From: Caenorhabditis elegans
Taxonomy: Eukaryota; Nematoda; Chromadorea; Rhabditida; Rhabditidae
DNA length: 64,000 nucleotides
NCBI RefSeq assembly: GCF_000002985.6
Contig: NC_003281.10
Span: 10,168,001-10,232,000, forward strand
Direction of reading: 5' to 3'
Each line of letters begins with the position of its first letter. The first letter of the stretch is position 1. Of this stretch, positions 1-64,000 are shown piece after piece. A program made the position numbers and the translations under genes. A model generated the notes under the pieces. It searched no databases. It saw only the letters and a program-made list of their open reading frames with translations, and was not told the DNA's origin.

Positions 1-66
1 GAAAAACAGTGAATCAGTATATCAAAAACTGATACACTGATAGAAGGTGCACACTTATTTCTGAGA

Positions 67-3000
67 ATGGGACGCCTGTCTCTAGGCATATTACTATTAG
101 CTGCAGTCACTTCGATTGCTTCCGGTAAGAATTTTTGATTTTCTAGACGTACCAAAAGCCTTGCGATGTGCAGATAATTCTTGTGGTGGACGTTCACGAT
201 TGGGTGAGAACACATGTTGCACTTTTTTGTTTTTTTGCAATTTTTTTTCAGTTTACATTAGGCTTACCGTATTTCTTCTATTAGTATTGCACTCCATTGT
301 TCAACTTTGACAGCTGATACCTTAGTTGTAGTTTGTTCTATTAAAAACTTGTCAACTAACCAAATACTTTTTAGTTCTTTCTCTATAGTTTTCAGTTTTT
401 TATTTATTATCAAGTTTTTTAACGAACTGAGATATTACCTTTCAAAGTAAAACAGTCGGGAGCAATAATAATGGAATAGATACGGTAGTTGACTAGATAT
501 TTGAAAACTCGATTTTCAATTATTAATTTACTTTAGGAAAGTAGAAATTCAATTAAACCATACCTTTTTAAAAACCAAAGTTTCAATGTAAAAAATCCAC
601 TTGTGTAGATTTTTTCCAGAATTTTTGTCTCATCCAATTCTAGGGGGTTTTCGATTTTTTCTAGGACTTCCAAAATATTAACTGATGCTATACTAAGTAA
701 CATACAATATAAAATTGTGCTCTCTAGTTTTTTGTAAAGACAATTTATACTTTTGTAATTTTTTCCATTTGGAAGTGGGAATACCACTTAAATTTGGCAA
801 AAATTTGCATGGAGAAAGACTCAAAGACGCTGAGCACAGTTGCAAATTGGCAAACTGCCGGAATTAAAAATTTGCCAAATTTGTCGACAAAAAATTTGCC
901 GCACGGTGATTACCGCCCACTCCTGGTCAGAGCATAGTAATTATCTTTACTTCAAAAATAAATTTAGAACAATCTTTGCACAATTTTTTCGTTGCTTTTC
1001 TTTATAAAGAAGCTCACATCCGCACCACCCTTGAATTTTTAAATTCAGAGTTTTCCACAATTTTGCACTTTTCTCTAAATGCACTTTTCACTCACTTCCG
1101 ACTTTTCATTCCGTTTGCAACAGTAAACGAACAATGAAAAAAAAATTTGAAAACGGATTCGGGGGAAAAATGCAAATCTCTGGCGATTCATGTGGTAATT
1201 TAAATTGCATCCAGAAGAGAGAGAGAGATCGTCTTGTTGTAGTAGTAGCGAATCACATTGACCTCGTTCATCTTTTTTTTCTTCGTCGCTGCGCAACTTT
1301 TGTACATAAGGCTACCAGCATACCTACAAAGCATATGTCCAATAATATACTCTGTTTCAATTCATTTCAATTCACACACACTCAACACAAGTCAATTGAA
1401 CAAATTAGAAATTGAGGGGTAGACAGTAGAGGCGATACCGTGAAGTAATTGGGTAATACATTGAGGATTCGCCGGAAGAAGTAGTATAACTAGCTTTTAA
1501 ATTGACACCACGGCACTGTGTCTTTAAATATTTTGTAGTTTGGAATCAACCCCACTCTGAAAAAAGATAAAGCAGTTGACATTTTTTAAATGGAACTCAT
1601 GTAGGCAAGTTATAAGAGATCCAAGAAAGTGTGTCGAAAATGGACCCACAAGGTGGCAGGTGCTCCAACTTATTCTACACTAGAATTAAAAACTATTTGT
1701 TAACAAAAATAAGTAGATCAATATTTTGTTCGCTAAATTTTTTTGCAAAACTTTGTAGTTTTGTGACATGAAAAAAATTACTGAATATCGAAAATGGATA
1801 TACCTTTGGTATATCAATTTCCATAGGTTAAAAAAAATTCTATCCCATTTAAAATAACTTCATAAGCTGAGAAACTGTTGTAAAATTAGATGAATAGTTT
1901 TTTAATAGAAAATTCACAAAAAAAAACCGAAATTAAACAGATCTTGGAAAACTAAAAGGTTGATTTTGTGAAATTTTAGTTCTACAGTTCAACGAGTTCT
2001 TATAATTTCATGCACTTGATCACGAGCACCCACAACTTTTGTTCCGAATTTGTAACTGTGAAAAAAAATTGTTTTGACTTCAAACGTGATTTTCAGCAAT
2101 CTATATTATTTCAGGAGCAAATCCATGTCAAGATTATTCACTTCATGATTGTGATCCTGTAGCCGAATGCTTTTCCGAACAACCGGGATACTTTCAATGT
2201 CAATGTCCAAAAGGATTCACTGATTCTTCGGCAGACAAACGGTTTCCTGGTCGAAAATGTGTGAGAGGTAAGCTATTTGCGGTGTCCTTTTAGTTCTTAC
2301 ACTTCTGATTGTCCGACTTCTTATTCCATCTTCTTCCAACTGATTATTTTGTATAGACAGTTGATCAGATAAAAATGATAAAAGAAGGGAACAGAACCAA
2401 CCAAAAAAAGAGATTCGGGATAAGAAACTGGCTATTTCTTTGCGGCTTCGCCTTCTAATGGGTCAAGGACGTCTCTGATGTTGCTGCTTCAATTAGTCAC
2501 TAACTGTTGATAAAGTGTGTTTCTTATCACTCTTTATCACCATTGTGGAACGATTTAGTGGAACCTTAATGCAACTTTTCGAAATTTATTAGACGGTTTT
2601 ATGGGTTTCGCAACATTGAAAGAAAACAGCTGGGGTTTGGAAGTGGAAATTTGAAAAAAAATCGAACCGGGGAGCAGCCATTTGAACTAGAAAAGAAAAA
2701 AGTTGAACTGAGAATTTTTCAGGGCATATTCTTTCTTACTACGTTCTATGTAGGTTTGGAAAGTTGCTCCAAAAGTAGATTTTTTTTTCATAATTTAGCT
2801 AATTTTAAGAATGGATGGAGTTGGGCATCATGGAAGATTAAAAATTTGTGAAAAAACATCTAAAATTTTTTTCAAAAAATATCTGATATTCTAAATTCTG
2901 ATTTAGACTTTCTGCTGCTACTATTTTTTAAGACTGAAAATTCCCTTGTCTCCAAAAATAATGGCGAAATATTTTGAAATAACCTTCAAAAATAATATTT

Positions 3001-6000
3001 TCTCAAAAAAAAAGATAATCCTATAAATGTTTGACCTTTGTGAACGTGACACTTTGGGAAAAGGGAAGTGATGAGCAATATGTGGTGTCTTTTTCATTTT
3101 ATTTCAATGGACAATTCAAAAAGAAATTGTAATTGGCGTTTTGCTTGAAACCGAACATGATATGACACCCACACACACGAAAAACCATCCAATTCACCTT
3201 GGGTTTTCGCGCATATTCATTCAATTGGAGGTATTTCTATGAGGGCAACACGGAGAGGGACATTTTAAAAAGAAAATCGTTTTCAATTCGGGAATGACCG
3301 AGAAAACAGACTCAAATATCTGTGAATACAATGATCGTAGATTAAGTTCTTTTATTTCAGCTGTGGACGAATGTGCTCTCGGTCGACATACATGTGATCC
3401 TCATGCCGATTGTATTGATACTCATCAGGGATATACATGTAAATGCAGGTAAGCAGCAAATGGACAAAATGAACTTTTCAAATTTTGAATGATTTTTTTT
3501 CAAAAACATTTTATGACGGTTCAAAATTCCGTAAAAACCTAGTTTTTCCAAATGTGGCAATTTTGAGCGCCATAAAAAGCGCCACTTTTTGAATATTCAC
3601 GTTCAAAATATTCCAAAGTGTGACCCCTATTAGGCTTGAACCCGCTCTACTCGTCTTTGACGGCTTTTATCTTGGTTGCCTTAATTTTTATCAAAAATGT
3701 TCAACTACGGAAAGGTAAAAAATATTTTGCGAGTATTTTGTCAGTTGACAATTTTTTCATAAAACTAAAGACAACCGAGATATAAGCTGTTAAAGTAGAG
3801 CTAGGAAAAATGCTGTAACTAAAGTTTCTCTCTGGTAATATTTTTCGTAACAGTAAACTGAATCTATTTCAAGATCAACAAACTTTAAAGGGTAATCACT
3901 TATTTTATTTCCTTTTTTTCAGAAGCGGTTGGTCTGATACTTCTCTCGATCCCCTCCGTAGCCCTGGGCGTAGTTGCAAAAAAGGTGAGTCAACACAAAA
4001 AATGAAGTGTGAAAAGTTAATGTTGCATTTTTGTATGCCCAAGAACCCATTCTTTGTCGAAAAGAATTGGAAGAACATCACAAATACCAGTTTGTCGGTG
4101 CTTCGTTGGGGCTTGGCCACGCAAGTAAATCCCTAAACATCTTTCAACGACGACACACGTCTTCGATCATTTCCTTGTTGAGTAGTTGGGCATAGTTGAA
4201 TACAATATGAGATGGTGTTGAATAGGAAGCGGGAGGAAAAAGTAGCAAGAAGGGGGGGGGGGGATTTGGAGATTGAAACTTTTTTCTTGGTGATTTCCAA
4301 AGCTATTGAAACATGAGATCAACTTTTTATGACGTGATGGATATATTGTGTAGATCATTGAGGAAAGTTTTTGAAATTTTGGCAACTCAAGAATCCATAC
4401 ATGAAAATATTGCTGAAAATTAAAATCGGTCGGTGCAAACTTTCTAAACTCCGATAATTCTATGAAATATCATACTACAAGGACGCTAGTAATTAAAAAA
4501 AGATTGTGGATTAAAAAGAAAGTGGATTTTATTGGAAAATTTAGTTCCGGATTTGGTACAAAAACAAACACTGGAAAATTTCGTTAGCAGCAAAAAACTT
4601 TTACAAAAAAACAACAAGTTGAAACTTGAATTCCCGCGGAAAGTCATTCAATTTCATCCAATTTCAGCTACTTTTGGCTTTTCAAGCTGAAAGTTTTAAA
4701 TCTGAATCAATTTTTAAAATCATATTTTACCAGAATGCCTATCCTGTTTGTTGTGTCACATTACGGTTTGATCTACAAAAAATGCGGGATTTTTTTGCCC
4801 AAAAGAGTGTGACAAGAACTCTGCGTCTCAACTCCCGCATTTTTTGTAGATCTACGACACTCTGACACCACGTGTTGAATGGAAACTTGAAAATTGTTTC
4901 CATGATTATATCAAATTTTTTCAGCCGACATGTGTTCGAACATTGACTGTGCGGCTGAAGCTGAGTGCCGAGAGACACCAATTGGACCCATGTGCCAATG
5001 TGTCAGTGGATACGTGGATGTTTCCAGACAACACGGAAGACCAGCTGGAAGAGTCTGTCGAGCTGTAGTGAATGAGTGTGCTGAAGGAAGACATGATTGT
5101 TCATCCCATGCAACTTGTATTGATACTGCTGATGGGTTCACTTGTCGTTGCAAGGATAGCTATAGAGATGAGAGTTCGGACACTTTGAAGCATCCCGGAA
5201 AGAATTGCGTTAGAAGTGAGTTTTCATAGAAGTCTATGCATTTGAATAATAAGAACAACATGCTTTTTCAGCTGTGCAACCTGATCCGCCAGAGTGTGAT
5301 GTTAGTGATCCAATGAGCTGTGATCCAGCAAAACGGGAAGTGTGCATATTTGTGGAGAACACTTACAAATGTAGATGTGCAAATGGATATTCTCGACTTC
5401 CGGATGGAAGATGTGTTGTAATCAATGAATGTGCTGAACCAAGATTGAATACTTGTGGAAAGAATGCAGAATGTATTGACTTGGTATGTCCCCTTCTTTG
5501 TCTCCCAAAATTCACAAAATATCATTTTTCAGGCCGAAGGTTACACCTGTCAATGTAGAAGTGGATACGCAGACATCTCACCAGTTTCTCAACCGGGAAG
5601 AATTTGCCGTGCTCGAGTGAACGAATGTAGCAACAAGTATGATTAAAAGCTAACTCTCCATATTTTAAGCTTTGTTTTCAGAGAAAAATACAACGTAGAC
5701 TGTTCTGAAAATGCAATCTGCGCGGATACCGAACACAGCTACTCTTGCCGCTGTCGTCCCGGGTTCGCAGATGTCTCTGCCGCGTTCAACAAACTTCCAG
5801 GACGTCGTTGTATCGAAGCAGTCAACGAATGTGCATCGCCAAGTCTTAATGATTGTTCGAAGAATGCATTCTGTGAAGATGCAAAAGAGGGATATATTTG
5901 TACTTGCCGTCCAGGATATGTTGATAATTCACCGAACGCTGCTCGTCATCCAGGAAGAATTTGCACGAAACCTGTTGAGAAGATAAAGACTGATTTGAAG

Positions 6001-9000
6001 GACACTTCATTTTCAACTGATGATGGTTGTGATCCAAAGAATCCAAAGTGTGGGGCAAATGAAGCTTGTGTTCAGCGGCATGGGCAACATAATTGTGAAT
6101 GTGTTGAAACTGCTTTTAGATATACCGATGGAAGCTGCAGAGGTATGAATTTTCCTGTAACTATGGACTGGAAATGCTCTCTAAAATTTGACACTGAAAA
6201 ATTTAAAACGGATATCTCCACTTTCAACCCCTGAAATTTCGATCAGTGCATTATTGAATACTTCACTGAGACTTAGGCTTAGGCTTACTATTAGGCTTAC
6301 TTTTGAATTGAATTGTAATGGTAAAAATAAACTTTCAATGGTATTCAATTAAATTAACGTCTTTAACTTTTTTATTGCATTTCCAAAACGCTATCAAATA
6401 TTTTTCCAAATTTAGTCTAGAAAAAAATACATCAATTTTCAGTCTACTCTGCTTGTTCAAAACGTAACACTTGCGACAAAAACGCTATTTGCCTGAATCG
6501 CTTCGACTCTTACACTTGCCAATGTCGTCCAGGATACATTGATTTATCGGCGGATCTCACGAATGCACCAGGACGAATCTGTAAAGAATGTAAGTGATGT
6601 CACACTAAATAGGAAAACATGTTCTTTTCTTTTTAGTGATCAATGAATGCGCATCGTCCGATAATGAATGTTCCCCGTATGCCAGATGTATTGATGCCAC
6701 TAATGGGTAAGTCCTGGACATTTTAAATCAACTTTCTTTTTTTTTTGTTTCTAGATATGCTTGTCAATGTCTTGATGGATTCATTGATGTGAGTAGCAGA
6801 TACAATAAACCACCTGGTAGACAATGTACAAACTCAAATAATGAGTGCTCTGAGAAATCATTGAATACTTGTGATGAGAACGCAGACTGTGTTGATACTC
6901 CGGATGGATACACGTGTCAATGTTACGGTGGATTTGTGGATGTTTCCTCGAATGCAAATTTACCACCTGGACGTGTTTGTACAGTGCAGACCACCTGTCC
7001 AAAACAAAAAACCGATCTCGTTTTCTTGATTGATGGATCTGGTTCGATTGGTTCCTATGTTTTCAAGAATGAGGTGCTTCGATTCGTCAGAGAATTTGTG
7101 GAACTATTCGAAATTGGCAGAAGTAAGACGAGGGTCGGATTGATTCAATATTCCGATCAAATTCGTCATGAGTTCGATTTGGATCAATATGGAGACAGAG
7201 ACTCTTTGTTGAAAGGAATCTCTGAGACACAATACCTGACAGGGTTGACTAGAACTGGAGCAGCAATTCAACATATGGTTCAAGAAGGATTCAGTGAGAG
7301 ACGTGGAGCAAGACCGCAACAGAGTGATATTGCAAGAGTTGCTATTATTCTTACTGATGGAAGATCACAAGACAATGTGACCGGACCAGCTGATTCAGCT
7401 AGAAAACTTTCAATCAATACATTCGCAATCGGTGTTACTGATCACGTTTTAGCCAGTGAACTCGAGTCAATTGCTGGATCTCCGAATCGTTGGTTCTATG
7501 TGGACAAGTTTAAGGATTTGGATACACGACTACGTTCAATGATTCAAAAAGCGGCTTGTCCTTCTCCAACAAAACAAGAAACACCATCAGAGGATGTTTG
7601 TAATCCGAGAACTCAAACTGGATGTGACAGAAGTCTGAATGAACACTGTGCAGTTGAAAATGGAAGACCAAGATGTGTATGTCCAGAAGGGTTCACAAGA
7701 CATCCATTCACACGTGTATGTGGAGGAGATCTCTGTAATCCACAACTGATCACTTCGTGTATTTTCCCAGAAGAATGCCAAATTACTCCGTATAAGAACT
7801 TCAGATGCTCCTGCCCAGAGGGATATAACAGAGACTATAGAAGCGGATTTTGTGGTAAGTTTCGATGCTATTCTCGAAAAAATTGAATATAAAATATAAT
7901 TTTTAGTGTCAGTAAAAGAAGTTCAAATTTCACCACAACACGATGCAAACTGCCATAACGGGGGTGTCCGTTGTTCAGAAAACGAGAGATGCACCAATGA
8001 TGGGTCCGATTGGTTCTGTGAATGTCTTCCAGGATTTGAACGAATTCGGAATGGACAGTGTGCTTATCCAGGATCATGTAATCCAAATGATCCAATGTCT
8101 TGTGATGTGAGAAAGAGACAGCAATGTCTGCCACGCGGAAATATCTATACTTGCCAGTGCGGACGAAATGAGAAGAGGCATCCGATCACCGATATTTGCT
8201 GTAAGAATTTTTTTTTGATAATTAAGTCTTTGAAAATTTAAAAACCGAAACTTTCAGTGAAAAACGAATGTCTAACGGGTGAGCACGATTGTGATCGTTC
8301 TGCACGTTGTATCGACACTGATGAGAGTTATATCTGCGCTTGTCAGTCAGGATTTATCGATCATTCTCCAAATCCGTCAGAGAGACCTGGAAGAGTATGT
8401 GTTGCTCTGCAAAATGAATGTCTTGATGGATCAAACAGGTTAGTTAGCAAAACCTAAGCTTCAAATATCTGAATTTTACAGATGCTCACCGAACGCATTG
8501 TGCACTGATACTGAAGAAGGTTACGTCTGCCGATGCAAGTCTGGATTCGTCGACTACTCACCAAATCCTCAAACATTCCCTGGAATGGTTTGTAAGGAGT
8601 TGGTCAATGAATGCACAAATCCGCGTCTTAATCAATGTGACCGTAATGCTCATTGTATTGATACAATTGAAGGGTACTCGTGTATTTGTAAACCTGGATT
8701 CGTTGATATGGATGAATTTGGAAATCCAGGAAGGCGATGTGAACAAAGTAAGATATAGAGGTTTGATTGATCACCTAGTTTAATAAATTTCAGTAAAAAC
8801 AAATGACAAGTGCTCTCCTGGAAAGAATGATTGTGATCGAAATGCTCGATGCATTCAAATTGGAGATGATGATTATTCGTGTGCATGCCCTCCAGGATTC
8901 AAGGATAAATCTCCGTCTTCTTCGCGGCCTGGAAGACTTTGCATTCCAGTTATTCCGGAATGTGATAACCCGACTTTGAATGACTGTGACTCTCCGGATA

Positions 9001-12000
9001 GAGCTGTTTGTACCGACACTGATGATGGATATATGTGTAGATGTCGCCAAGGATTTTTAGATATTTCACCAAGTATTTCAGTTAAACCAGGAAGACTCTG
9101 CAAACCTCGTAAGTTGAATTTTTGATAAATTTTTGATAAAAATTAAATATTTGTTTTCAGTACAAAACGAGTGTGCACTTGGAATCGATGATTGTGCTCG
9201 TGATGGAGGTATCTGTGAAGATAATCCTGACTCTTTCACCTGTCGTTGTGCAATGAACTACTTGGATGTTTCATTCGACAGAGTTACCCGACCTGGAAGA
9301 AAATGTAAAAGATTAATAAATGAGTGTCAAACAGGACAGAATGATTGTTCGGAGGAAGCAACATGCACAGATACTGAAGATAGTTATATTTGTGCTTGTC
9401 CTCAATCCCACATTGATTTGTCACCGGATACTGTTAATAGACCAGGAAGACGCTGTTTGATGAGTAAGTTCCTCAATTTGAAACTTAATAAAACTAATAG
9501 TTAATTAATTAATTAAATAATTCCAGGAATCAATGAGTGCACATCCAATCGCCACGATTGTTCTCCAAACGCTGATTGCATTGACACTCCGGAATCCTAC
9601 AAATGTCGTTGCCGTGATGACTTTGTCGACGAATCACCCGATTCTTCTCGACGCCCTGGAAGAATCTGCCGTCCGGCACTTGTCGATGAATGTAGAACCG
9701 GAAAACACGATTGTCATGTTAACGCGATTTGTCAGGATCTTCCACAAGGCTACACATGTCAGTGCTCTGCAGACTTTGTGGATGTATCTCCGCATCGTGC
9801 ATCACATCCTGGAAGACTGTGCCAGCCTCGTCCAACACCACCACCACCAGAGTGTCGTCTCGATGGAGGAAATCAATGTAAAGTTCATTTGAATGAAGTA
9901 TGCAGATTGATGGGTGGAGAACCGAAATGCTCCTGTCCGGTGAACTATCAACGGGATTCTTCTGGGTCATGTTCCATCATCAATGAATGTTTGTTCACTC
10001 AATTGAATGATTGCCATACCGCTGCGGATTGCATCGATCAGGTTCAAGGTTACACGTGTCAATGTCGGGATGGATTCAAAGACATTGGAGACAGGAGGCG
10101 ACCTGGTAGAATGTGTAAGCCGATGGTTAATGAATGTCAATATCCTCACTTGAATGACTGTCATCAAAATGCTGCATGCATTGATCTTGAGGAAGGTTAT
10201 GAATGTAAATGTAATCAAGGATTTATGGATCACTCTCACGGACGACCTGGAAGAATTTGTAAGCAATTGACCAATGAATGCCTGAGACCTTCTCTCAACT
10301 CTTGTGATAGAAATGCTCGTTGTATTGATAAGGAAGAAGGATACGAATGTGAGTGTAGAGATGGATTCATTGATGTTTCACCATCTCCAACACTCAAAGG
10401 AAGAGCTTGTCGTGAACTTGTCAACGAATGTGCCAATTCAAGACTCAACGACTGCGACAAAAATGCTCGTTGTAAGGATACTATGGATTCTTATGAATGT
10501 GACTGCCCAGTCAACTCCAAAGATATTTCACCAAGTCCTTCGTTCCCTGGAAGAGTTTGTCTTATGTGTAAGTTTACAGATCAGATTTTAATACAATTAA
10601 TTACATTCAAATAACATAATTGTTTCAGTCATTAATGAATGTGAAAGCGGAGTCCACGACTGTGATCCTTCCGCCACATGCAGGGACAATGAGCAATCGT
10701 TCACTTGTGAATGTCCATCTGGATTCGTTGATCGGTCGCCGAACAAGCACGCCAGACCTGGAAGAGTTTGTGTTAAACTTGTTGATGAATGTCGCGAAGG
10801 ACGACACACATGCAGTAGTCACGCTGATTGTCGTGATCTTGAAGAGGGTTACACTTGTGAGTGCCGTGATGGATATGTCGATCGTTCGCCAAATCTTGCC
10901 AGTCAACCAGGACGTGTCTGTTCTGCTCCAGAAGTCTGTCCTCCAAATCATGATTGCTCATCTGCTGCTGTATGTGAACCACTTGGAGGAATGAAGTATC
11001 AATGTGTATGTATTCAAGGATACGTAGATCAATCTCCAGGAAGTCAGAAGGGAAGAGTTTGTGTCAGAAGTGAGTTTCAAAAATATTTATTTTCTAAAAT
11101 GTGCAAATCAATATTTCAGACAATGCTTGTCATGATCCACGACTCAATACTTGCTCGCGTAATGCTATTTGCTATGACGAACCAAGAGGATACAGATGTG
11201 AATGTAAACGAGGATTCATGGACAGATCCCCCGATTCTTCTCAACGTGGAAGAGTCTGCGAACCACCCCCACCACCATCTCCACCACCACGTCATCCATG
11301 TCAGGATCCTGAGAGAAACGATTGTCATCCAGCTGGAACTTGTCGTGCAACTGGTGCTCAGAGCTACACTTGTGAATGCTTATCTGGATATGCTGATCGC
11401 TCACCAGATCCGAGAAACAAGCCAGGAAGACTATGCGTCCTCACGGAGCCAGTGTGCTTGGATCCAGAGCAAAATGATTGTCATGCAGCTGCAATTTGCA
11501 GTGAAGTGAATGGACCTGAAAAGTACACTTGCAAGTGCCGAGATGGATACACAGATGAGTCTCCGGATCCACTTCGTCGGCCTGGAAGAATCTGTAAGGG
11601 ATTGATCAACGAATGTCTTGACCGATCACTGAATGATTGTCACTCACTGGCAGTTTGCAAAGATCTTCCGAATGGATACACATGCCAGTGTCCGATCAAC
11701 GCAAAGGATCAGTCGCCTGATCCTCGAAAGCCAGGAAGGATCTGTTCATTGTCTGTCAATGAGTGTGCCAATCCATCATTGAATAGCTGTTCTGCTTTTG
11801 CCGATTGTTTTGATGAGGAGAATGGATATAGATGTAGATGCCGTAATGGTTATCATGATGATGATCCAGCTCATCCAGGACACCGATGCTCGTTCAGTAA
11901 GTAACTTTTTTTAAATTCATAATTACCTTTCTAATCTAACAATTTTTTCAGTGATTAACGAATGTGACTCTTCAAACCTTAATGACTGTGACAGAAATGC

Positions 12001-15000
12001 AAACTGTATCGATACAGCTGGAGGATATGACTGTGCCTGTAAAGCACCTTATCGCGATGAAGGACCACCACAGTCACCAGGAAGAATATGCCGTCTCAAT
12101 GAATGTCTCAATCCAAACAGAAACACTTGTGACCGAAACGCTGATTGTCGTGATTTGGACTATGGGTACACTTGTACTTGCCGTCACGGATTCTATGATC
12201 AATCACCGAATCCACAAGAACCCGGACGTATCTGTATCGAGTTCCAACAAGAGGAACATATCGAGCGCGTAAAGGTCACCACAGTCCAGTCAGAACCACG
12301 ACGAGAATTCCCGTGTGGAAGAGATGATTGTATAAAGGCGAGAGGAGAAGTGTGTATCAGTGGAGAATATTGCGGATGTAAACCAGGAGAGGGAAGATCT
12401 GCGAGCACCGGGAAATGTCAAGAAGTTCAGGAAACTCCATTTGAGTTAAGAGTGGTCACTAGAGATCAAAGACCTCTTATGTATTCTACCGAGTTCGGCT
12501 CTCAAAAGAGCCCATCGTACGTTGAAATTGTGGAACTCTTCGAGGTAAGAAATCAGAAAAATAATTTATTTGATCTATCAATTATCCTAATTTTTAGAAA
12601 AATATGGCTAGAACATTCGGTGGAACGTCCCTGGCGCCAAGATACGTGAACACCAAAGTTGATTACATCACTCATCCGAAGACAAAGAACAGTTCATGGG
12701 ATCAAGGATTGCTCTTCAAATATGAAGTTCAGACGACAAAGTCTCAAAGTCAACCAATTGATGAATGCGAATTATGGAAACAAATGCAAGCATCTTTGGA
12801 TAGAACGAATGGAGCCATCGGTGGTGGATCTTTGCGTGTTGCTTCTGATACCGATCTTTTGAATCCATGCAAACAACAAGAGGAATGGGGTAATTGTGGA
12901 GGAATGAGCTGCAAGGAACACTTGAAAGAAGTTTGCATTGCTGGTCACATTTGTGGATGTCCCGACGGAATGAAACGAAGAGATGCTAATTCTGAATGCC
13001 GTGTTGTTGAGAGTTGGAATGTTCCACTATGGGTTGTTCGGGACAAGGAGAAGCCAATTGTGTTTAGTGAATCATTTGATAACCCACAGACACCTGTTTA
13101 TAAGGATTACTCGAAACGTCTTGAAAAGGGAATTGAAGGATGTTACCCTCATACTGAACTTAAGAATGCATTTGTGACAGCTGAAGTTAACGATATTGTG
13201 AATCCAGTGTTGATGAATGCATCATATGATACCGGACTTCTTTTCAATACGACTGTTCACTTCCGAAAGGGAATGGTTCATGTCCCATCTGATGCTTACT
13301 ACCAGCTTATTAAATACGTCACCAAGGAAAATAACAATGAAGTCGGAGATTCTGAGTTGTACCTGAACCCAACTCAACCAGATCCATTCAACCCATGCTT
13401 CAAGAATGATTGTGACCCACACGGAAAATGCATTGAGATATCGAAATACGCCTACAAATGCGAATGTGGCGTTGGATACCGGGATATCAATCCTCAATCA
13501 CCTGGAAAGAAATGCTTGCCAGTTCATGGATTCAATGAATGTGAACGGAAAGAAGATAATGAATGTAGTGAAAATGCTAGATGTATTGATCTAGAGCATC
13601 TTTACAAATGCGAATGCTTACCTTCTTATTATGATACATCACCTGTCGGTAGTGTTCCAGGATCTCTTTGTGTTTTGGATTACTGTAGTGATGTGAACTT
13701 CTGCCCAACAAACACAACGTGCAAGAATATGGAACAACAGGCAGAATGCAAATGTGATGCTGGTTTTATGGATATTCGAAAATCAGAAAAGAGAACAGCA
13801 CTGATGCTTGGAGATGATACTTTGTGTATGCACGTCAGAGATGTTGATGAGTGTGCTCTTGGATTGAATAATTGCTCAGGAGTTGCTCACTGTATTGATA
13901 GAGCTGTTGGATATACCTGTAAATGCCCAGATGGATACATTGACGGAAATCCAGATGAGCCAGGCCGAGTCTGTGGAGCACTTCTTTGTGATTTGTGCAA
14001 TGCTCACGGAGATTGTGTTCACAACACTGCAACTAATAATATCACATGCGTCTGTACGGATGGTTGGACAGGTCCACAGTGTCAAGTTGCTCCATCGAAT
14101 GCTTCATTGGTTCTTTTGATTCTTCTTGCTCTTCTTTTCCTTCTTCTCACTCTTTGTTGTCTCTTGTACTTCTGTACTAAATGCCACTGCTTCAAGGGAA
14201 GACGGTTCGCTGGTGCTGGAGCAAACGGATTCGGATACAGGAGAGGTGGAGCATGGCCATGGTCAACTTTGGAAGGATCCGCGTCTTCTGAGTCAGGTGC
14301 AGAGTTCTCAGCAATGAGTGCAGCTGGAAACGATTACTATCCAGATATTGGAATCCCCAGAGCCAAACTGAAGTCCGGAATGATGGCGTCAGGAAATACA
14401 GCAGAAGTTAGAAATATGGAAGTGGCTAGGCTGGATCAGTATTTGGATGAGAATGCAGTTAGAATTCCACGGGCTCATTTGGTAGATGCTCATGGTGATA
14501 CTTCATTTGATAGTTTATCAGAAGCATCTTCTGAATATACGATCAAGGAAGAAATTGAAAGAAAAGTGATCACTGATGTAACAACAAAGGAAATCAAGAC
14601 AACGACAACTACTGATGAGCAGGGAAATACAATTGTGACCACAACAGAAGCAGTTCATCCAAGAGATACCACGATTGTACACGGAGGAGGTTATACGGTT
14701 AGGAAACACATTTCCGAATGAAAGATTAATTTATTTTAATTTTCAGCAAAACGAATCAAGTAGCTCATCATTTTCCGGTGGAGAAAGAGCATATCAATCT
14801 CAATCCCAACAGCAACAGAGTATGTCTCAAGGAATGTCTCAAAGTATGTCGCAGCATGCAACGTCCGCTGGATATTCAAGCTCAGGAATGGAGAGCTCAG
14901 CTCATAACAGTGGATATGCAAGTATCAGACATACTGGAGAGAGGTGAGAAAAAACTTCCCTTGAATGCTGAAAACAAACAAATAACTTACAGAGAACGCG

Positions 15001-15260
15001 GGGGTAGTGAAGAAGAATTCTCAATTGGCCGAGCTCGTGGAATGGCTGCAGCTTCCAGCGGATATCAACATTCCAGTTCGGAGAATCGAGAAGTTGAAGA
15101 ATATTGTTCAGAAGAAGAAGATGTTGAGCACAGTGTCGGTGACAAAAGAACAATAGTCACAAAGAATCACAGTTATGAGCCATTTGTGAATGGAGAATCT
15201 GAGCGATTTAAAACTGAAGTTGTCACAAGCCAAACTTCAACTCATGTAACCAAAAAGTAG
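67..15260 (+). CDS. mua-3: MUA-3, giant EGF/VWA/SEA transmembrane matrix receptor
   Basis: This is a cell-surface receptor of the epidermal hemidesmosome-like fibrous organelle that ties epidermis to cuticle (known for MUA-3 and its paralogue MUP-4). I can join 23 exons into 3,173 codons. They encode a signal peptide (67-124), then about 45 EGF-like modules with recurring NEC, CxDxxxGYxCxC and PGRxC motifs. A von Willebrand A domain (about 7000-7550) has the metal-site motif DGSGS and a later TDGRS. Two SEA-like stretches (about 12430-12760 and 13020-13370) alternate with EGF modules. One membrane span lies at about 14100-14175, followed by a Ser/Gln-rich cytoplasmic tail. Intron 1 is about 2 kb. 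The published MUA-3 is, as I recall, nearly 3,770 residues with an LDL-A-rich N terminus, so more exons may lie left of the window and position 67 may be an alternative start. MUP-4 is the alternative name but is much shorter. Confidence 0.88.
265..487. repeat. Short inverted-repeat (MITE-like) element, TACCGTATT family
   Basis: The element starts TACCGTATTTCTTCTATTA and ends with the near-complement TAATGGAATAGATACGGTA. It lies in intron 1 of mua-3. The same ends recur at 24236-24451 and, with a longer GC-rich interior, at 61929-62382. It has no coding capacity, so a non-autonomous DNA element is inferred. Confidence 0.6.
835..930. repeat. TTTGCCG-type dispersed repeat fragment
   Basis: This short stretch in intron 1 of mua-3 has reiterated TTTGCCAAATTTG and GGCAAACTGCCGG words. 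It ends in a CCCACTCCTGG tail resembling the CACCCCTG ends of the larger copies at 18725-19387 and 25895-26312. It is a dispersed repeat and not coding. Confidence 0.55.
4753..4867. repeat. Palindromic repeat with CTACAAAAAATGCGGGA arms
   Basis: Inverted arms (CTACAAAAAATGCGGGA and its complement TCCCGCATTTTTTGTAG) are separated by about 45 bp and flanked by further partial complementarity (GTGTCA...TGACAC). The element sits in the intron just upstream of the mua-3 exon at 4925. It is a small dispersed C. elegans palindrome with no gene content. Confidence 0.6.
6271..6302 (+). repeat. Interstitial telomere-type repeats (TTAGGC)
   Basis: Three TTAGGC hexamers (6273-6278, 6279-6284, 6291-6296) lie in the mua-3 intron 6143-6442. 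TTAGGC is the nematode telomere unit. This is a short degenerate interstitial patch. Confidence 0.7.
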
Positions 15261-15870
15261 ATATGTTTTTCTTATTTTTCAAATTCAATTATCCCAATTA
15301 ATATGTTCTTAAATACGTGTATTTTGCCCCTTCATTTAGATACGCGTATCTTTTTTTGCATTTTCCAGCCGCCTGAGATGAGTCGGTGACTTCAAAAATT
15401 AATTGCTCACAAATTGTTCTTCTATTCAATCTTAATCAATTTCGCCAAAGTGTTTTTCATTTATTGTTCTTGCCGTTTTATTTTGTATTTATACATTTTT
15501 TTATTATCCAATGAAGCTTCGATTTTATTAATTGTCCTCTTGAAATCATGGTTTTTTATAATTACTTTGGAGAATGGAGAAGAGAGAAAAAATGAGAATC
15601 CGAGAATAATTAGAGGTTCAGGAGTTTCGAAAAAACCTGTTAGTCTCAGAGATCAAGAGTGGGTTTATGAAGAAAGGGAGCTACTCAAAATCAGCTAGGG
15701 GTTTTTTGTTGCGTTTTTTTTTAAACAACCATTATCAATAATTTTGTTTTTCCGGGTGAAATTTCACAAGCATTATATTTATTAAAACATCCAAAAAAGA
15801 CAAGGAAAAAGTGTTCTGTGATATTAAACTAATTCAGAATGGCAAATTAAAAAATGTCTTGAATTTTGAG
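15261..15870. other. Convergent 3' region between mua-3 and unc-47
   Basis: AT-rich 3' flanks of two convergent genes. A TTTATT at about 15777 is an AATAAA on the minus strand and fits the unc-47 polyadenylation signal. The open frame at 15414-15698 has a composition typical of chance and no recognisable domain. I see no further gene here. Confidence 0.6.
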
Positions 15871-18260
15871 TTAAGAATCAGCAGAGTTGATTGCTCTGAG
15901 AAGTTCCATTGATGAGAAGTAGACACCAGAAATGCACACACTACATCCCATTATTATAATTCCTTGATCAAATCTGTAATCAGTATTTTTAAAGTATTGT
16001 ATTATTCCGAATATTATATCTTACCGTTTTTCAAAATTATTGAGAGTTTTTTCTTTGATATAAAGGTGGAATAGTGCCGGCCAGATAAATGATAACATTG
16101 TTCCTGGAAACATAAATTTGCGGCAGAAAAATCCAAAAAAAAAATTAATTTGTTTGCTTTTTTCACAAATAAAAGATCTCATATTGAAAGTCATACTCAT
16201 AATCTAGATTCACCTGTAATATTTCCAACTAATCCCATCAACTCTACCAAATATGGAACTGATAATGCAACGAAAAGTGTGAAAAGCACTAGAATAATTC
16301 TTAAAGTAACGGCCCATTCACGTAAAGATTTATCCGGTGAATAACAACTTGTGAATGGTGTCTGAGGATATCCAAGGAACAAATTGTTCTTCAAAAGTTG
16401 AACAGCTGCATAGAATGGCAACGGATATGATAGAAGAGCCTTGACCACTAAAATCAGGTTCACCAGAATTTTAAATGATTGATTAGGCAGAGAATTTGAA
16501 ATTTCCTCCTGTGTAAGCTCTCCAAATGTGAGAAATCCGAGCATTCCAAAAACAACTTTGAACACAGCAGCGGCGATGTGTGACCATTTTAACATTACGT
16601 TGAATTGAGCAGGATTTTTCATATTTCCTTCTAAATTTGGAAGGAATATATGAGATGTGTAGCCGAAAACAACCATTCCAACAATTGTCGGAAGAGTGTT
16701 GATATTCAATGAAAATGTGATCGTTGAGAAAGACCATTGTCTGAAAGAAACTTTTTGAGATTTTTGGCATTTAAAACATAAAAAATTTAACTTCTAAAGT
16801 GCTAAAATTACTAAATAGCATTGTGAAACGTTTTAATTTTTTCACTATAAAAAGGTTCATAATTTTTTTCAGAAATTATGTTACTTACCTGTATAAAACA
16901 ATATTATTTGTCACAATTGTTAACAACTTAAATACTTTAAAAATCAACTTACGAGACGAATGACAGACAGTAAAGGACCATGATCAGATTGACAATCAAA
17001 TGAGATATTGCATTGAAAAATGACAAACGAGACACAATTTGTAGATCATCAAGAAATGAGCACGTTAGTAAAGATGCTGAGGTAATCATCATCCATCCGG
17101 CTTTGTCTGAAAATTTTAACTCAATTTTTAATACTCAAAATGACTGGTTTCCAAAATTTATTCAAAAAAAGTGCATTCCTTGGATCAAGCGTTCAAAAAC
17201 TAACCAACACTTGGAAAACAACTCTGTAGAAGGTCTGCAGCAAGTACCAAATAGATAATGCAAGTTGATAGAAGTTCTGTAAGTTGTGCAGCAAGAACCC
17301 ATTTTCCGAATCCAGGTTTGTAGAAATCAGCAATTTCTCGATACGTTTTTCGCTTTTTCACCCCATTTTCATATAGACACTCGATAAGGAGCACCCCTGT
17401 CCAGTAGCAAACGTACGCAACTCCAACCATTGCACCAATAGACCACCATCCACCAACCTGAAGTAAAAAGTCAGACATATGTACATGCATATTCAATTTC
17501 ATTTGAATGAATTTTTAAAAAGAAGTGAAACGAAAAGGTTTTCCAAGTTTTTACTTTTTTCTTATTTTTCATATTTCTCTTCTTCTCCCTGACTCACCTT
17601 TACTGCAATTGGAAGACCAACTATAAACATTCCCTGGATAGCATTTGTGACATTCCATGCTGCCTGAAGAGCTGATATTGGCTCTGATGCTTCTCCATGT
17701 CCATCGTCTTTTGCTTCTTCTTGTTTGTTTATGTCGTCTTTTTGTGGTTGCTCAGAAACAACTGATTCTTGAATTGGCTCCAAGCGGTCATGAGGTGGGG
17801 GATTTGATCCTGGAACATAGATAATTTGCGATGTTTCCATCAACAACTTCGAAGCATTGAATACACCGCGACTCTGAAGTGGTGGCCATGTTCGTACTGC
17901 GAACGATCGTTTTTGTGATGTGCACATCGTGACTGGGCCTCGATCGCGAAGAGTTTATTATGCTCGATGAGGCATTGTGCTCACACAGAGTCTTACCATG
18001 ATCGGTCTCGCCGCCGATAGGTTCCGCCAAAAAACTTTTTCTGAGAAAATTTCAATTGCTAGCCGAATTTTGATTCCCAGGAAATGTGTTTTTCCCCCAA
18101 AATGTCAAAAAAATTTGAGTTTCTCACCTGATTCTCCCGTCTGAGGTTGGTTCTGATAGGATGGAACCTCGTTAAGCTCCTGATTCCAGTAGTCCAGCGA
18201 ATTGCTGAACACATGTTTATTTGTCCAATTTTGCAAATTTTGAAATCTATTCGACGCCAT
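15871..18260 (-). CDS. unc-47: UNC-47, vesicular GABA transporter (VGAT/VIAAT)
   Basis: This transporter loads GABA into synaptic vesicles in exchange for protons. It belongs to the amino acid/auxin permease (SLC32) family. Seven exons (18128-18260, 17598-17809, 17205-17457, 16953-17106, 16214-16740, 16025-16103, 15871-15973) join to exactly 486 codons plus stop, matching the UNC-47 length I remember. The first 90 or so residues are a hydrophilic cytoplasmic N terminus that starts MASNRFQNLQ and is rich in Gln, Glu and Pro. They are followed by ALQAAWNVTNAIQGMFIVGL, the family's conserved first membrane segment, and by about nine more hydrophobic segments. I chose the start at 18260 because that exon splices in frame to exon 2 and gives the known protein. 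A second in-frame ATG at 17927 reads directly into exon 2 and could be an alternative start. Confidence 0.96.
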
Positions 18261-21217
18261 CTGTAATGAAATAAATGTGACGCTGTCGTCTCACAGGAAA
18301 GACAGATTGTGGAAAGATGGAGCAAATTTCGTGGAAAAGAGCTCTGAATGCGTCGTCGTCGTCTTCGCTCTTCAAATAGCGTGTGTGTGTGAGCACACAT
18401 AAAGTGTGTCTGTGTGTTGGCACAATGATTTGAAGAGCACGGGGGATTATTAGACCCTACTCTCCAAACCGAAAGGCTCTTCTTTTTTCTGGTTCCACTG
18501 ATGGATTGGTAGAATAAATGTGAATAGGGGGGAACCAGCGACTATAGTGAGTTTATTGGCAAAAAAAACGAGAGAGGGACCGGAAATTTGGGAAGTATTC
18601 TTTCTTTTTTTCTGAATTTGGTCTAAAGAGACAGCTAATATCGTCCTCGTCAATTAAATTTTACGAGATTCATTTTATTTCTCCAAAGAGCTAAAAATGT
18701 TTTGTAACAATCAAGGTTCAGACCCAGGGGTGGGCGGCAAACGATTTTTTCCGGCAAATCGGGAAATCGGGAAATCGGCAATTTGCCTGAATTAAAATTT
18801 CCGGCAAATCGGCACACTGCCGGAATTGAAAATTTCCTGCAATTGGAAAACCGGCAAATTGCCTCAGTATGTCCATCATTTGTGCCAGGGGTGTTGTCGG
18901 TTTGCCGATTTGACGGAACTTTTCAATTCAGGCAGTTTGCCGGTTTGCCGATTTACCGGAAACTGTAATTTTCGGCAAGTTTCCGATTTGCCATTTGCCG
19001 AACATCAATTTGCCGGAAGTGTTTAGGGGGATTTTTTTATTAGACGGAAACACTTAAAACTGTGCCTTTTTGAAAATTTTTTCCATTTTTCTTTAGATAT
19101 TTTCATAGAATTTGCTTACTTTTCAAAATAGATGTAGGAAAATTCATAGGATGTGCACAATTTGCCGATTGAAATTCTGAAATTTCCAAAAAGTGCAAAA
19201 CCACAATTTGCCGAATATGTTTGGCAATTGCCGTCTTCCCGGCAAATTCGGCAAATCAGCAATTTGCGGTTTACCAGTTTGCCGGAAATTTTCAATTCCG
19301 GCTATTTACCGATTTGCCGGGTATTTCAATATTGGCAATTTGCCGATTTGCCGATTTGCCGGAAAAATCGTTTGCCGCTCACCCCTGATTTGTGCCCCGG
19401 TTAGACCGTCAGCAGTTCGGCGCTTGCCACCGACTTTCGACTGTTCCGGGATCCCAACAGCTTTTTTTCCAAGAAAGTTGTTTTGTCAACTTTTTGACGT
19501 AGAAGTTTAGTTATTTTCAGTCTTGTTTTAATAGATACGATTCACAGGACAAATTGGCAGTTTCGTATGATAGGTTTACCCAGGCACCCCTGATTCAAAT
19601 GCTTCAAAATCTGTTGAAAACCTTTATCGGTATAAACTTCAAGTATAGAGGATCAGATCTGACAAGAAATTTATGCATTGAAAAGTTTGAAGTGATGACA
19701 ACATGCTGTACCCCTTTGACAGTTTTAATGTTTTAGTACCCTGGAAAATCATATCGTACAACTGTTCCGAAAACGTTGAGATCTTCATTCTTCCTATTCC
19801 CCATGTCAACAATCTTCCCGTCACAGTAAATCTGAATTATATCGCTGTATTGTCAAGTGCATTAACTTTTTGTCTCCCAATTTCCCCTCCGGCGCTCTCG
19901 CGGAGCCAACCGCCATTGCTACAGAGACAACATCCATTTGTTTGTGTGGCCACAGCTCTTTTCTTTTTTCTTCTTCTTCTTTTTTTCTGCACGGCTTCTG
20001 CTTTCGGCCGTGTCCGTTGCTTGAAAGCCAGCAGGAGAAGAAGAAGCAGAAGAGTGTGTATAGAAGTGGAGGAAGACCGTGTTGTCTATGTCTTTATGTT
20101 TCGGTCTCTCTTTCTCTTTCTTCTACACCCTTCACACCAAAAGTGGCTGCTAGCAAAAGATGAAGATATAGAGAGAAAGATGGAAAGAGAGAGAGAGAGA
20201 GAGCTCAGCAGATCGCTCATTCATTTTTTGTTTCGCATTACTTCCAATTTGTTTGTTTTCATTCTTTTTGGTAGTTGTAGTAGTTTACTTGTTTATAGAT
20301 ATTTTTGTAATTTTTTACTGAAAATTGAGCATTTTCCATCTTCATGTTAATTCTTTATTGTACAATTAAAAATTTGGAAAAAATAAACTTTCTGGAAAAT
20401 AGTTTTCTGTGGACTATAGCCTTTTTTTCCAGTCAAAAGTGCAAATCAAACAGTCTTTGCCAATATTAACTCTGAAAATTTACGAAGAAAATGTTCTACC
20501 CAATTTTTAATTATTCTAATTCTGTATGCAACAAAGCTCTACATCTTTCAAGTCCAATTTTTCTGAAAACTATTTGAGTGGACTCCGGAAAAATGGACTC
20601 TGGATGGAGCCCAAATATTTTCAAAAAATTTATCTATTTTCCACTATTTTTTCACTCTACATAATTATACCAAATCTTTGAAGATGCACGAAGATGCACA
20701 AGATATATCTACAATTTCAAAAAGCGGATTTTTTTGAAAGCTTGACAATTCACCTAAAAAAGTATTCTAGTGGACCCCAAAAACTGGAAAAACTGGAATA
20801 CTAAAAAAATTTTCAAACATGTCCATTTACCTGAAAACTATCTGCGTAGACTCCGGGAAACTTTCGACTGAAATTTAAAAAAAAATCTAATTTGACAAAA
20901 GGTTAAAAACTTTATTGAGTAGATTAACTAAAATTTTTCCAATCTCTCGATTTTTTAAATCAAATTCGTGAATTTCCAAACTAAAAGCTTTCAAGTAATT
21001 ATCATCAGTTCCATTAATGAACAAATGCCAGACCACCGAAGCAAAAAAAAAAAATCTAAAAAGACATTTCTGTTGAAAAAATGCTTGCACTTCTCCCCTT
21101 CCACCCGTCCCATTTATTCTCCCATTTTCCATATTTTATTCGTTGTTTCCTTGTTTTGTGTCTATTTTTATCCTCCTTGCAACTATTTTTAACTTCATTC
21201 ATATATATATTTTTCAG
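18261..21217. promoter_or_regulatory. Shared upstream region of unc-47 and epac-1
   Basis: About 3 kb of non-coding DNA lies between two divergent genes, so both promoters must be here. It holds a 0.66-kb inverted-repeat element (18725-19387), pyrimidine-rich tracts and a GAGA microsatellite (about 20160-20205), then AT-rich DNA up to the splice acceptor at 21217. A 215-codon open frame (19703-20350) is low-complexity Phe/Leu/Ser/Arg and reads like translated polypyrimidine tract, so I do not call it a gene. I cannot point to a specific neuronal control site by eye. Confidence 0.5.
18725..19387. mobile_element. TTTGCCG-repeat element with terminal inverted repeats
   Basis: The ends are inverted copies: CAGGGGTGGGCGGCAAACGA at the left and TCGTTTGCCGCTCACCCCTG at the right. 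The interior is largely reiterated GGCAAATCGGCAAATTGCCG words in both orientations. There is no coding frame. It looks like a non-autonomous foldback or MITE-type element. Fragments sharing the same words occur at 835-930, 25895-26312, 27740-27785 and 32515-32627. Confidence 0.65.
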
Positions 21218-24200
21218 ATGGAGCGGATAGTATCCCGCGTTCGTCGATTATCTCCGTTGCACACATTTTCAGATGCTCTTCTCATTTCGTTGCTTTCTGA
21301 ATCAGATTTTCAGCCGGATAGTATTCAACAAGGTGTTGTATGTGAGTTGAATCTCGGAAATTTTTGGAATTTAAATTGAACTTCAGTATTCGAGAAAGAT
21401 GAGCCAACAGAATACTGGTATCTACTACTTAGCGGAGAAGTTCAATTGTATAGTAAAACATATGTAAGTATTTAGTACTTTTTAAATATGTCGCTGCAAA
21501 AAAAAGTGATTTGGAAGATAGTGGAAGTTAGTTTTCAATAAAATTATTTTTTGGAAAAAAAGTTCCAGGTTGAAAGAACATACAAAAAGCTTTCAGAATG
21601 TTCATCTACAATTTCATTTCTTGAACTTAACTGACGTATTCCAATTATAATTTTCCAATAAATTTTGACATAGTTTTTACGACAAAATTACATACAACTG
21701 CAAATGTTTAAAATTTTTGTAGACTGGAGATTTCAATCACTTGAAAACATTACGATGTGGAGCACTTTTTGGTGATCTTTCAACGTTGACACATTCCTGT
21801 TCGTGCTTGGTAACCCGGCCTGCACAATTGATTCGGATAGCTCAAAATCATTTTTTATCTGTATATAATGTAAGTTTTTCTGCTTATAAAAGCCGTTTTT
21901 TTTAAAATATGGATACATCTTATCTCTCCTTACAATCGATGACACGAGTTGTTTTTTTTTCAAAAATTGCACGAAATGTGCTCGAAGACTCTAATCTTAT
22001 AATCTTACGTGTGGGGTGGGATGAAGATAAATTTTAAGTTAGAAAAAAAAAAGAATTTCTTCAAGAATACGGCTAGTTTTTTGTTAATGGAATTTTGAGA
22101 AAAAACACAGAATTACGAAAACAGTTGTAAATTTTCAGAAACATGGCGATCACTTACAACCGTTCATAATAATAATGCACGATATTTTGACGGATGAAAC
22201 CCCATCAGACCCAATTCACCCTCATAGTTCTGGACTTTTCAATGGACAAAGAAGTATGGATCTCATTTCAACGGAAATTAATCCTTCGGAAATTGTTTCG
22301 GTATCTACAAATGGGATGTTGTCAAAAATGATCCTTCCATCTATTCCAAATCAGAGAGAAAAGCCGATGAACAGAGTAGTAGTGAATCAACAGAAAAATG
22401 AAGAGAGGAATTTTATCGAATTTCATAATCCAACGGGAATAGAGAAACAGATTCGGGATTCTGGAGGGATTTTGCATAGGAAAATGTTAACGGATAATCA
22501 TCAAGTTATTAGGGATATTACAACAGAGCATACGGTTGGTTTATCTTCAAAAACAACAGAAAACTATTTTTAAAACAACTAATAAAATTCAGGTTTACTA
22601 GAAATTGAAATTTTTGAAAAATATTCGTTTTTTTTAATTAAAAAACGACAGCGAAAATTTTTGAAAATTTTCGACGACACCCTTGTTCCATCATAAAAAA
22701 TATGAAAATTTTCAAAACATTTCAAATTTTGTGTGAATTTTGTTTCCAAACCCCTCAAAATGGAGACGGTATTTTCAATTGCCCTACGTCACATGATAAA
22801 TATTTTTGGATTTAAAAAAAATTAAAGGAAGTTTTTTTCAGTATATTTAAACAAAACCCCGAAAATTCTACTTCCTCTTTATTTTTTGGAGCCTATTTTT
22901 TAATGCAGAAATTATGTATTTGAGAAATTGATCACCATTTCGTTCTTTAATTTAATTTAATTTAGTTTATTTACGCTCTCGAGGAGACGTTTTTCAAATA
23001 TTCTTCAAATTCAAATATTCAGTTCAGTAATACTTTCAGAGGGTTCAAAATTGCATGATCGGTGCTGAAATGATTGACTGGCTTCTAACGCTTTTTGTAT
23101 CAACATCCACCACATGTTCAAGTCTTTCAAGAATACAAATGAGCGCAATTTGGCAAGTCCTTCTCAATAATGGACTCATTTCTCATATTGATGGTGAACA
23201 CCAATTCTTGGACAAAACAAATTCGTATTATAGATGGGTTCAACAGTTTAGAAGTAGGAATAAGGTAGGATTTAAGTAGGATTTTTGAATTGAAATTTTG
23301 AAATTTTGATTTAAAATACAGGTAGCACCAAGTATTGAAGAAGTTTCTAAAAGTATTACACTCCTTTCATCAGTGGCACCGGAAACTTTATTTCTGATGA
23401 TTGTTTCAAAACCGTGAGTTTTCCCTGAATGCCATAAAGTCTTAATATTCAAATATCAGAGGTTTTGAACGAAGTCCTGAAGAATTAGAAGTGGTCTATG
23501 AAGAATTAACATTTATCAAAGCTCTATCCCATCTCAGCACAATGGTCAAACGGCAACTATCTAATTTTGTGAAAGTTGAACAATATGTTCATGCTGGAAG
23601 CGTTGTATTTCGTCAAGGAGAAATTGGAGTATACTGGTATATTGTACTAAAAGGAGCTGTCGAAGTGAATGTGAATGGAAAAATTGTTTGTCTTCTGCGA
23701 GAAGGTGATGATTTTGGAAAACTTGCACTGGTGAATGACTTGCCGAGGGCTGCAACAATAGTTACTTATGAAGATGATTCAATGTTTTTGGTTGTGGACA
23801 AACATCATTTTAATCAGTAAGTTTTAGATTTGTGAATAAGAAAAATTTTTAAATACATTTTTTTTGAAGAATTTTACATCAAGTGGAAGCAAATACAGTT
23901 CGTTTAAAAGACTATGGTGAAGATGTTCTTGTTCTTGAGAAAGTTGACATTCCACGTGGGGCGGCACTTGAAAACTCGAATTCTTGTAACTTTAACTGCG
24001 GATATTCAGTAATGGCTGGAAAGGCGGAGAAGATTTTGGAATATGTTTTGGAGACGAGAATTGATGCTCTTGGTGATGATATATCTGGTAAGTTGATGTT
24101 TTTAGATCGTTGATTTTATAATATATGTAGCTTTTGTTCGGTTGATATAATACTTGAAAAAATAAAAATAAAACAAATTTTCTTCTATTCAATTTAATTG

Positions 24201-27176
24201 AAGTGGGTTATCTCTAAAAACACATAGATTCAAGATACCGTATTTCCTCAAATAGTATTGCGCCCCATAGATCAACTTTGAAAGCTTATATTTCAGTTGT
24301 CGTTACTCCTATACAAAACTTGTCAACTGACAAAATATTGTTAAGTACTTTTTTTTCAGCTTTGTAATTAACTATGTAACTATATTTTCCAAATTAACCG
24401 AGATATAGCTTATCAAAATAATGTACTCTGACTAATAGAGGAAATTCGGTATTTGCAAGTAAAGTTTGCTATAGACAGTGGATTTTTCATATTTTTTTTT
24501 AGTATTTCGAACAGTCCGAGTATTTTTAAAAGAAATTCTCCACACGGCCGTACTCCCAAAGCATTTTTTTATATTTCAGAACTTGACGTTTTTGTCGAAG
24601 ACTTCATCTTAACCCATGACGCTTTCATGCCAGACAACACCGTCTGCAATTTTCTCAAATCGTATTATTTTCGGACACCATATGTATGTTTTATTTACTT
24701 TCAAACTGATTAAACCCATTTCGAAAAAAAAAATTTCAGAGAGCAACTCGAGACTCAATAACCGATTCTTGCACGGAAGAAGTTCGATGTAAGCGGAGGG
24801 TCGTACAATTTGTATATGTATGGTGTAGCCTTTTGCGAGTCAATTTTTTTCTGAATCCTGTCACAAACTCTTTTGTTGAAGAACTGTTTTGTCATGTTAT
24901 TGACGATAGAAAACGATTGGGAGGAATGGAGGATATATTGACAAGAATTGGATCGATTAGATCTACAAGAGAAAATATGCAATTAGTATTGGCTCGACAT
25001 CCGGCAATTGTTCTAGATTGTGGAGTATTATCTGCACATACTCCGTGTCCAGTTCTACCATCAGATGTTTGTAATCAAATTATATACTTGGCAGATACAA
25101 CATGCTTTGTTCTTCCGATTCGAGTTGATAAAACTGCTGAAGAGATTTGCGAACTTTCGAGACGAAGAATGAGCTTCTCTGCGGAACCTTTAAATTTGGT
25201 AGAAGTAAAATCAAATGGAGAGAAGTTAATATTCAGCCCAAATGATAGAGCTATTCCAACAGTTTTGAGTTTAAACTCGAAACTATATGTAGTAAATCGA
25301 GAAGAAATTCCGTTACTTGTTCCAATGGAAGATCAGAACGGACCAACTCCATCTTCACATTCCTCAATTCTTCATCTAATTGATTCTCAAGAGCTTGCGC
25401 ATCAACTTTTTCTTTTTCACCTGCAATTGCTAAGATCTACGGATTCTAATGAGTTACTGTATCAAGTAATTGGAAGAGAATCGTTTCCATTAAGTATGCC
25501 ATTCAATCTTGATCTATTAGTTCGAAGATTCAATGAAGTACAACATTGGTCGACTACAGAAATTCTTCTGGCTACTGAAGAGAATCGAATGGAGATTTTG
25601 AAAAAGTTTATCTCAATTGCAACAATGTGAGTATTCTTTCTGTTTCATATAGTTGTGTAAATTAAAAAATTTCAGTGCTCGAGAATATCGCGATCTTCTA
25701 ACAGTTTTTGCAATAACATTAGGACTCAGTCATACATCAATTAGTAGATTGACTCTCACTTGGAGTGTAAGTTTTTTTTAGAAAATATTACTTTAAAGTA
25801 CGAAAAACTGCCTAAAATTTAAAGATGCCACAAAATAAAACCAAAAAAAAAAATCGAAAATCCGAATCAAAAACGCTTTATTTTGATTGTGTAAAAATGC
25901 GGCAATTGCCATTCGGCAATTTTTTTGCGGGAAATTTTCAAATTACTGGTTTGCCAATTTGTCGTAAGTTTTTAATTTGCCGGTTTGCCGACTTGCCGGA
26001 AAATTTCATTTTCGGCAAATAACAGATTTGCCGTTTGCCAGTTATCAGATTTTCCGGAAATGTTTAGAGGGATTTTTTAAAAGACGGAAACACTTAAAAC
26101 TGTACCTTTTTGAAATGTTTTTTTGTTGTTTAATTTAGATGTTTTGATAAAATTTGCTTACTTTTTAAACTAGATGTAGGAACATTTATAGGATGCGTAC
26201 AATTTGCCTATTAAAGTTGAAATTCTGAAATTTGCAAAAAAAAATGTGCAAAACCTCAGTTTGCCGATTTGCCGAAAATTTTCATTCCGGCAATTTGCCG
26301 ATTTGCCAATTTAATCTTAGCCCAAATTTCGCATTAAAAAGTCCCACTCTATATACCTTTAAAAAAATCGATACTTCTACAAAAGTTAAGGTCCAAAAAT
26401 TAAAGTTCTAATTTTTCAGAAGCTACCACCTGCCTCTTTGAAAACATTCTCAGAACTAGAAAATCTGTTGGATCCAACAAGAAATCATCGAATGTATCGA
26501 CTTCTTGTCTCCAAAATGTCATCACCGTACATTCCATTTGTTCCACTAATTTTGAAGGATTTAATGTTTATTCATCAGGGAAACAAGTCATTTTATAATG
26601 GTCTTGTGAACTTTGAAAAAATGGTGAGATTTTTTAAGTTTTCAAATACAAAAGAAAAAACAAAAAAAAAAATCGAGAACACCTTCCTTTTCGAACTTAT
26701 TTCAAAATGAGAACTGCAAAACCAATCAGCGATTCTCTCTGCTCATTTCTGCACCAATCAGACAAAGTGGGCTGAGTTCGAAAATGCTGATTGGGGAGAA
26801 AGTGGGTGTGGCTTTTTATTTTGGAGGAAGTTCAAAAAGATTTTTTTTAAATGTGTCAATCTTTCGAGATTTTAAAAGTTCTTTTAAAAATCTGCAAAAT
26901 CCGAACTCCATATTTAAGCATTAGAATTTTTCAGCACATGTTTGCAAAAATCTTTCGAAGTTTTCGGCAGTGTAAATCTCAAATGGATAACGGAGCAGAA
27001 CATGAATTCATTGAGCCACAGAGTTTAATTCGAAACTTGAGAGTATGTTGGAAATTACTTGAATAAATTTTAGTTGCAAATTATTTCAGGTAATCGATAA
27101 TCAAAAGAAACTAATGCAGCTGTCATATGAAATTGAACCGAAATCAGCACCGAAAAGAAATGTGATTTTTCATTAG
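21218..27176 (+). CDS. epac-1: EPAC-1, cAMP-regulated Rap guanine nucleotide exchange factor
   Basis: This factor activates Rap GTPases in response to cAMP. Fourteen exons join to 1,038 residues. In order they show: a first cyclic-nucleotide-binding fold (residues about 1-125); a DEP domain (about 235-320, MIGAEMIDWLL...LIS); and a second cyclic-nucleotide fold (about 365-475) with a full phosphate-binding cassette, FGKLALVNDLPRAATI. A RasGEF N-terminal (REM) module (about 510-650), a Ras-association-like stretch and a RasGEF catalytic domain (about 780-1000, LLDPTRNHRMYRL and PFVPLILKDLMFIHQGN) follow. The first cassette reads FGDLSTLTHSCSCLVTRPA and lacks the cAMP-phosphate Arg. The ATG lies directly after TTTTCAG, so the message is either trans-spliced there or has an upstream non-coding exon. 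Two long introns hold repeat elements. Confidence 0.93.
24236..24451. repeat. TACCGTATT-family inverted-repeat element
   Basis: The element starts TACCGTATTTCCTCAAATAG and ends AATAGAGGAAATTCGGTA, its near inverse complement. It lies in an epac-1 intron. Its interior (CAACTTTGAAAGCTTATA...) resembles that of 265-487 (CAACTTTGACAGCTGATA...), which supports common descent. Confidence 0.6.
25895..26312. repeat. TTTGCCG-family repeat in epac-1 intron
   Basis: This resembles the interior of 18725-19387. Both share reiterated GGCAATTTGCCG words, then a block reading roughly GAAACACTTAAAACTGTACC and TTTGCTTACTTTT. The CAGGGG...CCCCTG ends are not evident, so this is a truncated or diverged copy. 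Confidence 0.55.
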
Positions 27177-27911
27177 CCCTTCTAGATATTTAATTTATTA
27201 TTTATTTTTCGATTACCATTAATTTTAATCATGTTTTAGTCAATTTGTAGTTAGGGTATGTTTTTTCTAATTTTTCAATTTATCAATATTGTTTGTGGGT
27301 TTATTTTCAGTGATTTTTCAAGTTATATCAAGATTTTTGCAATAGCTCATTTAGGATTTTCAAATTTTCAAATTTTTACTATGAATAAATGTTTGGATTA
27401 GAATATTTCAGTACTGTTTTGATTTTCTCTGAACTCTCCAAAATGTTCAAAAATTCAGATCTTTCCAAAAATTTGCAGCGTTTTCTAGAAGTTTTTCAAC
27501 AGCTGAAACTTTCCAAAAATATCTAATAAAATTTCTCGAAGTTTTCAAACTTTTTCAGAAGCTTCTCAAATTTTTATAATTTTTGGGAAGTTTTCAAAAA
27601 CTTTCCAGTATTCTCCAGAAGTCTTATTGCTTTTCAAAAGTATCTAAAACATTTTTTCGAAGTTTCCAAACCTTTCTGCAGTAGTTTTGGTGCTCCAAAA
27701 GCTTTTTTTAAAGTAAAATTTTGCGGTGTTTTTTAAGCTCGGCAAGTTTTCTGAATTTGCCAAATTTGCCGCACACCCCTGGTTCAAATAACAGTGCTAT
27801 GAATAAATTGAATTATATATGTATGTATTTGTAACATAGGCGTGATTGCAATTTTAACCAGTCCAGAAACCGATTTTATCAATTCGATAGAATATAATTG
27901 AAATCTTCAAA
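27177..27911. other. epac-1 3' flank with degenerate Phe/Lys-type repeats
   Basis: Non-coding. An AATAAA at about 27383 (in ATGAATAAATG) may be the epac-1 polyadenylation signal. From about 27420 to 27700 the sequence repeats loosely around CCAAAA and AGAAGTTTTCAAA. A short TTTGCCG fragment ending CGCACACCCCTGG lies at about 27740-27782. I see no gene. Confidence 0.5.
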
Positions 27912-28990
27912 TAAATGGATTTTTAGGGAATCTTTCGTGCCATACGATGAAGTCGAGAGAACCATCGGCGATTAGTAATGTAGCAAGTGTTCCATCCTTT
28001 CTCTCAATGTCTTTCCCATCCTCTACGTGACGCCTTCCAACCTGAACTTAAGACAGTGGTGGATATGAGCAACCGTGTCTTCGAAGGTATTTAGTCGAAA
28101 CCGTTTCAATTGTTTCATATATCCACACAACCATAGGTAAATTAACCTGTTTATGCTATTTGCTATGAATTGGTGTTTCCCTAAAATAAGTACTTCGCAA
28201 TTCATCTGTGCCATGTCATTTATAGTTAGCTCTTCCGCTTGTAAAATATTCAGCTGACGTACTTCTTGCAACTTTAAGAATATGATTTAATACGGATAGA
28301 GGAAGTACGGTACAAACATTAGTTTTGCAACACAATAATTTATTGGAAAGCATTGTGTTAAAAGCCCGCGCTTGAGATAAAAATTATTCAATAGAAAGTC
28401 CGACTGATCACGAGAGATGAAATATCGTAATCCAAAAATCTCAATGTAGTGGCATTTTCGAAATATCGGATGCTTTAAAACTCGCTGATAATAACCGAAT
28501 ATTAGTTCGTGGTTAATTGATAAGTCGACGTGATCAATTGTAAATGCTTCGTGAAATGTATGCAATAGTCTTTTGAATTTCCCTAGATATTCATATGAAA
28601 CGGTAGGTAACTTGCTGTCCTTGAACGTACTGAAAAAGTAATTTCATAGTTTGGTGATTTCAATTAATATATGTTTAACTGCACACCTTTACCTAATTAC
28701 TACCTAATTAATAATTTAATTTTTCACTAAATATATAACTAAACCATACTTTTCTTCATGGCATTTTTTCCTGTAGTTATAGGCATATACGAGATCTCGC
28801 GTATTCACAACAATCATAATTTTTCGAACTTCAGGTTTTATCAGCTTGTTTTCGTAACGTACCTCATGGCAGATAATCATGAGTTTATATTTTTTCCTGT
28901 TCACATTTTTGATTTTAAGTGCATTTTAAGTTTCTCGACGCTATTGACAGTTGAGTCTGAAATAATAGATAAAATTAATGTTAAGTAAAT
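27912..28990 (-). pseudogene. Broken F-box-associated (fbxb/FBA2-type) gene
   Basis: On the minus strand, consecutive open pieces (28287-28565, 28023-28271 and a final piece to about 27912) resemble the C-terminal half of the large worm F-box-associated family. That family supplies substrate-recognition subunits of Cullin-1 ubiquitin ligases. The pieces include a run like NRLIYLWLCGYMKQLKRFRL and a tail DGKDIERKDGTLATLLIADG, typical of the family's last module. A stop after FLYPY at about 28287 and a frame change at about 28030 separate them, and I could not find introns that repair both breaks. A further fragment (about 28716-28990) could be the upstream exon. No F-box motif itself is visible. 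The assignment rests on remembered family pattern. Confidence 0.5.
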
Positions 28991-29643
28991 ATTTTTCAAA
29001 TATCGACTTACACGTCACTGATGATAAAACGTTAATGTCAAACAGAAAAATATCTTATCAACCGGAGAACACGAACACATTATTGGCAATAGAACTGGCT
29101 GTCGTGTGCTGAGCAGATGAGCATCTGTGACGTCATCTTTTGTGCACAGGTCACTCGAAGAGGTACAGTAGGATTAGACGACTAGAGGGACTCTAGAAAA
29201 AATGAGAAATGCGGAGACACCTGTGGTTCTCTTCTCCTGACGTACCGCTGTTTCAAGATAGCATGCGACGGCAAAAAGAGAGTAAGACTACAATCATCTG
29301 AATTATCCATTAGCCGAAAAAATCGGTTATCCGCACACTCCTGCTCTGTGCCAAACAGAACTTTCTAGAAGTCTCTGAAACTTTTCAGATTTTTCAGAAG
29401 TTTAATCCGACAGTACTCCTACAGTACCACTATTCTTCCAAAAAGCAAATGCACTAGATGCGAAATTCAAATAATTTTGATTTCAAAAAAACGTCAAAAG
29501 GGAACTGTACTGGTTAGAATAGCAGTCAGTCATTCAGTCAACTGTACAAGATACTGTACATCCGTTGTGTAACGATATGAGCTTTTCATACAAAGAGGCA
29601 CAGGGCTTCTGTGCACACATAAAGGACTCATTGTGTAATAACA

Positions 29644-29657
29644 ACAGGTGAACAAAT
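29644..29657 (+). promoter_or_regulatory. Promoter block shared by dod-6 and its paralogue
   Basis: ACAGGTGAACAAAT lies 99 bp upstream of the dod-6 start. The paralogue has ACAGGTGAGCAAAT at 31251-31264, 95 bp upstream of its start. The block contains an E-box CAGGTG. Its persistence at matched positions suggests a shared control site. Confidence 0.5.
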
Positions 29658-29694
29658 TCTAATGAGAGGGCGTATTCACTTGCATGCAATTGAG

Positions 29695-29702
29695 TATAAA
29701 AG
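29695..29702 (+). promoter_or_regulatory. TATA box of dod-6
   Basis: TATAAAAG lies 53 bp upstream of the ATG, immediately before a short presumed leader. The paralogue has the identical octamer at a matching place. Confidence 0.7.
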
Positions 29703-29755
29703 TAAAGAGCAAAGGCTGATACTTCACATTCGTCCTCGAATTCACCTCAATCATC

Positions 29756-29994
29756 ATGTTCTCCCTCAAGACCGTCGCCCTCTACTTCCTCGTCATCATG
29801 TCTGTCTTCGTCGTTTACACTTCCGCTGCTTGCGCTGATGCTGAAGGTAAGAATTGATTAAATTGTGATCTGGGAAACTCTAAAATAACTGTAAAACTTC
29901 AGATGGTCACTGTGCCGTCTTCGCCGAGCTCTGCGACAACGCCGACTTCGCCGCCTACACCTCCAAGTGCCCAAAGACTTGCGGAAAGTGCTAA
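29756..29994 (+). CDS. dod-6: DOD-6, small secreted ShK-domain protein
   Basis: This is a 60-residue secreted protein from two exons (29756-29846 and 29903-29994). A 24-residue hydrophobic signal peptide (MFSLKTVALYFLVIMSVFVV...) is followed by a single six-cysteine ShK-type module running from CADAED to TCGKC. dod-6 is known as a gene downstream of DAF-16, the FOXO factor of the insulin pathway; its molecular role is unknown to me. A TATA box and a compact promoter precede it, and a tandem paralogue follows 1.4 kb downstream in the same orientation with the intron at the same codon. High codon bias (many GCC, CTC and AAG codons) suggests strong expression. Confidence 0.93.
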
Positions 29995-31358
29995 ACGTCT
30001 TCTCCACTCTTCTCTAAAAACCTTCATATCTTCCATTACTAATAGGTAGCTCCCAAATCCGGTTGTAGCACCTGTTTTAATTCTCCAATTTCCCATTGAA
30101 ACATTCCATGTATTGTACTAGTCACACAGTCACTTCGCTATTTCTCTCCCACATCTTTCAAATGCTGATTTTCATTGTAGACTGGTCATTTATAATGTTA
30201 ATCATTTAAGCATTTGATTGTTCTCACCTCCACCATCTTCCATCACCAACCTAATATTCATGTTGTCATCGTCGTCAACCATTTCTTCATCATCGTTTGT
30301 GTGTTTGTCTTGTTTTGAGTTTGTCAAAGAAATATATATTAACCGACAAAAAATTCGTTCCGCTCTTTTCCGAAAGGGATTTCAGAACAAACCTGATAGT
30401 TTTGAGAACGGCTAAACAGTGGTATTAGTGAGAATTTAGAAAGGAAAAAGCCAGATTGGGCATCAATCATACGACTTTTAATGGGACTACAATTGTTTCA
30501 GCCCCGTAAACCTCCATCACGTCCAATCAATAATGACATGAATCCTTGATTATTTAACAAACTGTACGAAAGTATGAAATCTTAAAAAAAAAATGTACAG
30601 ATAAGCTTGAAAAAATTTGAGTGCTTTGCTTTCGTACTGAGGGTGACAATTTTTACCTTTTTCATTTAACCCGAATTTTAATATTAACAGCAGAGCGAAA
30701 TTTTAGGCCTTAAAATTTTTCGTGATGAATGACATAATTTCGGTCTCTTTCAGTATGCTGGTGAACATCAGGAAAATGTGTGTAGAAGGTAGAGGCTTCT
30801 GGTTTAAGAAACTAAGAAACTGCAATTCATAATTCTGTTGAATCTGGTCTTCTCTCTAGGTTCAGCTTTCAAAAAACAATAGCGTTCGATTCAAACAGGT
30901 TGTAGAAATTAGGAATTATTTTGTGCTGGTTCTTTTTAGAAATAATGGAAACGGGCAAACCTTTTTGGCGGTAATTTTTAGTTGGAAAAGCCGAAACCTG
31001 AAGAATTAGAGACATTATCCAGTAATTCGCGTGATTTTAAAATTGAAAATTCACAGTTTTGCATTTTTGAACAAGTTGAAATTTCACATACTGTTTTTGA
31101 GGAACGTTTTTAATTTATAATATGCAAGATATCCTAATTTAATTAAACAAATCACGATGTGTCATTAAAAATCACAAAACAGATGTATCAACGATCAGCA
31201 TCTACCTCATTTGTAAAAAAAGGAAATCGGTGGCACCTGTTTGACTCGTTACAGGTGAGCAAATAGTTAGGAATTAGCTAATAGGCGTATCTTTTCTCAA
31301 AAATTTGTATAAAAGAGAGGGCTGTGGGGGTTTTAGATACTATCAAAAGTCAATCATC
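29995..31358. other. Spacer between the two ShK genes
   Basis: AT-rich non-coding DNA. The first 350 bp repeat features seen after the second gene: AATAGGTAGCTCCC...GGTTG.AGCACC here and ATTGGTAGCTCCC...GGTTGAAGCACC after 31619. This shows that the tandem duplication covered the 3' flank. The last 110 bp hold the second gene's promoter. Confidence 0.6.
31308..31315 (+). promoter_or_regulatory. TATA box of the dod-6 paralogue
   Basis: TATAAAAG lies 43 bp upstream of the ATG at 31359, matching the octamer and spacing of dod-6. Confidence 0.7.
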
Positions 31359-31589
31359 ATGTTCTCTCTTAAGACCATCGCCATCTACTTCCTCGTCATT
31401 TTGTCTGTTTTTGTTGTTCATACTTCAGCTACATGTGCTGATGATGAAGGTTAGTTACGAGCATTATTTACTTCTTCTGAAGCCTTTGTATTTTCAGATG
31501 GTCACTGCGCCGTCTTCGCTGAACTTTGCGACAATGCTGACTTCGCCGACTACACATCCAAATGTGCCAAGACATGCGGAAAGTGCTAA
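31359..31589 (+). CDS. Secreted ShK-domain paralogue of DOD-6 (T20G5.8)
   Basis: This 60-residue protein comes from two exons (31359-31449 and 31498-31589) split at the same codon as dod-6. The signal peptide and the six cysteines align without gaps with DOD-6. Differences are few, for example DDED for DAED, ADYTSK for AAYTSK and CAKTC for CPKTC. It therefore comes from a fairly recent tandem duplication. It has its own TATA box and its own copy of the ACAGGTGARCAAAT block. A secreted, stress- or insulin-responsive role is inferred only from the paralogue. Confidence 0.92.
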
Positions 31590-31893
31590 AGCCTAATCGA
31601 AACTGCTCTCCTTTTGTAATTATTGGTAGCTCCCTTTGACGGTTGAAGCACCATTCTTTTCCCCACTTCTCGTTTTTAGTCACCGTCATTCTGCTAGTTT
31701 AATTTAACTTTCAAGAAATTAATTCTTCATTTAGGACTGGTCATCCTAAATTTGAATTTTTATAGTTTCTGAAAGCTACTTCTCATTTTCATTGTCGTCG
31801 TCATCTTTATCTGTGTGTCTGTCTTGTCGCCTCAATTTGTCAAATAACAATTTCATCTCAAATTGTTTTATTTACTTTGGAAAGCCTAAAAAA

Positions 31894-33326
31894 TCAATGC
31901 AGAGAAAGAGCATAATCAAATTTATCAGAACCTGGGAATTTCTTCTGTGCTCGTCGTTTTATTTCAGAGTAGAAACACTGTTTCATTCCCTCAAATACTT
32001 CATAGCAAGGCAGATATGATGCATCAATTGGGGTGAATCGATTCGGTCGTTGATCACAGAATGAAAGACATTTTCTTCCGGCTACAGTAGTTGTGATTCC
32101 AGATGTCTCACAGCATTCTCGATGATCGAGTCCTTGCGCAGCACAATAATGTATTTCGTTGATGGCTTCGATGGGGCATTTGTGAACTTTATTGAACATT
32201 GCCTCTATCTAGAAAAGCAATTGATTGAAATCAGGGAAAAAGGTACGTGTTTAGTATACCTGGCTCAAAAATATTCACCATTTTGAAACTTTTACTTGAA
32301 CCTTTTTAGTCTTAAAAAAATAAATAAAAAATCAAAAGCCTAAAAATGCAAAACATTCAAAATTTCGATTAAAATATCATTTTTAAAAGAAATGAATGGA
32401 TAGCATATTGGAAAATATTTTTGGGTCAGGTATGCTTAATACAAAATTTCCAAAAAAAATGATTGAGAGCTGTTTATTTGTAAATCTATAATATAAAAGT
32501 TCCACAGAAAACAGCCGTGTGCGGCATATTTCAAAATTTGCCGAGCTCGGCAAATTCGGCAAATCCACTTTTTGAAAATTGCCGAGTTCGGCAAACGGCA
32601 AATTTGGCAAATTTACCGCACACCTCTTACAGAAACTCCAATTTTTAGATAGCAAATTGTATACTTGATATTATTTCATGCGGTGAAACCTTTTAGACTA
32701 TTAACAAAATTCCAGAATACTGTAACTTCCCGATAAACTTAAATTGTTTGACCTACCGTTGTGAATGTATAAGTATTAAAATGACACAGCTGCAGACAGG
32801 AATCTGGAAGACCTCGAGCTTCACAGCACGATCGGAAAATAAAATTGGGATTTGTTAATCTGTCAACACTTAAATGTTGGGATGTCTTCTCCGGTCGTAA
32901 CGCGACACTTGCTTCTGCCAACTCAGCCTGTTCATGTGTCTCATCGTTTACCAAGACTCCGTCAATTCGTTTAGTTAGTGAGCCAAACGCTTTTCTTCGA
33001 GCACAACCGTATTGTCCGCAGGCATATCCTTGTTGGCATTGATTTCCTCCACAAGATACCTGTGGAAAATTAGAGTCAGAAAATGAATTCGAATGAATTT
33101 TTTAACAGTCACAAATGCTTTGATAGTCAAATCACTTCGATAGCAGTGACAAATTTTCTTTCTACAAATGACTTATGAAAGTTATACGGGCATTAAAATT
33201 CAATTTCAAGTTAACTATGTTTTTACTTACCGGTGGAGGAGTCCGCCGTTTACAGCAACCACCTGATTGACTGCAACAATGCATTAGACCTATGCAAAAC
33301 GATAAAATAAGGAGTAGAAGCTGCAT
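31894..33326 (-). CDS. Secreted cysteine-rich DB-module protein
   Basis: Three exons (33231-33326, 32757-33059 and 31894-32208) encode 237 residues. A signal peptide (MQLLLLILSFCIGLMHCC) is followed by a short Cys-rich segment (CGGNQCQQGYACGQYGC). The C-terminal 140 residues are a nematode DB module: SCCEARGLPDSC, then CAAQGLDHRECC, then CLSFCDQ and a final PCYEVFEGMKQCF. DB modules are nematode extracellular domains of unknown biochemical function. The divergent neighbour at 33623 carries the same module with introns at matching points, so the two form a duplicated inverted pair about 300 bp apart, probably with a shared promoter. A longer in-frame start at 33350 exists but would bury the signal peptide. 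Confidence 0.85.
32515..32627. repeat. TTTGCCG-family fragment in a DB-gene intron
   Basis: Reiterated TTTGCCGAGCTCGGCAAATTCGGC words end in CGCACACCTC. This is another copy of the dispersed GCCG repeat, inside the intron 32209-32756 of the minus-strand DB-module gene. Confidence 0.55.
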
Positions 33327-33622
33327 GGTAGAGCTATCAAAAATTAGCAAAACTTCTTCAGAACTTGGGTTTTTATATCAATTATTAAGTTGACGCAACT
33401 GGTATTTTGAGTACCTATACCTAGCCGCAATTACATATTGTTAATTGGTAGTCACTCAAGAGAACTCAAGAGGATTTGAGAATATTCGAGAGGTAACTGG
33501 AATAAGTGGTCATCTACTTGGGCTTTGGCTAATTATAATTATAGTCAAGTGTAATTATCAATGAATATAAAATCTGAGAGTTTCAAGTAACATTTCCATA
33601 GTTTCATATCTCCTCTACCATC
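33327..33622. promoter_or_regulatory. Divergent promoter of the DB-module pair
   Basis: About 300 bp separate the start codons of two divergent paralogues. The region is AT-rich with loosely repeated ACTCAAGAGAACTCAAGAGGA words at about 33453-33476. I see no coding content. Co-regulation of the pair is likely but inferred. Confidence 0.5.
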
Positions 33623-34528
33623 ATGATCCGAATCTTCTTTGTTCTTCTCGCTACTCTCCTCATTCTCACCGATGCATGTGGATCTAGTGGTGCATGTGGT
33701 TGCTGTGGTTGCCGAGCAAAAGCAAAGGCGAGAGCTGCAAAACGAGTTAGTGGAGATTTGGTTCAAGAGTTTGATGGAAAGGATGATGGAAATATTTTTG
33801 GACTCAAAGTCTGGAATGATACGAAAACTCCAATCACTGAAAAGAGCATTCAGTTGTTGACAGTAAGTTTGTTTCTGTACATTTGGTAGATCATGGGGAT
33901 TTTACTGTAAAAAAGTCAAACTTTTAAATATATTTCATATCAATTTTCAGAATCCTAACCACTTGTTCCATGTATGCTGTGAGGAACGACAGTTGCCTCC
34001 CGCATGTGTTCAGAAATGCCATTTTAATGTTTATAACAAAGGAGTGGTAGGTTTAAATAGGTCAAGTTTATATTGTGAAATTGAATTTCAAAAATTGTAT
34101 AGCTGGAATCAATGTTCTTTGGTTCAAGTGAATGCCCGATTGAATTCCTGCCAGAAATGCAATTTTGTGCGGCTCAAGGAAAAGATCATAGCCAGGTAAA
34201 AGGTCGTTGAAATCTGCTCAATAACTTCTTACTAGTTTCAGTGTTGCTCACAAAGTCAGGTGGATGCAACGACGGCTGGAAGTAAATGTCTAACCTTCTG
34301 CGATCAAACACCCGATCTCTACACTCCAATTGATTACAGCTATGCGCCTTGCCTAGACAGGTTTCCATATCTTTTTATCTTCCAATTCTCGAGGCAAAAG
34401 TCATGTTGAATTAAATTGGTTGCAGGTTCGAGGACATGAAACGATGCTTCTATGATAATGTGAAGTCGGATGCAATCACACATTTCGAGGCGAAAAAGAG
34501 TTTGCAGGATAAGAGTACATCTTATTAA
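33623..34528 (+). CDS. Secreted cysteine-rich DB-module protein (divergent paralogue)
   Basis: Five exons (33623-33862, 33951-34046, 34103-34195, 34242-34360, 34426-34528) encode 216 residues. A signal peptide (MIRIFFVLLATLLILTDA) precedes a small CGSSGACGCCGCRAKAKARA segment rich in Cys, Lys and Arg. A DB module then has CCEERQLPPACVQKCHFN, CAAQGKDHSQCC, CLTFCDQTPD and PCLDRFEDMKRCF. These motifs align almost one-to-one with the minus-strand neighbour, for instance FCDQ plus YTPID or FTPID plus SY. Export and extracellular action are predicted; the target is unknown. It has two extra introns compared with its paralogue, inside the DB module. Confidence 0.85.
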
Positions 34529-34680
34529 TTGTTTTTGATTTTATATTTACTTAACTTGAGATTTCGAAATAAAATGTGCGATTTCGCAATACCCATCACG
34601 ACATACTTTGTATTTCATTTTCCATTAAAGCGGAACTATTACACATTTGCGAATTTCTGTGGCAATTGCATAAAAAAACC

Positions 34681-35065
34681 GGTACCGGGTCTCGACACGA
34701 AAGATTCTCTTAAATGCAAAAAGTGTGATCTTCGGTCCGTGGAGTACTGTAACTTCCAGCAGGGCTAATACAAGAGAATTTGAACAGAAAACAATACATA
34801 ACATTTTTATTCAAAAATGCCAAAAAATTATAATACAATTCAATTTTGAAAACAGTTTTTCGTTGTATTTTGGACCAAAAAAATCGGTTTTTTTTTGCGC
34901 AACGTTGTTGGATTCTCAACGTGTTTTATCTCAGTTTTTCCTTGAATTTCGGTAAAACAGAACAAAAAATGAAATGTTCAAAAAAAGTGTTCCAAACTAC
35001 AGTACTCCTTAAAGGCGCGCACACTTTTAAATCAAAGAAAATTGGTCGTGTCGAGACCCCGTACT
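34681..35065. repeat. Inverted-repeat element with GGTCTCGACACGA ends
   Basis: The left end is GGTACCGGGTCTCGACACGA and the right end CGTGTCGAGACCCCGTAC, its inverse complement. Inner arms carry CTTAAATGCAAAAAGTGTG at the left and CTTAAAGGCGCGCACAC at the right. There is no gene inside. The family recurs at 43507-43702 and, in a variant, at 46295-46517. Confidence 0.65.
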
Positions 35066-35871
35066 GTATTTTTTGTGTAAAACTCGAAAAATTTCCGTGT
35101 ATGAGTGATCTACTGATTGAAATTGAGAAAACAAAGTTTATCCGCAGATCAAATTTGTTTTTTTTTTCTTTTCAATATTTCACGGCAATCATTTCTTAAT
35201 CCAAACACGTAATTCACTGTCGTAATTGCTGATGACTCATTCATTTCATACGAACGCTTTTCTTTTGTCAATCCTTCGGCCGTACAAACATAAATTTTTC
35301 CTTGTGAAATTAAAAACTCCGCCCAAAGCGAAGAAAATTCCCAGAAGAAATTCGGCGGAAAAGCGCGCTCTACCGAGAAGCGGGGCGCGTCGCGTCGCGT
35401 GCCCTGTGATGACAGGGCGACTTGTTCAAGCTTGGCAAACAGGAATCATTTCTCTCGATCAACTGGCTTCTGCATGTTTGACAAAGCTCTCTCTTGATAA
35501 GACATTTCCGTTCAATTGTTTTATTTTTACGTTTTCCCTCTTTTTAGGTGCGCTATGAGTCCTCAAAAATTTTTCTTTACTCAGCAAAGAGTTCTAACTT
35601 TTGGAATTACAATTTTTCCTTCATTTCAAATCATTCACAGTAATAACAGCGGCCAAAGCTAGCTTTAAAGCTGTATATTTTTCCATTTATTCCTTCAATC
35701 TACCGATATTCACTTCTATTTCCCGGAAATGTCTCACTTTTGTGATAAATTTTACGTGACTCATCTTTTTATTTTTATCGTGTTCTCTTTTCTTTTTTTT
35801 TCAAACATCTCCATTTGCAGGTATATAATTTATTGTAAGAAGTTTTTCCATTCTACACACAGTTTTCAAAG
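35066..35871. promoter_or_regulatory. chc-1 upstream region
   Basis: Non-coding, with a locally GC-rich patch (GCGGGGCGCGTCGCGTCGCG, about 35380-35400) and long T tracts nearer the gene. A possible 5' exon and intron may be present, because TTTGCAG at 35814-35820 resembles a splice acceptor for the leader. No coding frame is convincing here. Confidence 0.45.
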
Positions 35872-38800
35872 ATGGCGCTCCCAATCAAATTTCACGAGCA
35901 CCTGCAGCTTCCGAATGCTGGAATTCGGGTGCCCAACATTACATTCTCCAATGTCACAATGGAATCTGATAAGAACATTGTTGTTCGTGAGATGGTAGGT
36001 CAAATAATCGCAATTAACTGTTCTAAACGGATAATTTCCAGATTGGTGATCAACAACAGGTTGTGATTATTGATTTGGCCGACACAGCGAATCCAACTCG
36101 TCGTCCAATTTCTGCTGACTCAGTAATCATGCACCCAACTGCCAAAATTCTTGCTTTGAAATGTTAGTTTTCAGTACCATTTGACTCTGAAGCTTATTTA
36201 TACCTTTTTTCAGCTGGCAAGACACTTCAAATTTTCAATATTGAGTTGAAAGCAAAAGTGAAAGCTCATCAGAATGTAGAAGATGTAGTTTATTGGAAGT
36301 GGATCAGTGAGAAAACGATTGCACTCGTTTCCGACACAGCCGTCTATCATTGGTCGATCGAGGGTGATGCAGCTCCAGTCAAGATGTTCGATAGACATCA
36401 GTCGTTGGCCGGAACTCAAATCATAAATTATCGCGCTGATGCCGAAAACAAGTGGCTCGTTCTTATTGGAATTTCCGCAAAAGACTCCCGTGTCGTTGGA
36501 AGTATGCAATTGTACAGTACCGAGAGAAAAGTATCGCAGCCAATCGAAGGCCATGCCGCTTGCTTCGTTCGATTCAAGGTAGGACTAATTCGATGATGGA
36601 TTTGTCATATTAATAATGTTTTAGGTCGATGGAAACCAAAACCCATCTAACTTATTCTGTTTTTCCGTCAAAACCGATAATGGAGGAAAATTGCACGTTA
36701 TTGAAGTAGGAACCCCAGCTGCTGGAAACACTCCTTTCCAAAAGAAGAATGTTGATGTTCCATATACCGCTGACACAGCTGGCGATTTTCCAGTGTCTAT
36801 GCAGGTATGTTGCTTATAGTCGTATAAACAAAATTTGATATCTTTCTGATTGATTGTTTATAATTTCAAAAGCTGAATGGTGTTGTTTATAAAATAAATT
36901 GTTGGTTTTCAGGTATCTGCGAAGCAAGGAATTATTTACCTGGTAACAAAGCAAGGATATGTTCATCTTTATGATGTCGAGTCTGGAACACGGATTTATT
37001 CGAATCGAATTTCGACTGATACCGTATTTGTGACCTGTGAATACACAGCTACAGGAGGAATAATGGGAATTAACAGAAAGGGACAAGTTCTTTCCGTCTC
37101 TATCGATGAAGCTAACTTGGTTCCGTTCGTTACGAACCAGCTGCAAAATCCAGATTTGGCTTTGAAGTTGGCCGTGCGTTGTGATCTGCCTGGAGCTGAA
37201 GAGTTGTTCGTTCGCAAATTCAACTTGTTGTTCAGCAACGGACAGTTTGGAGAATCAGCCAAGGTTGCTGCATCGGCTCCACAAGGAATTTTGAGAACAC
37301 CAGCCACCATTCAAAAGTTCCAGCAGTGCCCGTCTACTGGTCCAGGACCATCTCCACTTCTTCAATATTTCGGAATTCTTCTCGATCAAGGAAAGTTGAA
37401 TAAATACGAAACACTCGAGCTGTGTCGTCCGGTCTTGGCACAAGGAAGAAAGGAGTTGATAACGAAGTGGCTCAATGATCAGAAGTTGGAGTGTTGTGAA
37501 GAATTGGGAGATCTCATTAAGCCGCACGATGTGAATACTGCTCTTTCAGTCTATTTGCGTGGAAATGTCCCGCACAAGGTTGTTCAATCTTTTGCTGAAA
37601 CTGGACAATTCGACAAGATCGTAATGTATGCCAAGCGTGTCGGATTCCAACCAGACTATTTGTTCCAACTTCGTCAAATTCTCCGTAATTCGAATCCTGA
37701 TCATGGAGCAAAATTCGCTCAACTTCTTGTCTCTGAGAGCGAAAACGGAGAACCACTTGCTGATCTTTCACAGGTAACGAATGAGAATAAGGATTTGGCT
37801 AATTTAAACCTTTTCAGATCATTGACTGTTTCATGGAGGTTCAAGCTGTTCAACCATGCACTTCATTCCTTCTCGAAGTTTTGAAGGGTGATAAGCCGGA
37901 GGAAGGACATCTGCAAACGAGACTTCTTGAAATGAATCTGCTCGCTGCCCCAGCTGTTGCCGATGCTATTCTAGCCAACAAGATGTTCTCTCACTACGAT
38001 CGTGCCGCTATCGGACAACTCTGCGAAAAGGCTGGACTTCTTCAAAGAGCTCTCGAACACTTCACTGACCTCTACGACATTAAGCGAACTGTTGTTCACA
38101 CCCATCTTCTCAAGCCTGATGTGAGTTTCTAATTAGATTTCTAAAATAAATGCTAATTTATTTTCAGTGGCTCGTTGGATATTTCGGAAGCCTTTCTGTT
38201 GAAGATTCGGTCGAATGCTTGAAAGCCATGCTCACTCAGAATATCCGACAGAACCTCCAAGTCGTTGTGCAGATTGCATCCAAGTATCATGAACAGCTCG
38301 GAGCTGACAAGCTGATTGAGATGTTCGAAAATCACAAGTCATACGAAGGTCTTTTCTACTTCCTTGGTTCGATTGTCAACTTCAGCCAGGACCCAGAAGT
38401 TCACTTCAAGTACATTCAAGCTGCCACGCGCACAGGGCAAATTAAAGAGGTTGAGCGTATCTGTAGAGAGTCGCAATGTTATGATGCCGAACGTGTCAAG
38501 AATTTCCTTAAGGAAGCCAAGCTCAACGATCAACTTCCTTTGATCATTGTCTGCGATCGTCATAACATGGTTCATGATCTTGTTCTTTACCTGTACAGAA
38601 ACCAGCTCCAGAAGTACATTGAAGTCTTTGTTCAAAAGGTTAATGCCGCCCGTCTTCCGATCGTTGTTGGTGCTCTTCTAGATGTTGATTGTAGTGAAGA
38701 TGCTATCAAACAATTGATCATTAACACTCGTGGAAAGTTTGACATTGATGAGCTTGTCGAGGAAGTTGAGAAACGCAATCGTTTGAAGCTTTTGAATCAC

Positions 38801-41406
38801 TGGCTTGAATCGAAAATCCAGGAGGGAGCGACTGATGCTGCTACCCACAATGCGATGGCCAAGATTTACATAGATTCTAACAACAATCCCGAACGATTCT
38901 TGAAGGAAAATCCCTACTACGATAGCAAAGTTGTTGGAAAGTACTGCGAAAAGCGTGATCCTCACTACGCCTTCTTGTCATACGAACGCGGACAGTGCGA
39001 CGCTGAATTGATCAACGTGTGCAACGAGAATTCACTATTCAAGAATCTTGCAAGATATTTGGTGAAGAGAAGAGACTTCACTCTGTGGGAGCAAGTTCTC
39101 AACGAAGAGAATGTTCATCGTAGACAGCTGATAGATCAAGTGGTTCAAACTGCTCTTTCCGAAACTCAAGATCCCGAAGACATCTCTGTGACTGTTAAGG
39201 CATTCATGGCTGCCGATTTGCCGAACGAACTTATTGAACTTTTGGAAAAGATTGTTCTCGATAACTCTGCATTCTCGGAGCACCGTAATCTTCAAAATCT
39301 GCTCATTTTGACTGCAATGAGAGTAAGTTAATTATTTTAGAAAACATATTCGATCAATCCACTTTCAGGCCGATAGAACTCGTGTGATGGAGTACATTCA
39401 AAAGCTTGACAACTATGATGCTCCAGATATTGCTAACATTGCTATAACTTCTGAACTCTACGAAGAAGCGTTTGCCATTTTCAAGAAATTCGATGTGAAC
39501 TCAAGTGCCATCAATGTTCTTATCGAGAACGTGAACAATTTGGATCGTGCTTACGAATTTGCTGAAAAGTGCAACCAGTCAGATGTCTGGGCATCTTTAG
39601 CCAAGGCACAGCTCCAACAAAATTTGGTGAAGGAGGCTGTCGATTCGTTTATCAAGGCCGATGATCCAGGAGCGTACATGGAGGTTGTGAACAAATGTTC
39701 TCAAACGGAGCACTGGGAAGATCTTGTTCGTTACCTTCAAATGGCTCGCAAGAAGAGTCGTGAGTCATACATCGAAACGGAACTCGTTTTTGCTCTGGCC
39801 AAGACTGGTCGTCTCACTGAACTTGAAGAGTTTATCGCTGGACCAAATCACGCTCAAATCGGACAAATTGGAGATCGTTGCTTTGACAATGGAATGTTCG
39901 ATTCCGCTAAGATCCTTTTCAACAATGTTTCCAACTTCGCCAAACTTTCCGTTACTCTTGTTCGTCTTGGAGAATATCAAGGAGCTGTCGATGCTGCACG
40001 CAAAGCCAACAGCACGAAGACATGGAAACAAGTGTGCTTCTCTTGTGTCGAGAATGGAGAGTTCCGGCTTGCCCAGATGTGTGGACTTCACATCGTTGTC
40101 CACGCTGATGAGCTTGAGGAATTGATCAACTTCTACCAAGATCGTGGACATTTCGAAGAGCTCATTGCTCTTCTCGAAGCTGCATTGGGTCTTGAACGGG
40201 CTCACATGGGAATGTTCACCGAACTCGCGATTTTGTACTCGAAGTATAAGCCAGAGAAGATGCGTGAGCATTTGGAATTGTTCTGGAGCCGTGTTAATAT
40301 TCCAAAAGTTCTTCGTGCTGCCGAGCAGGCTCATCTTTGGTCCGAGTTGGTGTTCTTGTACGATAAATACGAAGAATATGATAACGCCGCACTGACAATG
40401 ATGCAGCATCCAACTGAATCTTGGAGAGAGCAACATTTCAAGGAAGTCATCGCTAAAGTCGCTAATGTTGAGCTATACTACAAAGCAATGCAGTTCTACC
40501 TGGATTATAAGCCACTTCTCCTGAATGACCTTCTTACTGTGCTATCGCCTCGGTTGGATCATTCGCGCACAGTTTTGTTCTTCAATAAGCGTAAGTTTAA
40601 ATTTCGTTTAGTTTTTAAACTTTTAATAACAATAATTTTCAGTGAAGCAAATCCCACTGGTCAAGCCTTACTTGAGACAAGTTCAAAACTTGAACAACAA
40701 GGCTATCAACGAGGCTTTGAATCAGTTGCTCATTGATGAGGAGGATCACGCCGGGCTTCGTTCTTCTATTGAGGCTCAAGACAACTTTGACAATATCACT
40801 TTGGCCCAACAACTTGAGAAGCACCCACTTGTGGAATTCAGAAGAATTTCCGCATACTTGTTCAAGGGAAACAACAGATGGAAGCAATCGATCGAGCTTT
40901 GCAAAAAAGACAAGCTGTACAAGGATGCCATGGAATACGCTGCAGAATCGAGAAACGGAGAACTCGCCGAAGAGCTCTTGTCATTCTTCCTGGATGAGAA
41001 ACTTTATGATTGTTTTGCCGCCTCCCTTTACCATTGTTATGATCTCCTTCACCCCGATGTCATCATGGAGCTCGCTTGGAAGCATAAGATTATGGATTAC
41101 GCCATGCCTTACATGATCCAAGTTATGAGAGATTATCAGACGAGACTTGAGAAGTTGGAGCGTTCTGAGCATGAGAGGAAAGAGGAGAAGGCTGAGCAGC
41201 AACAAAACAATGGAATGACCAGTGAGTTTTAACAAATATTTAGAATTTAAATTTATTTGATATTTTCAGTGGAACCACAACTTATGCTTACCTATGGTGC
41301 CCCTGCCCCACAAATGACTTATCCAGGAACAACTGGTGGCTATGGCGGACAGCCTGCTTACGGTCAACCTGGACAACCAGGATATAATGCCCCTGGATTT
41401 ATGTAA
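35872..41406 (+). CDS. chc-1: CHC-1, clathrin heavy chain
   Basis: This is the structural leg of the clathrin triskelion, which coats vesicles for endocytosis and trans-Golgi sorting. About ten exons encode roughly 1,680 residues, close to the animal standard. The N terminus [13 protein letters not shown] and the following 330 residues form the beta-propeller that binds adaptor clathrin-box motifs (for example [11 protein letters not shown]). Next come the linker and the repeated helical CHCR legs, with conserved runs such as [31 protein letters not shown] and [15 protein letters not shown]. The trimerisation hub leads to a C-terminal tail rich in Gln, Gly, Pro and Tyr ([18 protein letters not shown]). 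Coding exons are GC-richer than their surroundings and codon-biased, as expected for an abundant protein. A same-strand PYM gene begins 441 bp downstream. Confidence 0.97.
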
Positions 41407-41847
41407 TTCGATAGTTTTATCCCCATTTTCTTACCCCCACCCCCTCACTTTCTCCCCGCATCAATAATTATATTGTAATTTATTGCTTGATGTCTATACA
41501 CTTTTTTTGTTTAAATTATGATATTCTATTTCTATTTATTCCGTCCCCTATGAAATTGTGATGGTTGTATTCTAATCCGTGAACTTATCCTTAAGGTTGT
41601 TGGTCCGATGTGTCGTCTCTCTCAGTTCTGCCCGTTTTCAAAAAAAAGTTGATCACAACTCTTTTAAACCACCAGAACCATCATGAATAAATTAATTCGT
41701 TGTTACCAATCGCGTTCGAGTTTCGGATGAAATACTGGTTCAGTCCATCATCATAACATTTTAGTTTTACGATTTTAACTTTTTGTATTATTCACTAGCT
41801 GAATTTTTTAAATTGAGATCTAGAATAAGCCATTTTCAGGCCGTATA
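41407..41847. other. chc-1 3' UTR and intercistronic region
   Basis: It contains the chc-1 polyadenylation signal at 41686-41691, then a T-rich stretch, then a splice acceptor (CATTTTCAG at about 41831-41839) just before the PYM start. The acceptor lies about 150 bp after the AATAAA, a distance compatible with SL2 trans-splicing inside an operon. Confidence 0.5.
41686..41691 (+). promoter_or_regulatory. Polyadenylation signal of chc-1
   Basis: AATAAA in the context TCATGAATAAATTAA, 280 bp after the chc-1 stop. It is the only canonical hexamer seen between chc-1 and the next gene. Confidence 0.55.
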
Positions 41848-42981
41848 ATGTCTACTAAGCCCGCCGCCGCGAAGACGAAGCCATCGTGTAGTGAAGGTGG
41901 TGATCTACGTGTTGAGACTGAAAATGGTTCGTAGATTAAAAAATTCCACCGCGAAGTTTTGTATAAATTTAATTATTTTGAAGGTGAAACATTCATCACA
42001 GCAACACAAAGAGCCGACGGAACTTGGAGAAAAGCGAGACGAGTGAAAGGAGGGTCAGTAATCTGGCGATACTGGGAATATAATACCGCTTGTCGATTTA
42101 CGAAGAATTTTGTACTAGACGTGACAGAAATTTCGATTTTTCGGCTGTTTTTGCTGATTTTTAGGCGAAATTTTGAAAGAAATATCGTAGTTTTTCCGGG
42201 GAATTTCATAATTTTCTCACAAAAAGTTGTATATTTTACCGTTGTGTTGTTCGTTAAATTATTCCTAATTTAATTATTTTGAATTAAAAAGATTGTACAA
42301 TTGAAGCCAAATCTGTAAAACAATGCGAAATTGCCACTTGTCCACGTGTAGTACAAGATTTCTCGTAAATCGACATGCATAAATCCGCGTCGCAACTTTC
42401 AAGATCTTTTCTCCGCTTTTTTAGTTGTATTTCATAGAAATCTTAACAAAGATCAAAAAAAATTAATTTTCGGGGAAAAAAGGACACTGTAAAAAAATTA
42501 ATTTTTCTCGCGGCGAGACCCAAAATCTGTGCGCCTTTAAGTACGCCTTTCAAGTACATAAAAATACAAATTTCAGATATATTCCTCAAGATGAACAACC
42601 AAAATATCAAAATAAAATGCAGCTGGAAGCGACAAACGGCCGAAGTTCTGTTCCAGCAGGAGTGAATCCACGTGCAATGGCTTCTGGTTCATCCCGTAAG
42701 CCTGTCAGTGGTGAGTCTTAAATATAATAAATTATACATATTTGTATAATATTTTCTCCATTTTTTCAGCCATCAAAGCTAACGTATGCATCACACCACA
42801 GGATCATTTCCAAAAGAAAATCGATTTGACGAAAAAGAAGATTGAGGATATTGAAGGAATGGAATCGAGAATCGCTAGCGGGGAGCTTGTTCCTCAACCG
42901 AATCAAGTGAAGAAGATCGCACGAAAGCAGGAGTATTTGGATGAAATTGAAAAGTTGACGCTAGAAATGAAGAAGTTGTGA
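41848..42981 (+). CDS. PYM homologue (partner of Y14 and Mago; WIBG)
   Basis: PYM binds the Mago-Y14 core and removes exon junction complexes from mRNA at the ribosome (known from flies and humans). Four exons (41848-41926, 41984-42053, 42577-42710, 42770-42981) encode 164 residues. The N-terminal Mago-binding motif is clear at residues about 27-57: GETFITATQRADGTWRKARR, followed by VKGGYIPQDEQPKY. The middle is low-complexity. The C-terminal 60 residues form a Lys/Glu-rich coiled coil (KIDLTKKKIEDIEGMESRI...LEMKKL) like the ribosome-binding end of PYM. The start is the first ATG after a splice acceptor. It is on the same strand as chc-1 and may be the second gene of an operon. Confidence 0.88.
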
Positions 42982-43143
42982 AGGAGATTGCAACGATTAA
43001 ATATAGATTCTACCTCTCTGTTTCATTTCATGTGCGATAGTTTCAGATAATTATTTATTTTATATTTTGTATTTTATGAACGGGTTCGATACTTGTCTTT
43101 TTTCGGTTGGAATGTACAAAAATACACAGAATACACGAATTGA
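42982..43143. other. Convergent 3' spacer between the PYM gene and blos-1
   Basis: A short 162-bp AT-rich region between two convergent genes, with no additional feature. Confidence 0.6.
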
Positions 43144-43940
<797 letters not shown>

Positions 43941-44542
43941 TTTTCTGCAATCGTGATATTTTTCAAAAAAATTGTGTTTATGAAAAAGAAATCAGTAAAG
44001 TAATAAAAGCTATGAACAGGAGAATTGAATGTGAAACATTGAAACGTAGAATAAAATCGATACTGAAACGGGAGCTCGCTTAGAACGGGAGGGGAGGGGG
44101 ACACCAATTCTATTTCTAGGCCACTGGAGCCTTTGGAATATTATTGTCGCTGGGTTATCTGAATTCTGAGAATGCGTATTGCGCAACATATCTGACGCGC
44201 AAAATATATCAGCGCTACAGTAGTCATTTAAAGAATTACTGTAGTTTTCGCTACGAGATATTTTGCGCGTCAAATGTGTTGCGTAATACGAATTCTCCGA
44301 ATCTTGTGTTCACGTAATAGCAACCACTATAGCTTAAATCGCGGCGAGACCCAATCGGAGATAATAGTAAAACCAAATTCTCAACCCTCAACTGAGCTTC
44401 CGATCTTTGATCAAAACACCGTTGGCATTTAATTATCCGTCGAATCAGCATTCATTTTAAATTCAAAATGTAATCGGATTTTGTTTCTCTCTCGGAAAAT
44501 ACATCGATTTTTCTCCATTCTTTTCAAACAGTCTCGAATGAT
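43941..44542. promoter_or_regulatory. Divergent upstream region of blos-1 and the bestrophin gene
   Basis: About 600 bp between divergent start codons, so both promoters should be here. It contains a palindromic repeat (about 44163-44303), and a splice acceptor (TTTTCAAACAG, to 44531) immediately before the bestrophin start. A G-rich run (GGGAGGGGAGGGGG at about 44088) is present. No gene is visible. Confidence 0.45.
44163..44303. repeat. Palindromic element with GCGCAAAATAT arms
   Basis: The left arm has CTGAGAATGCGTATTGCGCA and GACGCGCAAAATAT, with the inverse ATATTTTGCGCGTC and TTGCGTAATACGAATTCTC at the right and a CTACAGTAGTCATT core. Related copies lie at 55037-55223, and a half copy lies at about 44670-44725 in bestrophin intron 1. 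Confidence 0.65.
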
Positions 44543-46746
44543 ATGACTGTCAGTTACAATCAGTCTGTGGCCACTTCAAGGCCTTGGACTTTTCTAGCCC
44601 TTATCTTCAGGTGAGAAGCTTGATTAATTAATTATTAGCATATTTTGTATTTACACAAAAATACATATTTAACGCGCAAAATATCTCGTAGCGAGAACTA
44701 CAGTAATTCTTCCAATTAATACTGTAACACTTGTGTCGATTTACAAAATATATCTCAGAATATCATGAATATAATAATCCTGTAATATACACCAATTTCT
44801 AGATGGCGTGGGTCTGTGTGGAGTGCAATTTGGATACAGTACTCCGTGTGGTTGGGATTATATTTCTTGGTCTCTGCCATATATCGATTCATCCTCTCCG
44901 CTTATCAACAACAGATATTTGTTCGATTAGTTGACTATGTAAACTCTCGAATGTCGTACGTTCCCTTAGATTGGATGCTGGGATTCTTCATTGCAGGTGT
45001 TCTACGAAGATTTTGGTATTTGTACGATATTATTGGATTTATTGATAAGTTAGTATTATCTAATCTAATACAAGAATATTCTTGAAACTATAGTAGGTCT
45101 AAGAAAAGGTTAATTTCAGTATTGCCTGTTCAACGGCAACCTATATAAGAGGAGACAGCGAACGAGCAAAACAGTATCGCAGGAACATTATTCGATATTG
45201 TGAACTGACTCAAGTCCTAATTTTCCGTGATTTGTCAATGAAAGCTCGTAAACGATTCCCAACTTTGGATACAGTAGCTGCAGCTGGATTCATGATGCCT
45301 CATGAAAAAGCGAATTTCGATCTGATTCAGTACAATTATAATAAGTATTTTCTACCATTCAACTGGGCATGGGCTCTTGTGTACAATGCACGGAAGGAAG
45401 GATTAATTGAAGGAGACTATTATGTTACAGTAATCTCTGAAGATATCAAAAAGTTCCGTACAGGACTGGCTTGGGTTTGTAACTACGATTGGGTGCCACT
45501 GCCGATTATCTACCCAACTATTGTATGTTTGGCCGTTCATATGTACTTTTTTGTCGGAATTCTGGCTCGCCAATATGTTAAAGGCTCAGAAATTGATCCT
45601 GATATGGTAAATTATTTCAGTTTTTTAAATTATTGTTAAATATTATTAAATATTTCAATTTTTAGATAGATCTTGTATTCCCATTTATGACAAGTATCCA
45701 ATTTGTTTTCTATATGGGTTGGTTGAAAGTCGGAGAAGGTCTACTGAATCCATGGGGTGAAGATCCTGATGATTTTGAGACGAATATGCTGATCGACAGA
45801 AACTTGGCGGTAAGCATTTGAAAAAAAAAGGCGGCAAAGGTTTTGCAATACTGCGGCGCGGTTTGATGCATGTCGAATCACGAGAAATTCGTAAATCGGC
45901 ACACAATAAAACGCCTTGCAAAACCTGCTCTTTTTTAGTCCGAAACTAGAATCTGCGAAATTTCAGATGGGTTTGAAAATAGTCGACGAAGGCTATGATA
46001 AAACGCCAAGGCTGGAAAAAGACGCATTCTGGGATGACACGTGGGTTCCACTGTATTCAGAGGCTAGTGCACATGAAAAACGATACCATCAGAGGCAAGG
46101 ATCATTGGCACATATCAAGTAATACAAAAATTCAAAATTTGATTAAATCGATAATAACTTTTTCTAGAATTGGGCGATCTGTATCACAAGTCAGAATGGT
46201 TCCCCGAGATGGGCGACGAGCAAGCATTGTTAAGGAGAGAATTGTAAATGTGAAACCGTGAGTTATCGTTATTTCACAAGATTCTGGCATTTCTTCTTAA
46301 AGGCGCATAGTTCTTTTCAGATGGGTCTTGGCGCGCAAGTCAGGTTATTTCTAAAAAATATAATCTTTTTGTTTTCTTTTTAGAAAAATAATAAGAATAA
46401 AACAAAAATCGCTAAAAACAAAGTAATTTAATTGTAAAATGCGAGGAAAATAAATAAAGACTACCATAAACTTTTTTGCGCGCTGAGACCATCTGAATAA
46501 TACCATGCGCCTTTAAGATAATAATATAGGATTAAACTTTTTCTAAACACGAATGAATCTAGAGGAAGTGGAATCGGTGATATTCTTCGACCATCTTCAC
46601 TTCTCAACCTAATGAAACACGCTTCCTCGTCACGCAGTTTGGAGCGGCAGAGAAGTCCCGGAAGCTTCAGAATGGAAACTCTGACGCCTGGCTCGCCAAC
46701 AAATACACCGATTGAACCCATTGATAAAATTGATAAGAAAAAATAG
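44543..46746 (+). CDS. best-14: Bestrophin-family chloride channel
   Basis: Bestrophins are pentameric calcium-activated anion channels of the plasma membrane. Seven exons (44543-44610, 44803-45048, 45120-45606, 45666-45809, 45967-46118, 46168-46257, 46563-46746) join to 456 residues. The family pattern is clear. [20 protein letters not shown] is the first membrane segment and [20 protein letters not shown] follows. [25 protein letters not shown] and [11 protein letters not shown] come next. The calcium-clasp acidic motif [13 protein letters not shown] and the following MLIDRNL are intact. The last 90 residues are a Ser/Arg/Pro-rich cytoplasmic tail, shorter than in human BEST1. The symbol best-14 (T20G5.4) is from memory and less certain than the family. 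The last intron (46258-46562) is mostly an inverted-repeat element. Confidence 0.88.
46295..46517. repeat. Inverted-repeat element in the last bestrophin intron
   Basis: The left end is CTTAAAGGCGCAT then CAGATGGGTCTTGGCGCGCA. The right end has TGCGCGCTGAGACCATCTG then ATGCGCCTTTAAG, its inverse complement. Arms are about 45 bp. The element ends 45 bp before the final exon, which encodes the channel's C-terminal tail. Confidence 0.7.
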
Positions 46747-47055
46747 ACATGTTCTCTTTTGGATGCTATCCGATTTGTAGTACTGTAAAATTAATTGTAA
46801 TTAATTCAATAAAGAAATTTGAAGACTCGATTTATTTTCAATCAGAGCTCAGAACGCTTTGAAGAGAATCTCGGTACGGAGGGGAACAAATCAGCTTCAT
46901 AAGCTGAAACATAATGATTCTAATTCTCTTATCCTGAGACTACTAACCTAGAAACAATCGATACTGAAGATTGGTGGGGAAAATGTATGGTATGGAAAAG
47001 GGGGAAACAATCAATTTATTACACTTTACAACAAAAAAGATCAAGGTGTGGGAAC
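46747..47055. other. Convergent 3' region of the bestrophin gene and cts-1
   Basis: AATAAAG at about 46809 fits a bestrophin polyadenylation signal. I see no other feature. Confidence 0.5.
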
Positions 47056-48617
47056 TTATTTCTTGGCGGCGAGAGCAAGCTTGATAAGTCCATCGGTGGA
47101 GTGTGACTTTGGACGTTCGAGTGGAAGTCCCATACCTCTGGCCCAGATCAATTGCGAGAGACATCCGAGAGCTCTAGAAACTCCGAAAAGAACAGTGTAG
47201 AAGGACATCTCGGTCATTCCAAAGTATTGAAGAAGGACACCGGAGTGGGAGTCCACGTTTGGCCATGGGTTCTTGGCTTTTCCTTGTTCGAGAAGAATTC
47301 CTGGAGTGATCTTGTAAAGAGTCGAGACCAGCTTGAAAAGATCATCGTTTGGCAAATGTTTAAGGGCGAATTCACGTTGGCACTCGTATCTTGGATCGGT
47401 TTTTCTAAGTACGGCATGTCCATATCCTGGTACAACTTGGCCGCTCTTCAAGTGCTTCCATACCCATTCCTTAAGTTGTTCCTCGGTGTAGTTAAAACCG
47501 ATTTCTCCAACAATCTTGTTCAAGAAAACGAGAACCTGGAAAAAATTGTTTTTAATAAAATAAGAATAAATTAAAGTTTAGTACCTCTTGGTTAGCCAAT
47601 CCGTGGAGTGGTCCAGCAAGTCCAGCCATGGCGGCGGAGAAGGAAAGGTATGGATCAGAAAGAGCAGATCCTACAAGATGGGAAGTGTGAGCGGATACAT
47701 TTCCTCCTTCGTGATCAGAGTGAATAACAAGGTAGAGTCTCATAAGCTCAGCGAAAAGTGGATCATCATATCCAAGCATAGAAGAGAAGTTGGCGGACCA
47801 ATCTTTCTTTGGATCGATGACACTGACTGCAGATCCATCACGGTACAGGTTGCGATAGATGATAGCGGCAACAGTTGGCAATTTAGCGAGAAGATCCATT
47901 GAGTCCTGAAAACTGTTTATGTCAGTCATCCGTTCAAAGAGACAGCTGTTGTTTTTTGATGTTTACCTCATAAGCGTACTCCCAGTAGGAGGCCTTGGCG
48001 ACTCCACGAGCATAAGCTCCGGCGAATTTGCTTTCATTGTTCAAAGCAGCGATAGCGGCGATGAATTGAGCCATTGGATGGAGGTTATCTGGGAAGTTGT
48101 CGAGCATTCGGACAACGTGGGTTGGAAGATCGGCACGGGCGTTCCATTCTTTTGTGATAGCGGCAGTCTGGGCCTCGGATGGAACATCTCCTGTACACAA
48201 AAGCCACCAAATGGCTTCTGGAAGCGGCTCTTCTCCTCCCTTTGCTTTTGGAAGAAGCTTTTGGCATTCTGGGATAGAGTATCCACGGAATCTGATTCCC
48301 TCCTCTGGGTCAAGAACTGAGGTTTCGGTGACCATTCCCTTCATGCTTCTCATGCCTCCGTAGATCTTGAAAAAGAGACTATGAATTTAAACTTCCTAGT
48401 AGTTGCTTACCATGTCAATGTTCACATTTTGAACGACGGTGCTACCGTGCTCTGTGCGGAATGACTTCACTTTAGCGTTGTGGGCTGGGATCTTCTTGGA
48501 AAGAACCTCCTTCAAATTGGTGGATCCTTCAGCAGATGTTGAAAGTGGAGCGACTTGACACACAGGGATGACTCCCTTGGTGATAAGTCTGCGAATAGCC
48601 ATTCCAGAGAGCGACAT
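47056..48617 (-). CDS. cts-1: CTS-1, mitochondrial citrate synthase
   Basis: This enzyme condenses acetyl-CoA and oxaloacetate to citrate in the mitochondrial matrix, the entry step of the TCA cycle. Four exons encode about 468 residues. The N terminus is a basic amphipathic mitochondrial presequence ([18 protein letters not shown]...). The catalytic residues known in the pig enzyme are all visible: His in [20 protein letters not shown], His in [15 protein letters not shown] and Asp in [27 protein letters not shown] and [15 protein letters not shown] are further family signatures. Coding sequence is GC-rich and strongly codon-biased, as expected for an abundant enzyme. It is convergent with the bestrophin gene. 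Confidence 0.97.
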
Positions 48618-49345
48618 TTTCTGGTCGGATTAAACCTGGAAATCACGAAAATTTAAAATTGGAAAACTTGCATCGTCATATCAATGTGGCGGGTCACGCA
48701 ATTAAAAAAAACAGATGAGATTTATCATTTGAGAACTTGAAAATGATGATAAATTTTATTGAAACATTTTAACTACGCTGTGAAGGTGAAACAATTTGCG
48801 ACCGCGACCCACACTCGTTCAAAAATGAGGACGGGCGGCGCGCAGGCCGCACACTTTTTTCTTTTCTTCTCTAAATCTCGCTCTCGTGCACTGCAGAGAA
48901 TGAGTGTGGAAAAGAGTTTTGTAGAGGTCAGAGGCATAGAGATTACGCATCTTCTATAGAATTCTATTGATGATTGATGGAACCACGTTGGGGAGAAAAC
49001 GGACAAAGAACATCATTGGTATTTACTGTTTCTATAAGTGATGGAGGTAATGATAAAACACAGCCGCCCGTTGATGGAGTGAGAGCACATTGTCTTCATA
49101 GAAATAGAAACCATAACGCACAAAACTGTGACGTTTCGCACACAATCTTACCACGCGGCAGGCACACAAAGAACAATCACAGTAGAATTGACACGAGGAA
49201 AAGTAATGGAGGGAGAGAAAACACAAAGAACGACAAAAATATAATTTCGAGTAGTTTCAACTCTGAATGGCATTATTCAAAAAAATATTTAAAAAGGATA
49301 TAATCATTCAGACGCTTCATTTTTCAGGAATACGCAATAATATTT
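48618..49345. promoter_or_regulatory. cts-1 upstream region / rde-4 3' flank
   Basis: Non-coding. A GGTCGGATTAAACCTGGAA stretch just upstream of the cts-1 ATG contains, on the minus strand, TTTCCAG, a splice acceptor. The cts-1 message is therefore probably spliced or SL1 trans-spliced within about 20 nt of its start. A GC-rich patch (GGACGGGCGGCGCGCAGGC, about 48828-48847) may mark the core promoter. Open frames here lack features of genes. Confidence 0.45.
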
Positions 49346-50644
49346 TCAATCCGTGAAATCATAGGTGTTGAAATGGATAATCGCCGATTTACAAGCACAC
49401 TGTTTAGCCTCTTCCGCCGATGAACCATGTCCAGCAAACACTAGCGGCCCGGAATCTGGCATATTCTTCTTCCGTAGCTTTTCCTTCTCGGCAGTAGCCT
49501 TCATAATTTCTTCAGTCTGGGTGTGTTCTGCTCCCATTTCCAAATCGTCGGGGTCTGGAGAAACTAGACGCCGGAACGAGATTTCCAATAGCACCTGATG
49601 TATTCCCATTGTGCTCACTGATAATACGTTGAAATCCATGCTGTAGTCTGAAAATCTTTTCTTGTCCGAGAGTATATCAATCAGTGCGGAATGCTTGTCT
49701 TTAATCTTGGATGCTTGATCCTGAATTTCGAGTAAATGTTCAGCTTCTTCCAAATTTTCAATCACATCAACTGAAAGCAGTAAAATTAAATATTAACTAC
49801 AATTATTTGGAGGCATACCCATATCATATGATTCCAGAGATTCGATACCGTCTTCCAACGCTTTCCACATCAACCATGCTGCAAGATTCTTTGCGTCCTT
49901 CTTCTTACTTCTGATTCCTCTGGTTTTTTGATTGCACATCTGAAATTTTTTATTATTTTCGAGTTATTAATTAGCAGTTCTACCGTGCATATAACCAAGA
50001 AACGCTCGGTTCTCTCATTCTTGGAATCTTCATAGATTGGGGCTTGCAGCTTGCTTTTTTGAGATTTTTCCTGCAACTTTCCGACCCAATTCTCGGTTGG
50101 CGAAATACCAGGTGGAAATTCAGCACTTGTAGGAATCGAATCATCGTTATCGTTATCCTGAACAGCATCTGAAGTTGATCGTTTCAATTCCTCAGCCTTA
50201 TCCGATATTTGATCACTGAAAACAATTGAAATATAATTCAATTTGATAAACTTGAAAGCATTACATATTCGAAAGAGCTTCTTCTTTGGTTGTTCCAGGA
50301 ATGAAAAAGATTTCGTGCTTTCCTTTCTCCACAACCTTGCGTAAATATTCAACAGCAGCCTTTTGTCTCGCAGCTTTCTTGCTTGTTGCCTGGCCTTTTA
50401 CAGTAATTTCATTCAGAATCAACGTCATCTCGAAGCCTTCAGGAAGTTCGACAGTGCCCCAAGTTGGCGTCTTTTGATAGACAGCCTTAGCAGCCTCTTC
50501 TAGTACCATGAGGGGAGTTTTCTTCAGAAACATCTCCAAATCTGTTCTGTTTCTTGGCGTTTTGTTATCCTCCGATCGGGAAGGCTTCATAGGAACATCT
50601 GATCCACCGAAAACGCTTTCAAACGTTAGTTTGGTTAAATCCAT
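49346..50644 (-). CDS. rde-4: RDE-4, double-stranded RNA-binding partner of Dicer
   Basis: RDE-4 binds long dsRNA and delivers it to DCR-1 with RDE-1 and DRH-1 at the start of RNA interference. Four exons, beginning at 50644, encode about 385 residues. The first dsRNA-binding domain (about residues 35-105) contains TPLMVLEEAAKAVYQKTPTW and ATSKKAARQKAAVEYL, the basic KKAA helix start that contacts RNA. The second (about 165-235) has PTENWVGKLQEKSQKSKLQA and RSKKKDAKNLAAWLM. The degenerate third (about 300-385), with HGSSAEEAKQCACKSAIIHF, is known to mediate dimerisation. A Ser/Asp-rich linker separates domains 1 and 2. It is divergent from the SMIM20-like gene, 309 bp away, whose first intron is a giant palindrome. 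Confidence 0.96.
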
Positions 50645-50953
50645 CTATAAATAATATAATTTGAAACAAAAATAATAGCGGATCTCGTTTAAAGAAACGA
50701 AAAGAAAAAAACGTTCAATTTTCAAGTTTTGCGGTAATTTCTCATCAAAGGCAACGAGACCGGTGGTACGGTAACACTTGTTTCAACTGTGCGATTTGCT
50801 GTGTACTCCTCTCGGATAACGATTGCTTCAATAAAATTTATTTATTTTAATAAAATATATTTTTCAAAGTGATCTTTAAAGTGTTTTCCTTATTTTACAG
50901 TTCATTTTTTTAACTTTGAAATTAATTTTTTTATTTTTTTATTTTTGCAGTGA
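50645..50953. promoter_or_regulatory. Divergent promoter of rde-4 and the SMIM20-like gene
   Basis: 309 bp between start codons of divergent genes. It is AT-rich, with a long run of TTTTATTTTTTTATTTTTGCAG that ends in a splice acceptor at 50950, three bases before the SMIM20-like ATG. That leader is therefore probably trans-spliced. GAAACGAAAAGAAAAAAACG at about 50693 is a purine-rich tract nearer rde-4. Confidence 0.55.
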
Positions 50954-53900
50954 ATGTTTTGGTCGCGAGTTCAGTTCGCGGCACGAAGGAGAGAAGACAG
51001 TCGACCGCTTTACCGAAGAATCTTCACAAATCGTCGACTTGACATCGCTCATAAGGGTAAGAACATGATTTAGACAACGATTTATTTAATCGAAACATGA
51101 CGAATATGTTTTCCAAGTTGTAGTACTCAGGCAACTCAAATCTAATATGAAAATATTAAATAGCAATATTTTCGTAGTTGGGTGATATTTCAAGATAAAA
51201 TCGCAATATTCCGAGACTTATTCGAAATCTTTTTAGATTGAGCAATCTTTTGAGAATATTTCGCAATATTTTGAGGTTGATTCGCAATATTTCTGAATCT
51301 GAAAATATTACGAAAAATTCGTAATATTTTGAGATGACATAGCAATCTTTTGAGATTGGTTCGCAATCTTTCTGAAATCTAAAAATATTACAAAAAAATG
51401 TGTAATATTCTAAGATTAATTTGCAATCTTTTTGCAGTCCATAAAGATTACGAAACACCATTTCCAAATTTCCATCGGCTTCACATGATCGTGATATATA
51501 TACAACAATTATGATTACTGTTCCGTTCTAAATTCTCTTTTCTTCCAAATGATAAAAGACTTTTCAAAGTAAAAAACAGCTACATGAAAATCTATATAAT
51601 GGAGCATCTCACTGTTAACGGATATTTGATTTTTCGTTGCATATTGTAGAAGGAGTTTTTGCAGAGAAAGCCATAGAATTCACAAATCTGTCCACTCATG
51701 TAATTTTTTCTAGATAATTGGCCGGTCATATTACAAATTCAGTCAAACAATCACGAAGATTGGTCGAATATATTAAAGTAGACTTACAACTATTCATTCA
51801 CGCGTGATGCGTTTGAGATTTTCTGATTTCAATTGAAATCATAAAATATTGTCAACAGCAAGCATGTTCCCAGTATACTCATCATTTTAATCAAATTGTT
51901 AGTGAAAAAAAATATTGAAAAAATAAAATGTTTTTCTCTCTTTGACAAAAATTCGGAAAAATTGCACATCTAACTTTTTTAAAAGCATAACAAATAAATC
52001 GTTTTTCCACATTCGCTTTCAAAGAAAGTTATCCAATTTCGCTCTGACACTTAGAAAATTTGCGAAAAGTCACTGATTTCCCATCAAAGGTAACGAAAAG
52101 GACGTGCGCCCATCAACTATTTACTTAAGCAATAACTAAATCTAGATGCGACACGTACAGGATGGCTCAACAGGTAAGATAATGGTTTATAGACTCAACG
52201 ACAAGCGACGGACAAGTTCAACTCCCCTCAATGGCAACAAAAGTTCTTCGAGTTATCACAAAACAGTTCTAGAATAGTCGATGAATGCATTTTTAATATT
52301 TAGAGACAAATTCGCAATATTTTGAGACAAAATCGCAATATTCTGAGACGAAATCTCAATCTTTGCAGATGAAATCTCAATCTTCGGAGACGAGTTCGCA
52401 GTCTTTTGAGACAAATTAGTAATATTTTGAGATAAAACGGAAGTCTTCCTAGAAATTTTCACACTTTCGCAATATTTTGAGATGAAATTGTAATCTTTTG
52501 AGACAAAATTGAAATCTATTCGAAATTTTTAGTAATCGTATATGGACGCACTATTTCTCGTTTTTACTACAAAAATATTGCTATTTAATATTTTCATATT
52601 AGATTTGAGTTGCCTGAGTAATGCTTTGAAAGATTGATTTTCCAGTTACTCAGGCAACTCAAATCTAATATGAAAATATTAAATAGCAATATTTTTGTAG
52701 TAAAAACGAGAAATAGTGCGTCCATATACGATTACTAAAAATTTCGAATAGATTTCAATTTTGTCTCAAAAGATTACAATTTCATCTCAAAATATTGCGA
52801 AAGTGTGAAAATTTCTAGGAAGACTTCCGTTTTATCTCAAAATATTACTAATTTGTCTCAAAAGACTGCGAACTCGTCTCCGAAGATTGAGATTTCATCT
52901 GCAAAGATTGAGATTTCGTCTCAGAATATTGCGATTTTGTCTCAAAATATTGCGAATTTGTCTCTAAATATTAAAAATGCATTCATCGACTATTCTAGAA
53001 CTGTTTTGTGATAACTCGAAGAACTTTTGTTGCCATTGAGGGGAGTTGAACTTGTCCGTCGCTTGTCGTTGAGTCTATAAACCATTATCTTACCTGTTGA
53101 GCCATCCTGTACGTGTCGCATCTAGATTTAGTTATTGCTTAAGTAAATAGTTGATGGGCGCACGTCCTTTTCGTTACCTTTGATGGGAAATCAGTGACTT
53201 TTCGCAAATTTTCTAAGTGTCAGAGCGAAATTGGATAACTTTCTTTGAAAGCGAATGTGGAAAAACGATTTATTTGTTATGCTTTTAAAAAAGTTAGATG
53301 TGCAATTTTTCCGAATTTTTGTCAAAGAGAGAAAAACATTTTATTTTTTCAATATTTTTTTTCACTAACAATTTGATTAAAATGATGAGTATACTGGGAA
53401 CATGCTTGCTGTTGACAATATTTTATGATTTCAATTGAAATCAGAAAATCTCAAACGCATCACGCGTGAATGAATAGTTGTAAGTCTACTTTAATATATT
53501 CGACCAATCTTCGTGATTGTTTGACTGAATTTGTAATATGACCGGCCAATTATCTAGAAAAAATTACATGAGTGGACAGATTTGTGAATTCTATGGCTTT
53601 CTCTGCAAAAACTCCTTCTACAATATGCAACGAAAAATCAAATATCCGTTAACAGTGAGATGCTCCATTATATAGATTTTCATGTAGCTGTTTTTTACTT
53701 TGAAAAGTCTTTTATCATTTGGAAGAAAAGAGAATTTAGAACGGAACAGTAATCATAATTGTTGTATATATATCACGATCATGTAAAGCCGATGGAAATT
53801 TGGAAATGGTGTTTTGTAATCTTTATGGACTGCAAAAAGATTGCAAATTAATCTTAGAATATTACACATTTTTTTGTAATATTTTTAGATTTCAGAAAGA

Positions 53901-54378
53901 TTGCGAACCAATCTCAAAAGATTGCTATGTCATCTCAAAATATTACGAATTTTTCGTAATATTTTCAGATTCAGAAATATTGCGAATCAACCTCAAAATA
54001 TTGCGAAATATTCTCAAAAGATTGCTCAATCTAAAAAGATTTCGAATAAGTCTCGGAATATTGCGATTTTATCTTGAAATATCACCCAACTACGAAAATA
54101 TTGCTATTTAATATTTTCATATTAGATTTGAGTTGCCTGAGTAATTCTTTTTCTTTTCAGTAATTGTCCGATCCATCCTTGGTTTCCTCGTTTTCAGTAC
54201 TTCATATTGTATCATCAACGCAGGAATCTACTACAAGTAAAGGATTAAAATCCATTATATTTTATATAACTTTCCATAAAATTCCAGGTTTGTGCGACCA
54301 ATCCGTCAAGAAGAGCGAGAACTTCTGGAGAGAGAACTAATCGAGGCAGATAAGGCCGGATTTGCGTTCAAAAAGTGA
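50954..54378 (+). CDS. Small mitochondrial membrane protein resembling SMIM20/MITRAC7
   Basis: Three exons (50954-51056, 54161-54236, 54288-54378) join to 89 residues. The first 34 residues are strongly basic (RVQFAARRREDSRPLYRRIF), like a mitochondrial targeting segment. A single membrane span follows (ILGFLVFSTSYCIINAGIYY), then the charged tail FVRPIRQEERELLERELIEA, DKAGFAFKK. The order (span, FxRP, EE-rich helix, xAGxx) matches my memory of vertebrate SMIM20/MITRAC7, a chaperone for newly made COX1 in complex IV assembly. The similarity is short, so function is inferred. Intron 1 (3.1 kb) is almost entirely a giant inverted repeat, while the gene's other introns are minimal. The SMIM4-like frame begins 39 nt downstream of the stop. 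Confidence 0.72.
51124..52621. mobile_element. Left arm (1,498 bp) of giant palindrome, itself a TIR element
   Basis: The arm opens TACTCAGGCAACTCAAATCT and closes with the inverse AGATTTGAGTTGCCTGAGTAA, so it is flanked by its own terminal inverted repeats of about 50 bp. Near both ends it holds a degenerate array built on TCTCAAAATATTGCGAA. The centre (about 51500-52250) is unique and includes a tRNA-like patch (52161-52235). Short open frames inside (for example 51156-51467 minus) are translations of the repeat array and not genes. The arm lies in intron 1 of the SMIM20-like gene. Confidence 0.85.
52161..52235 (+). other. tRNA-like patch with A-box and B-box motifs
   Basis: TGGCTCAACAGG (52163-52174) matches the pol III A-box consensus TRGCNNARYNGG. 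AGTTCAACTCCCC (52215-52227) resembles the B-box GGTTCGANTCC with one or two changes. Spacing is near that of a tRNA. I cannot fold a clean cloverleaf, so it may be a tRNA-derived relic. An inverted copy lies at 53032-53106 in the other arm. Confidence 0.35.
52622..52645. other. 24-bp loop of the giant palindrome
   Basis: The only unpaired bases between the two arms. Outer and inner arm ends share the same centre of symmetry (52633.5), which shows the arms are equal in length. Confidence 0.8.
52646..54143. mobile_element. Right arm (1,498 bp) of giant palindrome
   Basis: This is the inverse complement of 51124-52621. It begins TTACTCAGGCAACTCAAATC and ends GTTGCCTGAGTA. Translating both arms gives an identical 68-codon frame (52256-52462 minus and 52805-53011 plus). 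The 103-codon frames at 51156-51467 minus and 53800-54111 plus differ by one residue (Arg to Cys). A second difference is seen near 51482 versus 53785. Identity is therefore very high. The arm ends 17 bp before the exon at 54161. Confidence 0.88.
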
Positions 54379-54417
54379 GATTTGAAGTTTTAAACTAGCC
54401 AAAATTGGATTTTTCAG

Positions 54418-54709
54418 ATGATTCGTCCGTTTTCACGTGCTCTCACTTCACTTTCTTCCAAATGGGAAGGATTGTTCTTTGTTGGCTTTACTGCTGGAGC
54501 TGGTTTTGAACTTTTCAAGATTTATTTCTCTTTTAATGGTAAGATTTTTTAAGTTGCTGATTAACAATTACAGTGTGTATGTATTTTCAGGTGTAAATTA
54601 CTACAGCGTTCTCAAAAAACGGCAATTACAAAAAGAGCTTGACGCATTCGAACGGCAACTCAAAGATCTGGATACAATCATTGCCACCGGACAACCTCAA
54701 ACATTTTGA
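54418..54709 (+). CDS. Small mitochondrial membrane protein resembling SMIM4/UQCC5
   Basis: Two exons (54418-54538 and 54591-54709) encode 79 residues: a short basic N terminus (MIRPFSRALTSLSSKW), one membrane span (GLFFVGFTAGAGFELFKIYF) and a charged tail (NYYSVLKKRQLQKELDAFER). The pattern FF.G...E...I followed by a tyrosine-valine/arginine-rich helix matches my memory of SMIM4, now UQCC5, an assembly factor for cytochrome b in complex III. The assignment is by pattern only. The ATG follows directly on TTTTCAG. That acceptor can serve trans-splicing, or cis-splicing from a donor at 54375 inside the last codons of the upstream gene, giving overlapping ATGA. A two-gene unit is likely. Confidence 0.72.
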
Positions 54710-55523
54710 ATGCTGTTTTAGAATAGTTAATTGTTAGGTTATTAAGTAGGTCTCCCCACGTCTCCTGATCCTGTTAAAACGGCTTTTTCTGTTGTCTCTC
54801 ATTTTCTTCATTCTTATTTGTTAATACCATTTTGATTAAAAATCTCTGAAATGTTTCATATTTAAATAACTCTATTGCTATTGACACTGAATATTTGAAG
54901 AATGCTACAACAAAAAAAAGGGTATGATTTTTCAAGAGCTTTCTGAAGCACTGAGGCATGAACGGGTAGTTTTTGACGGAAGTCTGAAAAACTACAAAAC
55001 TGATTGTGGCGTTACTTATTACGTGAACACTAAACTCTGAGAATGCGTATTGTACAACATATCTGACGCGCAAAATATCTCGTAGCGAGAACTACAGTAA
55101 TCATTTAAATGACTACTGTAGCCCTTATGATCGTTACAGTATTAATTTAGATAATTACTGTAGTTTTCGCTACGAGATATTTTGCGCGTTAAATATGTTG
55201 CGAAATTCGCATTCTCAGAATTTAGTGTACCCGTAATATTATGGTTGTTACTATTTTCCCATCCGTTACCAAAGGCCAATAGCCACAGTTAGACCATAAA
55301 TCTTGGTACATGTAAGAACGGAGGTGCAAGTTGTATTGTTTCACATTCCTCGTCGATCGATAACTGGGTCAAAGTATCGTATACTTGTTGGTAAAGGGGC
55401 GTGGTTTGCACATCCAGCGTTTATGATGATATTATCCGGTTGCCATTAGAATAGTCATTCATTCTACATTTTCAGTCAACTGGAGGTCTCACCTCAAACT
55501 CTCTTTCTCTTGTTTGAATAATT
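54710..55523. other. Intergenic region with palindromic repeat
   Basis: The 3' flank of the SMIM4-like gene, then a palindrome at 55037-55223, then AT-rich DNA. A TTTTCAG at 55469-55475 may be the acceptor for the following broken gene. I see no gene here. Confidence 0.5.
55037..55223. repeat. Palindromic element with GCGCAAAATATCTCGTAGCGA arms
   Basis: It starts CTGAGAATGCGTATTGTACA and ends in the inverse GTTGCGAAATTCGCATTCTCAG. The inner arms GACGCGCAAAATATCTCGTA and CTACGAGATATTTTGCGCGT are near-perfect complements around a CTACTGTAG-rich core. Same family as 44163-44303. Confidence 0.7.
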
Positions 55524-56162
55524 ATGTATTTTGAGGTCCATCGAATATTGTCTGACTTATATTTTCTTCGCTGCTCTTTATCTTTTAATGCTTTATTTTA
55601 CTCTAGTAATTCTCAGAATTTCTTTCCACGAACTCAAAATGCCGTTCGCTTCGGATCTCAACATGGCATCAAGGCACTTACCATGAAATATGTCAACTCG
55701 GAGAGTATAATGTGGGAAGCGAGAAGAATTGTTAGAATCATTTCTCGACTTGAAGCAGAGGAACATCAGTCAAGAGTTGCTCCAAAAAGATCAAGAAGTC
55801 CTGGATCTACATCACCATCTGCATCAAATTCTTCTTCGTCATCTTCAAGTGAACTCTCGTTTGATATGTTCTTGTCTAAAAGAACAGTTCCAATTAAAGT
55901 CACTTCAAAGCGAAAGAGAGTGATTGCCCAAGCATCGCGGAACATGAAGCCATAGCAGCAAGAGTCTCGTCAAGAATCCGCAGAGAAAGATCGAGCCAAT
56001 GATGAGAAGTTGAAGAAATTCATTGAGAGCAGAAAACTGAAGGAGCAAGCGAAGAAGGATGCAAACATCAAAAAATGCAAAGAAGTGAAGGAAACTGTCA
56101 TGATTCCAGCCAAGAGAATGAAGAAGCGTCAGCTCGAGCAGTATGCCTACAGATTCAAGTAA
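55524..56162 (+). pseudogene. Basic Ser-rich protein frame interrupted by one TAG
   Basis: A 143-codon frame with coding-like content (KYVNSESIMWEARRIVRIIS, a Ser-run, then SKRKRVIAQASRNMKP) ends at TAG 55953-55955. The same frame then stays open for 68 more codons to 56162, with a Lys/Glu-rich helical sequence (DEKLKKFIESRKLKEQAKKD) ending in QYAYRFK. One stop separates two halves with matching codon use. No intron of usable size removes the TAG: the nearest GT to AG pair would be only 36 nt. Either it is a recent pseudogene or a stop-codon readthrough gene. I do not recognise the family. The start is uncertain; ATG 55524 may lie in an upstream exon or UTR. Confidence 0.5.
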
Positions 56163-56324
56163 TCTAATTGTGTTTCTATGTTTTATAACTATTCCAATTC
56201 TATTCTAATTCATCAAACCATTTTCCAATTTCCAAAATTACTAATTATTTTGTACCCGGTTTATACATATTGTCAATAATTTTGTGCTTTAATAAAATTT
56301 TGTACCTTACATCCGAAAATACAG

Positions 56325-56612
56325 CCAAACAGAGTATATTAGCTTGTACGAAAGTATTTTTTAAAAAATTGATAAAAATATATAAAAGCTGATTTTTTCA
56401 AAAATTCAAAAGTATGGGAAAATCAAATGGAGTCATTCTTTTTTATTGCATAAAACTGTTCAGCATAGTCAAAAATACCAGAATATGCCAATCAAAGTAT
56501 AATAGCTTGTACGGAAGTATTTTTAAAAAATTGATAAAAATATATAGAAGCTGATTTTTTCAAAAATTCAAAAGTCCTGGAAAATTATATGGAGTCATTC
56601 TTTTTTATTTCA
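56325..56612 (+). repeat. Left remnant of the 164-bp satellite
   Basis: About 1.7 copies of the 164-bp unit (AGTATAATAGCTTGTACGGA, TATATAAAAGCTGATTTTTT, GTATGGGAAAATC, TTGCATAAAACTGTTCAGCA). The array breaks off at CATAAAAGTA, where the 59-bp array starts, and resumes on its far side at about 58122. Confidence 0.85.
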
Positions 56613-56624
56613 TAAAAGTATTAA

Positions 56625-58048
56625 TTATGGAAAAAATGGAAATTTAAATGTGCACTGGTTTTCAAAATTTTTTTAACTAAGAATTATGGAAAAAATGGAA
56701 ATTTAAATGTGCACTGGTTTTCAAAATTTTTTAAACTGAGAATTATGAAAAAAATGGAAATTTAAATGTGCACTGGTTTTCAAAATTTTTTAAACTGAGA
56801 ACTATGGAGAATATGGAAATTTAAATGTGCACTGGTTTTCAAAATTTTTTAAACTGAGAATTATGGAGAATATGGAAATTTAAATGTGCACTGGTTTTCA
56901 AAATTTTTTAAACTGAGAATTATGGAGAATATGGAAATTTAAATGTGCACTGGTTTTCAAAATTTTTTAAACTGAGAATTATGGAGAATATGGAAATTTA
57001 AATGTGCACTGGTTTTCAAAATTTTTTAAACTGAGAATTATGGAGAATATGGAAATTTAAATGTGCACTGGTTTTCAAAATGTTTTAAACTGAGAATTAT
57101 GGAGAATATGGAAATTTAAATGTGCACTGGTTTTCAAAATGTTTTAAACTGAGAATTATGGAGAATATGGAAATTTAAATGTGCACTGGTTTTCAAAATT
57201 TATTAAACTGAGAATTATGGAGAATATGGAAATTTAAATGTGCACTGCATTTCAAAATTTATTAAACTGAGAATTATGGAGAATATGGAAATTTAAATGT
57301 GCACTGGTTTTCAAAATGTTTTAAACTGAGAATTATGGAGAATATGGAAATTTAAATGTGCACTGGTTTTCAAAATTTATTAAACTGAGAATTATGGAGA
57401 ATATGGAAATTTAAATGTGCACTGGTTTTCAAAATTTATTAAACTGAGAATTATGGAGAATATGGAAATTTAAATGTGCACTGGTTTTCAAAATGTTTTA
57501 AACTGAGAATTATGGAAAAAAATGGTAAATTTAAATGTGCACTGGTTTTCAAAATGTTTTAAACTGAGAATTATGGAAAAAATGGAAGTTTAAATGTGCA
57601 CTGGTTTTCAAAATGTTTTAAACTGAGAATTATGGAAAAAAATGGTAAATTTAAATGTGCACTGGTTTTCACAATGTTTTAAACTGAGAATTATGGAGAA
57701 TATGGAAATTCAAATGTGCACTGGTTTTCAAAATGTTTTAAACTGAGAATTATGGAAAAAATGGAAGTTTAAATGTGCACTGGTTTTCAAAGTGTTTTAA
57801 ACTGAGAATTATGGAAAAAAATGGTAAATTTAAATGTGCACTGGTTTTCAAAATGTTTTAAACTGAGAATTATGGAGAATATGGAAATTTAAGTGTGCAC
57901 TGGTTTTCAAAGTGTTTTAAACTGAGAATTATGGAAAAAATGGAAGTTTAAATGTGCACTGGTTTTCAAAGTGTTTTAAACTGAGAATTATGGAAAAAAT
58001 GGAAGTTTAAATGTGCACTGGTTTTCAAAATGTTTTAAACTGAGAATT
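56625..58048 (+). repeat. 59-bp tandem array, about 24 copies
   Basis: The unit is GAATTATGGAGAATATGGAA, ATTTAAATGTGCACTGGTTT, TCAAAATTTTTTAAACTGA (59 bp). Variants group by position: GGAGAATATGG in the middle, GGAAAAAATGG at the ends, and TTTTTTAAAC, TTTATTAAAC or GTTTTAAAC after TCAAAAT. Units are highly similar and in one orientation. A short run built on AAAACTAAAAATA follows (58049-58118). Confidence 0.92.
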
Positions 58049-58121
58049 AAAAAAAAAAAACTAAAAATAAAACTAAAAATAAAACTAAAACTAAAAATAA
58101 AACTAAAAATGAAAATAAAAA

Positions 58122-59876
58122 TGCCAATCAAAGTATAATAGCTTATACGGAAGTATTTTTTTAAAAACTGATAAAAAATATATAAAAGCTGATTTTTTCA
58201 CATATTCAAAAGTATGGGAAAATTATATGGAGTCATTCTTTTTTATTGCATAAAACTGTTCAGCATAGTCAAAAATACCAGAATATGCCAATCACAGTAT
58301 AATAGCTTATACGGAAGTATTTTTTTAAAAATTGATAAAAAATATATAAAAGCTGATTTTTTCAAAAATTCAAAAGTATGGGAAAATCATATGGAGTCAT
58401 TCTTTTTTATTGCATAAAACTGTTCAGTATAGTCAAAAATACCAGAATATGCCAATCAAAGTATAATAGCTTGTACGGAAGTATTTTTTTAAAAATTGAT
58501 AAAAAATATATAAAAGCTGATTTTTTCAAAAATTCAAAAGTATGGGAAAATCATATGGAGTCATTCTTTTTTATTGCATAAAACTGTTCAGTATAGTCAA
58601 AAATACCAGAATATGCCAATCAAAGTATAATAGCTTGTACGGAAGTATTTTTTTAAAAATTGATAAAAAATATATAAAAGCTGATTTTTTCACATATTCA
58701 AAAGTATGGGAAAATTATATGGAGTCATTCTTTTTTATTGCATAAAACTGTTCAGCATAGTCAAAAATACCAGAATATGCCAATCAAAGTATAATAGCTT
58801 GTACGGAAGTTTTTTTTTAAAAATTGATAAAAAATATATAAAAGCTGATTTTTTCAAAAATTCAAAAGTATGGGAAAATCATATGGAGTCATTCTTTTTT
58901 ATTGCATAAAACTGTTCAGTATAGTCAAAAATACCAGAATATGCCAATCAAAGTATAATAGCTTGTACGGAAGTATTTTTTTAAAAATTGATAAAAAATA
59001 TATAAAAGCTGATTTTTTCACATATTCAAAAGTATGGGAAAATTATATGGAGTCATTCTTTTTTATTGCATAAAACTGTTCAGCATAGTCAAAAATACCA
59101 GAATATGCCAATCACAGTATAATAGCTTATACGGAAGTATTTTTTTAAAAATTGATAAAAAATATATAAAAGCTGATTTTTTCAAAAATTCAAAAGTATG
59201 GGAAAATCATATGGAGTCATTCTTTTTTATTGCATAAAACTGTTCAGTATAGTCAAAAATACCAGAATATGCCAATCAAAGTATAATAGCTTGTACGGAA
59301 GTATTTTTTTAAAAATTGATAAAAAATATATAAAAGCTGATTTTTTCAAAAATTCAAAAGTATGGGAAAATCATATGGAGTCATTCTTTTTTATTGCATA
59401 AAACTGTTCAGTATAGTCAAAAATACCAGAATATGCCAATCAAAGTATAATAGCTTGTACGGAAGTATTTTTTTAAAAATTGATAAAAAATATATAAAAG
59501 CTGATTTTTTCACATATTCAAAAGTATGGGAAAATTATATGGAGTCATTCTTTTTTATTGCATAAAACTGTTCAGCATAGTCAAAAATACCAGAATATGC
59601 CAATCAAAGTATAATAGCTTGTACGGAAGTTTTTTTTTAAAAATTGATAAAAAATATATAAAAGCTGATTTTTTCAAAAATTCAAAAGTATGGGAAAATC
59701 ATATGGAGTCATTCTTTTTTATTGCATAAAACTGTTCAGTATAGTCAAAAATACCAGAATATGCCAATCAAAGTATAATAGCTTGTACGGAAGTATTTTT
59801 TAAAAAATTGATAAAAATATATAAAAGCTGATTTTTTCACATATTCAAAAGTATGGGAAAATTATATGGGAAAATC
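58122..59876 (+). repeat. 164-bp tandem satellite, about 10.7 copies
   Basis: Units of 164 bp, each containing a TATATAAAAGC word and a GTATGGGAAAATCATATGGA word. Each unit supports a 67-codon open frame (58214, 58378, 58542 ... 59526), but these overlap by 40 nt. Because 164 is not a multiple of three they cannot be one protein, so I treat them as repeat artefacts. Variant positions show a five-unit super-repeat of 820 bp: unit types at 58214, 58378, 58542 and 58706 recur in order at 59034, 59198, 59362 and 59526. Confidence 0.93.
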
Positions 59877-60194
59877 ATATTGTGGAAACAATATTTCATT
59901 ACGGCCGAACTCTTTTGTGCTATTTTCTAGAATCATATACATAATCAAAGGTATTTAAATCATATGAGCTGAAATTCTGTACCATACAAAGTCAAAATCT
60001 TCTTCAAAAGAATATTTTATTATCACGTGTATAATATGACTCCAAAGTTCTGAAGGTTTTCATGAATCATAAAAATATTCGCATCATGTGATAAACTTCT
60101 GGGATGCACTTTTGGGTCCCGGGGTTAGCCCTAACGTCTGAAAGCAGAAATAAAATTAACTTATTAACAACATTCATTCGAGTTCCGAAAAAAA
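59877..60194. other. 3' flank of the 7TM receptor gene
   Basis: AT-rich non-coding DNA between the satellite and the stop codon of the minus-strand receptor gene. TTTATT at about 60017 is an AATAAA on the minus strand and a possible polyadenylation signal. Confidence 0.45.
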
Positions 60195-63100
60195 TTATCG
60201 TACAACATTATTTCCATAGTGGGAGAATAAAATAATGGAGTTCATGAAATTGGTTTGAGCATGCGCCTCATCACGGGTCAATTCGTAGATATCCTGTAAG
60301 TATCACTATATGATTTAAATTGACAAAACAAGAACATCTAACCTTTTCCATTTCTTCGTGGAGTCGCCGTGTGGCAGTCTTTTTCACCGGATCTTCCTCC
60401 AATTTGCTAGCATGTTCTGGCTCGAAAATATGAAATTTTGGAACTATGAAGAATTTCGCAAGCTTAATCCCGTTAAGGGGATCTTCAGCAGCCAATGTAA
60501 CAAGTTCAAGACGTCCGTTCAGTTTTCCAATGTCACGAGGATCTTTGTGAGGGACTGTGTTCATGTATTCCGCGTAGCATTTCCTGAACATATAGGGAAT
60601 CGAGAAATTATTAAAAAGAAATAACAAGATGAACAACTCACTTGATCGCCTCTTTCTGTTTGATGGTTCCTCGATTTTCCTGAAGTCGGTGCATTTCTTC
60701 AACAAAAACTTTCACAAGAGCGTCATCAATACTCAAATTCTTTTTTCCTTCTGTCAAATGAGCATTCAAACGAATATCCCATCTATGATGCAAAAGTAAT
60801 TGTTGATTTCTCGACAAGAATCCTTCATATTTCTCTTCTCTTTCAGCTTTCGGAGTTGCATAATGTTCACGCACTTCATCAAATGTCCACATTGTTTCCG
60901 GATTATACTCTGGAGCAAAACGATTGGGGAAAAAACGCTGTACCAGTTGGACGAATTTAGCACGATCCTAAAATGAGAGTTTTTAGTTGTTTAATTTAAA
61001 AATGGATTCAATTGAATCTTAAACTAACCTCTGGGCATGTGACCATTTCTTGATACGAACAGAACATTGAGTAGATGCCAGCAATTACCACAGTAAATCT
61101 GGAATAGATCTTTATAATGGTAACTTCACTGCTGAAAAACATACATTCCATAAATTGGCTCATCTCTATGATCAGACGAAACAATCACAGAAATCCATTG
61201 AGCAATCAAAAGAAGCAGACCAATAAAACTAAGAAGTTCGTTATCCCGACACTTTTCAACACGACGACCCTCAATAAATCCAAGTTCTCTTTCGATTCTC
61301 ATGTCAATTCGGTAGGCAAGAAGAGGGCGACGGCTGAAATTTCTTGATTATATTAAAATATATCTCAACACTTCAATTCGATACAAACCATTTAATTAAT
61401 CTACTAGATTCATAAATTGCAGCTGCATAGTTAACCATTATGAAGACTCCAAAGAAAAGTGGAAACCAAATGGATATAGTATCCTGACAGATGACACCAA
61501 CACAAGTCCATGTAGCAGCTAATTTATTCCAACCAGTTTGAAAAATTATTAGCAGAAAAGCAGCCAACATTCCAACTGATAATACCATTCTTGGTACAAT
61601 ACGAACACCCCATGATCTTTCATTATTCCAATCTCGTTCCCATTCATTTAAATGTACTGCTCGAAGTATTTGATTCACATTCCATGATTCCATTACCCAT
61701 TGTATCATTGCTGCAAATTCAATTTAAACATTTAAATAGACAAATAGGCTGTGGACAATTGCCTACCCAGAACATAACAAAAGTGTATAGCAATGAAATA
61801 AAAACGACATGCTGCTTGAGTAATGGCGAATACTGTGGGGTTACTGTACAAGCACATTATAATTCCGGCGGCAGTCATGCTATAGGATCGGAGACGTTGA
61901 TGGGTGTCTTGAGGATCCTGAAATGGAATACCGTATATTCTCTATTAGAGCGGCATGCCGCACTAATTTCCGGGCCCTTCGTGACGTGCGCTCTATTAGA
62001 GACTGCCGTTCTACTGGATACTGCCGCACTAATTTTCAATAACTAATTTTCATATTGAAGTTACTACTTTTGGGAGTAGTAACCTCAAAATTTCCTTATA
62101 AAACCTCATGTTTTATGGAAAAATTCATGAAAATTGTGTAATTTTGCCTCACAAAGACACTAAAATTCAATATTTAAATGAAAATTTATAAATTCATTCA
62201 AGAATGAACAAAAATATCTTCGAAGAAATCGAAAAATTGAGATGGCTCTCGCACCCAAAAAAAAGGGGTGCCGCAGGGGTAATAGAGACTGCCGCTCTAA
62301 TTTTCGAAGAGCCAGTTAGGGTGCCGCTCTAATAGATACGCCGTACTATTAGATACGCCGCTCAAATAGAGAATATACGGTAATTGTTTTTACAACACAG
62401 CAGTTCACTTACGTCTCCTTGTTCCGAACTAACACCGAATCCTAATACGGCCAGTTTTCCGAGCTTAAGCAAGAATCCACCAAGTGTGATTGTTGCACCG
62501 ACAACAGATGAATATCCAAGATCTCCTTTGTATTCTTTACTTTTCTCCTTTTCACATCTATCACCTGCATATCCCCAGTTGCATTTACAACTAACCTCTG
62601 CCAATTCACTTGTACATACACCATTCTTTCCACAAGCTTCTGGAGTACAGGGATTTGATGCTCTCCAACAAGTTGCCATCTGAATTGATATGATCAGAAG
62701 ATCTAATAATTAGGATACTTACCTTAAAAGGTTCTTTACATACACATTTGTATCCTTGAACCACTCCATCAGAATTTGTAACTGGTTGACACTCTTTTGT
62801 TCCTCTTCCAAAACAAACTTTACAACTCGACACCATTTCATTTGTCGTGTCCCGAATCTTCCGTTCTTGTACTGACTCTCCACAATCAATATTACTCGGA
62901 TTCGGATATATTGCTCCCAATTCGTTACAAGTGACTGTGAAAGTCTTTCGATTTCCGTAGAGACAAGCTACACTTCCAGATCTTCTTGGCTGAAGAGTTC
63001 CAGCATATTCTTTGAAGCTTGTGAAATAGTCGTATGCAAGAAAGATCTTCTCCACATCACATTCAGTAGAGTTACAGTATTCTGAAAGGTTTCAAATGGA

Positions 63101-63989
63101 GTAATAAGTATGGAAAAGAAAAACTCACGAGGAAGAACACAGAGGGCTGAAATGTTCTCAAATATCTCCGAGATTCCAACAGTCACCGAAATAGGAGAAC
63201 TAACTAATGTTTGATTGAAAATACTGTAGACATCAGCCATTTTATCAAATCTTTCCTTCTTCCCTCCAATTCCATTCGCATAAATCCAATCAATATTCCG
63301 TAATCCTGCACTTTCCTGGATCAACCGAATATCAGCATTATCACGGATCTTATCAAGAGAAGCCAGGGATTGTTTGTCGGTAGTTTTGCAATATGATAAA
63401 GCTGATTGATATGAATTGATTTTTGAAGAAGCTGGGACTAAAAGGAAGCAAGAAGATGTTCCGATAAGGTATCCAGATGGACACTGAACCTTGCATGCAG
63501 GATCTTCCGTTGTTGTGGATGTGCTTTGAGAAGTACTTGTGGAAGAAGAGGACGAGGATTCTGTTGCTGGAGAGGTATTGCCAGAAGTGGAAGATTTTTG
63601 AGAAGATGCAGTTGGAATAGCGGTTAAAATCGGAGTAGTGGATACAGCTATTTGAGAAGAAGATGGTTGATCTAGACTTATTGTTGGAATAGACGCTGGT
63701 GAAGTAGATCCTTGTGTAGACAATTTAGAAGTTGCTGGCCATGATGGTTTCACGTCACTAGTGGATCCAGATGGAAGTGTCGTTGTAGTTGTTGAACTAG
63801 TTTTAGAGCTTTTGCTATTTTCTGTGGTATCTGGGATTGAAGTGGTCTTATCCGACGGCAGAACTGATGTAGAACTAGATTTCTCAGTGTTAGGTTTGGT
63901 AACTGGTTCAGTGGATTCTGTGGAAGATCTGGTGTTAGTCGCAGAATTCTCATTTGATTTGAAAGTGGTTGTGTCACCAGACGTCTCCG
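60195..63989 (-). CDS. Mucin / C-type-lectin-like / EGF / seven-transmembrane receptor (5' partial)
   Basis: Ten exons (63129-63989, 62723-63081, 62413-62679, 61767-61917, 61389-61710, 61145-61333, 61029-61098, 60642-60967, 60343-60583, 60195-60293) give 961 codons; an acceptor at 63990 shows that more exons lie beyond the window. Order: a Ser/Thr-rich mucin-like stalk of about 170 residues; a C-type-lectin-like segment (CPSGYLIGTSSCFL, YQSALSYCKTTDKQSLASLD); a Cys-rich region with two EGF-like modules (CGKNGVCTSELAEVSCKCNW, GYAGDRCE). Then come about seven hydrophobic spans (for example VVGATITLGGFLLKLGKLAV, ACRFYFIAIHFCYVLAMIQW, WFPLFFGVFIMVNYAAAIYE and FIGLLLLIAQWISVIV). A 240-residue charged cytoplasmic tail ends it. 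The layout suggests a cell-surface receptor like an adhesion GPCR, but I see no GPS motif and do not recognise the family. Ligand and coupling are unknown. Confidence 0.78.
61929..62382. mobile_element. Inverted-repeat element (TACCGTATATTCTC) in a receptor intron
   Basis: It starts TACCGTATATTCTCTATTAG and ends AATAGAGAATATACGGTA. The subterminal parts are GC-rich with reiterated GCCGCTCTAATAGA words. It fills nearly the whole intron 61918-62412. The ends match the family at 265-487 and 24236-24451. Confidence 0.68.
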
Positions 63990-64000
63990 CTGTAATTTAA

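Follow-up and report, generated by a model that had tools for sequence, protein, structure and literature searches.

A near-perfect 3-kb palindrome in a Caenorhabditis elegans intron very probably consists of two inverted copies of one non-coding DNA transposon

Introduction

According to the portions of the TDP-1 paper drawn upon here, introns over 1 kb contained an inverted repeat in about 25% of expressed genes (2,641) in C. elegans, and more than 98% of the editing regions identified there included inverted repeats, overlapped transposons, or both (PMC4282642). An excerpt of a further study cites a cut-off below -0.5 kcal/mol per nt for structured introns (PMC12401492). The locus described here likewise consists of intronic repeats in opposite orientation that would form dsRNA; compared with those structured introns, it has 2 mismatches in a stem of 1498 bp and a predicted fold of -0.83 kcal/mol per nt.

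In human transcripts, inverted pairs of Alu repeats form intramolecular dsRNA that is edited by ADAR, as stated in an extract of the report in question (PMC526178). Our locus resembles such pairs in that two copies of one repeat stand in opposite orientation, but here the repeat is a DNA transposon and the copies are almost identical. The element is also some five times longer than an Alu.

A third point of comparison is Mu killer of maize, an inverted duplication of transposon sequence. The available part of the account of it proposes that transcription from a flanking gene gives a hairpin RNA of approximately 4 kb, and describes silencing of the transposon family (PMC3440606). The likeness lies in the inverted transposon sequence within reach of host-gene transcription; in the same part of the account, however, Mu killer includes sequence of a transposase gene and is reported to act in silencing, whereas the element studied here is non-coding and silencing by it would be a possibility. 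Finally, Zhao et al. 2007 described inverted gene pairs in C. elegans with near-identical arms, for which gene conversion was proposed (PMC1803023, in extract). The cases in that extract are pairs of duplicated genes for which counterparts of matching structure exist in other Caenorhabditis species, whereas here the pair is one of transposons, seen in one species.

An initial annotation of a 64-kb window (contig 3, 10,168,001-10,232,000; the whole stretch of DNA that was analysed, to which coordinates refer unless a locus is named) had drawn attention to a long palindrome within an intron, next to a gene of the RNA interference machinery. In the open-licence literature no paper on this palindrome was found.

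Results

Direct alignment of the left arm (51124-52621) with the reverse complement of the right arm (52646-54143) gave 2 mismatches in 1498 positions and 0 indels, which bears out the near-perfect 3-kb palindrome with a 24-nt loop as initially described. The two mismatches are located at 51452 (G/A, mirror position 53815) and 51482 (C/T, mirror position 53785), and the loop of 24 nt (52622-52645) falls inside the inter-element spacer defined below. Beyond the arm ends the symmetry falls abruptly to scattered matches. In an independent repeat search (seed 20, minimum 60 nt), which gave 5 inverted repeats for the window, the arm pair ranked first by length, ahead of one of 112 nt at 87%; a chance origin of the symmetry of the 1498-nt arms is excluded.

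The host of the palindrome is a plus-strand gene, on a clone that we take to be T20G5; the 12 titles listed, of 13 open-licence papers that name this clone, include none on editing or palindromes. Spliced translation and Pfam PF14880 place the coding part of exon 1 at 50954-51056 and exon 2 at 54161-54236, with intron 1 (3104 nt, 51057-54160) between them; exon 3 begins at 54288, and exons 1, 2 and 3 joined give a protein of 89 aa. The COX14 domain (PF14880; E 4.5e-07, 30 bits against a cut-off of 25) covers residues 22-73 and spans the exon 1/2 junction. Because the domain lies across the junction and the intron has GT...AG ends with the frame running through, the intron model is supported, and the gene structure points to the palindrome lying in intron 1 in the sense orientation, in agreement with the initial annotation. 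The label "SMIM20-like" that had been given to the gene is to be replaced: the product matches COX14 above the Pfam cut-off, and no other Pfam family at E up to 1.

Several other features lie close by. Downstream of the COX14-domain frame there is a further small open frame (54418-54709, 79 aa when spliced), with a weak match to UPF0640 below the cut-off (E 0.0012), which may perhaps encode a second small mitochondrial protein of the same transcription unit. Also downstream of the host gene, a short hairpin element (55017-55238; 104-nt arms, 87%) has inverted relatives approximately 10 kb away, at 44208-44731, and looks like a dispersed palindromic repeat. A satellite block follows at 56324-59880, in which a 59-bp unit (about 24 copies, 56623-58049) is flanked on both sides by a unit of 162-164 bp (1.8 copies at 56324-56617 and 10.7 copies at 58121-59869, with consensus units that look alike); an AAAAAT run occupies 58051-58122 within the block. 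Rfam gave no match at the gathering threshold in window positions 40000-64000.

The symmetry is thus real and its extent was correctly given, but the initial annotation overlooked that each arm is a complete terminal-inverted-repeat (TIR) transposon of a dispersed family, the biological borders of which lie slightly inside those of the symmetry, at 51126-52618 and 52649-54141. Element 1, the left arm, is a non-coding TIR transposon of 1493 bp on the plus strand, recognised from its dispersed copies, its TIRs and a 2-bp flanking repeat. Its left TIR (51126-51178, plus strand, 53 bp) matches the right TIR (52566-52618, minus strand, 53 bp) at 52/53 positions; the sole mismatch is 51173, a substitution confined to the two arms. 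The element termini read CTCAGGCAACTC...GAGTTGCCTGAG. Element 2, the right arm, is the same transposon inverted (minus strand), with 2 differences from element 1. Between the elements lies a spacer (52619-52648) comprising TA, 26 nt of presumed original intron and a second TA, and the outer flanks are again TA, at 51124-51125 on the left and at 54142-54143, 17 nt before the intron end, on the right, such that TA is found at all four element junctions of the pair. The arms of the palindrome are therefore the elements together with their flanking TAs and one base pair that matches by accident.

A search of the whole genome (100,286,401 bases in 7 contigs) with one arm as the query returned at least 78 matching stretches, from 23 scored candidates. 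Matching stretches are carried by the 20 other loci examined, four of which hold full-length copies at 97-98% identity; the remainder are deleted, interrupted, short or diverged copies, and L025 and L027 hold only a diverged fragment. Both ends, at no more than 2 mismatches per 15 bases, were present in 14 copies, namely both arms and 12 of the 18 loci tested. The 2-bp flanks are identical in 10 of these 14 (TA in six of the ten: both arms, L009, L014, L019 and L021) and mismatched in the other four (L012, L016, L020 and L024). Because the family termini sit at both sides of the arms, each arm is a complete 1493-bp element.

The longest open frame in each arm is 123 codons; across the six full-length copies, arms included, longest frames range from 84 to 151 codons, and no frame exceeds 138 codons in the inserts that interrupt L013, L015 and L016. 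Pfam gave no match above the cut-off for five frames of the L013 insert or for the arm's two longest frames. No transposase was seen among the frames of the six full-length copies and of these three inserts, the Pfam scan covering those seven frames. TIRs, dispersed copies with the same ends, target-site duplication and the lack of a transposase gene together characterise a non-autonomous TIR transposon. That the arms are copies of such a dispersed transposon would explain the palindrome, which, judged from the sequence, very probably represents one non-autonomous DNA transposon present twice at full length, in opposite orientation, and forming an intronic hairpin.

As to the class of the element, members of the Tc1/mariner superfamily show a TA target-site duplication in every copy. 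Four copies here have other duplications, one each of GG (L010), TT (L011), AA (L013) and AT (L015), which are evidence against membership. A possible Repbase-style name, TIR54TA1, was not found in the open-licence literature.

Near both of its ends the element contains internal tandem repeats of 21 bp and 81 bp (units with AATATTTTGAGA), at 51242-51432 and 52295-52517; these have one orientation on both sides and are mirrored in the right arm. The insert that interrupts the L013 copy (contig 1) is 4.5 kb in length (L013 1589-6128), has inverted ends of its own (CACAGGTGATTCGCC...) and has TG on both sides. A separate dispersed repeat (L029-L036) bears the 20-mer CTCAGGCAACTCAAAAGTAA, with which the element end has its first 15 bases in common, and this other repeat makes up 29 of the 60 pattern hits; its kinship with the element was rejected, as the eight loci fetched gave no element hit at E 1e-5.

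The two arms share a history apart from the rest of the family. Eight substitutions (51173, 51605, 51674, 51933, 51967, 51968, 51975 and 52188) are common to both arms only, as judged against every aligned copy covering each site in an alignment of ten loci (L009-L018), with L019-L028, which contain no more than element ends, left out; four of the eight lie within 43 bp and may represent fewer events. At 51173, the single one of these sites within reach of the shorter loci, 15 left-end pieces have T in 14 cases and A in one (L027), and the C of the arms in none. A ninth shared substitution, 51771, is also found in L013, which is not full length. Among the full-length copies, each arm has one private substitution and the four others have 6, 10, 17 and 6, compared with nine that are common to the two arms. 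In a tree of the six full-length copies the two arms group together with 100/99 support, on a stem of 0.0069 and with tips of 0.00067 changes per site. Were the arms as old as the youngest of the other copies, 12 differences would be expected between them, and the probability of finding two or fewer is 0.0005. Because the divergence of the arms is far below that of the other full-length copies, we place their separation, or their last homogenisation, well after the other full-length insertions. The earlier suggestion of a recent origin or gene conversion fits with these eight shared substitutions against one private substitution per arm, and with 2 differences in 1498 positions.

For the RNA, the predicted MFE of intron 1 is -2569.2 kcal/mol (-0.83 kcal/mol per nt), with 1527 pairs, 1498 of which lie within one position of the palindrome axis; the model thus concurs with the initial expectation of approximately 1.5 kb of dsRNA from the pre-mRNA. 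The first 1700 nt alone (the left arm, the spacer and about 110 nt of the right arm) have a predicted fold of -463.3, which is far weaker, and the great stability therefore depends on the second arm. From the 5' splice site to the base of the stem there are 67 nt, and 17 nt separate the base from the intron end.

The adjacent gene on the minus strand, which we take to be rde-4, has a double-stranded-RNA-binding motif in its first exon (Pfam dsrm, E 3.4e-05), consistent with that identity, and its start codon is 480 bp away on the other strand. The initial annotation had speculated on a functional link between the hairpin and this gene, and the sequences do not bear it out: exact matches of the element to the rde-4 gene stretch reach at most 12 nt, where 20 shuffles of the stretch give 9-12 nt and 5 of the 20 reach 12. 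Against the host exons the longest exact match is 13 nt, a figure given without shuffles. With matches of 12 and 13 nt, the idea that siRNAs target rde-4 or the host exons was rejected, and siRNAs of the hairpin are not expected to target rde-4. The palindrome's position beside a gene of RNA interference is probably a matter of chance, and the hairpin is most likely not a regulator of rde-4.

Discussion

We note that intron 1 without the two elements and one TA each amounts to 114 nt, and the simplest history, as we reconstruct the order of events, would be two insertions into an ancestral intron of approximately that length, at two TAs 26 nt apart. One copy would have inserted first, and the second would have arisen by a local hop of the first to the second TA, for instance during replication and onto the sister chromatid, the element being mobilised by a transposase presumably encoded elsewhere; the arms would then have acquired a substitution apiece, possibly accompanied by gene conversion. 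Random insertion of some 20 copies in 100 Mb would be expected to give about 1e-4 pairs within 30 bp. Two unrelated insertions so close together are thus very unlikely, and a local hop is our best guess for the second copy, one that we consider probable. We hold it with less confidence than the anatomy of the pair, because the competing accounts of duplication and of independent insertion concern the hop step only. We considered and rejected the possibility that the pair arrived as a 3-kb composite whose donor site survives: the 27-nt core of the spacer has a single occurrence in the genome even when up to 3 mismatches are allowed.

Alternatively, replication template switching or break repair might have duplicated a single inserted element in inverted orientation, the switch back having taken place inside the TIRs. 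Near-identical arms with private substitutions in common are what such an event would leave, and the 53-bp TIRs offer homology for the switch; moreover, since TA is its own reverse complement, the presence of TA at four junctions is compatible with it. However, the mirror symmetry stops at the element ends plus TAs plus one base, as a transposase would leave it, and this makes a template-switch duplication the less likely course. A switch back in the TIRs should also leave the right flank similar to the spacer, whereas the observed likeness is at chance level (506 of 2000 shuffles equal or better). For the left flank 217 of 2000 shuffles did as well, and the spacer as a copy of either flank was rejected. 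We regard inverted duplication as unlikely.

The two copies might instead be independent old insertions that have been kept alike by gene conversion from arm to arm, as was proposed for the inverted gene pairs in the extract from Zhao et al. (PMC1803023). The rarity of close pairs under random insertion, about 1e-4 within 30 bp for some 20 copies, weighs against this, and gene conversion is unneeded if the pair is recent; we find this history distinctly improbable.

A different kind of proposal, compatible with any origin, is that the locus has been retained for a function, its siRNAs silencing the transposon family in the manner that the excerpted account ascribes to Mu killer (PMC3440606). 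Read-through expected from the host promoter, a long and near-perfect predicted stem and the 20 other loci with homologous stretches would suit such a role. The arms, however, hold no recognisable transposase gene, and apart from the identity of the arms, which their youth explains, we see nothing that points to selection; we consider retention for silencing improbable. Its extended form, in which intron transcripts would be processed by RDE-4 and Dicer into siRNAs that silence the family in trans, while chromatin marks at the hairpin affect rde-4 expression on account of the 480 bp that separate it from the rde-4 start codon, we consider exceedingly improbable.

Long palindromes are hard to clone and assemble, and the genome searched is the same assembly and so gives no independent check, but an assembly artefact is very unlikely given that two sites distinguish the arms, with each arm carrying the derived state at one of them, and that the spacer and both flanks are distinct.

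Once transcribed, the intron would fold into a near-perfect stem of approximately 1.5 kb, which would bring the splice sites about as near to each other as they were in the short ancestral intron and leave the pyrimidine tract free. With the splice sites brought close and the tract free in this model, splicing probably tolerates the hairpin. The transcribed strand, transcription being read from the gene structure, would present the long near-perfect dsRNA that ADARs target. Since intronic inverted repeats are common and edited regions hold them, the hairpin is to be expected as an ADAR substrate, and it is most likely an incidental one. Perhaps it also gives rise, at a low level, to siRNAs against the transposon family.

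The hairpin, notable for its length and perfection, is not a new kind of structure; it represents a strong case within a class common in C. elegans. With approximately 1.5 kb of predicted dsRNA that is almost free of mismatches, it offers a clean natural substrate on which to study how a single transcript is divided among ADARs, Dicer and the spliceosome. The locus further suggests that one or two steps, through a local transposon hop, can be enough to create a long hairpin.
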